Source: Nitrosomonas sp. (GTDB lineage Bacteria; Pseudomonadota; Gammaproteobacteria; Burkholderiales; Nitrosomonadaceae). From it: a stretch of DNA of 64,000 bases. Of this stretch, positions 1 to 64,000 are shown one piece after another. Numbering within the stretch: the stretch's first letter is position 1; each line of letters begins with the position of its first letter. The notes under the pieces were generated by a model. It was given only the letters and a program-made list of their open reading frames with translations. It was not told where the DNA came from and ran no database searches. A program made the position numbers and the translations under genes. The stretch spans positions 1,364,001 to 1,428,000 of the forward strand of contig JALDQW010000001.1 in the NCBI GenBank assembly GCA_031316255.1, written 5' to 3'.

Positions 1-531
1 CTGATCGATGATGAAAGATGGGAAACGTATGTTCTGAAACGAGAAGCCATAGAAAAAGAGCAAGTACGGCTTGACAGTATTCGCATTTTTCCAGACACAA
101 TTCCTGAAAATCAATTAATACCAGTCTTGGGTAAAGCGATTGAACATGAATATACACTGACAGAACTGCTAAGACGGCCAAATGTCACTTATACCAATCT
201 GATGTCGCTACCCGGACTGGCGCCGAAGGGGGTTGCGCCGCAGGTTGCCGAGCAAGTTGAAATTCAGACCAAATATCAAGGCTATATCAAGCGCCAGCAA
301 GAGGAAATTAGCCGGCAATTGCAATACGAAACAACAGCATTACCTGCAGATATTGATTATTTCCAAGTTAAGGGGCTGTCGAATGAAGTACAGCAAAAAT
401 TAAATCAGCACAAACCAGAAACAATCGGTCAAGCCAGCAGAATATCAGGGGTTACGCCCGCTGCAATTTCCTTGCTGCTAGTGCACCTTAAACGTGGATT
501 TAATGTCTCAAGCAAAAAACAACGTGCATGA
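1..531 (+). CDS. mnmG: MnmG (GidA) C-terminal part, cut by window edge
   Basis: The reading frame is open from base 1 and lacks its N-terminus, which lies outside the window. The 176 visible residues match the C-terminal helical domain of the tRNA uridine 5-carboxymethylaminomethyl modification enzyme. This includes the conserved segment with [18 protein letters not shown] and the [20 protein letters not shown] ending. MnmG is the FAD-dependent partner of MnmE in modifying U34 of certain tRNAs. The stop codon overlaps the ATG of rsmG (ATGA), and the order mnmG-rsmG-parA-parB is the classic one found near many bacterial replication origins. The family assignment is secure; the FAD-binding part cannot be checked here. 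Confidence 0.95.
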
Positions 532-1196
532 ATTTGTCCGAACAAGTAGAACAGAGCTTGTTTGCTTTAAAAAATCCTGCGCTCATGCATGATTTGCTGG
601 CTCAGGAGCAAATCATTCAGTATCTTATGCTGATAGAAAAATGGAACAAACGGTATAATCTAACGGCAATCAAGACAGTCGAAGATATGCTGCACCAGCA
701 TATTATGGATAGTCTTTCTGTTATTAATCATCTCTACGGTCCGGTGATCGTAGATGTCGGTACAGGTGCAGGGTTGCCTGGAATACCCATCGCTATTGCA
801 CGGCCAGACTGGCAGGTGATATTGATTGAAAGTAATCAAAAAAAGACGGCTTTTTTACAGCAAGTTAAGATTGAACTTAAACTTGATAACATAGCAATCA
901 TGCCACAACGTATTGAAAACACGTCAATTAAAGTAAATATTGACACAATTGTTTGCAGGGCCTATGCAAGTCTGGGCACTTTTATACAATCGACGCGGCA
1001 TTTGATTTCATCGCAGAATAATCAATGCCGATGGATCGCAATGAAAAGCAATTGTGCAGTGCAAGAACTTACTGAGGTTACAACTCCCTTTTTTGTTGAA
1101 AACACTGTGCCGCTAATTGTTCCGGGTCTTTCTGCAAAGCGGGAGTTGATAATCATCCGGCAATCGACAAAACCTGTCGCAGAAGATCAGGAGTGA
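528..1196 (+). CDS. rsmG: 16S rRNA (guanine-N7)-methyltransferase RsmG
   Basis: This 222-residue protein has the usual RsmG (GidB) length and carries the SAM-binding glycine-rich motif [15 protein letters not shown] at about residues 75-89. The family methylates G527 of 16S rRNA using S-adenosylmethionine. The ATG overlaps the mnmG stop by four bases, and the gene's own stop overlaps the GTG start of parA, so the three genes are probably translationally coupled. The N-terminal helical region with [12 protein letters not shown] is typical. Nothing unusual is seen. Confidence 0.96.
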
Positions 1197-1960
1197 CAGA
1201 CTTGACAAAAATTCTGGCAATTACCAATCAAAAAGGTGGTGTGGGTAAAACAACGACAAGCGTTAATCTGGCCGCAAGCCTCGCTGCGGCCGGTAGGAAA
1301 GTTTTATTGATCGACCTTGATCCACAAGCAAATGCAACAATGGGCAGCGGAACCAATAAACAGACTGTGCGACAAACTGTGTACCAGGTTTTGCTCAATG
1401 AAATAGAGATCAGCTCTGTCCGCATTAAAAATTTACAAACCAAATACGATCTGATTCCTTCAAACCGCGATTTGGCGGGTGCTGAAGTTGAAATGGTAAC
1501 GTTTCCCAAAAGAGAAATGCGGTTAAAATCGGCGCTATCCCAAATAGAAGAAGAATACCATTTCATCATTATAGATTGCCCGCCGGCACTCAATCTTTTG
1601 ACGCTCAATGGGTTATGTACTGCGCATGCAGTCATGATTCCAATGCAGTGTGAGTATTATGCGCTGGAAGGACTGAGCGACTTGGTCAATACAATAAAAA
1701 AAGTACGAGCGAATTTTAATCCGAGGCTTCGTATTGAAGGATTGTTACGCACCATGTTTGATCCAAGAAATATTCTTGCACAACAGGTTTCTGATCAATT
1801 GCAGCAACATTTTGGCAGCAAAGTCTATCGTACCGTTATTCCAAGAAATATACGATTGGCCGAAGCGCCGGGCTTTGGTATTCCTGTGCTCTATCACGAC
1901 AGACAATCAAAAGGCGCTAAGGCATATCTCGAACTGGCAAATGAAGTGCTCAATGTTTGA
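1193..1960 (+). CDS. parA: ParA/Soj-type chromosome partitioning ATPase
   Basis: This 255-residue P-loop ATPase of the Soj/ParA family has the deviant Walker A motif KGGVGKT at residues 14-20, a DLDPQANAT Walker A' region and the IIDCPPAL Walker B motif. Such proteins bind the nucleoid and, with ParB on parS sites, drive origin segregation. The start is taken as GTG at 1193, overlapping the rsmG stop; a TTG nine bases further in is an alternative. It is followed at once by parB, consistent with one operon. Confidence 0.95.
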   Translation: MTDLTKILAITNQKGGVGKTTTSVNLAASLAAAGRKVLLIDLDPQANATMGSGTNKQTVRQTVYQVLLNEIEISSVRIKNLQTKYDLIPSNRDLAGAEVEMVTFPKREMRLKSALSQIEEEYHFIIIDCPPALNLLTLNGLCTAHAVMIPMQCEYYALEGLSDLVNTIKKVRANFNPRLRIEGLLRTMFDPRNILAQQVSDQLQQHFGSKVYRTVIPRNIRLAEAPGFGIPVLYHDRQSKGAKAYLELANEVLNV

Positions 1961-1993
1961 TTGACCAGAAACAGACTATGTAAGGAAAAAACT

Positions 1994-2833
1994 ATGGCAA
2001 AACTTAAGGGTTTGGGAAGAGGCCTGGATGCATTGCTTTCAAGTAATGAGGCCAGTGAAATGACCCCTGACAAGTTGCAGGATCTTGATATTACATCGCT
2101 TAAACCCGGCAAATACCAGCCTCGCACCAACATGGACCAGACAGCACTGGCACAACTGGCCGAATCCATAAAGTCGCAAGGCATCATGCAGCCGATACTG
2201 GTTCGCGCTATCGGTGTGGAGAATTACGAAATCATCGCCGGTGAAAGGCGGTGGCGTGCCGCCCAATTGGCAGGGCTTGACGAAGTGCCTGCGATCATCC
2301 GCGAAGTTTCTGATGACACTGCACTGGCAATTTCTCTGATTGAGAATATTCAGCGCGAAAATCTGAATCCGCTTGAGGAAGCTATGGGTATTCAACGCCT
2401 GATTGATGAATTTGGTATGACGCATCAGACTGCTGCAGAAGCGCTGGGCAATTCGCGCAGTTCGGTAACCAATCTTTTGCGCTTGTTGAATTTGTCTGAA
2501 CCGGTACAGGCGCTCATGATGCAGGGTAAAATCGACATGGGCCATGGCCGCGCCCTGCTTGCATTGACACCTGATCAGCAAATCAAAATTGCCAATATGA
2601 TTGTGCTGAAAAAACTTTCGGTGCGTGAAACCGAAAAACTGATTCAGCAGCACAATAAGCCAGCGATTCGTCAAGCTCAAAAAACAGACCGTGACATTTT
2701 GGCGCTGCAGGAAGCTGTTTCAGAAAGACTGGGTGCGCAGGTCGTCATTAAATCCGGTAAAAAAGGATGTGGCAATGTTGTCATTCATTACACAAGCCTG
2801 GATCAATTGGATGATATACTGAGTAAGCTATAA
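1994..2833 (+). CDS. parB: ParB/Spo0J chromosome partitioning protein
   Basis: This 279-residue ParB is taken to start at the ATG at 1994 because an AAGGAAAA ribosome site lies just before it and the protein then begins with the family's MAKLKGLGRGLDALL. An upstream in-frame TTG at 1961 would add 11 unlikely residues. The nuclease-like CTP-binding region includes the GERRWRAAQLAGL box and ENIQRENLNPLEEA, followed by a helix-turn-helix (TAEALGNSRSSVTNLLRLL). ParB loads on parS sites and stimulates ParA. No parS-like palindrome was noticed inside this window by eye. Confidence 0.95.
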   Translation: MAKLKGLGRGLDALLSSNEASEMTPDKLQDLDITSLKPGKYQPRTNMDQTALAQLAESIKSQGIMQPILVRAIGVENYEIIAGERRWRAAQLAGLDEVPAIIREVSDDTALAISLIENIQRENLNPLEEAMGIQRLIDEFGMTHQTAAEALGNSRSSVTNLLRLLNLSEPVQALMMQGKIDMGHGRALLALTPDQQIKIANMIVLKKLSVRETEKLIQQHNKPAIRQAQKTDRDILALQEAVSERLGAQVVIKSGKKGCGNVVIHYTSLDQLDDILSKL

Positions 2834-2878
2834 AATGAACAATACAATAAGAATAATGACCAGATAAAAAGGAATATT

Positions 2879-3061
2879 ATGGATACAAAGTTACTCGATA
2901 TTCTGGTATGTCCGCTCTGCAAGGGACCTTTGCTTTATAAAAAACAGGATAACGAACTGATTTGCAAACCGGATCGCCTGGCTTTTGCAATCAAGGATGG
3001 TATACCGGTTATGCTTGAGGACGAGGCGCGCAGAATACCAGATGAAGTAGAGATTACCTGA
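2879..3061 (+). CDS. Trm112 family (YcaR-type) small zinc-ribbon-like protein
   Basis: This 60-residue protein begins [14 protein letters not shown] and ends with the family's DGIPVML segment. The cysteines are at positions 11, 14 and 29, so the fourth ligand of a zinc ribbon is absent, as in many bacterial members. It is preceded by a clear AAGGA ribosome site. In eukaryotes and archaea Trm112 activates methyltransferases; the bacterial role is poorly defined. It probably shares a transcript with parAB or has its own short one. Confidence 0.88.
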
Positions 3062-3108
3062 AATCATTGATTTACATTACTTTTTATCAAAAATAAACAG
3101 GTTTTACA

Positions 3109-4071
3109 ATGAATTCTAATATCAGGCTAACACCACGTATTGCGGCAATTATAGGTGCACTGGTAGCCGATGCGGCAGCGCTCGGGCTGCACTGGCTCTA
3201 TGATCCCGCACGAATTGCCGAACTGGAAAAGACAAAAGGACTAACTTTTTTACAGCCCGATGTTGAAAATTATGCCGATGTGAAAGGTTTTTTTGCACAT
3301 GGTAATAAAGCTGCTGGCGATTCATCCGGGTATGGTGAAATTTGCCTGCTCATCTTGAATCATGTTGCAGCACACGGTGAATTCAAACGGGTAGCATATC
3401 AGACTGAATTCAGAGGATTTTTCGGTCCAGGAGGAACCTATGCCGGTTATATCGATTCGCCTACACGTCAGACACTGCTTAAACTGATTCCGTTAATACC
3501 GGATGATTTTCCTGAAGTTTCCGGTGCCGACGATGACCAGTTCGCAGCCTTGGCAACTGTACCGGTAATCACCGCCACACACAGTGGATCACAGGACGAT
3601 CTACTAGAAAAAATTGAGACCGTTGTGCGTCTAACCAATAATAACGATGATGCGGTAGCGGCTGCAAAATATTCGGCATCCGTTTTATCCGCCGTTCTAG
3701 AAGGCAAACCGGTCAATGAAGCCTTGATACTTGCATTGCCGCACGCCGGTGAAAAGCTAAAACCATTGCTGAATGAAGCGCTGAGCACAGAATCGTTGAA
3801 CAGTATTGAAGTTGCAGAGCGCTTTGGTTCGGCATGTCATGTACTCGAAGGCATACCCGTTATCGCTCATATCGCATTACACGCAACTGGCTATCAGCAG
3901 GCGGTAGAAGCGAATATTCGTGCCGGAGGAGACAGTTGCGGACGCGCCATTATGCTGGGTGCAATTGCAGCGGCTCACGCAGAATTGCAGAATAAAGCAA
4001 CAATTCCGCTAGCCTGGCTGGCAAATTACAAAAAACTTCCAATCGCTGCGAAAGTCTGTGCACAACTATAG
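3109..4071 (+). CDS. ADP-ribosylglycohydrolase-like protein
   Basis: This 320-residue protein has the fold signature of the ADP-ribosylglycohydrolase (DraG/ARH) family: an N-terminal GALVADAAALGLHWLYD segment and a C-terminal IRAGGDSCGRAIMLGAIAAA segment. In active DraG enzymes these correspond to the GDxxG and GxDTDT metal-binding motifs. Here the second motif reads GGDSCGR, so part of the dinuclear metal site is altered. It may remove ADP-ribose from proteins or nucleotides, or have drifted to another substrate. No DraT-like transferase is seen beside it. Confidence 0.8.
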   Translation: MNSNIRLTPRIAAIIGALVADAAALGLHWLYDPARIAELEKTKGLTFLQPDVENYADVKGFFAHGNKAAGDSSGYGEICLLILNHVAAHGEFKRVAYQTEFRGFFGPGGTYAGYIDSPTRQTLLKLIPLIPDDFPEVSGADDDQFAALATVPVITATHSGSQDDLLEKIETVVRLTNNNDDAVAAAKYSASVLSAVLEGKPVNEALILALPHAGEKLKPLLNEALSTESLNSIEVAERFGSACHVLEGIPVIAHIALHATGYQQAVEANIRAGGDSCGRAIMLGAIAAAHAELQNKATIPLAWLANYKKLPIAAKVCAQL

Positions 4072-4153
4072 TGCGTTTATCGCTTCAAATAAGTGCGTCG
4101 GTTGACAAATAAATCGGCAAATACTGCATTGTTAAAATCACATAGACATCGGA

Positions 4154-4162
4154 TGTTATAAT
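4154..4162 (+). promoter_or_regulatory. Extended -10 promoter upstream of mcl
   Basis: The sequence TGTTATAAT is a perfect extended -10 element about 110 bases before the malyl-CoA lyase start. No convincing -35 hexamer stands at the right distance, which is tolerated with an extended -10. The resulting leader would be about 100 bases long. Confidence 0.45.
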
Positions 4163-4270
4163 CACAGGTTTATTGGTTATTCCGGAATGGGATTATGTAA
4201 AACAAATAAACACCAATAACGCTTGCAATCCATAGATTGGTATAATTATTCAATATTTCAGGGAGAAAAA

Positions 4271-5218
4271 ATGAGTCACACGCTATATGAAACAAAAATA
4301 CAACGGGTACAACGCTGTGAACTGGCGGTTCCAGGTTCAAGCCCGGAAATGTTTGAAAAAGCATTAAAAAGCGGTGTGGATTTTGTTTTTCTTGATCTCG
4401 AAGATGCAGTTGCGCCAGATGACAAGTTGCAGGCCCGGAAGAATATTATTCAGGCGATTAACGATCTAGACTGGAAAGGTCACGGTGTTACACTGTCGGT
4501 ACGTATTAACGGACTCGATACACAATTTATGGTTCGCGACGTGGTCGACCTTGTTGAACAGGCCGGCGCAAAAATAGACACTTTACTTATTCCAAAAGTT
4601 GGCGTGTATTCAGATGTTTATATGGTTGAAGCGATGGTTAGTCAACTGGAAATGCAGCAGGGATTGAAAAACAGGATCGGTCTCGAAGCGCTCATTGAAA
4701 CCGCTCTAGGTATGGCAAATGTTGAAGATATAGCACGCAATGGTTCATATGGAAGACTGGAAGCATTGCACTTTGGTGTTGCGGACTATGCAGCCAGTAA
4801 CCGTGCACGAACCACCAATATCGGTGGCCTCAACCCGGATTATCCGGGCGACCAGTGGCATTTTGCCATCAGCCGTATGACGGTTGCATGCCGTGCATAT
4901 GGATTGCGTCCTATCGATGGTCCGTTTGGCGATATCAAGGACCCGGATGGCTACAAACTGGCTGCACGACGAGCGGCAGCACTGGGTTGCGAAGGTAAAT
5001 GGGCTATTCACCCAACGCAAATCGCGCTGGCCAACGAAGTCTTTACGCCCCCCGAAGCCGAAGTCGAAAAAGCCAAGCGCATATTGGCCGCTCTAAAGGA
5101 AGCTGCCGCACTCGGCAAAGGCGCAGCAGCACTCGATGGCCGCTTGATTGATGCTGCATCGGAAAGAATGGCCAATAATGTGGTGAGAATAGCCGACGCT
5201 ATCGCTGCAAGAAAATAA
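4271..5218 (+). CDS. mcl: Malyl-CoA lyase (HpcH/CitE family)
   Basis: The 315-residue product belongs to the HpcH/HpaI/CitE aldolase superfamily: DFVFLDLEDAVAPDDK carries the metal-binding Asp/Glu region, followed by IPKVGVYSDVY and IGLEALIETALGMANVEDIA. The long form with RTTNIGG and GDQWHFAISRM is typical of malyl-CoA and beta-methylmalyl-CoA lyases rather than CitE. It would cleave malyl-CoA to glyoxylate and acetyl-CoA. The start at 4271 is chosen because GGGAGAAAAA precedes it directly. The malate thiokinase genes follow, which supports this function. A hairpin terminator separates the two parts. Confidence 0.9.
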   Translation: MSHTLYETKIQRVQRCELAVPGSSPEMFEKALKSGVDFVFLDLEDAVAPDDKLQARKNIIQAINDLDWKGHGVTLSVRINGLDTQFMVRDVVDLVEQAGAKIDTLLIPKVGVYSDVYMVEAMVSQLEMQQGLKNRIGLEALIETALGMANVEDIARNGSYGRLEALHFGVADYAASNRARTTNIGGLNPDYPGDQWHFAISRMTVACRAYGLRPIDGPFGDIKDPDGYKLAARRAAALGCEGKWAIHPTQIALANEVFTPPEAEVEKAKRILAALKEAAALGKGAAALDGRLIDAASERMANNVVRIADAIAARK

Positions 5219-5228
5219 GTTTATTGTT

Positions 5229-5252
5229 AAGGCCGCGTTAAGCGGCCTTTTT
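5229..5252 (+). terminator. Rho-independent terminator after mcl
   Basis: AAGGCCGC, a five-base loop, GCGGCCTT and a run of T form a strong GC-rich hairpin 10 bases after the mcl stop. It implies that mtkAB has its own promoter or depends on read-through. Confidence 0.85.
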
Positions 5253-5358
5253 CATTCAACAAATAATTAAACTTAAAATATACGTTGATTAACTAAAAAA
5301 CATGGTTCTGAGCTTAGTTCAACCATGATAAACAAATGCGATTGATGAGGAAATCGAA

Positions 5359-6540
5359 TTGAATATTCATGAATATCAAGCAAAAGAAATTCTCGCGGGT
5401 TACGGCGTCAAAATAGCTGAAGGCGGCATTGCCTACAGCGTTGAAGAAGCTGCGCAACGCGCGAGAGAAATAGAAGGAGATGTCTGGGTCGTCAAAGCGC
5501 AGATTCATTCGGGTGCGCGTGGCAAAGCCGGCGGCATCAAAGTTTGCAAGGCGCATAATGAAGTCGAGGCTGCCGCAGAAGAGTTGCTCGGAAAAACATT
5601 GGTCACCCATCAAAGCGGACCGGCGGGTAAACTGTGTTCCCGTGTGTATATCGAAGCCGGCACCAAAATTGCCAAAGAGATTTATCTGTCATTTTTGATT
5701 GACCGGAGTACCGAGCGCGTAATCATGGTCGGTTCGGCGCAGGGCGGGATGGAAATCGAAACACTGGCGAAAACGAATCCGGATGCCATTATCAAAATCT
5801 ATATCGAACCGGCTGTCGGCCTGCAGGATTTTCAGGCGCGCAAAATGGCGTTTGCTCTGGGACTTGATTCATCGCTGTTAAACCATGCAGTTAAGACCAT
5901 CAAAGGCTGTTACCGTGCATTACGCGATCTTGACGCCAATATCCTGGAAATCAATCCACTGGTCGTTTCGGCCAATAACGAAATTATTGCACTCGACGCC
6001 AAAATGGCATTTGATGAAAATGCGTTATACCGGCGTCATAAAATCGCTGAACTGCGCGATAACTCACAGGTCGATCCACGTGAAGTGGCTGCTGCCGAGG
6101 TGGGTTTGAGCTATGTCGGCCTGGATGGGGATATAGGCTGCATGATCAATGGCGCCGGACTTGCGATGGCGACAATGGATATGATCAAACTTGCAGGCGG
6201 TGAACCCGCCAACTTCCTCGATGTAGGGGGTGGCGCGTCTGCGGAAAGAACTGAAAAAGCGTTTCGTCTGGTACTTGCAGACAAAAATGTCAAAGCCATG
6301 CTGGTCAATATTTTTGCCGGCATTAACCGTTGTGACTGGATTGCCGAGGGCGTAGTACAGGCAGTTAAAAATATCGGCATGCAGGTGCCATTAGTGGTGC
6401 GTTTATCCGGGACAAACGTTGAAGAAGGCCGCAAGATCATAGCAGACAGCGGAATGGAAATAATTACAGCAGATACCCTGGCGGAAGCCGCAGAAAAAGT
6501 TGTGGCTGCACGTAATCAGGTTGTTGCACAAGAAGGCTAG
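5359..6540 (+). CDS. mtkA: Malate--CoA ligase (malate thiokinase) subunit beta
   Basis: This 393-residue ATP-grasp protein resembles SucC but is closer to the MtkA of serine-cycle methylotrophs. It begins [16 protein letters not shown], has [16 protein letters not shown] for nucleotide binding, and contains the MtkA-like stretches [15 protein letters not shown] and [17 protein letters not shown]. With MtkB it would form malyl-CoA from malate, CoA and ATP, the substrate of the lyase upstream. The start is a TTG at 5359 behind GATGAGGA; no ATG fits. A function as plain succinyl-CoA synthetase cannot be excluded from sequence alone. Confidence 0.9.
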
Positions 6541-6550
6541 GGAGTACAAA

Positions 6551-7438
6551 GTGGCGATTTTAATTGATGAAAATACACGCATTATTGTTCAGGGTTTTAC
6601 CGGAAAAATTGGTACTTTCCATGCACAGGAGATGATAGATTACGGCTCAAATGTTGTCGGCGGTGTAACACCCGGTAAAGGTGGTCAGACACACCTGGGC
6701 TTACCGGTTTTCAATACCGTTAAGAAAGCGGTACAACAGGTCGGCGCAGAAGCCAGTATTGTATTCGTACCGCCCGCATTCGCAGCGGATTCAATTATGG
6801 AAGCTGCTGACGCGGGTATTAAATACTGTGTTGCCATAACCGATGGCATTCCTACACAGGATATGATGACCGTCAAGAACTTTCTGCGCCGGTTTCCGAA
6901 GGAAGAACGCATGATGTTGACTGGACCAAACTGTGCCGGAACGATTAGTCCAGGCCGTTCCATGTTGGGGATCATGCCGGGTCATATTTATGCGCGGGGT
7001 AATGTGGGCGTCGTGGGACGTTCAGGTACACTGGGATATGAAGCTGCCGATCAAATGCGGCTTCTGGGTATCGGTATTTCAACCGCTGTGGGTATTGGTG
7101 GCGATCCCATCATAGGCAGTTCTCATCTTGATGTTCTGGAAAAACTGGAGCAGGACCCGGAAACAAAGGTGGCGCTAATGATCGGCGAGATCGGTGGTCC
7201 GATGGAAGTCGACGCGGGCATTTTCTTCAAGGAAAATATGACCAAACCGCTGATTGCATATATTGCCGGTCTTACCGCACCCGAAGGCCGCCGTATGGGA
7301 CATGCCGGCGCGATTATTTCATCAGCGGGTGAAAGCGCCGCTGAGAAAGTTGCATCGCTCAAGGAGCTTGGCGTTACCATCTGCCCTACCCCATCGCTTA
7401 TGGGACAAACTGTCGCTGAAGTGATGGCCAAAATGTAA
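6551..7438 (+). CDS. mtkB: Malate--CoA ligase (malate thiokinase) subunit alpha
   Basis: This 295-residue CoA-binding subunit of the SucD/MtkB type has AILIDENTRIIVQGFTGKIG at the N-terminus, GGVTPGKGGQTHLGLPVF, and the phosphohistidine segment GRRMGHAGAII with the catalytic His at residue 251. The start is GTG at 6551 with GGGAGT just ahead, ten bases after mtkA, so the two subunits are co-translated. The likely role is the alpha subunit of malate thiokinase, completing malate to malyl-CoA to glyoxylate plus acetyl-CoA. The reverse direction is also possible. Confidence 0.9.
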   Translation: MAILIDENTRIIVQGFTGKIGTFHAQEMIDYGSNVVGGVTPGKGGQTHLGLPVFNTVKKAVQQVGAEASIVFVPPAFAADSIMEAADAGIKYCVAITDGIPTQDMMTVKNFLRRFPKEERMMLTGPNCAGTISPGRSMLGIMPGHIYARGNVGVVGRSGTLGYEAADQMRLLGIGISTAVGIGGDPIIGSSHLDVLEKLEQDPETKVALMIGEIGGPMEVDAGIFFKENMTKPLIAYIAGLTAPEGRRMGHAGAIISSAGESAAEKVASLKELGVTICPTPSLMGQTVAEVMAKM

Positions 7439-7475
7439 TAGCAGGCAATCCGTGTAAATACCTTCTTTAACCGGC

Positions 7476-7505
7476 AAAGGGTATCCATACGTTTGGATAC
7501 CCTTT
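7476..7505 (+). terminator. Terminator hairpin after mtkB
   Basis: AAAGGGTATCCA and TGGATACCCTTT form a perfect 12-bp stem around a six-base loop, about 40 bases after mtkB. No long T run follows beyond the stem's own T bases, but the stem is strong and flanked by A and T, so it may work in both directions. Confidence 0.75.
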
Positions 7506-7774
7506 ATTGATTGGAATCAGGGCTTCTTCTGTATACGCGTGATGAGCGCATAAACTATGGGAAATTTCCCAAAATACCTAACAAATGCGATACCGACCAT
7601 GTCGGATTTTATCCTCTTGTATTTAACTTTTTAGATTAAACCCATCAAACTCATCCGATAACAGTTACCTTGGCGGCCACAGGATAAATAACGATACACA
7701 ACAAGCGGCAGCAGCTTCATAGAATTACTTTACTTTGACGTCTTGCATCAGTATAATCCTTGTTCCTTTGATCA

Positions 7775-7850
<76 letters not shown>

Positions 7851-7895
7851 GTTTCTTGTTAGATGATGCTATATTGGTAGTAATCAGTTCTTTTG

Positions 7896-7971
7896 GTCCC
7901 CATCGTCTAGAGGCCTAGGACATCGCCCTTTCACGGCGGTAACAGGGGTTCGAATCCCCTTGGGGACGCCA
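7896..7971 (+). tRNA. tRNA-Glu (anticodon TTC)
   Basis: This is a 76-base cloverleaf starting GTCCCCATCGTCTAGAGG and ending GGGGACGCCA with an encoded CCA. The anticodon loop CTTTCAC gives TTC. It probably shares a transcript with the tRNA-Ala upstream, since only 45 bases separate them and a hairpin follows directly. Confidence 0.97.
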
Positions 7972-7980
7972 TATAAAACA

Positions 7981-8005
7981 AAGGCTTGTTTAAAATGCAA
8001 GCCTT
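7981..8005 (+). terminator. Hairpin after the tRNA pair
   Basis: AAGGCTTG and CAAGCCTT pair perfectly around a nine-base A/T-rich loop, nine bases after tRNA-Glu. The T content downstream is modest (CTGTCTTTGG). The position makes a terminator of the tRNA transcript likely. Confidence 0.65.
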
Positions 8006-8381
8006 CTGTCTTTGGCGCACAATTCTATTCTTTCTGGAAATTTTATTTTTAATAATCAGTACTTTCTGAATTGGTCACGTACATATTTAAAATGTAGCGC
8101 CAATTGCTGCCTGTTTGAATACGGCAGTCGTCATTACTCGATTCGTTTTGATACACTGTTTGTCCGTACTGTTTCTCAGCCGCTTTTCCGTTTTGCCATC
8201 CATAACATTTCCTTTTTTTATATTCAGTTTGCATTCATGTTTTCCTGCGTATAGTTAAATCACCAGGCACGAGTACGTCATACATCAAGATTGCCTGGTT
8301 AATGAACGTGTCAGTAAATCCGGCAATATCAATTTGATAGAACACGAGTCTATATTTTTAACGATTAAACGGAGGTTTCCA
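8006..8381. other. Gene-free stretch between tRNA-Glu and the His/Tyr-rich protein
   Basis: Short open frames exist on both strands (for example 8012-8254 plus and 8049-8234 minus), but none has a good ribosome site combined with a recognisable domain. A 36-codon minus-strand frame near 8200 has an AAGGA before its ATG but no other support. No repeat or RNA structure stands out. Confidence 0.4.
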
Positions 8382-8804
8382 ATGAAAACCAGAACAATAA
8401 CCCCGGTAAATATGTTGCTGTTGATAATGTTGATTGGATTGGTCTTGGCGATACCTGTTACGGTTGAAGCGAGCAGAGGGCATCATCGGTATGGTCATTC
8501 GCATAACCATCACTATTATGGTCATGGACATTCTCACCATCACCGCCATTACAAAAAGCACTATTACAACCGACATAATCCATATTATAGTGGATACAAT
8601 CGAATTTACAGTCCGCCACAACGTTACTACAATCGTCCTAATTACAACAGGCCCTACTACAATCAACAATATTATAATCCTCGGCCAGCCTATGGCTATC
8701 GACCGAACATGATCAGTTACCCGCCAGCAGCAGGTTATGGCTATCCACCCAATGTATCGCTTGGTATTAATACCGGAAATGCGAGCTTTATGTTACGCTA
8801 TTGA
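8382..8804 (+). CDS. Secreted His/Tyr/Pro-rich small protein
   Basis: The 140-residue product starts at an ATG behind a near-perfect GGAGG ribosome site. Residues 1-30 form a signal peptide with a long hydrophobic core and a probable cleavage after VEA. The mature part is first very rich in histidine (repeats of HGHSH, HHH and HYYGHGH), then in Tyr, Asn and Pro (YYN, NRPYYN, QQYYNPRP). Such composition suggests metal binding or an extracytoplasmic structural role; this is inference. No known domain is recognised. A strong hairpin terminator follows, so it is probably a monocistronic gene. Confidence 0.75.
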   Translation: MKTRTITPVNMLLLIMLIGLVLAIPVTVEASRGHHRYGHSHNHHYYGHGHSHHHRHYKKHYYNRHNPYYSGYNRIYSPPQRYYNRPNYNRPYYNQQYYNPRPAYGYRPNMISYPPAAGYGYPPNVSLGINTGNASFMLRY

Positions 8805-8814
8805 CCAATAAAGC

Positions 8815-8850
8815 ACCTGCAAGGAGACAAAAGGTTTCTCCATGCAGGTC
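8815..8850 (+). terminator. Terminator after the His/Tyr-rich gene
   Basis: ACCTGCA-GGAGA and TCTCC-TGCAGGT form a long, nearly perfect stem, with one bulged base on each side, closely following the stop codon. A weakly T-rich stretch (CTTGCTTG) follows. Confidence 0.6.
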
Positions 8851-8913
8851 TTGCTTGAATTCAATATGTCAGGCAATCTATTGTAATCCAATGGCGCATA
8901 AAGCTACTTTTTC

Positions 8914-9201
8914 ATGAATAGACTGCAAAAATTTCTGATTACTTTCTTGATAACCTGCCTTCCAATAAATGTCATGGCCGAGCGGCAAGACCAAACCGCA
9001 AATTTTTATAAAACAAGTAATCAACAGGCCAATATTTCGCAACAGAAAGCGATATCGATTGCACAGCGGCATATCAAAGGCCGTGTTTTGGATATAAGGC
9101 GTAACGATGGAGTATACCGCGTTAAAATACTGAGCGATCAAGGCTCGGTTCATGTCGTACAGGTCAGTGTTATTGACGGAAGTATTAAAACAGGTCATTA
9201 A
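8914..9201 (+). CDS. PepSY-domain small exported protein
   Basis: This 95-residue protein has an N-terminal signal peptide (about residues 1-22, ending VMAE). It is followed by a PepSY-like domain: ISQQKAISIAQRHIKGRVLDIR then YRVKILSDQGSVHVVQVSVIDGSI. PepSY proteins often act as periplasmic inhibitors or sensors. It lies 16 bases before a PhoP-like response regulator and its kinase, a common arrangement in proteobacteria, so it may tune that sensor. The ligand is unknown. Confidence 0.8.
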   Translation: MNRLQKFLITFLITCLPINVMAERQDQTANFYKTSNQQANISQQKAISIAQRHIKGRVLDIRRNDGVYRVKILSDQGSVHVVQVSVIDGSIKTGH

Positions 9202-9217
9202 TTTTGGCTGAAAATGT

Positions 9218-9904
9218 ATGCGTATTCTGGTTATTGAAGACGAGATAAAACTGCAGGCACAGATTCGCCAGAAACTGGAATCGGCCGGTTATATGGTTGA
9301 TGTTTGCGGTGACGGCAAAGAAGGCCTATACATCGCTCATGAATATCCTTTGGATGCTGCAATTATAGATATTGGTTTACCCGGTATATCGGGACTTGAA
9401 GTGATCAAAACACTGCGTGATCAGGGCAATTTGTTACCTATTCTAATATTGACGGCAAGAGATAGCTGGCAGGACAAAGTAAAGGGACTGGAGATTGGTG
9501 CAGATGATTATTTAACGAAACCGTTCCAAATGGAAGAATTGCAAGCGCGGCTCAAGGCTCTGCTCAGACGCGCGACGGGAATAACCGGCTCCTCCCTCAA
9601 ATGTGGTCCTATTGCAATTGATGTTTCAACGCAACTCGTAACCCTCAATGAACAAAAGGTAGATCTGACTACATTTGAATATCGCCTGCTTGAGCATCTG
9701 ATCAGACACCAGGGTACAGTGTTGTCCAAACAGGTTTTAACCGATTATCTTTATCCGCACGATGAAGATCGTGACAGTAATGTCCTTGAAGTTATGGTCG
9801 GTCGCTTACGGCGAAAACTTGATCCCACTGGCAGTTTGAATCCCATCGAAACATTACGCAGCAGGGGATATCGTTTCACGATAGCATGCGATAAAACGTC
9901 ATGA
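9218..9904 (+). CDS. OmpR/PhoP-family response regulator
   Basis: The 228-residue protein has a receiver domain (residues 1-115) with acidic pocket EDE at 8-10, phosphoacceptor Asp51 in IIDIGLPG and Lys101 in LTKPF. A winged-helix DNA-binding domain (about 130-225) ends in ETLRSRGYRF. The segment LTARDSWQDKVKGLEIGADDY is like PhoP. It is co-transcribed with the kinase, whose ATG overlaps its stop. The likely output is transcription of envelope or metal-response genes; the regulon is unknown. Confidence 0.93.
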   Translation: MRILVIEDEIKLQAQIRQKLESAGYMVDVCGDGKEGLYIAHEYPLDAAIIDIGLPGISGLEVIKTLRDQGNLLPILILTARDSWQDKVKGLEIGADDYLTKPFQMEELQARLKALLRRATGITGSSLKCGPIAIDVSTQLVTLNEQKVDLTTFEYRLLEHLIRHQGTVLSKQVLTDYLYPHDEDRDSNVLEVMVGRLRRKLDPTGSLNPIETLRSRGYRFTIACDKTS

Positions 9905-11235
9905 TGTCATTGAACAAACGCATATTGATAAGCGCTACTCTGGTTTTGCTTGTTTTTATTGTAGGCATTGCGTTAGCGCTGGACAGGGCTTTTCATGACA
10001 GCGCACAGCTGGGTGTCCAGGATCGTATGCTGGCAAGACTGCTTATGTTGATGGGAGATGCAGAAGTTGACGATAACGGAAAACTGGAAATGCCGACCAA
10101 TCTGCTTGATACGGAATTCAGTCGACCCGACTCAAACACCTATGCATTTATCATTGATCATCATAAAACGATTGCCTGGAAATCGACATCGGCGTTAAAT
10201 AAAAAAATTCCTGAGCTTTTGCTTTTAGACAAAGGTGTAAAAGAATTCAGTCAGGTTACCATTAACAACGAATTTAATTTTATCTACCGTTTTGGTGTCG
10301 CATGGGCCACTGAAATGGGCAGTTTTCCGCTGACATTTAATGTTGTAACAGATACAGAACTGTTCGATGCGCAGATAGAGCGTTACCGCGAAGACCTCTG
10401 GGGTTGGTTGAGCATTATGACCGTGTTGCTTTTGATAACGCAAATGCTGGTGTTACGCTGGGGTTTGCAGCCCATGCGCCAGGTATCAATTGAGCTATCG
10501 GCAATTGAATCCGGTAAACAGGAAAATGTAAAAGGTATTTATCCAAGTGAATTGAAATTGCTGACCGATAGCATTAATTCATTAATTAATCACGAACGAA
10601 AGCAGCAAAAGCGCTATCGCAATGCGTTAGCTGATTTGGCGCATAGCTTGAAAACACCCTTAGCCATCCTTCAAGGTGCAGCGACAATTCAAGATAATGA
10701 GTTGGAGGAAAAAACAATTCGTGAGCAAATTGATCGTATGGACAATATCATCCAGTACCAGTTACGCCGGGCGGCAACAGCAGGAAGCTCTCCCGGAATG
10801 CGTCCTATCATGCTGTATCCTGTTGTCGACCGTATTGTCAATACTGTGCGAAAAGCCCATCATGAGAAAAATCCGGAAATAACGATGGCGCTTGATAAAA
10901 CCATCAGTCTGCGTATCGATGAAGGCGATTTGATGGAGCTGCTCGGCAATCTGGTCGACAACGCGTTCAAGTGGTGTAATCAAAAAATTATGGTATCCGC
11001 ACGGCAAGACCAGGATCGTATTGTTATCCAAGTCAAAGACGACGGCCCTGGCATTGCACAACATGAAATTGCCAGAATTCTTGAACGCGGCGTGCGTGCC
11101 GACCAGTCAATTCCTGGGCATGGCATCGGCCTTGCCATTGTGCGTGACATCATACAAGTCTATGGCGGTGATTTGTCCATAGAAAAAAATATTCCGAAAG
11201 GCGTATGCATAACGATTTATTTAAATGCCAAATAA
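9901..11235 (+). CDS. PhoQ-like sensor histidine kinase
   Basis: The protein has 444 residues: a first membrane segment at about 7-27, a periplasmic sensor region of roughly 130 residues, and a second membrane segment at about 163-184. A linker follows, then a dimerisation helix with DLAHSLKTPLAILQ, where His248 is the probable phosphorylation site. The ATP-binding domain has the N box (LGNLVDNAFKWC), the G1 box (DDGPGIA) and the G2 box (GHGIGLAIV). HSLKTPL rather than HELRTPL is characteristic of PhoQ relatives. The start overlaps the regulator's stop (ATGA). Confidence 0.93.
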   Translation: MMSLNKRILISATLVLLVFIVGIALALDRAFHDSAQLGVQDRMLARLLMLMGDAEVDDNGKLEMPTNLLDTEFSRPDSNTYAFIIDHHKTIAWKSTSALNKKIPELLLLDKGVKEFSQVTINNEFNFIYRFGVAWATEMGSFPLTFNVVTDTELFDAQIERYREDLWGWLSIMTVLLLITQMLVLRWGLQPMRQVSIELSAIESGKQENVKGIYPSELKLLTDSINSLINHERKQQKRYRNALADLAHSLKTPLAILQGAATIQDNELEEKTIREQIDRMDNIIQYQLRRAATAGSSPGMRPIMLYPVVDRIVNTVRKAHHEKNPEITMALDKTISLRIDEGDLMELLGNLVDNAFKWCNQKIMVSARQDQDRIVIQVKDDGPGIAQHEIARILERGVRADQSIPGHGIGLAIVRDIIQVYGGDLSIEKNIPKGVCITIYLNAK

Positions 11236-11309
11236 GCATTAAATTTTTTTAGATAATCCCTTTTTGAGGGAAAAATAATTACAACTGAAAAATCCTCAGA
11301 AATAACATT

Positions 11310-14300
11310 TTGAAAGTAAATTTGATAACCTTATTGCGCCCAAACAAGGCGCCGACAAACCGGGTATTTTTTTTATGGGTGACTTTGCTCATTTTATTTG
11401 TTTTCTTTTTCGGTTTTTACAATCCAGTTTTAGCTGCAAAAAAGGAAAATTCATTTCACGAAATTGAAACAGCGCTAAAAGAAAATCGAAACAAATTCAG
11501 CATAACACTGCTAGATATTGAAGAACGTATCGCGACCTTAAAAAAGATAGAACAACTGGATCCCCAGCAACAATCCGAGTTATCGTCACTAAGTCAGGCG
11601 CATGATTTTTTGCACAAGAGCATAGACTCAGCTGATCGTGCTTTGAAATATGTTGAATCTTCGCAAAATGCACCACAGCAACTCAAAATCATTGAACGGA
11701 AATTGGATACACCGCTGCAACAAGAAGAATTAAAGGCTGAAAATATTGACCTGAAAAAACCACTGGAAAAACTTGAAGAGCAGTTTGATACCGTCAGAAG
11801 CGCACAGACAGATGCACAGAAAGCACGAACGGAAATTGAGCAGGAAATTACGCGGCGTACTGAGCGCCAACCTAAAATCGCAGAAGATATTGAGTTTACA
11901 CGCAAACGTATAGACGAATTAAAACAGAAAGCATCCACAGTTTCTGAACTGACGGATGACTCGAACATAGAAGCACAAAAAATCGCACAAAATGCAGAAA
12001 TTAATTATTTAACACAATTACTTCAGGAGCTTAAACTTGAAGACCGAAGCTACAATCAGCAACGTGAACTCTTGCGTGCACAGCGGCATGCGGCGGAGCG
12101 TGATCTATTGATTGCAGAACGAAACTATAATATTTTTGAAGAAATTATCAATCAACTGCGTGCAGAAGCTGCCGCCCATGCAAAGCAAGCAGCGGATACT
12201 GCCAGCCAAGCCGCTGATACAGCCCATCCGCTTGTGCGGGCAATCATTGATGAAAATTCCTTTCTTGCTGCCGAACTGGAAAAAATTACAGTAAGCAGCG
12301 CGGCTTTGAGTGAAGAGAAGAAACAACTGGATCAGGCCTTTACCAGGACACAACGCAACTATGATCGAATCCGGGAAAAAATTGCACAGATCGGTTTAAC
12401 CAATGCAATTGGTTTAAAGCTGCGTAATGACCGGAAACAGTTACCCGATATCGGCTTACACGAAAAGAAAATAGAGATTCGCAATCTGGAAATCAATCAA
12501 GTTCAACTTAGGCGCATCGAGCTTGAAGATCGATTACTGGAATTAGTTGATATAAACCAAGATGCCATACGTCTGATAGACGATGCCAACATTAAATTAA
12601 CTGGTGATGCACTGAATAAGCTGCAAGCTGCAGTCTATCAGGCGCTATACAAACAAAAAGAAGATTATCTTGATGAACTGATTAACGCCTATGATGTTTA
12701 TTTCGAAAATAAACTCTATCCAACCCTTGAAAAGGAGTTGAAATTCATCGCATTGATCAAGGATTACAAGGAATTCATCGATACCCGTATTCTATGGATT
12801 CAAAGCGCACCGGTTATACAGCTGCATGATATTCAACGTCTGGGTGCAGCAGTAGCTTGGCTGCTTGATCCGCAATCATGGATACAAACGGTATCTTATT
12901 TGGGCAATGATTTTCGTAAAAACTTTCTGGTTATTTCGCCATTCCTTTTCTTTGTAATTGGATTGCTTATTATGCAGAGCAATTTAAAAAGAAAATTATC
13001 GTCATTGGGGCGTTATGTCACCAAACTGAGTAAAGCGCAATTCATCGATACACTATGGGCTGTGGTGGTGACACTATTAATGGCGCTTGCCTGGCCACTA
13101 TTTATTTATTTGATCGCCTGGCGTATCCAGCATATTGAAAGCGACTCAGCATTCATACTCGCGCTGGGATGCGGGCTTTCTGCTTTGGCCTATTTGTTGT
13201 TTTCCGGTTTGTTGCTGCGCCACTTATGCCGAAAAGAAGGACTTGGAGAACTGCATTTTCGCTGGAAGCCTGAAAACATGGCATTGATCAGGAAACAACT
13301 TGCCTGGTACCTGTCTGTCACATTGCCTTTAGTCCTTATTTTTGTTATGACCCTGGAGCAACCTACTGAGGCACATCATGATTCCCTGGGACGTCTGGTT
13401 TTTTTCATATTAATGGCTGCGACAACGCTGTTGGTTTATCGTTTGCTGCATCCAGCAAGCGGTTTACCTAATAATTATCTGGAAAAACATACCGAGGGCT
13501 GGATCAGCCGTCTAGCAAATCTATGGTTCCCAATTCTCACGATAACGCCAATCTGTCTGGCCATTACAGTGGCCATTGGTTATATGTATACCGCCGGACA
13601 GCTGTCATTACTGATCATCAACTCATTAATGCTGGTTTTTGCGGTGATTATTGCAAGAGCGCTCTTCATTCGCTGGTTAAACATTGAGCAGCGCAAACTG
13701 GCAATTGAACAATGGCGCAAAAGATTAGCAGCACAGGACGATGAAAAGGGCAAAACAGCTGATGCAGGAGAACAAATCAGTGTCGAAGAAGACGAACTGG
13801 ATGTCGAAACCATCAGCACCCAAACCATGAAGCTTCTGAATACAGCGCTCTGGTTTACAATAGTCATCGGGCTTGCATTAATATGGGCGCAGGTTTTACC
13901 GGCGTTTAACATGCTCAACGATGTCGTGTTATGGAACACGACAGTAACCAGTACCGAAGGCGGTAGTGAAACGACAAGTTTGGCCCCGATCACTTTGGCT
14001 AGCCTGTTACTGGCGATAGTTATTTTTATGATGACTTTTTTTGTTAGTAACAATATTCCGGGCTTGCTTGAAATTGCTATTTTACAGCGATTGCCTTTTA
14101 CACCGAGCGGTCGTTATGCCATTGCTTCTATCGCGCGTTACTTCATCATTATTGTCGGTTTTGCCATGACATTCAGTGCGCTGGGAATTGGCTGGTCAAA
14201 AGTGCAGTGGCTTGCGGCCGCCGTAACTGTTGGGCTTGGTTTTGGATTGCAGGAGATTTTTGCAAATTTTGTATCCGGGTTGATCATACTGTTTGAGCGG

Positions 14301-14828
14301 CCGGTTCGAGTTGGTGATGTGGTAACACTGGGTAATATCAGCGGTAAAGTCTCTCGCATCCAGATGCGTGCAACAACGATTATCGATTGGGACAGAAAAG
14401 AACTCATTATCCCCAACAAGGAATTTGTCACCGGTCAGGTCATCAACTGGTCGTTGTCGGACTCAATTTTACGTATTGTCATTCCTGTCGGTATTGCGTA
14501 TGGATCCGATACAAAGCTTGCCAACGATATTCTGTTGTCGATTGCGCATAATCATCGCAATGTGCTCGTTGAGCCCGAACCCAGTGCACGTTTTGTCGCT
14601 TTTGGCGACAGTTCGCTGAATTTTGAACTCAGAATCTACATTCCTGATCCTGATTTGTTTCTGGAAACGCGGCACGACTTGCTTATGGAAATCGACCAGC
14701 GCTTTCGTGAAGCAAAAATCGAAATTGCCTTTCCGCATCAGGATATTCATATTAGAAGCCTGCCCGACCAAATTTCCATTGTTTCAAGATCGGAGACCAT
14801 GGGTCAGTCAAATGGACAGACAATCTAA
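11310..14828 (+). CDS. Large mechanosensitive channel of the MscK/KefA type
   Basis: This 1172-residue protein has an N-terminal hydrophobic signal or anchor, a long periplasmic coiled-coil region (about residues 40-490), then many membrane segments from about 530. It ends in an MscS-type domain. The pore-lining helix and beta domain are visible as AAAVTVGLGFGLQEIFANFVSGLIILFERPVRVGD (about 970-1005), IQMRATTI and NKEFVTGQ. The architecture and length fit KefA/MscK, which relieves osmotic pressure. The start TTG at 11310 is uncertain because no strong ribosome site is seen. The two-component genes are 74 bases upstream. Confidence 0.9.
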   Translation: MKVNLITLLRPNKAPTNRVFFLWVTLLILFVFFFGFYNPVLAAKKENSFHEIETALKENRNKFSITLLDIEERIATLKKIEQLDPQQQSELSSLSQAHDFLHKSIDSADRALKYVESSQNAPQQLKIIERKLDTPLQQEELKAENIDLKKPLEKLEEQFDTVRSAQTDAQKARTEIEQEITRRTERQPKIAEDIEFTRKRIDELKQKASTVSELTDDSNIEAQKIAQNAEINYLTQLLQELKLEDRSYNQQRELLRAQRHAAERDLLIAERNYNIFEEIINQLRAEAAAHAKQAADTASQAADTAHPLVRAIIDENSFLAAELEKITVSSAALSEEKKQLDQAFTRTQRNYDRIREKIAQIGLTNAIGLKLRNDRKQLPDIGLHEKKIEIRNLEINQVQLRRIELEDRLLELVDINQDAIRLIDDANIKLTGDALNKLQAAVYQALYKQKEDYLDELINAYDVYFENKLYPTLEKELKFIALIKDYKEFIDTRILWIQSAPVIQLHDIQRLGAAVAWLLDPQSWIQTVSYLGNDFRKNFLVISPFLFFVIGLLIMQSNLKRKLSSLGRYVTKLSKAQFIDTLWAVVVTLLMALAWPLFIYLIAWRIQHIESDSAFILALGCGLSALAYLLFSGLLLRHLCRKEGLGELHFRWKPENMALIRKQLAWYLSVTLPLVLIFVMTLEQPTEAHHDSLGRLVFFILMAATTLLVYRLLHPASGLPNNYLEKHTEGWISRLANLWFPILTITPICLAITVAIGYMYTAGQLSLLIINSLMLVFAVIIARALFIRWLNIEQRKLAIEQWRKRLAAQDDEKGKTADAGEQISVEEDELDVETISTQTMKLLNTALWFTIVIGLALIWAQVLPAFNMLNDVVLWNTTVTSTEGGSETTSLAPITLASLLLAIVIFMMTFFVSNNIPGLLEIAILQRLPFTPSGRYAIASIARYFIIIVGFAMTFSALGIGWSKVQWLAAAVTVGLGFGLQEIFANFVSGLIILFERPVRVGDVVTLGNISGKVSRIQMRATTIIDWDRKELIIPNKEFVTGQVINWSLSDSILRIVIPVGIAYGSDTKLANDILLSIAHNHRNVLVEPEPSARFVAFGDSSLNFELRIYIPDPDLFLETRHDLLMEIDQRFREAKIEIAFPHQDIHIRSLPDQISIVSRSETMGQSNGQTI

Positions 14829-14866
14829 TTGCCCACTATACGCATACCTGATTACATAGGATCAGC

Positions 14867-15847
14867 ATGACAACAGAAAATTGTCCAATCCGTCTGGTGA
14901 TTCACGGAGGAGCCGGTGCAATCCGGCGCGACAGGCTGAAGCCGGAACGCGAGCGGATGTTCATACAGATACTGTCACAATCGCTGCGTGAGGGATATGC
15001 CGTACTTGCTGCTGGTGGAAGCAGTGTCGATGCCGTAATCGCCGCGATAGTGGTAATGGAAGATTCACCTGTTTTCAATGCAGGCAAGGGTGCGGTATTC
15101 AGTCATGAGGGACATAATGAACTCGATGCATCGATCATGGATGGTTACACGCGAATGGCTGGTGCGGTTGCTGCGGTCAAAACGATCCGTAACCCGATCC
15201 GTGCGGCGCATGCAGTAATGACGAAAAGTCCGCATGTGTTGCTAATCGCTCAGGGTGCGGAAACCTTCGCGGCTGAACAAAGCCTGGAGATTGTCGACGC
15301 ATCGTTTTTTTACACGCAACACCGCTGGGATCAGTTACAAAAAGCCATTGCCAAGAAACAGATCGTACTCGACCATGATTTGGTAGCCGATTCCTTGACT
15401 GACAATAACGAAAAACATGGCACCGTAGGCGCTGTTGCACTTGATCGCTATGGCAATCTTGCCGCCGGTACATCGACGGGCGGCCTGACTAACAAACGCT
15501 TTGGCCGTGTTGGCGACACGCCCATTATCGGTGCCGGAACTTATGCAGATAATCAATCGATAGCTGTATCCGCAACCGGTACCGGCGAAATGTTCATCCG
15601 CACTGCGGCAGCATTCAATACAGCGGCACAGGTAAAGCTGCAACACAAATCGATTGTCACGGCTGCTGACAATACACTGGCGGAAATCTCGGCTATTGGC
15701 GGTGAAGGTGGATTAATCGTACTGGATGCAAACGGTAACACCGCCATGCAGTTTAATACCCGCGGCATGTATCGTGGGATGATCAGCAACGACGGGATTG
15801 CACGCGTTGGTATTTTTGCCGACACTGAATTGTTGGTTGTGTCCTGA
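14867..15847 (+). CDS. Isoaspartyl peptidase / plant-type L-asparaginase
   Basis: This 326-residue Ntn-hydrolase shows VIHGGAGAI at the start and NAGKGAVFSHEGHNELDASIMDG. The autocleavage site is at HGTVGAVALD, where Thr186 would become the N-terminal nucleophile of the beta subunit. GTSTGGLTNKRFGRVGDTPIIGAGTYAD is strongly conserved in the family. It hydrolyses beta-aspartyl dipeptides and asparagine. It follows the channel gene by 38 bases and may share its transcript. Confidence 0.93.
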   Translation: MTTENCPIRLVIHGGAGAIRRDRLKPERERMFIQILSQSLREGYAVLAAGGSSVDAVIAAIVVMEDSPVFNAGKGAVFSHEGHNELDASIMDGYTRMAGAVAAVKTIRNPIRAAHAVMTKSPHVLLIAQGAETFAAEQSLEIVDASFFYTQHRWDQLQKAIAKKQIVLDHDLVADSLTDNNEKHGTVGAVALDRYGNLAAGTSTGGLTNKRFGRVGDTPIIGAGTYADNQSIAVSATGTGEMFIRTAAAFNTAAQVKLQHKSIVTAADNTLAEISAIGGEGGLIVLDANGNTAMQFNTRGMYRGMISNDGIARVGIFADTELLVVS

Positions 15848-15971
15848 ACGGTAGGCAGGGGCTTCCTTCAAATCCTGAAAGGATGGTTTCTTTGTTCAAT
15901 GTAAATTTCAAAAGGGGAATAACTTGCAGAAATAACGTTTGGGGATATGGGGTACATAATGCCCCGACCGG

Positions 15972-16271
15972 TTATAGGCCCAGTTCCTGAGTTATGACCG
16001 ATGATGCGGTCATGGGTAAAATTAATGTGTCAAGCGCAAAACTTGCGGGTAAATCGAGAAGCGGATACTTGGGCGGTGCAATCTTAAACTTTTTTTGCGC
16101 ATAGCGGTTGCCCGTTATCGTGTGAATGTTAAGCCGGGTACCGCTGTAAACTCTCGGACTCGAGGTGCCATGTTTGGCGACAGAAATCGTCTGATAGGTT
16201 GCGCAACCGGTAGATAATACAATAACAGCACCGCTAAGAATAGCGACCACAAGAATTTTGAAAGATTTCAT
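15972..16271 (-). CDS. YceK/YidQ-like lipoprotein
   Basis: This 99-residue lipoprotein has a signal peptide with lipobox LSTGC, followed by ATYQTIS and a C-terminal region with LLDLPASFALDTLILPMT. That order is typical of the DUF1375 (YceK/YidQ) family. The function is unknown. It is encoded downstream of a second lipoprotein gene on the same strand, 49 bases away, so the two may be co-transcribed. Confidence 0.82.
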   Translation of the reverse strand: MKSFKILVVAILSGAVIVLSTGCATYQTISVAKHGTSSPRVYSGTRLNIHTITGNRYAQKKFKIAPPKYPLLDLPASFALDTLILPMTASSVITQELGL

Positions 16272-16320
16272 TTTAGAGTTCCCGGCGTGTGGGCTGGCAA
16301 CTTAATGCCGTCTATAAAAA

Positions 16321-16734
16321 TTATTCCTTACGCAATACATTGACTTCCTCAATACGTTCATGTTCATCATAGCTGACATGAAACGCCATTTCAGTGCCAT
16401 CAAAATACAATTCAGTCGGTGTGCCGATGATCTCCCAGAGGCCCAGCGTAAAAACATCCGCTGCAGCGTGAAAAAGGACTCTCCCTGATTTTGCTACCTT
16501 GCTGTAACCCTGAACGAAAATAAATATTTCGATTTTTTTTCCTTCATTTTTTTCGCTGATAAAAGGCGGTCCGAACTCGGCGAGTATTTCATTTCTGGGC
16601 GTTCCAACCGCAAATAATGCAACATTTTTTGCGGGCGGCTGTTGCGCGGCGAGGAATACGGAACAACCGGATACAGGCAAAATCAACACGGTTATAAGTA
16701 TGGCCGAATATAGCCATCGCTTCATGGTATTCAT
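16321..16734 (-). CDS. Putative lipoprotein of unknown function
   Basis: The 137-residue protein has an N-terminal signal with lipobox VSGC. The mature part contains VGTPRNEILAEFGPP, reminiscent of a BamE/SmpA-like small domain, and ends with EVNVLRKE. An AGGA lies about ten bases before the first ATG; a second ATG nine bases further in is possible. Its neighbour is the YceK-like lipoprotein. No function is claimed. Confidence 0.7.
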   Translation of the reverse strand: MNTMKRWLYSAILITVLILPVSGCSVFLAAQQPPAKNVALFAVGTPRNEILAEFGPPFISEKNEGKKIEIFIFVQGYSKVAKSGRVLFHAAADVFTLGLWEIIGTPTELYFDGTEMAFHVSYDEHERIEEVNVLRKE

Positions 16735-16800
16735 GAAAGAATATTCCTGAGGCTTGGTATGGAGGCAAAATGGCGCACACGATCACTCTGGTAAACATAT

Positions 16801-17101
16801 GAAAGAAGCTGGCCGATAAGCCGGATTCTGTCGTGGACAGTCATTCATCTAGATGTGCGGTTGCCCGCACATTCAAGCAACCCACCCGCAGGCTCCGCGA
16901 GCAGCCTCATCGCCTGCCTATTTGGTCTTGCTCCAGATGGAGGTTGCCGCGTTTCACCGTAACTGAATACGCTCGTCTCTGTGGCCCTGTTCCTCGCCTC
17001 ACGGCGTTCGGCCGTTAGCCGACATCTTGCTCTTTGGAGTCCGGACTTTCCTCTGCCTGTTGTCCAAGCGGACAGCAGGCAGCGACTGTCTGGCCAGCTT
17101 C
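16801..17101 (-). ncRNA. rnpB: RNase P RNA (type A, compact)
   Basis: Read on the minus strand, the RNA begins GAAGCTGGCCAGACAGTCGC and contains the universally conserved GAGGAAAGTCCGGACTCC. It also has ACAGAGACGAGC, GGTGAAACG, GGAGCAAGACCAAATAGG and the 3' part with GATGAATGACTGTCC, CACGACAGAATCCGGCTTATCG. The 5' and 3' ends pair to form P1. At about 300 bases it is shorter than the E. coli RNA: the stretch between GGTGAAACG and GGAGCAA lacks the P13/P14 hairpins, as I recall for other betaproteobacteria. A TAAAAT -10 box lies seven bases ahead of the 5' end. Confidence 0.96.
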
Positions 17102-17218
17102 ATCCGTATTTTATCATTTCATACATGATTTTGTTTGATCAACAAACCTTCAGAATCTTCATGCGTAAAGAAATTTACACTACTGAAATTGCACGCGTTA
17201 TTAAATTTTAATGGTGCG

Positions 17219-18541
17219 TTATCCTCGCAGCATATCATTAATCTGTTGCAGCACTGCTTCATCAAGCTCTCCCGCCTCCGCGCTCAAGCGTAATCGTGAC
17301 ATCAGATAGTTGTGGTAGGCCTTGGCCAGATCACGCCGGGCGGAGTAAAGCTGCTGCTGGGCGTTCAAAACATCGACTTCTGTTCGAACGCCGACTTCCT
17401 GCCCGAGCATTGTTGAATCGAGTTGCGTCTGGCTGGATACCAGGGCTTGCTTCAACGCTCTAACTTGTGCAATACCATTGGTTACATTGAGATATTGCTG
17501 TCTGACTTGCAACTTAACATTGCGGCGGAAATTTTCCAGATCATGGCGCGCTCTTTCCTGGTTGGCTATTGCTTCTCGCACTCTTGATTGCGTGCCGCCC
17601 CCTTGATATATTGGCAGATTCAATTGCAATCCGATGGACGCCGTTGTCAGGTCGCGGCCAATTCCTGTGAATTGTGCGCCAACGCCTGTTTGATCACTGT
17701 ATGCTGCAACCAGGTCCAAAGTCGGGAGATGCTGCGCCGCGTTTCTTTTGACTTCCTTGGCGGCCAGGTCATAGGCAGCTTGCTGGACTTTTAATGTAAA
17801 ATTTTGTTCTTCCGCGACTGCCACCCATTCATCCATACTGTCATAATGTAGACTCAGCAGATCGGCAGCAATTTCACGGCTACTCGCAAGCCGCTCAGGA
17901 AAACGGTTGATAATACCCTGCAGTGTGCGCTTACTGATTTCCAGTGCATTGCGTGCAGCAATTTCTTGTGACAAAGTCAGATCAAAGCGCGCCTGCGCTT
18001 CATTGGTATCGACGATTGTTGCAATGCCAACCTCAAAATTGCGTTTTGCCTGTTCCAGTTGTTTGAGAATTGCTTCTTTTTGCGCTTCAGCAACTTCGAC
18101 ATCAACCTGCGCATCAAGCACATCGAAATAAGCCTGGGCGACACGCAAAATCAAATCTTGCGCGGCGATTACAAATTGCGACTCAGCCTGGGATACCTCG
18201 GTTTTAGATTGCGCATAAATAATGAAATTCTCTAAACGGATAAGCGGTTGCGTTGCGGAAATAGTGACGCCACGGCTTTGAATGGTATTTGTAGTCGAAC
18301 CGAACTTGACTTCCTGGGCTTGACGAGTCGCTAACAAACTAATGTTAGGTAGAAACCCGGCTCGGCCCTGAACAATTTTTTCCTGCGCAGCCTGATAAGC
18401 TGACCGGGCAGATTGATACTGTGCATCCATCTCGAGCGCTTCCTGATAGACGTCCATTAAATTTGCAGCGCTGAGCAAAGCACTCGTAGAAGTGCCTGCC
18501 ATAAAAACAAGCAAAATAAATGCGTTACGCATGATTTTCAT
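17219..18541 (-). CDS. TolC-family outer membrane channel protein
   Basis: The 440-residue product has a signal peptide (about residues 1-26) and the internal duplication of long helices typical of TolC: LMDVYQEALEMDAQYQSARSAY and LRVAQAYFDVLDAQVDVEVAEAQ, repeated later as LQVRQQYLNVTNGIAQVRALKQAL. It forms the outer-membrane exit duct for type I secretion or RND pumps. The pcm-like gene is upstream on the same strand, an arrangement frequent in proteobacteria. This TolC could serve the peptide exporter at 28603-31998; that is inference. Confidence 0.9.
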   Translation of the reverse strand: MKIMRNAFILLVFMAGTSTSALLSAANLMDVYQEALEMDAQYQSARSAYQAAQEKIVQGRAGFLPNISLLATRQAQEVKFGSTTNTIQSRGVTISATQPLIRLENFIIYAQSKTEVSQAESQFVIAAQDLILRVAQAYFDVLDAQVDVEVAEAQKEAILKQLEQAKRNFEVGIATIVDTNEAQARFDLTLSQEIAARNALEISKRTLQGIINRFPERLASSREIAADLLSLHYDSMDEWVAVAEEQNFTLKVQQAAYDLAAKEVKRNAAQHLPTLDLVAAYSDQTGVGAQFTGIGRDLTTASIGLQLNLPIYQGGGTQSRVREAIANQERARHDLENFRRNVKLQVRQQYLNVTNGIAQVRALKQALVSSQTQLDSTMLGQEVGVRTEVDVLNAQQQLYSARRDLAKAYHNYLMSRLRLSAEAGELDEAVLQQINDMLRG

Positions 18542-18619
18542 CTTGACTGCCGGTAGATTCTTTTGAACATTTTCATTGTAAAAAAATTCCCGGATAATGC
18601 TTTAATGCCTGAGCGAAAA

Positions 18620-19297
18620 TCAAAAGGTAAACCTGCTTGCTTGCGCTGCGTTAATCAGTGCGGGTGTGCTGGTTTCAAATAGCTTTTGAGCGCTAAATTC
18701 CCCGGGTGCAACACAAGTAATCAATTCGGCATCCATGACAGGGTCTTCCCCGATAATTGCAAACAGGCGGCCACCGGGATTCAGGCTGTTTTGAAAACTA
18801 TCGGGCAACACGGGCGTGGAAGCCGTTATCACAATTACATCATAAGGTTCATGTTTGGACCAGCCATGCGCAGCATCGCCCTGTTCCAAGGTGACATTGG
18901 CAAAATTGTGTGCTTTCAGGTTGGCTTCGGCCGTGCTTTTAAGTTCCGGGGAAATTTCAACACTGTATACATGGCTGCCCAGATGCGCAAGCAATGCGGT
19001 CATATACCCGCTACCGGTGCCGACTTCGAGAATTTTATCTGTTTTCTTGATATGCAATTCCTGCAGGATGCGTGCTTCCATCTTGGGCGCCAGCATGACT
19101 TGACCGTTTCCCAGTGGGATTTCCATGTCAACAAAGGCGGCTTTCCGATACGCGGCCGGGACAAATTCCTCGCGACGGATTTCATACAGAAGATCGAGCA
19201 CTTTATCGTCCAGCACATACCATGGACGGATTTGCTGGACGACCATGTTGTATCGTAAATGTTCAAGAGTTTGTTCGGGGTTCATTTCAATGTTCAT
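18620..19297 (-). CDS. Protein-L-isoaspartate O-methyltransferase family protein
   Basis: The 225-residue methyltransferase has SAM motif I as EVGTGSGYMTALLAHLG and motif II as VIVITASTPVLPDSF. The usual active-site loop is NGQVMLAPKMEARIL, somewhat different from E. coli Pcm, so this is the divergent form often encoded before tolC. The expected reaction is methylation of isoaspartate in damaged proteins. The first ATG (19297) is kept; an ATG four codons in is an alternative, neither having a strong ribosome site. Confidence 0.85.
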   Translation of the reverse strand: MNIEMNPEQTLEHLRYNMVVQQIRPWYVLDDKVLDLLYEIRREEFVPAAYRKAAFVDMEIPLGNGQVMLAPKMEARILQELHIKKTDKILEVGTGSGYMTALLAHLGSHVYSVEISPELKSTAEANLKAHNFANVTLEQGDAAHGWSKHEPYDVIVITASTPVLPDSFQNSLNPGGRLFAIIGEDPVMDAELITCVAPGEFSAQKLFETSTPALINAAQASRFTF

Positions 19298-19363
19298 ATG
19301 CTTTCTGTTTAAAAAAATAATATACTTGCAATTATTTCACATTTCCATTAGCTTCACAGCATC

Positions 19364-21392
<2,029 letters not shown>

Positions 21393-21408
21393 ATAATCTG
21401 GAACCCGC

Positions 21409-22236
21409 ATGGACCTAGTTTTACTTTTTAAAGCGTTAATCCTTGGCATTGTTGAAGGGCTGACCGAATTTCTGCCGGTTTCATCCACCGGTCATTTAAT
21501 CCTGGTTGGCGATTTGCTGGACTTCAACAGCGACCGGGAAAAAGTGTTTATGATCGCCATCCAGCTCGGCGCGATTCTGGCGGTTTGCTGGGAATACCGT
21601 CAGAAAATCACCGATGTCGTGATGGGAATCGGCTCGGACAAATCGGCGCAACGCTTTGTCCTGAACCTGCTCATCGCGTTCATGCCAGCGGCCATCCTGG
21701 GTCTGCTGTTTATCGATGTGATCAAGCAGTATCTGTTTAATCCGTTGTCCGTTGCTACCGCGCTGGTCATCGGCGGGATTGTGATTTTATGGGCGGAACG
21801 GCGCGATCACAAAATTGAAGTCGAGCAGGTCGATGACATGGACTGGAAGCACGCACTGAAAGTCGGCTGCGCACAATGCCTGGCGTTGATTCCAGGCACC
21901 TCGCGCTCCGGCGCGACCATCATCGGCGGCCTGCTGTTTGGCCTGTCGCGCAAAGCTGCCGCCGAGTTTTCCTTTTTCCTGGCAATTCCAATCATGTTCG
22001 CCGCAACGTTCTACGACGTCTACAAAAACCGCGCCATTCTGGAGTTTAACGACATCGGCATGTTCGCCGTCGGCTTTGTCGCCGCATTTTTCAGCGCCCT
22101 CATTGCCGTGCGCGGCCTGATCCGCTTTATCAGCAATCATGATTTTACGTGGTTCGCCTATTACCGGATAATTTTTGGGTGCATCATATTGCTAACAGCG
22201 TATACAGGCGTTGTGGGGTGGTCGGAGTTTGGGTAA
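21409..22236 (+). CDS. uppP: Undecaprenyl-diphosphate phosphatase UppP (BacA)
   Basis: This 275-residue integral membrane protein has both family signatures: [19 protein letters not shown] near the N-terminus and [20 protein letters not shown] in the middle, which together form the active site. It recycles the undecaprenyl carrier lipid for cell wall synthesis. It starts 16 bases after thiC, so it may partly share that transcript. Confidence 0.97.
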
Positions 22237-22281
22237 AGCGAAGGATGTGTAAATGGAAGTTCTAACCTTTACGCTGCTGAC

Positions 22282-22692
22282 ATGAAGCACGAAATGATCC
22301 TTCAATCCATTCTTAATTTCTATCCCGATATTCAAGGCGTCTATCTTTTCGGCAGTTACGATACCGGCAACGAGCGGCCGGACAGCGATATAGACCTGGC
22401 GTTACTTTTGCCTTTTCATTCCGCTGTCAGATCAAAAGATTTACCCTTATCGCCCTGCCGCGTTGATCTGGAAACAAAACTGGGACGTAACGTTGATTTG
22501 ATCAATTTGCGCATGACCAATACAGTTTTGCAAAATAAAATCCTGAATGCCGGACGGCTTATCTTCGTTCATAAGCCGGAAGCAATCCGTGAATTCGAAA
22601 TGCGTGTGCTGTCCGATTACCAAAAATTGAATGAAGAACGAAAAGATATTTTGGAAGACTTCCATCGCTCCGGACGCGCGTACAGAATATGA
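22282..22692 (+). CDS. mntA: MNT-type nucleotidyltransferase antitoxin (MntA-like)
   Basis: The 136-residue protein has the minimal nucleotidyltransferase signature GSYDTGNERPDSDIDLALL, i.e. GSxxxGxxxxxSDxDL, with a further acidic residue in NVDLINL. Such proteins pair with HEPN toxins (HepT) and in studied systems neutralise them by AMPylating the toxin tyrosine. The gene overlaps the HEPN reading frame by four bases. The partner is interrupted, so this antitoxin may now be without a target. Confidence 0.9.
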   Translation: MKHEMILQSILNFYPDIQGVYLFGSYDTGNERPDSDIDLALLLPFHSAVRSKDLPLSPCRVDLETKLGRNVDLINLRMTNTVLQNKILNAGRLIFVHKPEAIREFEMRVLSDYQKLNEERKDILEDFHRSGRAYRI

Positions 22693-23363
22693 ATGATACA
22701 CTGATGCAAAAGATTCAAAGTACCCAGCGGTGCATTCAAAGATCCCGGAAAATTTACCGGAAACATCAAAACCGCTTTTTGCAAGACCTTGATGCGCAAG
22801 ATGCCGCTGTTTTAAATTTGATCCGGTCTTGTGAACTGGCTATCGACATGGCCAATTACATTATCAAGAGAGATAAGCAAGCACTCTATCCATATGATAT
22901 TACCGGGCTCAGTGGGCTTGTCAGTGTACATGGCAAGGCGTGCCTTGCAGGAAATAGTGTTCATTGCCAAAAGACACAACGCAGTCCATGAGCGCTGACA
23001 AGCTCACCCACAGGGCGTTACCGTGGTGTCCTGCAGCCGTGTTACAGTACTTGAAAAGGGAACAACCCTTTCCTGTGTACTGTGCCTAGCTGCAGGACAC
23101 CACGGTAACGCTGTACCTGACACTATCATATGGATAGAGTGCTAAGTATTCCCACTTCCAGTGCAGAGAGCTTCGAACTGCTCGCCCGGAGTAACACAAT
23201 AAGCCACCAATTGGCGCAGCGGCTCAAGCAAATGGTCGGCTTTCGTAATCTCGCTGTACATGAATACCAGGAAATCGACTTTAACCGGGTTGTTGAAATT
23301 ATTGAACATGACCTTAATGATCTTGTGGCGTTTATGGATCGGGTCATGATGCTGAGCGAGTAG
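22689..23363 (+). pseudogene. hepT: HEPN toxin gene (hepT) interrupted by a 264-bp palindromic insertion
   Basis: The N-terminal half (22689-22878) reads as a HEPN domain: RCIQRSRKIYRKHQNR, then LNLIRSCELAIDMANYIIK. The C-terminal half (from 23142) continues in the same frame with SIPTSSAESFELLARS and KQMVGFRNLAVHEYQEIDF, carrying the RX4HXY ribonuclease motif as RNLAVHEY. In between lies a 264-base insertion with an in-frame TGA at 22989-22991. Removing it restores a normal-length HepT. The toxin is therefore probably inactive, although a fragment could be made from an ATG at 23130. Confidence 0.88.
22880..23143. mobile_element. MITE-like palindromic element inside hepT
   Basis: The ends are perfect 20-bp inverted repeats: AGCACTCTATCCATATGATA (22880-22899) and its complement (23124-23143). 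Inside is a second perfect 23-bp inverted repeat, 23015-23037 against 23089-23111, around a further imperfect hairpin. No transposase is encoded. The element is 264 bp, exactly 88 codons. The target duplication is unclear (TAAG is found on both sides but not symmetrically). The class is unknown; it must have been mobilised in trans. Confidence 0.82.
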
Positions 23364-23365
23364 TA

Positions 23366-23392
23366 TGTTAATGTGTAATGTGTAATGTGTAA
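23366..23392. repeat. Short tandem repeat AATGTGT x3
   Basis: Just after the hepT remnant, the 7-base unit AATGTGT is repeated three times in tandem (TTAATGTGTAATGTGTAATG and on). It is a simple sequence tract with no obvious role and lies between hepT and brnT. Confidence 0.8.
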
Positions 23393-23531
23393 AAACAAAT
23401 ATAGATGCTGGGTTCATGAATTCATCTCAATAGCATTGATTGTGTGTGAACGCAAGACCTGAACATCCCGCTAGAATTTTCAAGTGTTTTTGTTTTCTTG
23501 CCAGTTTTGTATATGATGGTAATATACGTTT

Positions 23532-23843
23532 ATGATTAACTGGGCACAAATATATGGTTTTGACTGGGATGAAGGTAATTCTCGCAAGAACATAGTGAAG
23601 CATGACGTTGGACAACTCGAAGCGGAGCAAGTGTTCTTTAACCAGCCAATCTTGATTTTGTCTGATTCTAAACATAGCCAAAGGGAAGCACGTTACCATG
23701 CGCTTGGCATTACCGATGATGCCCGATTGCTGCACGTTACCTTTACCCTACGAAATAATGGAAAATTGATTCGCATTATTTCCGCTCGTGATATGCACCG
23801 TAAAGAGAAATTTTTTTATGAACAAAACCAAAAAGATTCCTGA
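23532..23843 (+). CDS. brnT: BrnT-family toxin
   Basis: This 103-residue protein has the BrnT pattern: FDWDEGNSRKNIVKHDVG, AEQVFFNQPILILSDSKHS, REARYHALGITDDARLLHVTFTLR and IRIISARDMHRKEKFFY. BrnT folds like RelE and is a ribonuclease. A TTGTTT / TATGAT pair 16 bases apart at 23490-23517 is a plausible promoter directly ahead of the ATG. The antitoxin gene overlaps its 3' end, the usual toxin-first order for BrnTA. Confidence 0.92.
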   Translation: MINWAQIYGFDWDEGNSRKNIVKHDVGQLEAEQVFFNQPILILSDSKHSQREARYHALGITDDARLLHVTFTLRNNGKLIRIISARDMHRKEKFFYEQNQKDS

Positions 23844-24090
23844 TTTTAAAACAGAAGCTGAAGAGCGAGCTTTCTGGGAAAGCCATGATTCCAGTGATTA
23901 TGTTGACTGGTCCAGGGCTCAATCGACTTCTTTTCCCAACCTGAAACCATCAACCAAAACAATCTCGCTCAGATTACCTGAAGCGTTGTTGAATCGTATA
24001 AAGATTGAAGCAAATAAGCGTGATATGCCATATCAGTCTTTGATTAAGATCTGGCTCGCTAATGACGTAGAAAAAAGCCGTGGTTCTTGA
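23818..24090 (+). CDS. brnA: BrnA-family antitoxin
   Basis: This 90-residue protein starts at the ATG at 23818, inside the last codons of brnT. The N-terminal part (KIPDFKTEAEERAFWESHDSSDYVDW) is the BrnA toxin-binding region. The C-terminal part (KTISLRLPEALLNRIKIEANKRD) is a ribbon-helix-helix DNA-binding domain. It would bind BrnT and repress the operon. Confidence 0.92.
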   Translation: MNKTKKIPDFKTEAEERAFWESHDSSDYVDWSRAQSTSFPNLKPSTKTISLRLPEALLNRIKIEANKRDMPYQSLIKIWLANDVEKSRGS

Positions 24091-24510
24091 TGGTCCTGCG
24101 CGTCAAGTGATGTTGCAACATTCATTTTCCCTTTAACCGATAATAACTTGATGCCCTTATATGTCCCGGATTCCACAAGTTCTGTCCGGGCTACTTGCTG
24201 GTGACACAAAAACAGAGACCATTTTTATACTCGGCCGCAAGCCAGCAACCCTCAAGCGGCGCATGTTCAATAACAGTTTCGCACTGTATTTTCAGGATTT
24301 GGTCGCTGCGGGTGGCCCTGATCTGCATTATTGGTTACCATGACTTACTTGCTAGCGGATTATAGTTGATGCGTGCTATTGTTGGTGGTGTATACGGGAA
24401 TTGCAGAGTAACCGGGGTTTGGCTAAAGGGGAGTGTGTGTGAATGCAAGATTTGAACCCGATTCTACGATTCTAGGTGTCAATTAATTTTATGTTTATTG
24501 GGGATTCTAT
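24091..24510. other. Gene-poor stretch between brnA and a truncated gene
   Basis: No convincing gene is seen. A 60-codon frame at 24161-24343 has no ribosome site or recognisable domain and looks like remnant or chance sequence. A copy of the dispersed motif, as GAATGCAAGATTTGAAC, lies at 24441-24457. Confidence 0.4.
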
Positions 24511-24679
24511 ATGGAAAGTGGAAAACTTGAAAAAATCAAGTCTAGCGATTCAAAAAATGAAGTAGTCGCCCGTGTACCAAAAGAACAATTAAAATCACTT
24601 TTTTATTTGTTTGCTGGTAAACCAGATTCGAGAATTCAAGTATTTGAAAGTGCAGTCCATCTTAAACCAAATGACATAA
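24511..24679 (+). pseudogene. Small gene of unknown function truncated by the IS5-family element
   Basis: The frame begins MESGKLEKIKSSDSKNEVVA and runs through KEQLKSLFYLFAGKPDSR to HLKPNDI, where the insertion sequence starts. Beyond the element, bases 26015-26083 encode FINVVSSLVAAWMAAKYFPP and a stop in a plausible continuing frame, which looks like a C-terminal membrane segment. I infer one former gene of about 80 codons split by the element, with a small loss at the junction. The function is unknown. Confidence 0.6.
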
Positions 24680-26014
24680 GGGCATCTCTAAAAATTGATA
24701 TTACAAGACAGGGTAATTCAGGAAGGGAAGCCATTTTTCATAGTTAGTGTATAATAACACATTGTTTATTATAGTTAATAGTCATATTCACTGATATAGG
24801 ATTCCATCATGCAATTCAGTTTTTTTGACCTTGAAAATCGCTATGAACAGCTAAGCAAGCTAAGAGATCCGCTTGAAGAACTGAATCGCATGATCGACTG
24901 GAATTTATTCGCTGATCTTCTCAGGGAGACGACTACGAAGCCTAGGAAAAGCGCGGCTGGTCGCAAACCCTTTGATCGGGTGATGCTATTCAAGATGCTG
25001 GTATTGCAAAGAATGCATAATCTGTCGGATGACCAGTTGGAGTATCAAGTACGGGATCGATTGAGTTTCATGCGTTTTTTGGGGCTTGATTTGGCGGGGG
25101 TGGTACCGGATGCAAAAACGATGTGGGCGTTTCGGGAGGAGTTGAAGGAGAATCAACTGATTGAACGGCTATTTGCGAGATTTGCTGAATGTTTACGGGA
25201 GCTGGATGTTGAGCTGAAGTCAGGTCAGATCATTGATGCAACTTTTGTGACGGTTCCCAAGCAACGTAATACGCGTGAGGAGAACAAGATCATCAAGGAA
25301 GGTGCGATTCCGATTGAATGGGGGCAAAATCCTCACAAGCTGGCACAAAAAGACATTGATGCGCGTTGGACGAAGAAGAACAACGAATCGTTTTATGGTT
25401 ACAAAGATCACGTGAATGTGGATCAGTGTACCAAGTTGATAACCCATGGGAATTTACATCAGCGGAAGTTCACGATAGCCAGGTTTTGGCAGAAGTGCTG
25501 CAATCCCCTAAAGAGGGAGGGACTGATGTTTACGCGGATTCAGCCTATCGCAGCGAAGCACAGGAAGAAATTCTGGCTACTTCTGGACACACGAGCCGCA
25601 TTCACGAAAAAGGTGCTCGCAATCATCCACTCACGGACACGCAAAAGTTTGGCAACAAAAAGAAATCACAGGTGCGCGCACGGGTTGAACATGTATTTGG
25701 TTCGATGACGAATGAACTGGGTGGAATCACTATTCGTACCATAGGGCTTATGAGAGCAAAAGTACAAATAGGCTTGCTCAACCTCGTTTACAACATTAAG
25801 CGTGTGGTGACGTTGATTCGCAAAAGATGTTTCAGTTTCGACAGGGTTATTACGCCCAGAATTGCCTAAAATAGGAAAAACGAGAGGATAACAACCCAAA
25901 ACGCCTTGAACTGAGCAATAATCAAATTCTTGAACAGAAAAATATCGGGAATCGAACTAATCGTTCCCCGGCTTGGAAAAATTCTCTTTATATAAGGTAT
26001 TTTTAGAGATGCCC
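24680..26014 (+). mobile_element. IS5-family insertion sequence, copy 1 (1335 bp)
   Basis: The ends are 16-bp inverted repeats GGGCATCTCTAAAAAT. A second copy with the same ends, same length and apparently the same sequence lies inverted at 33574-34908. The left flank is ATAA but the right flank is TTTA, so no target duplication is visible here, unlike copy 2. That suggests loss or rearrangement at the right junction. The transposase is frameshifted. Confidence 0.93.
24809..25869 (+). CDS. IS5-family transposase in two frames (copy 1)
   Basis: The first frame (24809-about 25445) gives FDLENRYEQL, GRKPFDRVMLFKMLVLQRMH, DDQLEYQVRDRLSFMRFLGL and the first catalytic Asp in IIDATFV. After a -1 shift near 25440 the second frame continues with TSAEVHDSQVLAEVL, the second Asp in VYADSAYRS and the Glu in RARVEHVFG, ending at 25869. 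The DDE triad is thus split over two frames. No classic slippery heptamer is seen at the crossover, so this is either a damaged gene or an unusual recoding site. Copy 2 has the same break. Confidence 0.88.
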
Positions 26015-26326
26015 TTTATTAATGTAGTTAGCAGTTTGGTTGCTGCATGGATGGCCGCAAAATATTTTCCACCAATTTCATGAAAAACTTCTTTCTAGAA
26101 TCTACCCACGAAATTCGGCGTCACGTCAGGTCTTGCATTGCAACCTTCAAGCAGCGTACGGCACTCCGGATGATGCAGGACGGGGACGGCATTTCAAGTT
26201 TAGCAAACCAGAATCCCGGCCGCCGATCCCAAGAGCCACATATCTATACTAACAGCTTGAGATACGACTTGTCATCCTGCAAAATCCAATGGTAGTCCTT
26301 AATTCCATTTGACCCCAATTCCACAC
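26015..26326. other. Stretch between IS5 copy 1 and the parDE operator
   Basis: The first 69 bases look like the 3' end of the gene split by the IS. The rest has no convincing gene; frames at 26040-26295 lack domains and ribosome sites. One copy of the dispersed motif, GTCAGGTCTTGCATTG, lies at 26125-26140. Confidence 0.4.
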
Positions 26327-26346
26327 AAATGAACATATGTTCATTT
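26327..26346. promoter_or_regulatory. Palindromic operator upstream of parDE
   Basis: AAATGAACATATGTTCATTT is a perfect 20-bp palindrome, followed by another half-site (TGTTCAT). It is placed just ahead of the extended -10 TGCTACAAT, about 50-70 bases before the antitoxin ATG. This is the expected binding site for autorepression by a ribbon-helix-helix antitoxin. Confidence 0.75.
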
Positions 26347-26398
26347 GTTCATGTCATGCTACAATTTTATTGTGATTAATAGTGCAGGGAGAAAGGAG

Positions 26399-26650
26399 AT
26401 GATCCGTTTATCTATCGATCTGACGCCAGAGCAACATCAAAAGATCAAAGCCATCGCTGCTATGCAAGGCAAATCAATAAAGGAATATGTACTGAATCAA
26501 ATTCTGCCCACATCCTCCGATGAAGAAATGGCATTGCAGGAATTAGAGGCTTTTCTGGATGAACGCGCTAAATCAGTACAGACTGGAAAGGTAAGCCAGA
26601 AATCGGTTAAAGAAATTTTTCAGGAAGTCTATAGTGAAAGCGCCAAGTAA
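26399..26650 (+). CDS. parD: ParD-like antitoxin
   Basis: The 83-residue protein starts at the ATG at 26399 behind AAAGGAG. The N-terminus MIRLSIDLTPEQHQKIKAIA and GKSIKEYVLNQ form a ribbon-helix-helix domain; the C-terminal helix (LEAFLDERAKSVQ) would bind the toxin. The stop overlaps the toxin's ATG (TAATG). It probably represses its own promoter at the palindrome 26327-26346. Confidence 0.9.
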   Translation: MIRLSIDLTPEQHQKIKAIAAMQGKSIKEYVLNQILPTSSDEEMALQELEAFLDERAKSVQTGKVSQKSVKEIFQEVYSESAK

Positions 26651-26964
26651 TGCCAGATTACAGACTCACTACGCATGCTGAACAAGATTTGAGAGACATT
26701 GCTCGTTACACGATAGATAAATGGGGAATGGCTCAGACTGAACGTTATGAGGAAATACTGTCAAAACGATTCCAAGTGATTGCGCAGGGAGTTGTTACAC
26801 CAAGAACACTTTTAAAAAGAAGACCTGATTTACTGTTTACGCATTGTGAACATCATTATATTTTCTACCTGCAATCTGAAAACAGTGCGAATCCAATAAT
26901 TGTAGCAGTGCTGCATGAACGTATGGATCTCATCCGAAGGCTCAAAAATCGATTGGTAACATAA
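26650..26964 (+). CDS. parE: ParE/RelE-family toxin
   Basis: This 104-residue protein has the ParE pattern YRLTTHAEQDLRDIARYTIDKWG, ERYEEILSKRF, CEHHYIFYLQ and IIVAVLHERMDLIRRL. The ParE members studied poison DNA gyrase; RelE members cut mRNA on the ribosome. The pairing with a ParD-type antitoxin favours the first. The gene overlaps the antitoxin by one base and looks intact. Confidence 0.92.
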   Translation: MPDYRLTTHAEQDLRDIARYTIDKWGMAQTERYEEILSKRFQVIAQGVVTPRTLLKRRPDLLFTHCEHHYIFYLQSENSANPIIVAVLHERMDLIRRLKNRLVT

Positions 26965-27089
26965 AGCTGGCACTGCCATGATGTTGCGAATTAATTGCGC
27001 ATTCAGGTCTTGCAATACAACTCGCATTCGACTGCCATCACTCAATAGGCACCCCGGCGCAATTGTCGTGCAGGCTAGAATAATCGAAT

Positions 27090-27463
27090 AACACGAATCC
27101 GATACGCGCCTCTGCATTGTTTACGCTTCTTGTCTCTCTGGTAGCGACAGTCTCGTTTGAGTGCTTTTCCCGGTAGAATGAAGTGTTCCGCTCACTTCAC
27201 TCTTGCCGCGATAACCGCGATCACATACCGCTTGGCGGGCCGCTTTGCCACGCGATGTTTCAACATGCTGAAGTATTTCCGGCAACGTATGGCTGTCATG
27301 CTGGTTTTGTTCATGGCTGACAACGCCGACGATGATATTGCTTCGCGCTGTACAGGCGATTGATGCCTTGCTGCGGCAGCGTCCTGCTGAGCTCCCGTAT
27401 CAAAATACCCGCAATGGTTCTCAACCGTTTCAGCGCACGCTTGGCCTTGGCTGTTTCTTGGCG
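27090..27463 (-). pseudogene. Decayed IS5/IS1182-type transposase fragment
   Basis: Reading the minus strand, pieces of a transposase unlike the two complete elements are recognisable: RALKRLRTIAGILIRELSRT, then after a gap NIIVGVVSHEQNQHDSHTLP and AVCDRGYRGKSEVSGT. A frame change then leads to PGKALKRDCRYQRDKKRKQC. These are the familiar blocks around the second catalytic Asp (DRGYRG) of such enzymes. The fragment has at least one internal deletion and one frameshift, and both ends are missing. No terminal repeats were found. Confidence 0.78.
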
Positions 27464-27468
27464 TCAGT

Positions 27469-27568
27469 TTTCACCCCTATAGAGCCAGTCCAATTTCACC
27501 ATAATGGAACCAGTGAAATTTCACTATAATAGAGCCACTTAATTTTCACCATAATGGAGCCATTCGAT
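27469..27568. repeat. Four 25-bp tandem repeats
   Basis: Four units of exactly 25 bp follow one another at 27469, 27494, 27519 and 27544, sharing TTTCACC-TATA/TAATG-GAGCCA with about 70-80 percent agreement. There are no spacers, so it is not a CRISPR. Similar series of binding sites occur at the ends of some multi-repeat transposons, so this may be the end of a lost element. The decayed transposase ends six bases away. Confidence 0.85.
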
Positions 27569-28193
27569 TTGGTCGCATTGGCTGGATCTAGGGTTCGGAT
27601 TTTTTGTCACTGCTGGTTATCTGTTGATTTTTTATCTCCATTTTGTCTAACCTGAAAATTGCACCAGTTGCTGGAATTTAAACGCCGAATTGTTTTGAAT
27701 TGAGCGTGCTCGCGACCGCAGGCGCAGTTATTCTGCGGCTAAGAGAGCATGTGCGTTCAATTTAAAACAAGGCAAGTTAAAAACCAGCAAGTTACACCGT
27801 GGGGACAAACTGTACTTTTTCATCATTTAACGAAATGTAATCATAATGACGATTACAAGCTAAAACCTAACGTACTGGTGCAATATTCAAGTTATCGCCG
27901 TTAACGAATTTTAAGTCCTCAGTTTTCTGAAAATTAAACGATATCTGATAACCACACAGTACCAGAATCACTTTCATCACTCAGGGCGTAGCAATGCTTT
28001 CATCACTATTAACGCCAAAACAGCAACGCAAATAGTTTTTCAACGGACTGTTAAAGGAAAATTAGGATTTATCGTCATGATGAAATGCTCTGGCCAACAT
28101 GTGAAGAAAATCACATTCTAAACATTCAACTTCAAGTATCTTTTACTGAACTTGCAATTATGCAAGTTAATTTTAACTAAATGGAGCATTATT
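27569..28193. other. Non-coding region upstream of the first leader peptide gene
   Basis: There is no gene-like frame. It contains a large interrupted palindrome (27690-27770) and A/T-rich sequence leading to the peptide gene. Promoters for the export cassette probably lie here, but no clear -35/-10 pair could be chosen by eye. Confidence 0.5.
27690..27770. repeat. Large interrupted palindrome
   Basis: The left arm TTGTTTTGAATTGAGCG pairs, with few mismatches, with the right arm GCGTTCAATTTAAAACAA. Inside, CCGCAG (27717-27722) pairs with CTGCGG. Further out, TTGCTGG near 27668 and CCAGCAA near 27783 also pair. It could be a REP-like or MITE-like relic, or a terminator of whatever lay upstream. 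Confidence 0.65.
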
Positions 28194-28364
28194 ATGAATG
28201 AATTAACAATTAACGAACTTGAAAGTGTAGCCGGCGGTGCTTACTATTTTAGATGGTCAACAGCCCCGACGCGTACGTCAGATGAAGGAGTCGTAATGAA
28301 GGGTATTGAGCTTAAAGATGGCGGCTTCTATGATCACGACGAGGGCACATGTAATCCGTATTAG
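28194..28364 (+). CDS. Double-glycine leader peptide 1 (bacteriocin-like precursor)
   Basis: The 56-residue peptide starts at the ATG behind a GGAG site. Residues 1-15, MNELTINELESVAGG, match the double-glycine leader recognised by C39 peptidases (hydrophobic and acidic positions ending in VAGG). Cleavage would release a 41-residue, Tyr-, Asp- and Gly-containing cargo beginning AYYFRWSTAP and ending GTCNPY, with one cysteine. The HlyD adaptor and C39 exporter genes follow at 28603 and 29860. The cargo function (bacteriocin, signal or other) is unknown. Confidence 0.85.
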   Translation: MNELTINELESVAGGAYYFRWSTAPTRTSDEGVVMKGIELKDGGFYDHDEGTCNPY

Positions 28365-28375
28365 AGCTAAGCAAC

Positions 28376-28398
28376 GCCCCTTCTATGCCAGAGGGGGC
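28376..28398 (+). terminator. Hairpin between peptide 1 and the exporter genes
   Basis: GCCCCTTCT and AGAGGGGGC form a nine-base-pair stem (one G:T pair) with a five-base loop, 12 bases after the peptide stop. Only a weak T-rich stretch follows. It may act as a partial terminator, giving more peptide mRNA than exporter mRNA. Confidence 0.5.
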
Positions 28399-28602
28399 TT
28401 AAGAGTCTTGTGTTAAATTCATGGAACATGGAGATTGTATCACTTCTTTATCAATCAGTTACTTTATAAAACTTATTACTTGCACGTGATGTGGTGATGT
28501 GCAAATGCCCAGTCTTTTTTTTGTTTGTAGAAATCCATATTTTTGCGGCGCACTTTGTTAAACTGCGTGCGTGTGCATCGTAGATTTTTGTAAAACCTGT
28601 TC

Positions 28603-29850
28603 ATGAATAAAAAATTATTCCGATCCGAGGCTTTAACACATCGAGAAGAGTGCCTGTACGGCGAAGTGCTTATTGCCCGATCACTCACTATCCGGTTTCT
28701 GGTGTGGATCTCTGTACTGTTTGCTGTCGCAGTTGCCTGTTTTATATTCTGGGGTCAACACACCCGGAAAGAGCATGTCTTGGGCTATCTAATACCAACA
28801 CAAGGGATGATCAGGCTCTTCACTCCCCAAACCGGGATTGTTTTGGAAAAATTTGTCACTGAAGGTCAAATCGTCAAAAAGGGTGAACGATTGTTGGTTA
28901 TATCCAGCGAACGGGCAACCGAGATTACCGGGGAAGCGCATGCAACTATGCTTTCAGAAATCAGGCAACGGCGTGACAGTCATATACGAGAACTCAGTAA
29001 ACAACAAGAAATCGATATATTTACGGCCGATAGCATCGCTGGTCGTATTCGTGGATTAGAAACTGAAATACGTCAGGCAGAAGCTCAATTGACGCTTTTA
29101 TCTAAACGTGTGGTGAGCGCCGAACGGAATGTGGGGCGCCATGAGAAATTGCTGAAGCAGGGATTTATCTCTGAAGCCGCTGTGCAACAAAAGGAAGAGG
29201 AATTAATCGATCAACAAAACCTATTGATTCAAGTACAGCAGAATATTACCAGCCTGACCCGAGAACTAGATACAGCACATATGGAACTTTCCTCTTCCAG
29301 ACTAAGAGGTGCCAATAATAGCGCGGCGATAGAAAGGCAAATCTCAGAACTCGAACAACAATTAACAGAAGCGGATACACGCCGCAGTATTGTACTGACC
29401 GCGCCGGCAGATGGCACCGTTACCACGATTCTGACTGAAACAGGACAGACAGTTAATCCGGAACAGCTGTTACTTTCTATTTTGCCTGTTGGCGCTCAGC
29501 TACAGGCGCAGTTACTGGTTCCAACACGTGCAGTGGGTTTTATTAAACCAACCCAGCAAGTTTCATTGCGTTACCAGGCATTTCCTTATCAGCGCTTCGG
29601 GCATCATCTGGGTGAAATTGTAGAAGTTGGACGAACCGCGATCCAACCCAATGAATCCAGCTTACCTGTAAACATTCAAGAACCGGTATATCGCGTGACG
29701 GTTCGCTTGCCCCAACAACAAATTCAGGCTTACGGTCAGGCAATGCAACTCCAGGCAGGCATGTTACTGGATGCAGACATTCACATTGATCGGCGTCGCC
29801 TGATCGAATGGATTTTTGACCCACTATTATCTATTAGCGGTCGACTATAA
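28603..29850 (+). CDS. HlyD-type membrane fusion protein of the peptide exporter
   Basis: This 415-residue adaptor has a single N-terminal membrane helix (about residues 25-50) and a first lipoyl-like half (VLEKFVTEGQIVKKGERLLVI). A long coiled coil follows (about 110-260, including RVVSAERNVGRHEKLLKQGFISEAAVQQKEEEL), then the second lipoyl half (ILTAPADGTVTTI) and a C-terminal beta barrel. It resembles adaptors that pair with C39 ABC exporters in Gram-negatives (as in microcin export). It lies ten bases before the transporter gene. Confidence 0.93.
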   Translation: MNKKLFRSEALTHREECLYGEVLIARSLTIRFLVWISVLFAVAVACFIFWGQHTRKEHVLGYLIPTQGMIRLFTPQTGIVLEKFVTEGQIVKKGERLLVISSERATEITGEAHATMLSEIRQRRDSHIRELSKQQEIDIFTADSIAGRIRGLETEIRQAEAQLTLLSKRVVSAERNVGRHEKLLKQGFISEAAVQQKEEELIDQQNLLIQVQQNITSLTRELDTAHMELSSSRLRGANNSAAIERQISELEQQLTEADTRRSIVLTAPADGTVTTILTETGQTVNPEQLLLSILPVGAQLQAQLLVPTRAVGFIKPTQQVSLRYQAFPYQRFGHHLGEIVEVGRTAIQPNESSLPVNIQEPVYRVTVRLPQQQIQAYGQAMQLQAGMLLDADIHIDRRRLIEWIFDPLLSISGRL

Positions 29851-29859
29851 GCTGCCGGT

Positions 29860-31998
29860 ATGCTTAACTTTTCTCTAAGGCAACGCGCGCCCGTCATCCT
29901 GCAAAATGAAGCAGCAGAGTGTGGATTGGCTTGCTTGGCAATGGTAGCCGGTTATCATGGTCATCAGATTGATCTCGCCACTTTGCGCGCGCGTCATACT
30001 ATTTCACTACGTGGTTCGACACTTGCCGATTTGATACAACTTGCTGGACTACTCAAATTTAACTCGCGTCCCTTGCGACTTGATCTTGAACACATGCCTG
30101 AGCTCAAATTGCCCTGCGTGCTCCATTGGGACTTCAATCATTTTGTCGTGCTCACTAAGGTATATAGCAATCGTGTGTTAATACAAGATCCGGCGATTGG
30201 TGAACGCGAACTGCCAATAGCGGAATTTTCCAAGCATTTTACGGGCATCGCCTTAGAGTTGACACCGACAAATGAATTTATACCTCGCGTTGATATTCGC
30301 AAGGTCAAGCTGACGTCTCTTATCGGACGTATGCAGGGTATAGGTAGTACCGTGGCACAGGTGTTGATATTGGCCTTGGTGCTACAGTTCTTTGCTATCC
30401 TGGCGCCCTTCTATATGCAGTGGATTGTTGATCAGGCGTTAGTAACGCAAGATTATGATCTTGTTACAGTGCTTGGAATAGGGTTTTTGTTGCTTGCCGT
30501 GGTTCAAGCTAGCGTAACTGCTTTACGCGCATGGATTTTGATGGTGCTGGGCACAACGCTTAACCTGCAAATGATCTCTAATATGTTCCAGCATTTAATT
30601 CGGTTGCCGATGAGCTGGTTTAACAAACGTCATATTGGCGATATCGTATCTCGTTTCGAATCGCTTAATGTGATTCAACGCACACTGACAACCGGGTTTC
30701 TGGAGGCTCTAATCGACGGGGTAATGGTCATTGTTACTTTCTGCGTGATGTTGTTCTATAGTCTTCAACTCACACTGGTTGCCTTGATCGCGGCAAGCTT
30801 ATATGCATTATTGCGTTTTGCCCTTTATCGCCCTTTACGTCTGGCAACTGAAGAACATATTGTGCGCGGCGCAAAACAACAAAGTCACTTTATAGAAACC
30901 GCACGCGGAATGCAAAGCATCAAGCTTTTTGCTCACGAAGTGCCTCGTACAGCTGCCTGGCAAAATCTGGTTGTCGATCAATATAATGCAAGCATTCGCA
31001 CTCAACGTTTGGGTATTCTATATCAGGGTTTAAACGGCCTTTTGTTCGGCATCGAAAATGTAATCACAATCTGGCTGGGTGCTTTGCTTGTGCTGGATAC
31101 AGCAAATGGTGCTGGCTTCTCGATAGGGATGCTATTTGCCTTTGTGGCGTATAAAACACAGTTTGTACAACGGGTTGCAGCATTGATAGAAAAAGGTATA
31201 GAGCTGCGCATGCTCGGACTGCATACTGAACGTGTGGGTGATATTGCGCTCACTATCCCCGAACCGCATGATGATTCAAGCATCTCCAAATCGATTCCGC
31301 TTGAAGGACGTATCGAGGTCAAGAATGTAACTTTCCGGCATACGGAAACAGACCCTTTGGTGTTACAAGATGTGAGTTTCAGTGTGCAAGCTGGCGAGTC
31401 GATAGCTATTGTTGGTCCATCAGGTTGCGGCAAGACAACTTTGGTTAAACTAATGCTTGGCCTTTTGCATCCTAATGACGGTACAATTGAAGTGGATGGC
31501 CAATCACTTAGCCGCATTGGCGTAAAGTACTATCGCAACCACGTTGCCAGTGTAATGCAGGATGATCAACTGTTTGCCGGGTCTATTTCTGAAAATATTT
31601 GTTTTTTTGACCCCCGACCTGATTTCGAACGTATCGAAGCTTGCACTCGACTTGCTTCAATCCATGATGACATTGCCGCCATGCCGATGCAGTACAACAC
31701 GCTGGTAGGTGACATGGGAACGGTGCTTTCAGGCGGTCAAAAACAACGGTTACTTCTAGCACGCGCATTGTATCGTCAACCAAAGATTTTATTTCTTGAT
31801 GAAGCAACAAGCCATCTGGATGTGGCACGCGAAAGCAGTGTGAACGAGGCTATCAGCAAACTGAAATTGACGCGAATTATTGTTGCACACCGTCCCGAGA
31901 CTATAGCGAGTGCGGATAGAGTGATAACGCTCAGTGATGGAAAGGTTATAAGTGATGTTTCTGCTATTCATTCTATTCAAAGTAAGGAGACAAATTGA
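29860..31998 (+). CDS. C39-peptidase ABC transporter (bacteriocin-type exporter)
   Basis: The protein has 712 residues in three parts. The N-terminal C39 cysteine protease (1-140) has Cys21 in QNEAAECGLACLAM, His94 in HWDFNHFVVL and Asp110 in IQDPAIG, so all catalytic residues are present. The membrane domain spans about 160-440. The ATPase domain (about 480-700) has Walker A GPSGCGKTT from residue 519, signature LSGGQKQR and Walker B ILFLDEATSHLD. It should cut leaders after the double glycine and pump the cargo out with HlyD and a TolC duct. The three leader peptides nearby are the obvious substrates. Confidence 0.96.
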   Translation: MLNFSLRQRAPVILQNEAAECGLACLAMVAGYHGHQIDLATLRARHTISLRGSTLADLIQLAGLLKFNSRPLRLDLEHMPELKLPCVLHWDFNHFVVLTKVYSNRVLIQDPAIGERELPIAEFSKHFTGIALELTPTNEFIPRVDIRKVKLTSLIGRMQGIGSTVAQVLILALVLQFFAILAPFYMQWIVDQALVTQDYDLVTVLGIGFLLLAVVQASVTALRAWILMVLGTTLNLQMISNMFQHLIRLPMSWFNKRHIGDIVSRFESLNVIQRTLTTGFLEALIDGVMVIVTFCVMLFYSLQLTLVALIAASLYALLRFALYRPLRLATEEHIVRGAKQQSHFIETARGMQSIKLFAHEVPRTAAWQNLVVDQYNASIRTQRLGILYQGLNGLLFGIENVITIWLGALLVLDTANGAGFSIGMLFAFVAYKTQFVQRVAALIEKGIELRMLGLHTERVGDIALTIPEPHDDSSISKSIPLEGRIEVKNVTFRHTETDPLVLQDVSFSVQAGESIAIVGPSGCGKTTLVKLMLGLLHPNDGTIEVDGQSLSRIGVKYYRNHVASVMQDDQLFAGSISENICFFDPRPDFERIEACTRLASIHDDIAAMPMQYNTLVGDMGTVLSGGQKQRLLLARALYRQPKILFLDEATSHLDVARESSVNEAISKLKLTRIIVAHRPETIASADRVITLSDGKVISDVSAIHSIQSKETN

Positions 31999-32020
31999 TT
32001 TGCATCCCAAGGAGAAAATT

Positions 32021-32206
32021 ATGGTTATTCAGAATCAAAGTTCTAGTCTCATTATTTGCCTATATCTTTTTACTTTAAATTCCAACAGTTACTCGTTCTC
32101 AACAGGTTCAAATCTTCTGATTGCAAATTATCAATTTATTATTTACTATTGGCAAATGGTTAGAAATGTCCTTATAACCAGTAAGTTGTTTGGAATCAAC
32201 AAATAA
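32021..32206 (+). CDS. Small hydrophobic ORF directly behind the exporter (possible immunity protein)
   Basis: A 61-codon frame starts at an ATG with a strong AAGGAG site eight bases ahead, 22 bases after the exporter stop. It has hydrophobic stretches (SLIICLYLFTL and LIANYQFIIYYW), no double-glycine leader and no similarity I recognise. The position and hydrophobicity would fit an immunity protein; that is inference. It could also be a chance frame in A/T-rich DNA. Confidence 0.45.
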   Translation: MVIQNQSSSLIICLYLFTLNSNSYSFSTGSNLLIANYQFIIYYWQMVRNVLITSKLFGINK

Positions 32207-32220
32207 TGAGGTGAATACGC

Positions 32221-32406
32221 ATGAACACAAAAACTGAAAATTTGAACGTGCCCTTTTCTAAACCTCAAGCAGAGGCAACTGAAAAAAAATTAGCCCCAAC
32301 AACCTCTGTAGTCGAATTAACAATGAACGAAGTAACAACTATCAGCGGGGGTGCAGGAGGCCTTTTTTTCACCTCCCCCCTCACGATGCCCAAGGCTTTC
32401 GCTTAG
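32221..32406 (+). CDS. Double-glycine leader peptide 2
   Basis: The 61-residue peptide begins MNTKTENLNV and has a long leader ending VVELTMNEVTTISGG (Gly43-Gly44), matching the C39 recognition pattern. Cleavage there leaves a 17-residue cargo AGGLFFTSPLTMPKAFA. A GAGGTG ribosome site precedes the ATG by seven bases. It lies 14 bases after the small hydrophobic ORF and is probably on the exporter transcript. The cargo has no cysteine. Confidence 0.82.
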   Translation: MNTKTENLNVPFSKPQAEATEKKLAPTTSVVELTMNEVTTISGGAGGLFFTSPLTMPKAFA

Positions 32407-32621
32407 AGAAAGGTTATTGACACAAGAATAAGGGTAAACAGCATAGCTCTGGCAAACCGTGGATCGAAATGGAGAAGTGCTTGATGTGTATCTCTGCAAG
32501 CTTACAGGGGTGGGACTACCGCTAAGTTTTTTGCAAGCTTGAACCTTATGAATGTAAGTATAGTTTTTTAGATTATTATTTTTTTTATCTGTATGTAAAT
32601 CAACAAATTAAAGGATTAATT

Positions 32622-32789
32622 ATGAATACAAAACTCGACAATCCAAACACACTCTTTTCAGAATCAAATAATGAAAACGTTGTCAATGAAATTGAAATTG
32701 TTGATGAGAACGAATTAAAGTATGTAAGTGGTGGTGGCGTTGCTTTATTTGGCTCAACTTATACGCAAACACACATTTCGGGTAATTAA
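32622..32789 (+). CDS. Double-glycine leader peptide 3
   Basis: A 55-residue peptide starts MNTKLDNPNTLFSES, behind AAAGGA. The leader ends IVDENELKYVSGG (Gly37-Gly38), leaving a 17-residue cargo GVALFGSTYTQTHISGN. The MNTK start and cargo length are shared with peptide 2, while the cargo sequence is different, so the two look like diverged paralogues. It is short and easily missed by gene finders. Function unknown. Confidence 0.78.
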   Translation: MNTKLDNPNTLFSESNNENVVNEIEIVDENELKYVSGGGVALFGSTYTQTHISGN

Positions 32790-32961
32790 TTTTAGCTCCG
32801 ATTTTATCTGCAAGCAGTTGAAATTTGATCAAGGGAAAACAGCACTTATCTGTAAATCATCCACAAGATTGGTCTTGTTTTCCCTCTGCTAACAAAAATT
32901 GGGATCATGCATTGCAACATTCACAGGTTCTACTATCAAATTTCACAATAAACCAGCAAGT

Positions 32962-33209
32962 TCAAGTTTCATTCCTCAGGTCAAGCCGGTTTTCTATTCT
33001 TTCCAAACGTTCCATAATTCTGTCTATTGATGCCTGTTGGCGAGCGCCAGTTCATCACCGACAATGATTTCTCGACGCACTAGGGATAAACTGTTATCCA
33101 AAGAGGATAGCCTGAGCTTTACTTCTTTCATATCATCGGCAATGAGATCGACACGCCCCCGAATATGTCTAAGGTGCTCCAAAACAAGATTCTGACTGTC
33201 TTCGCTCAT
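32962..33209 (-). pseudogene. Frameshifted small coiled-coil protein gene
   Basis: The first 61 codons give MSEDSQNLVLEHLRHIRGRV, DLIADDMKEVKLRLSSLDNS and GDELALANRHQ then a stop. A change of frame at that point gives ASIDRIMERLERIENRLDLR and a stop at 32962-32964, which is the natural ending of this commonly seen heptad-rich protein. So one base was gained or lost near 33030. The family is of unknown function and is often found beside mobile or toxin-antitoxin genes. Confidence 0.72.
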
Positions 33210-33573
33210 AGTTCTTTCTCATATAAAGGGTGAAAAGCTGATGCCTCATAAAAGTATAGGAAAAATAAATACTTTTAGTATTATGAAAGTACCAAAAACG
33301 TAATCTGCCGTCAAATATTTGAATCCTCATTCAGCCCCCGCATTCAACCAGTCTGACTCGCAGTGGTACCATCAGGTCTTGCATTGATACATTCTCAGAT
33401 AATCGTCAGGCCTATTGTGTAGGCTATAATTCTAGATCCGAACACCCCGCAGTATAACCGGATTGGTTGTCTGCTTACACCGAAACTACTTTACAATACG
33501 CTTGCCAAATACTTGTCTGCCGGTTAAATAACCTACGCCAAAGCCGGGGTTTACCTATCATAAATTATCTTAT
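33210..33573. other. Gene-free stretch before IS5 copy 2
   Basis: No gene is seen. One copy of the dispersed motif (ATCAGGTCTTGCATTGA) is at 33371-33387. The target duplication TTAT of the insertion sequence is at 33570-33573. Confidence 0.5.
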
Positions 33574-34908
33574 GGGCATCTCTAAAAATACCTTATATAA
33601 AGAGAGTTTTTCCAAGCCGGGGAACGATTAGTTCGATTCCCGATATTTTTCTGTTCAAGAATTTGATTATTGCTCAGTTCAAGGCGTTTTGGGTTGTTAT
33701 CCTCTCGTTTTTCCTATTTTAGGCAATTCTGGGCGTAATAACCCTGTCGAAACTGAAACATCTTTTGCGAATCAACGTCACCACACGCTTAATGTTGTAA
33801 ACGAGGTTGAGCAAGCCTATTTGTACTTTTGCTCTCATAAGCCCTATGGTACGAATAGTGATTCCACCCAGTTCATTCGTCATCGAACCAAATACATGTT
33901 CAACCCGTGCGCGCACCTGTGATTTCTTTTTGTTGCCAAACTTTTGCGTGTCCGTGAGTGGATGATTGCGAGCACCTTTTTCGTGAATGCGGCTCGTGTG
34001 TCCAGAAGTAGCCAGAATTTCTTCCTGTGCTTCGCTGCGATAGGCTGAATCCGCGTAAACATCAGTCCCTCCCTCTTTAGGGGATTGCAGCACTTCTGCC
34101 AAAACCTGGCTATCGTGAACTTCCGCTGATGTAAATTCCCATGGGTTATCAACTTGGTACACTGATCCACATTCACGTGATCTTTGTAACCATAAAACGA
34201 TTCGTTGTTCTTCTTCGTCCAACGCGCATCAATGTCTTTTTGTGCCAGCTTGTGAGGATTTTGCCCCCATTCAATCGGAATCGCACCTTCCTTGATGATC
34301 TTGTTCTCCTCACGCGTATTACGTTGCTTGGGAACCGTCACAAAAGTTGCATCAATGATCTGACCTGACTTCAGCTCAACATCCAGCTCCCGTAAACATT
34401 CAGCAAATCTCGCAAATAGCCGTTCAATCAGTTGATTCTCCTTCAACTCCTCCCGAAACGCCCACATCGTTTTTGCATCCGGTACCACCCCCGCCAAATC
34501 AAGCCCCAAAAAACGCATGAAACTCAATCGATCCCGTACTTGATACTCCAACTGGTCATCCGACAGATTATGCATTCTTTGCAATACCAGCATCTTGAAT
34601 AGCATCACCCGATCAAAGGGTTTGCGACCAGCCGCGCTTTTCCTAGGCTTCGTAGTCGTCTCCCTGAGAAGATCAGCGAATAAATTCCAGTCGATCATGC
34701 GATTCAGTTCTTCAAGCGGATCTCTTAGCTTGCTTAGCTGTTCATAGCGATTTTCAAGGTCAAAAAAACTGAATTGCATGATGGAATCCTATATCAGTGA
34801 ATATGACTATTAACTATAATAAACAATGTGTTATTATACACTAACTATGAAAAATGGCTTCCCTTCCTGAATTACCCTGTCTTGTAATATCAATTTTTAG
34901 AGATGCCC
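33574..34908 (-). mobile_element. IS5-family insertion sequence, copy 2 (1335 bp, inverted)
   Basis: It has the same 16-bp terminal repeats and length as copy 1, in the opposite orientation. The flanks TTAT (33570-33573 and 34909-34912) form a direct 4-bp target duplication, so this copy arrived by simple transposition. The encoded protein frames on both strands are identical to those of copy 1, implying recent duplication. Only 13 bases separate its right duplication copy and the IS701 element's target site. Confidence 0.95.
33719..34779 (-). CDS. IS5-family transposase in two frames (copy 2)
   Basis: This is the same as the copy 1 transposase: the first part (34779 to about 34145) carries the N-terminal domain and first catalytic Asp (IIDATFV). 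The second part (ending at 33719) carries VYADSAYRS and RARVEHVFG in a frame shifted by -1. The break is at the same place as in copy 1, so it pre-dates the duplication of the element. Confidence 0.88.
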
Positions 34909-34925
34909 TTATGGTTTTTAATTAG

Positions 34926-36401
34926 TTCTACTTTGTCAGATTACCCAAAAGCCACTTTTCGCCTAGCAAAAGACTTTTTAGCGCTGAGCCGTCGCCGGTG
35001 CCGCTTATGAATAACATCTGCCAGATCCTCGGTGGTAAGTTGTCTTTTTGGCAGCATGTGCGCTAATGCGGTCACCAGGTCATTGAAGGATAACATCGGC
35101 CATTGCTTGCGCCCAAGCATCTTTTGCTTGACCAAGAATAGCGTTGCCAGCATGACTAGCGCCATGTGATGATGCCATGCATCCCACCGGCGCACTTGAT
35201 AATCAGCCATGCCACATTCGCTTTTTGCTTCATGAAAGCTGTGCTCAATGAAGAAACGCTGCGCCTGTACTTGCGCCAGTTGCTGTAACGGTGTTTCAAG
35301 TGACGCGTTGGATAAGCTATAATGCGATATTTCGCTAGCGCCAACCTCCCGCTTTGCCAGCAAGTGCCAGCGATGCGCTTGTTTCTCGCTGCCATCCCAT
35401 ACCCATACAAATGCATGAAGATATTCCGCTTCCAGCATACCTTTCTCGCCTTCGCGCAGTTTAATGCGCCGCCATACTGCATCCGGCTGCTCTGATACCC
35501 ATTGATCAACACGTATCGCCTCAGATTGTGCTTTCAGGCGTTTCGGTTGCCTGCCACGGCTATTCCAGGCAGGAATGCCCGGTTTTGGGTCTTCAAGATA
35601 AACCATCTGCCGACAGTGAACATCAGCGACAAATGTGCAGCCAAGTTTATCAACACCACGCAAGAAAGCAGGATCCTTGCCATAGCCGCCATCAATGCCG
35701 ACATAACCAAAACGCACACCGCGTTGTTTGGCTGTTTCGATCATTGATAATGCAATCTCGCATTTGCTTTGATAATACTGGCATGCCTCAGGTATTGCTG
35801 CTTTCTTGCAACGATCCGAATCGCTCATCCAATGTTGTGGCAAATACAGGCGCGCATCAATCAAACTGGCCATGCTGTTTTGGCACAAACTGGCAAATAC
35901 ACCAACCTGACAATTGTCTACCTTACCAAGACGGCCATTCCATTGTCGGGAAACACCTGCTGATGATTCGCCTTTCTTCGCAAAAGCGCTTTCATCGATA
36001 ATCAAAACAGCAGCAGAACCACCCAACAACGCATCCGTCTCAATCGCAATCTGCTCGCCAAATCCATTCCAGTCAATCGCGTCTGATGTCAGCATGTGTT
36101 GCATCGCCTGGTGGTCAACTTCATTGACTTCGCCCATGCGTAACATATTTGCTCGTTCAGATTGAAACAGTCCACGCAGGTAGCCATAGAATGTCGCTGA
36201 CGCATCGCGCGTCGCCGATACAAAAAATGATGAAAATAACGATAAATGTGCGCTAAGCGCTTCTGGAAGCCCCTGAAGGGCAAATTGGAGTGACCGTTTA
36301 GTATTTTCACGACATGATCGTGATTAATAATTATTAAACAAAGTGTTATTATACATCAGTTTGATACACTTTTGGGGTCATTTGAATCTGACAAAGTAGA
36401 A
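34926..36401 (-). mobile_element. IS701-family insertion sequence (1476 bp)
   Basis: Perfect 17-bp terminal repeats TTCTACTTTGTCAGATT (34926-34942) and the complement (36385-36401) are flanked by the 4-bp duplication TTAG (34922-34925 and 36402-36405), the YTAR-type target known for IS701. The transposase fills the element, and its stop lies within the left repeat. Its clean ends mean recent insertion. Confidence 0.93.
34941..36146 (-). CDS. IS701-family transposase
   Basis: The frame from ATG 36146 encodes 401 residues with the IS701 signature IIDESAFAKKGESSAGVSRQ (first catalytic Asp), YVGIDGGYGKDPAFL (second Asp) and FIEHSFHEAKSECGMADYQ (Glu). About 40 further residues typical of the family (FFVSATRDASATFYGYLRGL, then FQSERAN) are encoded in frame upstream to about 36270, but that open stretch has no ATG, GTG or TTG. 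The real start may therefore need a frame change near 36290, or the N-terminus is damaged. Confidence 0.9.
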   Translation of the reverse strand: MLRMGEVNEVDHQAMQHMLTSDAIDWNGFGEQIAIETDALLGGSAAVLIIDESAFAKKGESSAGVSRQWNGRLGKVDNCQVGVFASLCQNSMASLIDARLYLPQHWMSDSDRCKKAAIPEACQYYQSKCEIALSMIETAKQRGVRFGYVGIDGGYGKDPAFLRGVDKLGCTFVADVHCRQMVYLEDPKPGIPAWNSRGRQPKRLKAQSEAIRVDQWVSEQPDAVWRRIKLREGEKGMLEAEYLHAFVWVWDGSEKQAHRWHLLAKREVGASEISHYSLSNASLETPLQQLAQVQAQRFFIEHSFHEAKSECGMADYQVRRWDAWHHHMALVMLATLFLVKQKMLGRKQWPMLSFNDLVTALAHMLPKRQLTTEDLADVIHKRHRRRLSAKKSFARRKVAFG

Positions 36402-36405
36402 TTAG

Positions 36406-36611
36406 TCGACACTGAAAAAGGATATTTTGAAAATTCAACTGGACAGAATTTCAGCCAGAAATTATTTATCTTATCGTCACATTTTTCTTCAGAAATTTTC
36501 AGAGGCAATGCTTATTTTTGCTGCAAAAAACAGCCAAAGAATGGTCAATAGCCTGTTTCAGATTCCAGGCGTAATCAGCTTCAGCAGGTTGATTCGATCA
36601 CCGATCGTGCT
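36406..36611. other. Stretch between the IS701 element and the DUF4062 remnant
   Basis: A 90-codon plus-strand frame (36427-36699) has no ribosome site or domain and is not called. A copy of the dispersed motif (TTAATGCAAGACTTGG) lies just beyond, at 36656-36671. Confidence 0.4.
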
Positions 36612-37147
36612 TTATAGTCTACTAATGTGGACTAGACCTTTGTCTGAAAATGTATTAATGCAAGACTTGGTACTGTTTGTTCCTGTTTGTTCTGGGTAAT
36701 GTTTGTTTAGGTTGCTGAGCCGGAGCAATAGTTTTTTAAACTGCTCGATTTTCAGTTGCAGTGCGAGAACACGTTTTTCCAGTTCCTCGCGGGTGTTGAT
36801 CTGTGTGTATTCGTGGTCGGTGTCCAGCAAGCGATTACGGTGCGCCTGTTGCAGCGCACGCCGTTTATCATCTTCGGGTTTATGCGCATCGTAGGAAAAT
36901 CCTCGCTGCAGACGAACACATAGACCGGCTCGCCGCCGTAAGCGATGCCTGCGACATGGATCACGGCATGACACGCGGTGATTTTCTCGCGCAGTTTTTC
37001 CTGCACCCGCCTGGCATCAGGCGGAAAATTGGTCTGCTCAACTGGCGCATAATGCAGCGTCAGCAGCGCTTCCTTGATCAATTGCCTGCAGCTGCCAAGG
37101 TTGCTAGTCGCGGCGCTGATGAAGATTTCAGACCGGGGTGCGGTCAT
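36612..37147 (-). pseudogene. Broken DUF4062-domain gene
   Basis: From ATG 37147 the product reads SEIFISAATSNLGSCRQLIK, then HYAPVEQTNFPPDARRVQEK and CHAVIHVAGIAYGGEPVYVF, then VCSEDFP. This is the DUF4062 fold, though the usual middle block between GGEP and VYVF is missing. Just after EDFP (about 36893) the frame breaks; the other frame continues YDAHKPEDDKRRALQQAHRN, LLDTDHEYTQ and REELEKRVLALQLKIEQFKK to a stop at 36612. The gene therefore has a deletion and a one-base loss. DUF4062 is often the N-terminal part of large NTPase proteins, some proposed for defence. Confidence 0.8.
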
Positions 37148-37191
37148 GAGAATCTGGCGATACGGTGCTGCCTCACTTTAATTCGGGAATA

Positions 37192-37806
37192 TCAGATGCT
37201 TACAGCACTGGCCAGATCCCTCATGCTGCGAGCGAGGTATATGACGTAGCCGTCTCTGAGCGAATTATCCACTTCCGTACTAACGCCAATGCTGCGGATG
37301 TCCTGCAAAACTGCTGGCGGAATATCCGCCGGATAAGCAACATGGACGAGGCCGCCGGTTTTGACCGCTTCATTTTTCGCCACGGTCAGTTGCTGTTTGA
37401 TGGTGGGTGATAACTGGTTATTGATCTCTACTTTATCGCTGGACAGCGCCATTTTTTGCACGTCGATCTGTTTCCTGGCTTCGCCGTTTTCGATCACTTC
37501 AGAGACCTTGACAGCTTCAGTCTGTGCGCCGGTTTGCTTCTGCCAAGTTTCGGACTGCTGGCTGACCGATTGCGTGTACGGGTCGCTGGCGAGCATATGC
37601 GCTGCAACACCGCCAACAAGCGCGCCCAGGCCTGCACCAATAGCCGCACCCTGCTTGCCGCCAATCAACGCGCCGATGCCGGCGCCTGCCAATGCGCCCA
37701 AACCTGTGCCAACAGCAGTTTGCTGACCTTGCGACATGTTATGGGTATTGGCGCAACCACCCAGAAAAACGGCCATTAATGCGATTGCGAGAATAAACTT
37801 TTTCAT
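37192..37806 (-). CDS. Glycine-zipper lipoprotein
   Basis: This 204-residue lipoprotein has lipobox LGGC at about residues 15-18, followed by a glycine-zipper membrane segment (GTGLGALAGAGIGALIGGKQ and GAAIGAGLGALVGG). A soluble part of about 120 residues follows. Of two adjacent ATGs, the second (37806) has the better distance to the AAGGAG site. It lies downstream of the kinase-phosphatase-FHA genes on the same strand, separated by 30 bases, so it may belong to that unit. Confidence 0.85.
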   Translation of the reverse strand: MKKFILAIALMAVFLGGCANTHNMSQGQQTAVGTGLGALAGAGIGALIGGKQGAAIGAGLGALVGGVAAHMLASDPYTQSVSQQSETWQKQTGAQTEAVKVSEVIENGEARKQIDVQKMALSSDKVEINNQLSPTIKQQLTVAKNEAVKTGGLVHVAYPADIPPAVLQDIRSIGVSTEVDNSLRDGYVIYLARSMRDLASAVSI

Positions 37807-37836
37807 CATTTTCTCCTTATGAATAAGACTAGCATT

Positions 37837-39264
37837 TTAGTTTTCCCCAAAAAACCCTTTCGCCCATTCGCCGATATCCTCGTCGTCATTTGGCTGTGGC
37901 GCAGCCGGTGACGTTTGCTGGCGGACTGGTGCAGGTTGTTCCGTGCGTTGAGACGTTGCTTTTCTGGGTTGTGTTGTTTCCACGGTACGGACAGGCTGCA
38001 TGTTCTTAATGCTTTCTGGTTTACGTACCGGAATTGGAATCTGGCCTGTTTTGGGTGTGGCAAAATCGGAATCGTCAATATCTGTGAACGGCTCAACTTC
38101 CTCCAGATCGGGCAGGGGTTGACCGAGTCCGGGGTCAGGAATCAAGGCCAATTGTGGAATTTTTGCGTCTGAAAACTCTGGCTGAGGTTGCGGATCCATT
38201 GGGGCATAAGATTCATAATCTACCGGAGCAGACAGATCATCTGACAATAGATTCGGCGGCGGCGAGCTGGTAATCTGTTGTTGCGTGGATTGTTCCGGTT
38301 GTATAGCTGCTGTTTGTGGCGCTGTATCCGGTGCGGTTGTATCCATATGCCACAAGATGAAAACACCACCTGGAACCAGAAGTGCGACAGCTATGACGAC
38401 AGCCGGATAGTTTTTCCAGAAATACGCCAAACTGCCAGGGGATTTAGGTTCGTGCCCCGATTCACGTACCAGTTGCTGCAACGCCGTACTAAATTCCTTC
38501 GCGCTGGTAAACCGTTTTGCAGGATCCTTCTCTACTGCCTGTAGTACGATTTTTTCCAGTTTTGCCGGAATTTCCGGTTTTAATTTTCGCAGTGCGCGCG
38601 GTTTTTCCTTGATCTGTGCATTCATGAGCTCAAATTCGGTCGTTCCTGTGAAAAGTGTATTCCCTGTTAGCATTTCATACAGCACTGCACCGAGGGAATA
38701 AATATCCGACCGTGCATCACCTTCTTTTCCCTGGATTTGTTCGGGCGGAGTATACTCTAGAGTACCGATGAAATTTCCCGTTTTGGTCAACCGGGCTTTT
38801 CCCAGTATTCTGGCAATGCCGAAATCCATGATTTTGACCGTGCCCTGGTCATGCACCATAATGTTGCTGGGTTTAAGATCCCGATGAACAATGCCTAATT
38901 GATGCGCATATTCGAGCCCTTCTAAAGCGGCAATCGCATATTCCACAGCCTTGCGCCAGGGAAGCGCCCCATTTTGCAGGATTTTCTCCAGTTCTTTGCC
39001 TGGGACAAATTCCAGCGCCATATAATATTGGTCATTTTCCTGGCCAAAGTTATAAAGTGTTGTGATATTGGAGTGATTCAACCGGCCGGTCGCAATCGCT
39101 TCCGATTTGAAACGATCAACGATTTCCTGACGGTTGATCAGTTCCGGACGCATCAGCTTGATTGCCACCTCGCGCTCCAGCATAGTGTCCAAGCCTTTAT
39201 AGACTTCCCCCATTCCACCTTCACCGATTTTTTCGATGATTTTATAAGGTCCAATTACATCCAT
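37837..39264 (-). CDS. Membrane-anchored Ser/Thr protein kinase
   Basis: This 475-residue Hanks-type kinase has glycine loop IGEGGMGEVYKG, Lys in VAIKLMRPE, catalytic loop HRDLKPSNIM, DFG in IMDFGIAR and the APE-like TPPEQ. A membrane helix at about residues 286-306 (YPAVVIAVALLVPGGVFILW) is followed by a Pro/Gln-rich extracytoplasmic tail. The ATG at 39264 is preferred over an upstream TTG at 39282. The gene follows a PP2C phosphatase and an FHA protein, its probable counterpart and phosphoprotein reader. Confidence 0.93.
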   Translation of the reverse strand: MDVIGPYKIIEKIGEGGMGEVYKGLDTMLEREVAIKLMRPELINRQEIVDRFKSEAIATGRLNHSNITTLYNFGQENDQYYMALEFVPGKELEKILQNGALPWRKAVEYAIAALEGLEYAHQLGIVHRDLKPSNIMVHDQGTVKIMDFGIARILGKARLTKTGNFIGTLEYTPPEQIQGKEGDARSDIYSLGAVLYEMLTGNTLFTGTTEFELMNAQIKEKPRALRKLKPEIPAKLEKIVLQAVEKDPAKRFTSAKEFSTALQQLVRESGHEPKSPGSLAYFWKNYPAVVIAVALLVPGGVFILWHMDTTAPDTAPQTAAIQPEQSTQQQITSSPPPNLLSDDLSAPVDYESYAPMDPQPQPEFSDAKIPQLALIPDPGLGQPLPDLEEVEPFTDIDDSDFATPKTGQIPIPVRKPESIKNMQPVRTVETTQPRKATSQRTEQPAPVRQQTSPAAPQPNDDEDIGEWAKGFFGEN

Positions 39265-39299
39265 GGTTTTATCTGTTCTCAATAATTTAGAATCGTTAT

Positions 39300-40157
39300 C
39301 TACACGCGAGTAATCGGTGTTCTTAGATTCGCTTCGGTTTCTTGCACAATCCGGATAATAATTACTGAAATGTTATCATGGCCGCCTCGCTCATTGGCCA
39401 GTCTAACCAGTTCTTCGCAGGCCTGCTGCGCCGGATACTTCATTGAAATATCCAGTATTTCCGTATCATCAACCAGATCATAAAGGCCGTCAGAGCACAA
39501 TAAAAAACAATCTCCGATTTTTATGGGTAGTGGTGTGTACGGTAATTCAACAAATACTTTCCTTTCTGTACCGACAGCATGGGTAATAATATGTTTTTCT
39601 GGATGGTTTTTTGCCTGTTCGGCATCAATCAGTCCCTGCTGCAGCATTTCGGCTACCAGGGTATGATCTTGTGTAAGCTGGTGTAATCCGTTTTCGTGCA
39701 TATAGTAAAGCCGGCTGTCTCCAGTATGTGCAAAATAGGCCATGGATTTATGTAACGCCAACACAACAAGCGTTGTTCCCATGCCGTGGTGTTTAGGATC
39801 ATCTTGCGCCTGTGTATAAATTGCGCAATTGGCCATGTCAAATACCCGACTTAACGCCTGATCTGGAGCGTGTTTGTCCAGTCTAAAATAGTTCTGTTGG
39901 ATTGTCTCAACTGCCGTACGGCTGGCGATTTCACCTGCCTGATGACCGCCCATGCCATCAGCAACAATGGCAATACAGCCCTGGCCGTCCGGTAATTGAA
40001 ACACACCGATATTATCCTGATTGATTGAGCGGGTGAGGCCTTTGTCGGTCAATAAACCGATTTCCATTTGATAGTCAACCGGCGTGTGACCGGTGATTTT
40101 TGTAAACCTGGGAACATTCCTGAGAAAACGTTCCCATAGTTCAGCCAACATTGACAT
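39300..40157 (-). CDS. PP2C-type Ser/Thr protein phosphatase
   Basis: The 285-residue phosphatase has the metal-binding motifs of the PPM/Stp family: NQDNIG, VADGMGGHQAGEIAS, GTTLVVLAL, HTGDSRLYY, LCSDGLYD and GGHDNISVIII. It would reverse phosphorylation by the kinase encoded next to it. The start at 40157 is chosen because it falls just after the stop of the FHA-protease gene (one base apart), giving coupled translation; an in-frame ATG two codons in is also possible. Confidence 0.92.
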   Translation of the reverse strand: MSMLAELWERFLRNVPRFTKITGHTPVDYQMEIGLLTDKGLTRSINQDNIGVFQLPDGQGCIAIVADGMGGHQAGEIASRTAVETIQQNYFRLDKHAPDQALSRVFDMANCAIYTQAQDDPKHHGMGTTLVVLALHKSMAYFAHTGDSRLYYMHENGLHQLTQDHTLVAEMLQQGLIDAEQAKNHPEKHIITHAVGTERKVFVELPYTPLPIKIGDCFLLCSDGLYDLVDDTEILDISMKYPAQQACEELVRLANERGGHDNISVIIIRIVQETEANLRTPITRV

Positions 40158-40158
40158 T

Positions 40159-41871
40159 TTAATTAATGGTTCTTTGGACACCCATGATGTCCTGAGCATG
40201 CTTAATGGGAACGGCAAAAGTAATCATGGCGCCCTGATGTTGCCGCATTGCGGTAAAAATCCCAATTACACTGCCTTTATCATTGAATACCGGACCTCCG
40301 CTATTACCTGGTCCAGTAGCGTTCACAGTCAGTTGATACGAATCTCCGGCCATGCTCAAGTATTCACTGACCGATTCGGAGGGATTGCTTGCCGTATTGG
40401 AAAATACTTTGCCAACATTTCCGGTTGTTACTGTCGGTTCAGGCACTGAACGAATCTCGCCTCTGCGATTTAAAAAATCCTGAGACTCCAGTTTCACCAA
40501 AACATCAGGAGAAATACCTGGATAACCCATGACTGTAATTTGATCGCCAGCAGAAACTGGTGTTACTGGATCTATTTGAACAGCCTGCAACTGTTGGGGC
40601 ACATCTACTTTAATCAACGCGACATCAGCGGTATCAGAAACGCGTACCAGATTGGCGGGAATTCTCAGAGAAGATTTGGGAAATGTGACCTCAAGAAAAT
40701 CGTGTCTGCCATGTACGACCTTACCTTGAATTGATAGTTGCTTATATATTTCAGATGGTATCCAGTCCGGCATAGCTTTCACAACTGGATCATTTTCATT
40801 AATGATTCTGGGATCGCATTTTTGGTTGCCAGTACATACAAGTAATCCTGGAAATTGAAAAGAATAGCTTGTCTCCCAGCCTGCAGCAACATGGCGATTC
40901 GTCAGAATAAACCCCTGACCATGTACTACAAATCCAGTGCCTGTTCCGATTCCTCCAATCGGCCTACCCGAATCAAAGTTCAATGCGGGTGTCAATTTAC
41001 CATTGTTGTACTCATAAACTGGGCCAGCTTTCTGGCATTGACCATTCGATTGTTTTTCGATACATGTCAGTGTCTGATATACCTGCTCGCCTGAGTCAAC
41101 ATGTATGAGTTTCCAGCTAGTCTCGATGTAAACAGTCGATGGGCCGTACAATCGCGATATTTCAGTAGCCGACATGGGCGCACTGGCTCTTATTTCTTCC
41201 AGTTGCCGCGCTTGTTCAGCTTGAGCTGCAGCCATATTCGTATCGAATGTATTCTGCAATTCCTGTTTATCTTGAGCGCCTTGATACCAGAAATAACCCA
41301 CGACAAGTGCTATTACGGTAAAAATGCCGGCACTGATATTGATCATTCTTTTTCGGGTGCTTGTTTCTGCCTGACTTACCCTGCGTTCTAATGTTGCATG
41401 ACCAATACCCTGTTTAACCGGTGTGGTTGCGTGTATTGTGCTTTTTTCTTCGGTATGTATTGCTTTACTCTGAACAGTTTCACGTTGTTGAGTTGGCATT
41501 GCTGCAGAAGGACTTTCAGCCTGGCGTGTTTTCTTTGCAACCGGAGGTGGATCCATTTCAAAAACAAATTTTGGACCATCTTTGCCGAGCTGAACTGTAT
41601 CTCCAGATTGTAAAGTTACTGATTCGGTTACTTTTTGTCCATTAACAAATGTGCCATTGCTACTGTTCAAATCGGTGAGTAAAAACTGATTATTATTATC
41701 TGGCGTAATTTGTAAATGTGTACGGCTGACAAGATCATCTTTTTCTGGATCATATTTGACTTGGCAACTTTCTTCCGAGCGCCCAAAAGTTAACGTATTA
41801 AAGGGCATTTCAAAGGTTTCAGTTTGATCGGCTTTGGTTCCGGTGATGTGTTTTATGACTATTTTTTGCAT
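40159..41871 (-). CDS. FHA domain fused to membrane helix and trypsin-like protease
   Basis: This is a 570-residue protein. Residues 1-105 form an FHA domain that reads phosphothreonine (FGRSEESCQVKY, DLVSRTHLQI and DLNSSNGTFVNGQ). A linker and a membrane helix at about 175-196 (ISAGIFTVIALVVGYFWYQG) follow, then a periplasmic helix rich in Gln/Ala and a serine protease domain. His is in ILTNRHVAAG, Asp in ADVALIKVD and Ser in GPGNSGGPV. It could link cytoplasmic phosphorylation by the adjacent kinase to a periplasmic protease, a topology I infer from the single helix. All triad residues are present. Confidence 0.9.
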   Translation of the reverse strand: MQKIVIKHITGTKADQTETFEMPFNTLTFGRSEESCQVKYDPEKDDLVSRTHLQITPDNNNQFLLTDLNSSNGTFVNGQKVTESVTLQSGDTVQLGKDGPKFVFEMDPPPVAKKTRQAESPSAAMPTQQRETVQSKAIHTEEKSTIHATTPVKQGIGHATLERRVSQAETSTRKRMINISAGIFTVIALVVGYFWYQGAQDKQELQNTFDTNMAAAQAEQARQLEEIRASAPMSATEISRLYGPSTVYIETSWKLIHVDSGEQVYQTLTCIEKQSNGQCQKAGPVYEYNNGKLTPALNFDSGRPIGGIGTGTGFVVHGQGFILTNRHVAAGWETSYSFQFPGLLVCTGNQKCDPRIINENDPVVKAMPDWIPSEIYKQLSIQGKVVHGRHDFLEVTFPKSSLRIPANLVRVSDTADVALIKVDVPQQLQAVQIDPVTPVSAGDQITVMGYPGISPDVLVKLESQDFLNRRGEIRSVPEPTVTTGNVGKVFSNTASNPSESVSEYLSMAGDSYQLTVNATGPGNSGGPVFNDKGSVIGIFTAMRQHQGAMITFAVPIKHAQDIMGVQRTIN

Positions 41872-42177
41872 CCGTACATTCCTTGTTAGTTAACAGTTTG
41901 GCCTGAACATGAATTAGAAAAATGGCTCAATGATTGAATATGTTTTGAATCCTTGGATGACCATATACGAGAATGTCCAATTCTACAATACGTTATTTAC
42001 AGTTGTTAAGTTTTACATAAAATAAGAAATAAAAAATTTTTCATTGCGGATACAATCTGGATCGTTGCAATCCTGTTAAAATTACGCGAACTTATCCTGT
42101 TTTTATGTTCAATTAAAGAACAGTTTAAAATAGCGATAATAATCTATTGCTAACTAATCAAAAGTCTGCGAGATACC
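41872..42177. other. Divergent intergenic region between the FHA-protease gene and dsbB
   Basis: This A/T-rich region of about 300 bases must carry promoters for both divergent transcripts. No clear hexamer pairs, operator or small gene could be chosen by eye. Confidence 0.5.
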
Positions 42178-42657
42178 ATGCGATTGCTTTTCCTGTTTGT
42201 ATTTCTGACATGTGCGGGACTGCTTGGCTACGCCCAGTACTTGCAACATGTTGAAAACCTGTTGCCCTGTCCGCTCTGCGTGGCGCAACGGCTGGCGTAC
42301 TGGGTACTCGGGTTGACGGCATTACTTGCATTTATTCGTAATCCCCAGTTGCTTGCGCGCAAGATTTATGGTTTTTTCATGACGGTTTTTGCGTTGATCG
42401 GCGCAGTTGTGGCATTCCGCCAATCCTGGCTGATTCGTTACCCTGAATCGTTTGAGTGCGGTATCAGTCCGGAAGAAGCCTTTCTCAATTCGTTACCGAT
42501 TGCACAATGGTGGCCGGGAATGTTTGAAGCGAACGGTGATTGCACTGATGTCGACTGGGAGTTTCTGTCTTTGACAATACCGGACTGGTCATTCCTCGCT
42601 TTTGTGTGTCTTGGGGTATTATCGGTGTATGTTTTATTGGTCGGAAGAGAAGGATAA
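42178..42657 (+). CDS. dsbB: Disulfide bond formation protein DsbB
   Basis: This 159-residue protein has four membrane helices. The first periplasmic loop contains the CPLC active-site pair (LLPCPLCVAQRLAYW), and the second loop contains the two other cysteines (FECGISPEEAF and NGDCTDVDW). DsbB reoxidises DsbA and passes electrons to quinone. DsbA is not in this window. Confidence 0.94.
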   Translation: MRLLFLFVFLTCAGLLGYAQYLQHVENLLPCPLCVAQRLAYWVLGLTALLAFIRNPQLLARKIYGFFMTVFALIGAVVAFRQSWLIRYPESFECGISPEEAFLNSLPIAQWWPGMFEANGDCTDVDWEFLSLTIPDWSFLAFVCLGVLSVYVLLVGREG

Positions 42658-42716
42658 TTTCAGTTCATTTTTTCTTCAAAATATTTAGTTTAATGCTTGC
42701 ATTCTATTTTTTTATT

Positions 42717-42737
42717 GATATAATGATAATCATTCTC
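42717..42737. promoter_or_regulatory. Fur box upstream of hemP
   Basis: GATATAATGATAATCATTCT matches the 19-bp Fur consensus GATAATGATAATCATTATC closely and lies about 25-40 bases before the hemP ATG. Iron-loaded Fur would repress hemP here. Confidence 0.85.
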
Positions 42738-42759
42738 ATTCGCGTTAATAAAAATAGTT

Positions 42760-42954
42760 ATGGGCAATTTAGTCAAAATTTCGGCACAACCGGACATTCC
42801 AGTTACCCCACATTTAACCGCTTTACCGGTACAGGACAAGATTATAGATAGCAGCACTTTGTTTATCCGGGGCAATGTCGTGTTAATTCAACATCGCGGT
42901 GATTGTTATGTATTGCGACGAACGCGCAATGGTAAGTTGATTCTGACTAAATAA
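42760..42954 (+). CDS. hemP: Hemin uptake protein HemP
   Basis: This 64-residue protein has the HemP C-terminal pattern IDSSTLFIRGNVVLIQHRGD and YVLRRTRNGKLILTK. HemP proteins are small, iron-regulated and needed for normal haem-receptor expression in several betaproteobacteria. The Fur box upstream supports the call. No haem transporter genes are adjacent. Confidence 0.92.
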   Translation: MGNLVKISAQPDIPVTPHLTALPVQDKIIDSSTLFIRGNVVLIQHRGDCYVLRRTRNGKLILTK

Positions 42955-43070
42955 AACAAAGTTTTTTTTTGCCGTTGGGGTTGGCCCTTTCTCCTTTGAC
43001 CACGGCACTTTGGCAAGCCAGCCTGTTCCTTTCCAGGCAAGCCAGCCTTTTTTGTCAGGAGATTTCACAT

Positions 43071-43625
43071 ATGAAATTCATGAAGAAATTGGTCTTTGAT
43101 TTGGTATCGCCTGCTACAGGACACGCAGCAGTCCCGATTTCACCTTTCTTTGTTTTAGCCCGCTTCGAAACACTGTTTGACACGGCTTTACGTGGGATGA
43201 ACAATGTTGCTCGGAAAGCAAACACGATTAGCCTCGCTTCAACTAAAAAAACATCCGCTGTTTCGATACCGCTTATCAAAGCATCTACGCCTGTTTTCGA
43301 CAAGCGCGATGCACATTTGGCGGGGCGGTCTGTGCTCTGTGTCGGTGGACAAGAGCACTTGTATCCGGCTTATCGCCAGATTGTAGAAGATGCTGGTGGT
43401 CATTTTCTGAGTTTCCACAGTCGTCTGGATACGTCCTTAAGCGAGTTGCACAAATTGCTGAACATTTCTGATATGGTCATCTGCCCGATAGACTGTATCC
43501 GACATGAAGCTTTCTTTGTAACGAAACGCTACTGCGACCGTTTCCGCAAACCTTGCGTTATGTTGGATAAGTCCAGAGTCACGACGTTTTATAATGGTAT
43601 TCGGATGTTAAAGAATTTACAATGA
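43071..43625 (+). CDS. DUF2325-domain protein
   Basis: The 184-residue protein starts at the ATG at 43071 behind CAGGAGA. The C-terminal half is a DUF2325 domain: SVLCVGGQEHLYPAYRQIVE, GGHFLSFHSR, ISDMVICPIDCIRHEAFFVT and CDRFRKPCVML. The N-terminal 90 residues are Lys/Ser/Thr rich and not recognised. Such proteins often stand next to hemP in iron-regulated groups; the function is unknown. The leader contains a direct repeat GGCAAGCCAGCCT (twice, 25 bases apart). Confidence 0.85.
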   Translation: MKFMKKLVFDLVSPATGHAAVPISPFFVLARFETLFDTALRGMNNVARKANTISLASTKKTSAVSIPLIKASTPVFDKRDAHLAGRSVLCVGGQEHLYPAYRQIVEDAGGHFLSFHSRLDTSLSELHKLLNISDMVICPIDCIRHEAFFVTKRYCDRFRKPCVMLDKSRVTTFYNGIRMLKNLQ

Positions 43626-43670
43626 CATGAAATGTTCAATTGATTTTATATTCTAGAGAAAAAATGCATC

Positions 43671-44657
43671 ATGGCCTCAATAGGTTTTCGTTCTATTTTT
43701 CTTAATGTTGTTTTCTTGATACTTGCAGGGACAGCATTCTCGTCACAGGCAGCCATTCGAGAATACTGGATTGCCGCAGAAAAAATGCCCTGGAATTATG
43801 CACCCAGCGGAAAAAACCAGATTGCTGAAAAAGATGGACTGGATGTCTGGGGCGAGACACTTGTCTATCAGAAATACCGTTATGTGGGCTATCACGATAA
43901 GGATTTTTCCAAACCCATATCACAGCCTGAATGGATGGGCATCCTGGGTCCGCAAATCCGTGCCGAAGTCGGGGATACGGTCAATGTCCATTTTCTGAAT
44001 AAAACCGACCGGCCGCTTTCAATACACCCGCATGGCATGCTTTACGACAAGGATAACGAGGGTGCCGACGGCGGCAAGGGCGCGCTGGTTTTGCCGCAGA
44101 AACGATATACTTATACCTGGATTGTTGATGAAGCATCCGGCCCGGGTCCTAATGATCCATCTTCTATTGTCTGGCTTTACCATTCGCATGTGATGGCGGA
44201 AGAGGAAATGAACCTGGGATTGGTTGGCACGATTGTGGTGACACGGAAAGGAATGGCGCGCTCAAGTGAAGACCCGTCGCCCAATGATGTCGATCGAGAA
44301 TTTACCGCGTTATATATGATTTTTGATGAAGAAGACGGGGAAGAAAGCGGTCTGAAACATGCCGTTAATGGCCGCATTTTTGGCAACCTGAGTGGATACG
44401 AAACCTATCTGGGAGAAAAGGCGCGCTGGCATATTGTTGCTTTGGGTAACGAAGAGGATAATCATACTATTCATTGGCATGGACAGACGGTTCTACATCA
44501 TGGACGTCGAACCGATGTTATTGAGGTCATGCCAGCCAGCATGGCGACCGTCGATATGGTCACGCGCTCACCCGGAAACTGGTTATTTCATTGCCATGTC
44601 AATGATCATATGATGGCAGGGATGTCGACACGATGGATTGTCCATAATCCACAATAA
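43671..44657 (+). CDS. Two-domain multicopper oxidase
   Basis: This 328-residue exported protein has a signal peptide at about residues 1-28. All four copper motifs are present: SIHPHGMLYDKD, VWLYHSHVMAEE, NHTIHWHGQ and WLFHCHVNDHM. At two cupredoxin domains it is half the size of laccases, and it fits the trimeric two-domain oxidases described structurally from Nitrosomonas europaea. The natural substrate is uncertain (phenolics, metals or hydroxylamine-related compounds have been considered). It lies 45 bases after the DUF2325 gene. Confidence 0.92.
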   Translation: MASIGFRSIFLNVVFLILAGTAFSSQAAIREYWIAAEKMPWNYAPSGKNQIAEKDGLDVWGETLVYQKYRYVGYHDKDFSKPISQPEWMGILGPQIRAEVGDTVNVHFLNKTDRPLSIHPHGMLYDKDNEGADGGKGALVLPQKRYTYTWIVDEASGPGPNDPSSIVWLYHSHVMAEEEMNLGLVGTIVVTRKGMARSSEDPSPNDVDREFTALYMIFDEEDGEESGLKHAVNGRIFGNLSGYETYLGEKARWHIVALGNEEDNHTIHWHGQTVLHHGRRTDVIEVMPASMATVDMVTRSPGNWLFHCHVNDHMMAGMSTRWIVHNPQ

Positions 44658-44779
44658 TTCAACCAAAGGGCCACAGTCTATCGATTTTATTCTCAGAATT
44701 ATCAAGCAGACAAATTAAAGTTTCTTTTGATTAAGTCGTTGAAAGATTTTTCCAACCTTTGATTGTTGAGTTCTGTACT

Positions 44780-44974
44780 ATGAGAATAAAAGTAAACTTT
44801 AAATCCGGCCATCAACAGACTTTTATTGTTCCAAAGACTATGCTTGCAACGGATTTCCGCCATTTGGCAGAAGACATTGGTGGCAAAATAGAAAATATAG
44901 AATTTTCATTAACAAATAACCCTGGCAATTTATACGATTCAGAACTTAAAGAGCCACTGCTGTCACCCGAATAA
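44780..44974 (+). CDS. Small protein of unknown function
   Basis: A 64-codon frame from ATG 44780 encodes MRIKVNFKSGHQQTFIVPKT, then LAEDIGGKIENIEF and SELKEPLLSPE. It is soluble, with no signal. No strong ribosome site is seen, but the composition is protein-like and the ending natural. I do not recognise a family. Confidence 0.55.
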   Translation: MRIKVNFKSGHQQTFIVPKTMLATDFRHLAEDIGGKIENIEFSLTNNPGNLYDSELKEPLLSPE

Positions 44975-45050
44975 ACAAACCAAAAAGACGCGATACTCCC
45001 TGGTTTATGTGATGCAACACATTATTCCAGGGAAAGCATCTTACTTCTCC

Positions 45051-45500
45051 CTAGAACGGAATATCATCTTCCATATCATCAAATCCATTGTTGTTTCTAT
45101 TGGTTGAAGACTGGCCAGAAGCGTGCTCATTGCCCTCCTTGCCGGATGAATCAAAACTGTCACTGCCTGAACGGCTTCCGAGCATTTTCATGTCAGTAGC
45201 GATGACTTCTGTTGTATAACGATCCATGCCGTTTTTATCGGTCCATTTTCGGGTCTCTAGTTTTCCCTCAATATAGACTGAGCGCCCTTTCTTCAAATAC
45301 TCACCGGCAATTTCAGCCAATTTCCGGTAAAAAGTAACACGATGCCATTCTGTTTTTTCCTGTTTCTCGCCATTTTTGTCTTTCCAGACTTCAGTTGTCG
45401 CCACTGTAATGTTGGTTACCGCATCGCCGCTAGACATATATCGCGTCTCGGGGTCTTTGCCCAGGTTTCCGATAAGAATCACTTTATTGACTGATGCCAT
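45051..45500 (-). CDS. ssb: Single-stranded DNA-binding protein
   Basis: This 149-residue SSB has the OB-fold ([38 protein letters not shown] and [15 protein letters not shown]), a flexible Ser/Asn/Gly linker and the acidic tip DDIPF that recruits repair and replication partners. The start at 45500 (MASVNK) lies inside the 3' end of the MFS gene, overlapping by 17 bases, with GGAGGAACC as ribosome site. Translation is probably coupled. Confidence 0.96.
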
Positions 45501-46893
45501 TTGGTTCCTCCTCTTTTTCGCCCAGCAATTTATTAACGCCTTCTTCGTCAAATCCTTTCATGTCAACTTTCAAGTAAGCCACTCTTTCATTGGCTAGCAC
45601 CAATGCCTCGCGCACACCGGTCAATCCCGCGAGCTGCTGCGACAAACGCTGAGCTGCTGCGTTATTCATTTCCAGTACATGATACATTTTTGAGCGCACT
45701 GCTGCAGGTGCTTTCATGGTATATGCAAAAATTAACCACATCACCAAAAGCCCGCTGCAAAATATATACAGTGCAGAACTGCCATGATGTTCTATCAAAT
45801 ATCCGCCAACTGCGGCCCCGACGAATGCGCCCAGAAACTGTGTGCTACTGTATACACCGATTGCAGTACCCTTGGCGCCCACAGGAGCAATTTTAGAAAT
45901 CAATGAGGGCAAGCTGGCTTCGAGCAAATTAAATGCCGCAAAAAATATGAATAAAGCTGAAGCCGTGCCAAGAATCGACCCTGCAGTCATTGCCAAAGCC
46001 ACTTGTCCGCAGAGTAATAATGCAATTGCTGCGACAAAAACTTGCTTTAATTTGGCTTTCTTTTCACTGTAAATAATCGCCGGAATAATGAGTATCATGG
46101 AAAAGATTAAAACCGGCAAATAAATTTGCCAGTGATGATCAACGGCCATACCGGCTTCACGTAACGTTAACGGCACAGTCAACCACAGCGCCATGAGTGT
46201 GGCATGAAGCGCGAAAATGCCATAATCTAAACGCAGTAATTGGGTATTCCTTAACACGCTACCGAAGCTGTCAGCCGAAGTTTCGGTATCGGAATGGAAA
46301 CGACTGATAAGCGGATCGGGAATCAGTTTTTTAACAATGAAAATGGCGGCAATCGCCAATACGCCCGTCATGGCAAAAATGCCGGGCACGCCGATCCATT
46401 GATTCAGTGCGGGTGCTATAATTAGCGATAGTGCAAAAACAGTTCCAATAGTCATGCCTATAACCGCCATCGCCTTGGTGCGGTGTTCCTCGCGCGTCAA
46501 ATCGGCGGCTAACGCTATGATGGCCGCAGATATAGCGCCCGCGCCCTGGATAATACGTCCAAAAATCACCCAGTAAATATCGGTTGCCAGAGCAGCGATA
46601 AAACTGCCAATGGCGAATAATATCAGGCCCAAATAGATCACCGGTTTGCGTCCGATGCGATCAGACAACCAACCCATCGGAATTTGCAGTATAGCCTGTG
46701 TAAGTCCATAAGCACCCAGAGCAATCCCAACCAAAGCATAGTTGTTGCCACCGGGTAAATGCTCTGCATAAAAAGCAAAGACAGGCAGAATGATAAATAA
46801 TCCAAACATGCGCAAACCATAGACACTGGCCAGTCCGGCCGTAGCCCGCAATTCGGTTTGTGACATTTTTTCAGATGAAATTGAAGCAGACAT
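45484..46893 (-). CDS. YajR-like MFS transporter
   Basis: The 469-residue carrier has 12 predicted membrane helices. The MFS motif A is [13 protein letters not shown] after the second helix, and the region [20 protein letters not shown] matches YajR. A C-terminal soluble domain ([20 protein letters not shown], then [13 protein letters not shown]) corresponds to the ferredoxin-like YAM domain. The substrate is unknown; proton-coupled drug or metabolite export is likely. It is divergent from uvrA and overlaps ssb. Confidence 0.9.
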
Positions 46894-46959
46894 AAATCAG
46901 GTTATGTGTTTTCTAAAAAGTTGGGTATATTATCAGGTTGACTCGTACATAGATAGCCA

Positions 46960-49779
46960 ATGGAATTGATTAGAATCCGCGGTGCGCGCACCCACAACCT
47001 CAAAAACATCAATCTTGATCTGCCACGCAACAAGCTTGTCGTGATAACGGGACTTTCCGGATCTGGAAAATCTTCACTTGCATTCGATACGCTTTATGCG
47101 GAAGGACAACGGCGCTATGTAGAATCGCTTTCCGCTTATGCCAGGCAATTTCTTCAGTTAATGGAGAAACCGGATGTCGATTCAATTGAAGGACTGTCGC
47201 CAGCTATCGCAATAGAACAAAAAGCAACCTCGCATAATCCACGATCAACAGTGGGTACCGTAACAGAAATTCACGATTATTTGCGTTTGTTATATGCCCG
47301 TGTGGGCGATCCGCAATGTCCCGAGCATCAGATTACCCTGACAGCGCAGAGTGTTTCACAGATGGTTGATCATGTACTTGAGCTGCCTTCCGGTACGCGT
47401 TTGATGATTCTGTCGCCTCTGATTATAGAGCGTAAAGGGGAACAGGCGGATTTATTCGATGAATTACGCGCACAAGGATTTATCCGCTTGCGCATCGATG
47501 GGGCAGTGTGTGATATTGACGATTTGCCAAAGCTGCAAAAAAATAGGAAACATACCGTTGAAATCGTCGTGGATCGCTTGAAAGTATCGCCAGATGCGAA
47601 ACAACGGCTGGCCGAATCATTCGAAGTTGCGCTACGGCATGCCGACGGGCGTGCCCTGGCAGTGGAAATGGACAGTGGTCAGGAACATCTTTTTTCAGCA
47701 AAATTCAGTTGCCCCATCTGCAGTTATTCGCTTTCCGAACTGGAACCAAGGTTGTTCTCGTTCAATAATCCGCTGGGTGCTTGCCAGCGATGTGACGGCC
47801 TGGGTCAGATCACCTTTTTCGATCCAATGCGTGTGGTGGCATTTCCACATTTGTCGCTGGCTTCAGGCGCAGTAAAAAACTGGGACCGGCGCAATCAATT
47901 TTATTTTCAGTTGCTGACCAGTCTGGCGAAACACTTTGATTTTGATATTGAAACCCCTTTTGAGAGTATTGACGCAAGAATCCAGGATATTATCCTTCAC
48001 GGCTCTGGACAGGAAAAAATCCAGTTTACCTATCTCAATGAAGGCGGCAAGAAAAGCCGCCAGAAGCACGCATTCGAAGGCATTATTCCAAATCTAACCC
48101 GGCGATACCGGGAAACCGAATCGCAAACGGTACGTGAAGAACTCGGAAAATATCTGAATGCCAAAACATGTCCGGATTGTCTTGGCACCCGTTTATGCAC
48201 TGCTGCGCGCCATGTTTTTGTAGACGCGAAAGCGATTTATGAAGTCAGCGCATTACCACTCAAGCAAACCAAAATGTTTTTCGATCAACTGGTGTTGCCT
48301 GGGCATAAACAATCGATTGCCGAAAGAATCGTTAAAGAAATTTCCAGCCGACTTCAATTTTTGAATAATGTCGGTCTTGATTATTTGTCTCTGGATCGGT
48401 CCGCCGACACGTTATCCGGCGGTGAATCCCAGCGCATAAGGCTTGCCAGCCAGATAGGCTCGGGCCTGACTGGTGTCATGTATGTTTTGGATGAGCCCTC
48501 CATCGGACTGCATCAGCGCGATAACGATCGTCTGCTTAATACCCTCAAACATTTGCGCGATCTGGGTAACAGCGTGATTGTTGTTGAACATGACGAGGAA
48601 GCCATCCAGATATCAGATTATGTCGTCGACATGGGACCGGGCGCCGGAGAGCATGGTGGCATCGTAGTTGCACAAGGCAGGCCGGAAGAAATCGAGGTGC
48701 ATTCCGGTTCTCTGACGGGCGCATACCTTTCCGGCAGATTATCCATAAAAACACCGGACCAGCGTACTGTGCCAAATCGTGACAGGATTTTATGTATTGA
48801 AGGTGCTGCAGGTAATAATTTGAAACAGGTACAGTTGAATTTGCCTGTTGGATTATTCGTCTGCATTACCGGTGTTTCCGGTTCAGGGAAGTCGACACTC
48901 ATCAACGAAACCCTGCATCGCGCTGTTTCGCAGCATCTTTATGCGAGTGTTGCCGAACCGGCTCCGTTTGAAAAAATTCATGGCCTGGAATTTTTTGATA
49001 AGGTCATCAATATGGATCAAAGCCCGATTGGCAGGACACCACGTTCCAATCCAGCAACCTACACCGGCTTGTTTACACCCATACGTGAATTGTTTGCTGG
49101 TGTGCCGCAAGCACGGGAACGCGGTTATGCGCCCGGCCGTTTTTCATTTAACGTCAAAGGCGGGCGGTGCGAGGCCTGCCAAGGTGACGGTGTGATTAAG
49201 GTTGAAATGCATTTTCTTCCCGATATTTATGTGACCTGCGATGTTTGTCATGGCAAGCGGTACAACCGTGAAACGCTTGAAATACAGTACAAAAACAAAA
49301 ATATCAATGAAATCCTGCAAATGACAATAGAAAATGCATTTGAATTTTTCAATCCAGTGCCGGTTGTTGCACGGAAACTGCAGACACTGCTGGACGTCGG
49401 ATTAGGATATATTACCTTGGGCCAATCCGCCACAACGCTGTCTGGCGGTGAGGCGCAACGTGTAAAATTGTCGCTGGAACTTTCCAAGCGTGATACCGGG
49501 CGTACTTTGTATATCCTTGATGAGCCGACAACAGGTTTGCATTTTCAGGATATCGATTTATTGCTGAAGGTGCTCCACAAACTGCGCGATCATGGTAATA
49601 CGGTTGTCGTCATTGAGCATAACCTTGATGTTATCAAAACCTCAGATTGGATAATCGATCTGGGGCCGGAAGGTGGTGATGGTGGCGGATGTATTGTAGC
49701 CGAAGGTGCGCCCGAAGATATTGTGAAGAATAAAAACAGTTACACCGGACATTATTTGCGCGGAATCCTATCGAAATGA
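46960..49779 (+). CDS. uvrA: Excinuclease ABC subunit UvrA
   Basis: This 939-residue damage-recognition ATPase has two Walker A motifs (GLSGSGKSS and GVSGSGKST), two signatures ([12 protein letters not shown] and [12 protein letters not shown]) and zinc-binding cysteine sets ([20 protein letters not shown] with [24 protein letters not shown] with CDVC). It starts nucleotide excision repair with UvrB and UvrC. ssb is encoded on the other side of the divergent region, as in many proteobacteria. The last four bases overlap the next gene. Confidence 0.98.
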
Positions 49780-51056
49780 ATCCAGGTGCTTGGCTGCTGG
49801 ACAGTTTTCATGTTGCAGTCAGCGCTGCCGATCCTGCGCAAATCGTACCGCGACATCTCCCTGATCCAACCGAATTTTCCGGGGGGCGCATTTTTGTGGT
49901 CGGTGCGGGTAAGGCGTCAGCAGCTATGGCATTGGCGGTAGAAAAGAACTGGCCCGAAAATGCTCCCCTTGATGGCATTGTCGTTACACGCTACGGCCAT
50001 GGGCTGCCTACACGCCGAATCAAGATCATTGAAGCCGGCCATCCTGTACCCGACCAGAATGGCATGCAAGCTGCACAAGAAATATTGAAACAGGTTAAGC
50101 GGCTCAACGAGCAGGATCTATTACTTTGCCTGTTCAGTGGCGGCGGTTCCAGTTTGTTATCTTTGCCGTTAGACGGAATTACGTTATCGGATTTGCAGGA
50201 ACTCACGCAACAACTTTTGGGATGCGGTGCAAACATTCAAGAAATTAATACTGTACGTAAGCATATTTCGTGTTTGCAAGGTGGACGGCTAGCAGCGGCC
50301 TGCAAAGCACCCGTACGTGCGCTGATTATATCCGATGTCACCGGCGACGATCCCACGCATATCGCCTCCGGGCCTTGTGCGCCGGACCCAACGTATTTTT
50401 CCGATGCAAGTGCAGTGCTGGAACACTATCATCTCAAGCTGCCCGAGAATCTAAGAAGCATCCTTGCGGCCGGTATTAGTCAGCAGTTGGATGAAACACC
50501 CAAGCCCGGCTCCGCAATTTTTAAGCGTGTTGAGAACGTTATTATTGCCAGTGCACATCAATCGCTCGTGGCGGCAAAAAAATATTTTCGGAATATGAAT
50601 ATCGATACGTTGATTCTTGGCGATACCGTGACCGGAGAAGCGCGTGAAGTCGCAAAAGTTTACGCGGCATTGATTAAAGAAATCCGCCGGTATCCTGGTA
50701 TGCTGAAACCGCCCATTGCGTTGCTGTCGGGTGGTGAAACTACAGTGACCCTGCATGGAAACGGGCGCGGTGGACGTAATTCAGAGTTTTTATTATCGCT
50801 GCTCATTGAACTCAATGGCCTGGACAATATTTACGCACTGGCGTGCGATACCGATGGTATAGATGGTTCCGAAGATAACGCCGGCGCGATAATAATGCCT
50901 GATTCCTTGAAGCGTGGTAGCAATATGGGATTTCATGCGGAAAAATTTTTGGATAATAATAATGCCTATGGTTTTTTTAAAGCATTAGGCGATTTGGTGA
51001 CGACTGGCCCAACGTATACCAATGTCAATGACTACCGCGTCATTTTGATTTTGTAG
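49776..51056 (+). CDS. Glycerate 2-kinase (DUF4147/MOFRL type)
   Basis: This 426-residue protein has the DUF4147 part [18 protein letters not shown] and [16 protein letters not shown], plus the MOFRL C-terminal part [20 protein letters not shown] and [17 protein letters not shown]. The family phosphorylates D-glycerate at C2, giving 2-phosphoglycerate, and takes part in glyoxylate and glycolate salvage. It could complete the route that begins with the malyl-CoA genes at 4271-7438. It overlaps uvrA by four bases (ATGA). Confidence 0.92.
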
Positions 51057-51089
51057 ATTCAGAAGTTACGCACTGCGGGTCAGGACAGT

Positions 51090-51626
51090 TTATTGATCAA
51101 CCTGTATTGAAGATACGGTATAGCCTGACTGATACCAACGGCCGATTACGTATTCATAATACGCCTGGTTCCTGGGTATTTCACGGTCTGATGCCAGTGC
51201 TTTTCCCTGCTCGGTAAGCTTAACGCAGCCCAGGTCAAGCTGATTATTGATGTCATCAGGAAAGCCAATTTTTGTTGGCTTTCCACAATAAAACAAACGC
51301 GTATGTTTGCCAAACTTTTTTTTAACAAACCCGTCCGGCTCAAAATTAATCAGTCCGCAGGCTTCCAGTTGTTTGAGTGCTTCATGGGTAATACCCTGCT
51401 GTGTATAAATCTGTTCATTCAAATCGAAGATTAATGGCAACGGTTCACCCTGTATCCACATAAATTGACGCAGAGTATCGAACAATCGTTTATTTTCTTC
51501 GCTGAGTTCGGTATTAGATGCGACTTTTTTTTGATCGCCTGACGCAGTGCTCTGCACTGCATTATCTATTTTTAGTGTACTTTTTAATGAGAATAGATCC
51601 GCTATTCTTTTCAGCCACCTGTTCAT
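51090..51626 (-). CDS. Protein of unknown function
   Basis: The 178-residue product begins MNRWLKRIADLFSLK and has a low-complexity N-terminal part. It is followed by a possible winged-helix-like region (ITHEALKQLEACGLINFEPD) and CVKLTEQGKALASDREIPRN. No signal peptide. I do not recognise the family for certain. It is 13 bases downstream of another hypothetical gene on the same strand, so the two are probably co-transcribed. Confidence 0.7.
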   Translation of the reverse strand: MNRWLKRIADLFSLKSTLKIDNAVQSTASGDQKKVASNTELSEENKRLFDTLRQFMWIQGEPLPLIFDLNEQIYTQQGITHEALKQLEACGLINFEPDGFVKKKFGKHTRLFYCGKPTKIGFPDDINNQLDLGCVKLTEQGKALASDREIPRNQAYYEYVIGRWYQSGYTVSSIQVDQ

Positions 51627-51639
51627 AACAATTCAAGCC

Positions 51640-52089
51640 TTACTGTTTGCTTTCTTTGTCAGTTCCGTTATCGGTATCTATTTTATCTGCGTTTGGTTTT
51701 TGCTCATCGGCTGTCCCGCTCTGATCGGTGTCGCTTTCTTTTTTAACTTTTTCGCCTTTGTCTTGCTTTGCTTTGGATTTGGTTGTTTTCTTTGCGCGTT
51801 GTTTCATTTCTTTATCGATTTCTGCGAGAAATGTCAGATTGTCCTTACGCCGTTTCTCGCTTTTGTACCAGGCAAGACAAGTCAGCGATCCCATAACAAT
51901 CAAGAGAACATTAAGTACGTCTACACCGTCTAGAAAAATAAATGCAATACCTGTCGAAACAGCAAAGGCACCCAGAAAAGCAGTCAAATGCCACATTTTG
52001 TTTCCCGCTTTTTGATATTTGCTACGCCATTCTTCCAACTTGTCGCGCGTTGAAACTAATTCTTCATCTGTCCATTTTCTCATACTCAT
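51640..52089 (-). CDS. Small membrane protein with charged tail
   Basis: A 149-residue product from ATG 52089; AGGGGG lies about 11 bases ahead, and a TTG three codons upstream is possible. The N-terminal part is amphipathic (MRKWTDEELVSTRDKLEEWR). Two membrane helices follow (about 35-52 and 57-75), then a long Lys/Glu/Asp-rich tail. Function unknown. It precedes another unknown gene. Confidence 0.65.
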   Translation of the reverse strand: MSMRKWTDEELVSTRDKLEEWRSKYQKAGNKMWHLTAFLGAFAVSTGIAFIFLDGVDVLNVLLIVMGSLTCLAWYKSEKRRKDNLTFLAEIDKEMKQRAKKTTKSKAKQDKGEKVKKESDTDQSGTADEQKPNADKIDTDNGTDKESKQ

Positions 52090-52320
52090 AGTGAGCAAGT
52101 CCCCCTTAGGTGTTATTTTATTAGCCTGAATACTTTCTCGGCGCCTATATGCCTGGAATTATTGTAATTCTTGCAATTAGACTGTTGTAATTATATTCAT
52201 CACATTAAAGTAAATTATGTTGCTGCTTAACTCTACGTTACAGTTGGCTAAAGGTCAATTACTGTGCCAGTAATCAAGAAAAGTTACGATTAGGCGATAG
52301 GAGTATTTCTTTCGAACAAC

Positions 52321-52347
52321 AAAAAAGGCACCAGCGGTGCCTTTTTT
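52321..52347. terminator. Terminator downstream of the porin gene
   Basis: AAAAAAGGCACC, AGC, GGTGCCTTTTTT is a perfect hairpin with A and T tracts on either side, so it can end transcripts from both directions. It is 18 bases after the porin stop on the minus strand. Confidence 0.92.
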
Positions 52348-52364
52348 GTTGAGAGCTTTTTCTT

Positions 52365-53585
52365 TTAGAAATTGTGGCGCATACCGACTGTATACACGTT
52401 GCTATCTCTAAAACCGCTTGCAGCGTTGTTATCGATCATGTTACGTTGATAACCACCAAACAAGCTGGAACGTTTGCTCAGATTGTGGATTGCACCCACT
52501 GTAAAAGTACTGATTTCACGTTTTACAGCAGCGGTTGTTGCGTCGGCTTTACCCATACCACCTTGTGCGAGCAGACGTGTATTGCCCAATTCATACTCGC
52601 CCCCGACAAACCAGAGGTGTCCATCACCATTCACGTTCATGGCTGAGTTACATTGTCCACGTCCACTGCCATTATTTGCGCCGCCCGCTAATGTCGAGCC
52701 TAATGCCGCTGCGGTAGTACAGGAAGCAGCACCGTTGATACTTGCGTTATTAATGTTTTCATACTGACCGCTCAGGCGGAAGCCCATGAAGCTCCAAGAA
52801 GCACCACCACGCCAGATTTCTTCATCATCGGCACCGATGCCTTGGAATGCTTTCTGGTTTGTGCTGATATTATCTCTGGAATAACCACCGAAAACGCCAA
52901 CGTTGTGATCTGCAATATTTGCTTCATATTTACCCGCGATCTGGAAATCCCATTCGCCATCTTCACCGCCGCTGGTACTATTAGGCGTAAAGTTGCTTGA
53001 ATTAGCAATACCACCACCCAATATAGGATCGAGATTATTGGAATCACCTGGCATCAGCAAGGCTGCAAATGAAAAGCCTTCTACGGTTGGTGAATCATAA
53101 CGGGCTGCACTGTTCACAAAGCCTTGCGCACCTGATCCCATACCATTCGCTGATGCGGTCATGGTACCACCACTACCTGCTGCTTGCAGTGTAGTATACG
53201 CAAATGGATCAATAGTCTGACCACCTGCAAAATCTTTAAACGGAGATTGAACACGGCCAAATTTCACTTCACCCCAAGCATCATTGGCCAACGCTACCCA
53301 GCGTTCTCGTGCTACACCCAAGTCGCCATTACCCGTGTTGAAACCAAATTCTAAATGGGCCTTTGCTTGCAATCCACCGCCAAGTTGCTCAACAACATGC
53401 ACGCCCCATCTTGAACGACCGGCTTCATCACCGATCTGTGCCTGACTGGTCATGCCATCGAAGTCAACCGTTGAATATTCTGCCTGGGCGCTACCAAACA
53501 TGGTGACATTGGTTCCTTGTGCTGACGCAACCATTGGTGTTGCAAGCGCACCGGCAACTGCTAACGAAATAAGCTTCTTCTTCAT
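52365..53585 (-). CDS. Outer membrane porin (Gram-negative porin family)
   Basis: The 406-residue precursor has signal peptide MKKKLISLAVAGALATPMVA cut after SAQ. The beta-barrel pattern typical of betaproteobacterial trimeric porins follows: VTMFGSAQAEYSTVDFDGM, SRWGVHVVEQLGGGLQAKAH, RERWVALANDAWGEVKFGR (loop 3 region) and a C-terminal aromatic NVYTVGMRHNF. A GGAG-type site (AAAGGAGAAC) precedes the ATG. It should be a major diffusion channel. Confidence 0.93.
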   Translation of the reverse strand: MKKKLISLAVAGALATPMVASAQGTNVTMFGSAQAEYSTVDFDGMTSQAQIGDEAGRSRWGVHVVEQLGGGLQAKAHLEFGFNTGNGDLGVARERWVALANDAWGEVKFGRVQSPFKDFAGGQTIDPFAYTTLQAAGSGGTMTASANGMGSGAQGFVNSAARYDSPTVEGFSFAALLMPGDSNNLDPILGGGIANSSNFTPNSTSGGEDGEWDFQIAGKYEANIADHNVGVFGGYSRDNISTNQKAFQGIGADDEEIWRGGASWSFMGFRLSGQYENINNASINGAASCTTAAALGSTLAGGANNGSGRGQCNSAMNVNGDGHLWFVGGEYELGNTRLLAQGGMGKADATTAAVKREISTFTVGAIHNLSKRSSLFGGYQRNMIDNNAASGFRDSNVYTVGMRHNF

Positions 53586-53932
53586 AGGGAAGTTCTCCTT
53601 TAATGTTTAAACGACTGGGGGTCGACAATAAACCTAACTTTGCTCCGGTGGAATGCACCCCGCTTTTTTTCTGACCTACCAATCTGGAAGGTTTGATTGG
53701 ATTGTGCCGAACACAATGCATTCCTGCAAGAAAAACGAATCTTTTTTTTGCAAATAACGCACTATATGTTGCATTTGCGCAACACAATTGTTGTTTTTTC
53801 GCCTATAAGAGTTAATAACTTATAGGTTTTGCATTATTTGTTTGTGTGGAAGATTGAGGTTATCTATTGATTTTAATGAAAAACTATTTCTTATCGTCAA
53901 TGCCGGAAAACAAGTGTGAATATTATTTAAAA
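53586..53932. other. Long leader region of the porin gene
   Basis: About 350 bases without a gene separate the porin from recQ, both on the minus strand. It holds inverted repeats (such as 53802-53826 and a TTGCATTTGCGCAA motif) and probably the porin promoter with a long leader. Confidence 0.5.
53802..53826. repeat. Inverted repeat in the porin upstream region
   Basis: CCTATAAG and CTTATAGG form perfect 8-base arms around a 9-base spacer. It could be a regulator-binding site of the porin promoter or a small RNA structure. Confidence 0.55.
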
Positions 53933-55732
53933 TCACCCGCTACGTAAAATTTCGATTAAATTATCGCCGTATCGATCCAGCTTGTGCATGCCGATCCCCG
54001 TTATCTGAAGCAATTCATTTTCTGTTTGTGGGCAGACGCGTACTAATTCTCTCAAAGTTGCATCGTGGAAAATAACATACGCAGGCACGCCATGTGTTCT
54101 GGCTGTTTTTGCCCGCCAGCTGCGTAACTGGTCCAGAAGTTGTTGTGCAGCCGGGTCAAGTGTTTGAGGTTCATCTGGTTGCTTCTTGATCAAAATTTGT
54201 TTTTGCTCGGGTTGCTGACGAAGAAAAACTTTTTGTTGCCCCTTTAATACGGCTCGGCTTGCATCGGTAAGGCAAAGCGATCCGTAACCTTCGTTGTTCG
54301 TAGTCAGTAACCCCTGTGCGATCAACTGTCTGAAAATTGCGCGCCAGGTTTTAACTGGTAAATCTTGTCCGATGCCAAATGTGCTGATTTGTGTGTGATT
54401 CCATTGTTTGACCCGCACTGTTTGATTTCCATGCAATACATCGATCAAATGTCCGGCGCCAAATAGCTGACCGGTACGATAAACACAGGACAATGCTTTC
54501 TGCGCTTCAACGGTTGCATCCCAGGTACTCGGCGGGTTTAAACAAACATCGCAATTTCCACATGACGAAAACGCCGCTTGCTCGCCAAAATAATCCAATA
54601 GATGAGTACGGCGGCAAGTTGTTGTTTCGCATAAAGCCAGCATGGACTCGAGTTTTCCGGTTGCAACGCGTTTAAATTGTTCCTGTGCCATCGATTCTTC
54701 GATCATGCGGCGTTGCTGAATCACATCATTCAAACCATAAGCCATCCAGGCGCTCGCTTTTTGGCCGTCACGGCCAGCCCGGCCTGTCTCCTGATAGTAG
54801 CCCTCAATACTTTTGGGCATGTCAAGATGGGCGACAAAACGTACATCCGGTTTATCAATTCCCATACCAAAGGCGATTGTTGCAACCATGACAACGTTTT
54901 CTTCGCGAAGAAACTTTTCCTGATTCGATAAACGTTGATGCGGAGTCATTCCCGCATGATAAGGAAGTGCGGCGACACCGTGCGCATTGAACCAAGCGGC
55001 GGTATCTTCTGCTTTTTTGCGTGACAGGCAATAAACGATACCGGCTTCCTGCGGATGTTCTGTTTGGATGAATGAAAGCAATTGCTGTTTGCCGTTTACC
55101 TTGTCCACTATTTGGTAGTGAATATTAGGCCGGTCAAAACTGGATAGAAAAATTTTGGCTTCGTGCAATACCAAACGTTCAATGATTTCCTTTCGTGTAA
55201 CGGCGTCAGCTGTCGCTGTCAATGCAATGCGAGGCACACTCGGAAAACGTGAGTTAAGAATATCCAGCTGACAGTATTCGGGACGAAAGTCATGCCCCCA
55301 CTGTGAAACACAATGCGCTTCATCAATCGCAAATAATCCCAGCGGTATTTTTTCTATTAAATTAAGAAAACGTTTTGTCAGTAAACGTTCCGGCGCAACA
55401 TAAAGCAAGTCGTATTCGCCGGCGAGTAATTTCTGTTCAACAATTAGTGCTTCTTCGAATGGCAAAGAAGAATTAAGTCCCGCAGCCTGTATGCCAACTT
55501 CATTGAGTGCCGCAACCTGGTTTTGCATGAGAGCAATTAAAGGAGAAACAATGATTGCGACACCTTTGCGCATTAAGGCGGGTATTTGATAACAAAGCGA
55601 CTTGCCGCCACCTGTTGGCATAAGTACCAGGCAATCGTTACCGTTTGCAAGATGCTCAATGATCTCCGCCTGCTGTCCGCGAAACGCCGGATAACCAAAA
55701 ACCTCTTTGAGTATATTTAGTGCATTCGACAT
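53933..55732 (-). CDS. recQ: ATP-dependent DNA helicase RecQ
   Basis: This 599-residue helicase has motif [17 protein letters not shown], the DEAH box as [19 protein letters not shown], motif [23 protein letters not shown] and [11 protein letters not shown]. The RQC zinc region follows ([12 protein letters not shown] with CGNCDVC), then a C-terminal HRDC domain ([20 protein letters not shown]). It unwinds DNA 3' to 5' in recombination repair. The length is normal. Confidence 0.97.
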
Positions 55733-55803
55733 GTAGTAATGCGTTTTTTTAACTCTTGTATTTCATTGTGCGTACTATAAATTCATTATAATAACGTGGA
55801 AAA

Positions 55804-57264
55804 CTATCCAAACACCCAGGGAATCAATGCAGATGATAATGCAGTAACCACAACAATCGCGACAAGATTCAGCTTCAAACCGGCATTGGCCATCTGGGAA
55901 ATGGTGACCTGGCCTGTTGAATATACAACCGCATTCGGCGCTGTTGCCACGGGCAGCATAAAGGCACAACTGGCTGCCAGGGCTGTGGGCGCAAATAACA
56001 ACATTGGATCGATGCCGCTGGAAACAGCCAGTACTCCTAGAATAGGCAGCAAGGTAGCGGTTGTTGCAGTGTTGCTGGTCAACTCAGTCAAAAAAATCAC
56101 CAGTGTAACCAATACAAACATCATCACTATCAAATCCAAGTGCGGCAGTCCCGACAAACCGTCGCCAATCCAGGCAGCCAGGCCGGTATCCTTAATCGCG
56201 GCTGCCAGACTTAAACCGCCGCCAAATAACAAGAGTACACCCCAGGGTATTCTGCTGGCGCTTTCCCAGTCCATGAGTGCCGTTGCTTTTTCAGGCGTTT
56301 GCGCTACTTCTTGTCCCGCAGGAATGACAAACATGAGTACAGCGCCGCCAATTGCAATCATGGCATCGTTTAACCATAGCATAATTTCAAATTGCTCTTG
56401 CACCGGCACACGCAGTATCCAGGCCATTGCAATGAATGCAAAAACATAAGTGATGCGTCTTTCCGGTTGAGTCAATTTGCCGAGTTTTTTGAGTTCTTCA
56501 TCGATTATTGTCTTTGAAATATGTTCGCCGTGCAGGTCAAACGAGAAAGCCCATTTTGTAAGTACCCACCAGGCCAAAGTCGTCATCACGATTACAACAG
56601 GCACCCCAAACATCATCCACTTCACAAAGCTGATATCGATATCATAATTCTGCTTCATGAAACTGACTACAAATAAATTGGGCGGCGTGCCGATAATGGT
56701 GCCTAATCCACCAATGCTCGCTGAATAAGCAATACCTAAAATCAGACACAGGATAAATTTCTGGTGTTGCCCGATTTCGTCTTTAACCATTTCACTCGCC
56801 AGGGACATGGCAATCGGAATCATCATTAGTGTGCTGGCAGTGTTGCTAATCCACATGGATATCAATGCAGTGGCGCCCATAAAACCCGCAATAAGTCCGC
56901 CTGGACTGCTGCCAACGCGCGCCAGAATATTCAATGCAATGCGTCGATGTAAATTCCATTTTTCCAGTCCTTTTGCAACGATAAAGCCGCCAAGCAACAA
57001 GAAAATCGCTGGTGCCGCATAGGGCGCTGTGCTATTCTCCATTGACATGATGCCCAATGCGGGAAACAACAAAATTGGCAGTAACGAGGTTACCGGAATG
57101 GGTAAAACTTCAGTAGCCCACCAGATGGCCAGTAATAAAGCTACACCGGATGTGCGCCATGCAGATTCTGACATTTCTGCGGGAGCAGGCAATATAATTG
57201 TGGTTACCAAAAAACTGACACCTAAGGCCAGACCGATTTTTTTGGGTTGAGTGAATGGCACCAT
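55804..57264 (-). CDS. DASS-family sodium/anion symporter
   Basis: This 486-residue membrane protein has about 11-12 helices. It shows the SLC13/DASS motifs SNTASTLMMIPIAMSLA and SIGGLGTIIGTPPNLF in the first half and LTELTSNTATTATLLPILG with MLPVATAPNAVVYSTGQVT in the second half (SNT and TAPN motifs). It should import dicarboxylates, or possibly sulfate or phosphate. The dicarboxylate option would suit the malate-using enzymes elsewhere in the window. Confidence 0.93.
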   Translation of the reverse strand: MVPFTQPKKIGLALGVSFLVTTIILPAPAEMSESAWRTSGVALLLAIWWATEVLPIPVTSLLPILLFPALGIMSMENSTAPYAAPAIFLLLGGFIVAKGLEKWNLHRRIALNILARVGSSPGGLIAGFMGATALISMWISNTASTLMMIPIAMSLASEMVKDEIGQHQKFILCLILGIAYSASIGGLGTIIGTPPNLFVVSFMKQNYDIDISFVKWMMFGVPVVIVMTTLAWWVLTKWAFSFDLHGEHISKTIIDEELKKLGKLTQPERRITYVFAFIAMAWILRVPVQEQFEIMLWLNDAMIAIGGAVLMFVIPAGQEVAQTPEKATALMDWESASRIPWGVLLLFGGGLSLAAAIKDTGLAAWIGDGLSGLPHLDLIVMMFVLVTLVIFLTELTSNTATTATLLPILGVLAVSSGIDPMLLFAPTALAASCAFMLPVATAPNAVVYSTGQVTISQMANAGLKLNLVAIVVVTALSSALIPWVFG

Positions 57265-57404
57265 TCTTTTTCCGATACAGTGAATAATTTTTCCAAGCTA
57301 CAAGTATATACATGCAATAATTTCATTGTCTCAAATATGTTAAAAATAAATAAAAAAACCTTTTGATAGGCCATATGCGGTTTCAATTATCAATTGACTG
57401 GCAC

Positions 57405-57413
57405 TGGTATAAT
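57405..57413 (+). promoter_or_regulatory. Extended -10 promoter of glnA
   Basis: TGGTATAAT is a perfect extended -10, about 55 bases before the ATG. The TGGCAC upstream resembles half of a sigma-54 site but lacks the TTGC half at the right distance. So this looks like a sigma-70 promoter. Confidence 0.55.
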
Positions 57414-57466
57414 TCAGTCAAATGATTAGAGTATTTATTTTATAACCATGCCAATCGGAGAAAAAA

Positions 57467-58876
57467 ATGGCGGCAGCTGATGTTTTAAAATTAATTGAAG
57501 ACAGTAAAATCAAATTTGTCGATTTACGTTTTACTGACACAAATGGAAAAGAACAACATGTTACGATTCCATCCCATAGTTTCAACGCTGACAAATTTGA
57601 AGATGGCCACCCATTTGATGGCTCATCTATTTCTGGGTGGAAAAGTATTCAGGCATCCGATATGCTCCTGATACCGGATCCGGAAACCGCCAATATTGAT
57701 CCGTTTATGGATGATCCCACACTTATCATGACCTGTAATGTTGTCGATCCTGCTGACGGCAAAGGGTATAGTCGGGATCCGCGCTCACTCGCGCAACGTG
57801 GTGAAATTTATCTCAAATCGACCGGTATTGGCGATGTCGCCTATTTTGGTCCGGAACCCGAGTTTTTTATTTTTGACTCGGTTTATTGGCATACCGATAT
57901 GTCCGGCTGTTCTGTCAAAATCGAATCCGAGGAAGCGGCATGGAGTTCAGTTATTAAATATGACAGCGGCAACATCGGGCATCGCCCTGCAATCAAAGGC
58001 GGATATTTCCCGGTGCCGCCAGTGGATTCATTGCAAAATATCCGTTCAGCCATGTGCCAGGTTCTGGAACAACTTGGCATACCGGTAGAAGTGCATCATC
58101 ATGAAGTTGCTACAGCAGGCCAGTGCGAAATTGGTACACGCTTTAACAGTCTGTTAAAACGCGCAGACTGGAACCAGTTGCTGAAGTATGTCATACATAA
58201 TGTTGCGCACTCCTATGGTAAGACGGCTACGTTTATGCCCAAGCCAATTGTCGGTGACAATGGCTCCGGCATGCATGTTCATCAATCCATCTGGAAGGAT
58301 GGCGAGAATTTGTTCTCCGGTAACGGATATGCCGGTTTGTCCGAAACGGCATTGTTTTACATTGGCGGTATTCTCAAGCATGCCAAGGCGCTCAATGCCA
58401 TCACCAATCCAAGTACGAATTCCTATAAAAGACTTGTTGCCGGCTTTGAAGCGCCTGTAAATCTGGCCTATTCAGCGAGCAACCGTTCGGCAGCAATCCG
58501 TATACCGCACTCGAGCAGCCCTAAAGGCCGTCGTATAGAAGTGCGTTTCCCCGATCCCACCGCGAACCCCTATCTGGCCTTTACGGCACTGCTTATGGCA
58601 GGACTTGATGGTATTCAGAACAAAATACACCCAACTGATCCTATGGATAAGAATCTTTATGATCTGCCGCCGGAAGAAGCCGCCAAAGTTCCCAATACGT
58701 GTGTTTCACTGGATGAGGCTCTGAATCATCTGGACAACGACCGTGATTTCCTGATTCGAGGTGGCGTTTTCACGCATGATATGATTGATGCCTATATTCA
58801 TCTTAAAATGGAAGAAATATTACTGTTGCGAACAACAACACATCCTGTCGAATTTGACATGTATTACAGTTTGTAA
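57467..58876 (+). CDS. glnA: Glutamine synthetase type I (GlnA)
   Basis: This 469-residue GSI subunit has all the typical blocks: [62 protein letters not shown] and [20 protein letters not shown]. The adenylylation site is Tyr398 in NLYDLPPEE. It makes glutamine from ammonia and glutamate. In an ammonia oxidiser this is the main entry of nitrogen into biomass. It is preceded by a GGAG site. Confidence 0.98.
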
Positions 58877-59020
58877 TCTGAAATTGAGAATAGCATCAAC
58901 AGGATAAAAAGAATGGATTAACAGTCTTTTTTCAGCTTTTCCAAATCAGATCGATTGGTAAACTATGCCTGGTTATTCATTCAGTAGCAACTCTCAGCAT
59001 TTGTTCACGGTCATAAAGAT

Positions 59021-59464
59021 ATGAGTACGCCAAGTAAATTTATCATTTTGGTTTTCTTGAGTTTAAATTTTTTGCCTGTGTTACACGCCGGATCAACGAT
59101 CTATAAATATGTTGATCAGGATGGGAACATTACATTTACCAATCGCCCTATCAAAGGGGCGCAAAAAACCAGAACAGCGCCACAATCTTCCACCGTTCAA
59201 CCCTATGTATCAAAAGTTCAACCTGTTGTTCCAAAAGATACTGCCAACACACAAAACAAGCGTGACATCAAGCGACGTGAAATCCTTCAGCATGAACTGG
59301 CGACTGAAATGAAATTATTTTCTGATGCACGCAAAAACTTGTCCCTGATGCGCGTCAATGATACCGATTATCAACAAAACGAAGAATTCAGACAGCTGCA
59401 ACACAAACTGTTGCGGCATGAAAATAATATCTCGGCCATAAGAAAAGAACTCGCAAAACTGTAG
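59021..59464 (+). CDS. DUF4124-domain exported protein A
   Basis: This 147-residue protein has a signal peptide (about 1-23) and then the DUF4124 motif STIYKYVDQDGNITFTNRPI. A Thr/Gln/Pro-rich linker and a charged helical C-terminal half (KRREILQHELATEMKLFSDA) follow. DUF4124 proteins are periplasmic or envelope proteins of unknown role. A second member follows 24 bases later, so the pair is probably one operon and a tandem duplication. Confidence 0.85.
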   Translation: MSTPSKFIILVFLSLNFLPVLHAGSTIYKYVDQDGNITFTNRPIKGAQKTRTAPQSSTVQPYVSKVQPVVPKDTANTQNKRDIKRREILQHELATEMKLFSDARKNLSLMRVNDTDYQQNEEFRQLQHKLLRHENNISAIRKELAKL

Positions 59465-59488
59465 CTTTAGGAATCCGGTAAAACGATT

Positions 59489-59941
59489 ATGAAATCAAAA
59501 TATTTTTTCTTGCTCGCAATTTTCTTCATTTATGCCTTTCCGGCACATTCCGGTGTTTACAAACAAGTTGACGAACATGGCAATGTTACTTATTCAAACG
59601 TTCGATCGGGTAATGCCGAGAAAGTCGATCTTCCGTCCATAATTGTTGTCCCTTCCGCTAATACCGAAGGTGTGGATGAACGGATCAAAAAAAGAAGAGA
59701 AAATAAAGAGATCAGAGCGCAGCGAAAAGAAATTGAACAAAGAATAGCTGATGAGTCTGATTTTCTGGAAGCTATCAAGGCTGAATATAAAGGTGGCAAC
59801 CCGGATCGTTTGGGCAGCGAGCGTAATTACCAAAGATATTTAGACAGAGTTGAACGCCTGAAAAATGAAATCAGCGTGCGCGAGGCAAATCTTCAAGTGC
59901 TGCAACGCCAACTGGATGAATTGCCACAGATAACACGATAA
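59489..59941 (+). CDS. DUF4124-domain exported protein B
   Basis: This 150-residue protein has a signal peptide ending PAHS, then the DUF4124 motif GVYKQVDEHGNVTYSNVRSG. A predicted coiled coil follows (RIKKRRENKEIRAQRKEIEQ and VERLKNEISVREANLQVLQR). It is a diverged paralogue of the gene just upstream. Function unknown. Confidence 0.85.
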   Translation: MKSKYFFLLAIFFIYAFPAHSGVYKQVDEHGNVTYSNVRSGNAEKVDLPSIIVVPSANTEGVDERIKKRRENKEIRAQRKEIEQRIADESDFLEAIKAEYKGGNPDRLGSERNYQRYLDRVERLKNEISVREANLQVLQRQLDELPQITR

Positions 59942-60160
59942 TCAATGATTGTACAATTAGTACGCTGCCCACCAAATCAGTAGAAGTAGCTACATTTCCA
60001 ATGAGATTGCATGTGTAGATTCACTGATCCGCTTTATTGTCAATTTCCCTAAAAAAGTAAGCATTCTGTAGCATAATCAAATGATTTGATTATTAGAAAA
60101 GTGCAAAATATTGATCGCATTCTTGAAATCAAAGGATAGATCAATTATTGAGGGATTTTT

Positions 60161-61525
60161 ATGTGCATACAGTCTATTAACCCAGCTACAGGGCAAATGA
60201 TACAATCTTTTCCTGCTTTCCAAGGCAAGGATATTGCCGCAATTCTGAATAATGTTGCATCCGCCCAAATTCATTGGGCAGCGTTTAGTCTCGATCAGCG
60301 GGCAAACTTTTTTCAGAATCTTGCGCAGGTATTTCGCGATTCTCGTGATCAATATGCGAATCTGATCACGGAAGAAATGGGCAAGTTATTAAAAGAAGCC
60401 CGGGCCGAGGTAGAAAAATGCGCACTCGGATGTGAATATTATGCTAAACACGCCAAAACATTTTTGGCTGATGAACCTATTGCTTCAGACGCCACGCACA
60501 GTTATGTTGCATACCAGCCTTTGGGCGTCGTGTTTTGCATCATGCCCTGGAACTTTCCTTTTTGGCAACTGATACGCGCCGCTGCGCCGGCCATGATGGC
60601 AGGTAATGCCGTTATCCTGAAACACGCTGCTAATGTGCCGCTTTGCGCTTTGGCGCTGGAAGAAGCTTTTCGTGCAGCGGACTTTCCGGCAGATGTGTTC
60701 CGCAGTTTATTGATCACCGCAGAGCAGGCCGAAACAGTTATCGAAAATCAGAATGTGGCGGCGGTTACACTAACCGGAAGCACGGCTGCGGGCAGTAAAG
60801 TGGCGGCGATAGCCGGCAAACATTTAAAAAAATGTGTGCTTGAGCTGGGCGGATCGGATCCTTTCATTGTGCTTGACGATGCAGATATTGATTTTGCAGC
60901 AGAACAGGCCATCATAGCCCGTTTTCAGAATGCGGGGCAAAGTTGTATTGCCGCAAAGCGATTTGTACTCGTTGATGGCATTGCCGATCAATTTGTGGCC
61001 CGGTTTAAAAACCGGGTAAGTCAACTACGCTACGGGGACCCCAAAGAAGAAATGACTGACATTGCGCCGATGGCGCGCACCGACCTGCGTGACGATTTGC
61101 ATGCACAGGTTAAACGCAGTATTTCTATGGGTGCAGAACTTATGATTGGTGGAACGTTTATCGGGAAGCAAGGCGCTTATTATGCACCCACAATTCTGGA
61201 TTATGTGCGACCGGGTATGCCCGCATTCGATGAAGAACTGTTTGGTCCTGTAGCGGCCATGGTGCGAGTAAAAAATCTTGATGAAGCTATTGCGTTAGCA
61301 AATCGTACTCAATTTGGCCTCGGTGCCAGTATATGGACACAAAATGTGAAACGCGGAGAAAGTATTGCGCGAAAAATCCATGCTGGTTGTACCTTTGTCA
61401 ACGGTGTTGTTAAAAGCGATCCGCGCTTGCCGTTCGGAGGCGTCAAGCATTCCGGTTTTGGCCGGGAGTTGTCTTTCCATGGCATCCGCGAATTTGTGAA
61501 TATCAAAACGGTATGGATCAAATAA
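60161..61525 (+). CDS. Succinate-semialdehyde-type aldehyde dehydrogenase
   Basis: This 454-residue NAD(P)-dependent dehydrogenase has IMPWNFPFWQLIRAAAPAMM, the Gly motif LTGSTAAGSKVA, catalytic Glu in CVLELGGSDPF and catalytic Cys262 in NAGQSCIAAKRF. The short form with FVNGVVKSDPRLPFGGVKHS resembles Sad/GabD1-type enzymes that oxidise succinate semialdehyde to succinate. The preceding 200 bases have no gene. In some autotrophs such an enzyme closes an alternative TCA branch. Confidence 0.9.
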   Translation: MCIQSINPATGQMIQSFPAFQGKDIAAILNNVASAQIHWAAFSLDQRANFFQNLAQVFRDSRDQYANLITEEMGKLLKEARAEVEKCALGCEYYAKHAKTFLADEPIASDATHSYVAYQPLGVVFCIMPWNFPFWQLIRAAAPAMMAGNAVILKHAANVPLCALALEEAFRAADFPADVFRSLLITAEQAETVIENQNVAAVTLTGSTAAGSKVAAIAGKHLKKCVLELGGSDPFIVLDDADIDFAAEQAIIARFQNAGQSCIAAKRFVLVDGIADQFVARFKNRVSQLRYGDPKEEMTDIAPMARTDLRDDLHAQVKRSISMGAELMIGGTFIGKQGAYYAPTILDYVRPGMPAFDEELFGPVAAMVRVKNLDEAIALANRTQFGLGASIWTQNVKRGESIARKIHAGCTFVNGVVKSDPRLPFGGVKHSGFGRELSFHGIREFVNIKTVWIK

Positions 61526-61594
61526 CTTTTCGAATATACGGAGAATTGAAACAATGTTGTGTTGAAAGTATTACTGTACAAAACAAAAAATCAT

Positions 61595-61638
61595 CCGATC
61601 AATTTTCGGGATTTATTCATTTGACGAAAATTGATCGG
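61595..61638. terminator. Inverted repeat between convergent genes (possible bidirectional terminator)
   Basis: CCGATCAATTTTCG and CGAAAATTGATCGG are perfect 14-base arms around a 16-base loop, placed between the ends of two convergent genes (60161-61525 plus and 61704-62426 minus). The flanks are not strongly T-rich, so a terminator role is likely but not certain. Confidence 0.6.
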
Positions 61639-61703
61639 ATTGAACGAGATTACAGTATTTTTAAGCAATATACTGTATAAGAGCAGACTTTCTTATTGTA
61701 AAT

Positions 61704-62426
61704 TTAAAAGTTCAGGAACAAATTAACACCCAGAATATGCTGCATCTGATCAGGTCTTGGTACTTTGTTTCTATTGAAATATTGGTTCATGTACCCGATT
61801 TCACCTGATATCACCGGTGTAAATCTGTAACCAAATCCGCCAAACACACGATTCTGGTCAAATCCGCCTTTAGTTCCAGTGTCGATATCATTTGTGTTGA
61901 AGAAAATCTCATTTGCCAAAACAAAACTCAGGTTAGGTATTTCTGCAATAGGTACAGTCAGTTTGAATAACTGCCGTACTCTGTAGCCCACGTCCGTACT
62001 GCCGGGTATATCGAAGTAACGCTGCTCAAAACGGGTACGGCTTTGTAACGAGCCAAATGAGAATCTGTCGTTCCAGAGTATCTGTTGCCATATCCGGTGT
62101 TCATTATAGGGTCCGGATGCACCTGAAAAAGGCACACTGGTGGGAATCCAGGCGTAACCCAACCATACACTGATCTTGTCAGTGACAGCATAACCAATAC
62201 CAGGCCGGATAATTCCTTGTGAGAATCTTGTACTGTCATTACCAAAACGCCCTTGTCCTTCAACCCACCATAATACTTTTTCGTTGCCAAGCGCACCGAA
62301 ATTACCTCTTGCCGTAATTTGTCCCCATGTCTGAAAATCTTCCACATATTCAACAGTAGCGGATGCTGTATGATTAATAACCAACAGCATCGCTGCAACA
62401 ATCAGAATACTCAATTTTTTAAGCAT
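61704..62426 (-). CDS. DUF2490-domain outer membrane-like protein
   Basis: The 240-residue precursor has a signal peptide (about 1-23, cut after ASA). A barrel-like pattern follows with DFQTWGQITARGNFG, GYAVTDKISVWLGYAWIP, YNEHRIWQQILWND, RFEQRYFD and a C-terminal GVNLFLNF. This is the DUF2490 family, probably an outer membrane beta barrel. The function is unknown. Confidence 0.87.
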   Translation of the reverse strand: MLKKLSILIVAAMLLVINHTASATVEYVEDFQTWGQITARGNFGALGNEKVLWWVEGQGRFGNDSTRFSQGIIRPGIGYAVTDKISVWLGYAWIPTSVPFSGASGPYNEHRIWQQILWNDRFSFGSLQSRTRFEQRYFDIPGSTDVGYRVRQLFKLTVPIAEIPNLSFVLANEIFFNTNDIDTGTKGGFDQNRVFGGFGYRFTPVISGEIGYMNQYFNRNKVPRPDQMQHILGVNLFLNF

Positions 62427-63043
62427 ATTTTCCCCTTTTTTTGAAACTATTTAATTCTATTGTTATTAATTAATATGTATCCAAAATATGGATAGTGCAA
62501 AGCAAAGTACAATTTTTGTTGGTGCTTATGCTTGATCTTTCCTGTTTCATAAAAACAATGTAAATCAATCGTATAGCACAAATAAAATTATTGTTGATAC
62601 TTTTCAACAGGCAGAATAACACATCAAATGTCAAGAAATTGTCAAGAATCAACCATTTCCCTTGCAGGGCAAATTTGTATTAACCCTGAAAGCTAATCGG
62701 GGACATAGGTGTATTGAGAATAGCCGTCATTACATTCTGGGCCGGTTTCTTTGTTGTAGACTGCATTGGCAGATATCTTCACAAGCACCCACCACCAGGC
62801 ACGGCAATCAATGCGGGCTAAAACAAGCTTCCTTCAGTTATGGCTTATAGCGATTATCTCCCAGTAAGCAACTTTGAATTAATCCGCGCAATAAACACAG
62901 AATCAGAATGTTAATTTTATGAGATAATTTACTCATTTACGTAGGCAGTTCAGGGATATACCATTAAACACATTCAAAAAAACGAAATATCGTTTGTTTA
63001 AAATGAACGATTTTACTAATGATAATGGGTACAGGGTACAGCA
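62427..63043. other. Intergenic stretch before the sulfotransferase-like gene
   Basis: About 600 bases have no convincing gene. A 62-codon frame at 62662-62850 has no ribosome site or domain. The region is A/T-rich and must hold the promoters of both flanking genes. No repeat or RNA was recognised. Confidence 0.5.
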
Positions 63044-63808
63044 ATGAAAAATGTCATTATTCTTACACATGGATGGACAGGTAGTTCAGTGTTTGCGGCC
63101 TTACTCGGCAAAGCAGGTTACTGGCATGGTGAAAACACGTTTAAAAAAGTTGATTATGATACTTACGAGAATCTCAGATTGGTTGAATTAAACAATCAGC
63201 TATTGAACGAATTGAACTACACTGGAAATCGCGAGCATGAAATACTTTCAACTGAAGTATTGGATGAATTGGCGCTCAAAGCTTCAGCCATAGACCTTAC
63301 GCCTTACCGAAAATTTCTTGAAGACTGTCAGCAGCACAAACCATGGATTTGGAAAGATCCCAGGCTTGCGCTGACGATACGTATCTGGGCAAAATTTTTA
63401 CCGCTTGATGACACTAGATTTATCGTACTTACGCGTGATGATGTGCAGGCGTGGATTACTTCAAACATACGCCGCCATATTCAAAGTCGTGCATTCACCC
63501 AGGCTTATAATGGTGCTATTACAAATAGCATAAAAAAGTTTTTGCACGAAAATCATCTGGAATTTATACAATTTAAATTCGAAGATTTACAATTGACACC
63601 GGAGAAAACAGTAGAAGAACTCAATCGTTTTTTGAATCTACAATTGACGATGGCGGATTTAAAATCGGTTTATAAATTTCCACTTTACAAAAAGACCAGA
63701 GGTCTGAAGGACAAGTTGACCGCGTGGTTGATTTATCTGAAAAACTATCGTTGCCGGAGAGATGTAACCGGTCTTGTTTCTAACGTTGATAATGCAAAAA
63801 GGCTTTAG
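63044..63808 (+). CDS. Sulfotransferase-like protein
   Basis: This 254-residue protein has an N-terminal loop HGWTGSSVFAALLGKAGYW at the place of the PAPS phosphate loop of sulfotransferases. WIWKDPRLALTIRIWAKFLP, FIVLTRDDVQAWITS and a later FKFEDLQLTPEKTVEELNRF follow, a pattern common in the bacterial sulfotransferase family. The P-loop is not the exact consensus. The acceptor is unknown. The remaining 190 bases of the window show no clear gene. Confidence 0.78.
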   Translation: MKNVIILTHGWTGSSVFAALLGKAGYWHGENTFKKVDYDTYENLRLVELNNQLLNELNYTGNREHEILSTEVLDELALKASAIDLTPYRKFLEDCQQHKPWIWKDPRLALTIRIWAKFLPLDDTRFIVLTRDDVQAWITSNIRRHIQSRAFTQAYNGAITNSIKKFLHENHLEFIQFKFEDLQLTPEKTVEELNRFLNLQLTMADLKSVYKFPLYKKTRGLKDKLTAWLIYLKNYRCRRDVTGLVSNVDNAKRL

Positions 63809-64000
63809 CACTGAATCAATACTGAATCCTGCTCAACAGGATAGTCATGATCAAGTTTCAGCTCTGGCTTTTTTTTTATCGAAGAATAACCAAATTTTGG
63901 AAATGACAGTTTGTTCCAAACCTTCTGAGCGACCAGTCATGATCCACAACAAATACACACTGCCTATATAAGTAAGTGCACCTATCGAGACATCCATTAA

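Follow-up and report, generated by a model that had tools for sequence, protein, structure and literature searches.

In a 64,000-nucleotide stretch of a Nitrosomonas sp. genome (below, the window), a gene for an ABC exporter with a C39 peptidase domain is accompanied by three very short reading frames. This raises two questions: whether the genes form a peptide export cassette and, if so, what the peptides are for. An earlier note, made from the sequence alone, had read the locus as such a cassette, with an intact exporter, an HlyD-type adaptor and three precursors whose double-glycine leaders end in VAGG, ISGG and VSGG. Cassettes that combine C39 and HlyD proteins with double-glycine peptides are described as an established kind (PMC10233263). 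The features of the locus are collected in Table 1.

Table 1. Features of the export locus and its surroundings, in positions of the window.
Feature	Positions	Strand	Remarks
TolC-type outer-membrane channel gene	17219..18541	-	321.9 bits, cut-off 225.15
IS copy, left arm	24675..26014	+	identical inverted copy at 33574-34913
ParD/ParE toxin-antitoxin pair	26345..26964	+	within the IS-flanked block
Precursor 1	28194..28364	+	56 aa; leader MNELTINELESVAGG
G+C-rich 9-bp hairpin directly 3' of precursor 1	28376..28398	+	without a long T run
HlyD-type membrane fusion protein	28603..29850	+	415 aa; HlyD_3 (Pfam) 4.4e-17
C39 peptidase-containing ABC exporter (PCAT)	29860..31998	+	712 aa
Hydrophobic 61-aa frame	32021..32206	+	AAGGAG ribosome-binding site; coding unsupported
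Precursor 2	32221..32406	+	61 aa; rank 2 in leader scan
Precursor 3	32622..32789	+	55 aa; rank 3 in leader scan
IS copy, right arm	33574..34913	-	100% complementary to left arm across 1340 nt

The exporter has the architecture of the PCAT/AMS family, an N-terminal C39 domain with Cys-His-Asp followed by ABC membrane and ATPase domains, and Peptidase_C39, ABC_membrane and ABC_tran all score well over their Pfam cut-offs. Its catalytic residues Cys21, His94 and Asp110 are all in place: each is matched by the same residue in 6mpz, a solved double-glycine protease domain, and none varies in an alignment of seven exporters including that of the window. When the whole exporter was searched against the PDB, the top matches were P-glycoproteins, covering the ABC part only, and C39-bearing structures ranked lower. 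The HlyD gene precedes the exporter gene by a gap of 9 nt; its product scores 140 bits against TIGR01843, under the cut-off of 208.65. Two genes in the genome exceed the TolC cut-off, the one in the window being the better. Exporters from Nitrosomonas and from further Beta- and Gammaproteobacteria resemble the window's exporter more closely (50-85% identity) than do plasmid genes annotated as the microcin exporters cvaB and mchF (40.4-41.5%, among the 25 of 1014 matches listed).

Precursor 1 lies upstream of the exporter, and precursors 2 and 3 lie downstream. The first consists of a 15-residue leader ending in VAGG and a 41-residue cargo with one Cys; the second has a leader of 44 residues ending in ISGG and the third a leader of 38 residues ending in VSGG, each followed by a 17-residue cargo. 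The tandem precursors 2 and 3 are related to each other, with an MNTK start and LF after GG common to both, and leaders 1 and 2 are similar at the DNA level too (repeat family D3). In precursor 2 a second GG occurs three residues downstream (SGG-AGG-LFF), hence its cut site is uncertain. The neutral monoisotopic masses of the unmodified cargos are 4675.106, 1754.907 and 1751.848 for precursors 1, 2 and 3, respectively.

PCAT substrates are described as following the rule Leu(-12)-X3-Glu(-8)-Leu(-7) plus GG (PMC6363468, PMC8277102), and at these positions the three leaders read L-E-L, L-E-V and V-E-L, with Val replacing Leu once in two of them. With a leader matrix trained on 36 leaders from other loci (hand-picked among regular-expression matches, one per near-identical group, the window excluded), precursors 1, 2 and 3 scored 34.2, 28.6 and 18.5 bits and took the first three ranks among 43,780 window positions, the best other position scoring 9.0 bits. 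A genome-wide leader profile yielded four sites, namely the three precursors (E = 3.6e-4, 0.0053 and 0.020) and one precursor beside a second C39 exporter. This profile was built including the genome's own four leaders and so is not independent; the window-free matrix is the independent test. Precursor 1 also exceeded the cut-off of the NCBIfam RiPP_CCRG-2 leader domain (NF033456; 25.5 against 24 bits), the precursor of the second cassette reached 24.3, and precursors 2 and 3 did not match this model, which spans the leader alone (18 positions). The CCRG-2 family is described for cyanobacteria, with similar precursors in Bradyrhizobium and Nostoc (PMC8120280).

A purine-rich ribosome-binding site was found by eye at each precursor. 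The codon scores (0.197, 0.122 and 0.224 for precursors 1, 2 and 3) fall in the coding range, for precursor 2 barely, as the in-frame 5th percentile is 0.114 and the out-of-frame 95th percentile is 0.091. If the small frames were chance or decayed ones, with the exporter serving something else, one could point to this borderline score, to the position of the block between IS copies and to the absence of cargo conservation described below; the distance of all three leaders from the best other position, the DNA-level likeness of leaders 1 and 2, and the ribosome-binding sites and codon scores all argue against this, and the window-free leader scan largely excludes it, leaving it very improbable. 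The frames, leaders and cargo lengths of the earlier note were confirmed, as was its intact exporter, and the reading as a peptide-export cassette is well supported by the domains, the leader tests, the catalytic alignment and the ribosome-binding sites.

The hairpin behind precursor 1 could possibly act as a 3' stabiliser or attenuator; folding of the region 28365-28440 is weak (z = -1.39). Promoter and terminator scans gave no more than the shuffled expectation, and no RNA family reached its gathering score in positions 26000-34000.

Judging from sequence features, we consider it probable that the locus is a PCAT type I secretion cassette, class II microcin-like in its working, which exports three probably unmodified peptides. 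The C39 domain would recognise each leader via Leu/Val at -12, Glu at -8 and Leu/Val at -7 and would cleave each precursor after the double glycine, and the exporter, the HlyD protein and TolC would then release cargos of 41, 17 and 17 residues. The likeliest purpose, which we favour with some reserve, would be to inhibit related bacteria in the manner of a bacteriocin or microcin, with the 17-residue peptides perhaps acting jointly. In two-peptide (class IIb) bacteriocins two precursors are needed together and the cargos contain GxxxG; precursors 2 and 3 would make a tandem, related pair, and a motif scan found no GxxxG in the three cargos.

Like the microcin V (CvaAB-TolC) type, the window has a C39-ABC exporter (40.4-40.5% identity to plasmid cvaB-annotated genes, among the 25 of 1014 matches listed), an HlyD adaptor beside the precursors, TolC in the genome and double-glycine precursors; unlike it, the window has three precursors and no supported immunity gene. 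For class II microcins, leaders of 15-18 residues with GG or GA at the end and cargos of 60-90 residues are given (PMC10233263). The leader of precursor 1 falls within this range, whereas leaders 2 and 3 are longer and all three cargos fall short. For the pneumococcal blp and rtg loci, too, several double-glycine peptides are described alongside a PCAT, with variation from strain to strain (PMC7018657, PMC6422914), but they are Gram-positive and have dedicated regulators, so that the likeness is one of logic only.

Class II microcins have an adjacent immunity protein, and blp loci carry immunity genes as well. In the window the sole candidate, and a weak one, is the hydrophobic frame between the exporter and precursor 2: it has a strong ribosome-binding site, but its codon score of -0.028 is non-coding and its G+C is 0.29. 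Sense frames of at least 90 aa between the IS copies are those of ParD, ParE, the HlyD protein and the exporter; the ParD/ParE pair is not thought to be part of the cassette. The main alternative to a weapon, that the peptides are signals sensed by same-species neighbours, draws on the lack of a supported immunity gene, on the shortness of the two 17-residue cargos and on the description of PCATs as exporting both kinds of peptide (PMC7018657); it is nevertheless unlikely, as no dedicated regulator or receptor is seen among those frames (ParD itself being an antitoxin) and no relative of the cargos was found in the 124 other genomes of the family.

This last search gave non-self matches of the three precursors only at E >= 0.0297; each query recovered itself, and as the prefilter passed 0 to 7 candidates per genome, weak relatives of short peptides could escape. 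Outside the family the comparison covered the collected exporter loci: tblastn of the precursors against 167 of them gave weak matches only, of which the strongest (E = 0.004) fell in a locus with a 231-aa frame, and the window's cargos have no significant similarity to the loci of the relatives. The earlier note, too, had recognised no homology of the cargos. It had named a lack of conservation of the small frames in related strains as a refuting outcome; such a lack was found for the cargos but not for the arrangement, the exporter and leader type being shared.

Orthologous exporters (75-85% identity) are present in 13 of the 124 other family genomes, all of the same genus, and resemble the window also in the HlyD-exporter order. 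Double-glycine genes adjoin the exporter in 12 of the 13, with cargos unrelated to the window's, and a TolC homolog was found in 6 of the 13 fetched stretches (2 of the 6 partial). From one clade of the genus to another the exporter is kept and the cargos change, as expected of competition peptides. At the same time, cargos do not change fast everywhere: a near-identical one occurs in loci L030-L033 and L035, and another is common to L027 and L028, so that an arms race fits less well. A regular-expression scan found at least one precursor match in 48 of 80 exporter loci, some clearly spurious; it misses true precursors (none matched in L074 and L075), and matches that lay remote from the exporter, or on the opposite strand of a larger gene, were set aside by eye.

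The relatives differ from the window in their partner genes, which are a radical-SAM gene (7/13), a gene for a Cys-rich 144-aa protein (3/13) or an ATP-grasp gene (1/13), 11 of the 13 loci in all. The exporter tree (25 rows, of which L073, L077, L080 and L084 are unlabelled) shows five or more switches in the kind of partner. The 144-aa protein is possibly a novel factor for maturation or immunity; its predicted fold (mean pLDDT 47.9) is too poor for a structure search. Two gene clusters were dropped: cluster 6 is MnmG, a housekeeping enzyme (one member tested), and cluster 4 lies antisense over the place of the adaptor and was treated as an artefact.

These partner genes and their switching would lend weight to a reading in which the cargos form a RiPP, modified by an enzyme from another part of the genome, or in which the cassette has been left over from one that had a radical-SAM or other enzyme. 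The window's cassette itself contains no radical-SAM or ATP-grasp maturase frame. In its genome the relatives' radical-SAM query found nothing close (best E = 1.9e-6, 27% identity), and the ATP-grasp and 144-aa queries found no match, a result of little weight as it had no positive control. Together with the dissimilarity of the window's cargos to the relatives' loci, this makes such a reading rather improbable. In agreement with the earlier note, no modification enzyme is seen in the cassette, and for this reason the cargos probably are unmodified.

The chromosomal position differs as well. In 9 of the 13 relatives the cassette lies between panB and folK; in the window's genome this site is empty, and the cassette is found 122 kb away, between the inverted IS copies. 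The GGGCATC ends of the right copy are directly flanked on both sides by TTAT, which looks like that copy's own target duplication. A composite transposon was considered, given the identical and inverted copies, but, judged by eye, the left copy has no matching pair and the outer flanks form no direct repeat. Thus joint movement of the whole block as one element is unsupported.

We tentatively suggest, as a possibility on the lesser side of even, that one PCAT/HlyD lineage serves as a fixed chassis in Nitrosomonas, while the cargo and the maturation gene (none, radical-SAM, ATP-grasp or the Cys-rich 144-aa protein) are swapped as a module, mostly at panB-folK. The window would then be a maturase-free, IS-flanked version away from that site, carrying a set of unmodified mini-bacteriocins. 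As the relatives place several peptide chemistries behind a near-identical exporter, the tolerance of the exporter is directly testable, and their loci point to a family of Cys-rich proteins worth study.

The earlier note knew of no such system in ammonia oxidisers, and the literature searched contained no paper linking Nitrosomonas, double-glycine peptides and bacteriocins, nor any account of an export system for double-glycine peptides from this genus. If true, the window's unmodified set of 41-, 17- and 17-residue mini-bacteriocins would be of a kind for which no description was found in these bacteria, and the cassette yields three exact peptides, with their masses, to seek in a genus important for nitrification and wastewater treatment.

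The cassette is real and intact-looking. All five genes that the earlier note had claimed, namely an exporter, its HlyD adaptor and three double-glycine precursors, were recovered in the reading-frame check with the same coordinates. The adaptor and the exporter are separated by 9 nt; precursor 1 lies 238 nt and precursor 2 222 nt away from this pair. In the exporter, Peptidase_C39, ABC_membrane and ABC_tran were each found with E below 1e-34, and the catalytic Cys21, His94 and Asp110, previously read from the sequence, are matched by identical residues in 6mpz, a protease domain of solved structure (E 1.2e-24). The top PDB matches for the whole exporter are P-glycoproteins, which cover the ABC part; full-length matches that include the C39 domain are, among others, 4ry2 (an ABC-type bacteriocin transporter, named PCAT1 in PMC8277102) and ComA 8hf4.

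Coordinates of the cassette genes (window) and of related features at exporter loci from other genomes (L030 to L036, L074 to L092) and elsewhere in the window's own genome (L037)
Feature	Location	Strand	Evidence
Precursor 1	window 28194-28364		reading frame
HlyD adaptor	window 28603-29850		reading frame
C39-ABC exporter	window 29860-31998		Peptidase_C39 + ABC_membrane + ABC_tran
Precursor 2	window 32221-32406		reading frame
Precursor 3	window 32622-32789		reading frame
Precursor of second C39/HlyD cassette	L037:7487-7639	(-)	double-glycine
Radical-SAM-type gene + adjoining precursor	L030:4303-5589, also L031-L036		
144-aa protein genes	L075:4831-5265, L074:4809-5243, L076:4831-5265, L085:5162-5596		
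144-aa protein genes	L089:5256-5690, L090:5256-5690, L092:5256-5690		

The leaders were compared with chance using a matrix of 15 positions, built from 36 leaders hand-picked from other loci, the window leaders being excluded. Of 43,780 positions scored in open frames of the window, precursors 1, 2 and 3 took ranks one, two and three (34.2, 28.6 and 18.5 bits), the best other position scoring 9.0; the training leaders, each left out of its own scoring, gave 14.2 to 42.9. A second profile (27 leaders, own ones included) yielded four matches in the whole 3.74-Mb genome, which is one contig, with E from 3.6e-4 to 0.0203, while the fifth had E 2.99. These four are the window's three precursors and one precursor adjoining a second C39 exporter.

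All three window leaders have hydrophobic residues at -15, -12, -7 and -4 and Glu at -8, and fit the rule Leu(-12)-X3-Glu(-8)-Leu(-7) given in PMC6363468 and PMC8277102, with V replacing L once each in precursors 2 and 3. The leader of precursor 1 matches the CCRG-2 leader domain, barely over the cut-off, and is similar to that of precursor 2 even at the DNA level (73% over 41 nt). The precursor 3 leader resembles the lactococcin G-beta leader, under the cut-off (E 0.0042). Precursors 2 and 3 have in common the MNTK start and LF after the double glycine. The cargo of precursor 1 has 41 residues, one Cys and a computed pI of 4.6; that of precursor 2 (17 residues) is hydrophobic (GRAVY 0.78, pI 8.8), and that of precursor 3 (17 residues) is near neutral (GRAVY 0.04, pI 6.7). 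None of them matched a family in Pfam or NCBIfam.

Exporter orthologues (E <= 1e-130, 75-85% identity) were observed in 13 of the 124 other family genomes, every one from the same genus, and all 13 loci were retrieved. The search for conserved exporter neighbours, proposed in the earlier note, was successful for the double-glycine genes, which adjoin the exporter in 12 of the 13 relatives (in L029 the contig stops just upstream of it), but not for the window cargos, as no relative of these was found in the 124 genomes or in the compared loci. L026 has a second double-glycine gene, overlooked by the regular expression. Cargos are shared within clades: one is nearly the same in L030-L033 and L035, another is common to L027 and L028.

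The genes accompanying the precursors vary. In seven loci (L030-L036) a 345-352-aa protein is encoded between the precursor and the adaptor; Pfam identifies it as a radical-SAM protein for L030 and L036, the two tested, and homology does so for the other five, and the precursors beside it have a conserved W(L/W)IRGIP-type cargo. Three loci (L026-L028) encode a 144-aa protein with conserved cysteines. L025 encodes a 375-aa MvdC/MvdD-like ATP-grasp protein (Pfam above the cut-off, NCBIfam scores below), preceded by two precursors with nearly identical leaders and different cargos, so that L025:9318-11000 is likely a graspetide locus in Nitrosomonas. On L024, a 4.85-kb contig, a single precursor is encoded on the opposite strand, and no enzyme was seen.

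The cassette is flanked by panB and folK in nine of the 13 relatives (L025-L028, L030-L033, L035); in L029 just the folK side is visible, L024 does not extend far enough to show the site, and neither gene is present in the retrieved stretches of L034 and L036. The window's genome has pcnB, folK, panB and panC side by side, and its folK and panB frames lie 57 bases apart. This site is empty; the cassette lies about 122 kb away.

On the exporter tree the window exporter pairs with L073, the contig of L024 (100/99), as it does in a quicker 34-row tree, and the Nitrosomonas exporters including that pair comprise 15 rows (97/94). Counted over the 25-row tree, in which 21 rows carry a label, the partner gene switches type five times or more. 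Thus, one exporter lineage is retained with changing modules next to it.

The same partners accompany more distant exporters: the 144-aa gene in three Methylomonas genomes and one Rhodocyclaceae genome (L085, L089, L090, L092), and the radical-SAM gene in four further genomes of proteobacteria (L088, L094, L099, L110), with GIPWP-type cargos, related to the W(L/W)IRGIP type, in the first three of these. The 144-aa gene lies upstream of the adaptor in seven of the 82 loci clustered; its family has 8 invariant cysteines (positions 9, 66, 71, 81, 101, 107, 118, 121), the members tested matched nothing in Pfam or NCBIfam, and it is possibly a new maturation or immunity factor. LPKGGW-like motifs occur in short cargos at six exporter loci (L107, L119, L123, L129, L131, L134); as in streptide, Lys and Trp may be crosslinked in them.

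The second C39 exporter of the window's genome (G000:C1:1900695-1902782) is 51% identical to the window exporter and has its own HlyD-like gene. Its precursor has a 22-residue cargo with abundant His, Cys and Trp that appears to be metal-binding; no convincing relative was found in the 124 other family genomes, where the best match (E 0.012) lies in a frame interrupted by a stop. Transposase genes (401 aa) of one kind lie beside this cassette and at window 34941-36146, and two identical inverted IS copies enclose the window cassette. Three tandem TTTCACCATAATGGAGCCA-like repeats with 25-nt spacing (window 27469-27562) may mark where an IS once ended. A BrnT-type toxin gene is followed by a 100-aa frame, which may encode its antitoxin (window 23532-24090).

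From what is known of these families, the C39 domain would cut the leaders of the three precursors, and the exporter, the adaptor and TolC would release the three peptides. The TolC cut-off is passed by two genes of the genome, the better one at window 17219-18541. Judging from sequence, the likeliest purpose of the cassette would be action against other bacteria, because related loci have different cargos next to a persisting exporter, and because cvaB- and mchF-annotated microcin exporter genes match the window exporter (40.4-41.5%, among the 25 of 1014 records listed). The main alternative, which is less probable, is that the exported peptides serve signalling.

As to the antibacterial reading, four of the five parts of the microcin layout (PCAT, fusion protein, TolC, precursor and immunity, according to PMC10233263) were found for the window cassette, whereas the immunity part is without support, and the cargo sizes fall outside the class II range. 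Therefore we do not file the cassette as a class II microcin, although it would probably work like such a system. PMC10233263 also mentions double-glycine bacteriocins of Bacteroides that have no immunity protein.

A literature search over titles and abstract beginnings, with subscription literature mostly outside its scope, returned no description of a double-glycine export system in Nitrosomonas. Candidates from Nitrosomonas may be listed in a 2004 double-glycine survey (Dirix and colleagues, cited in PMC8939145). The cassette gives exact peptides to look for, and the second point of interest is that in ammonia oxidisers cargo modules are exchanged behind one exporter lineage.
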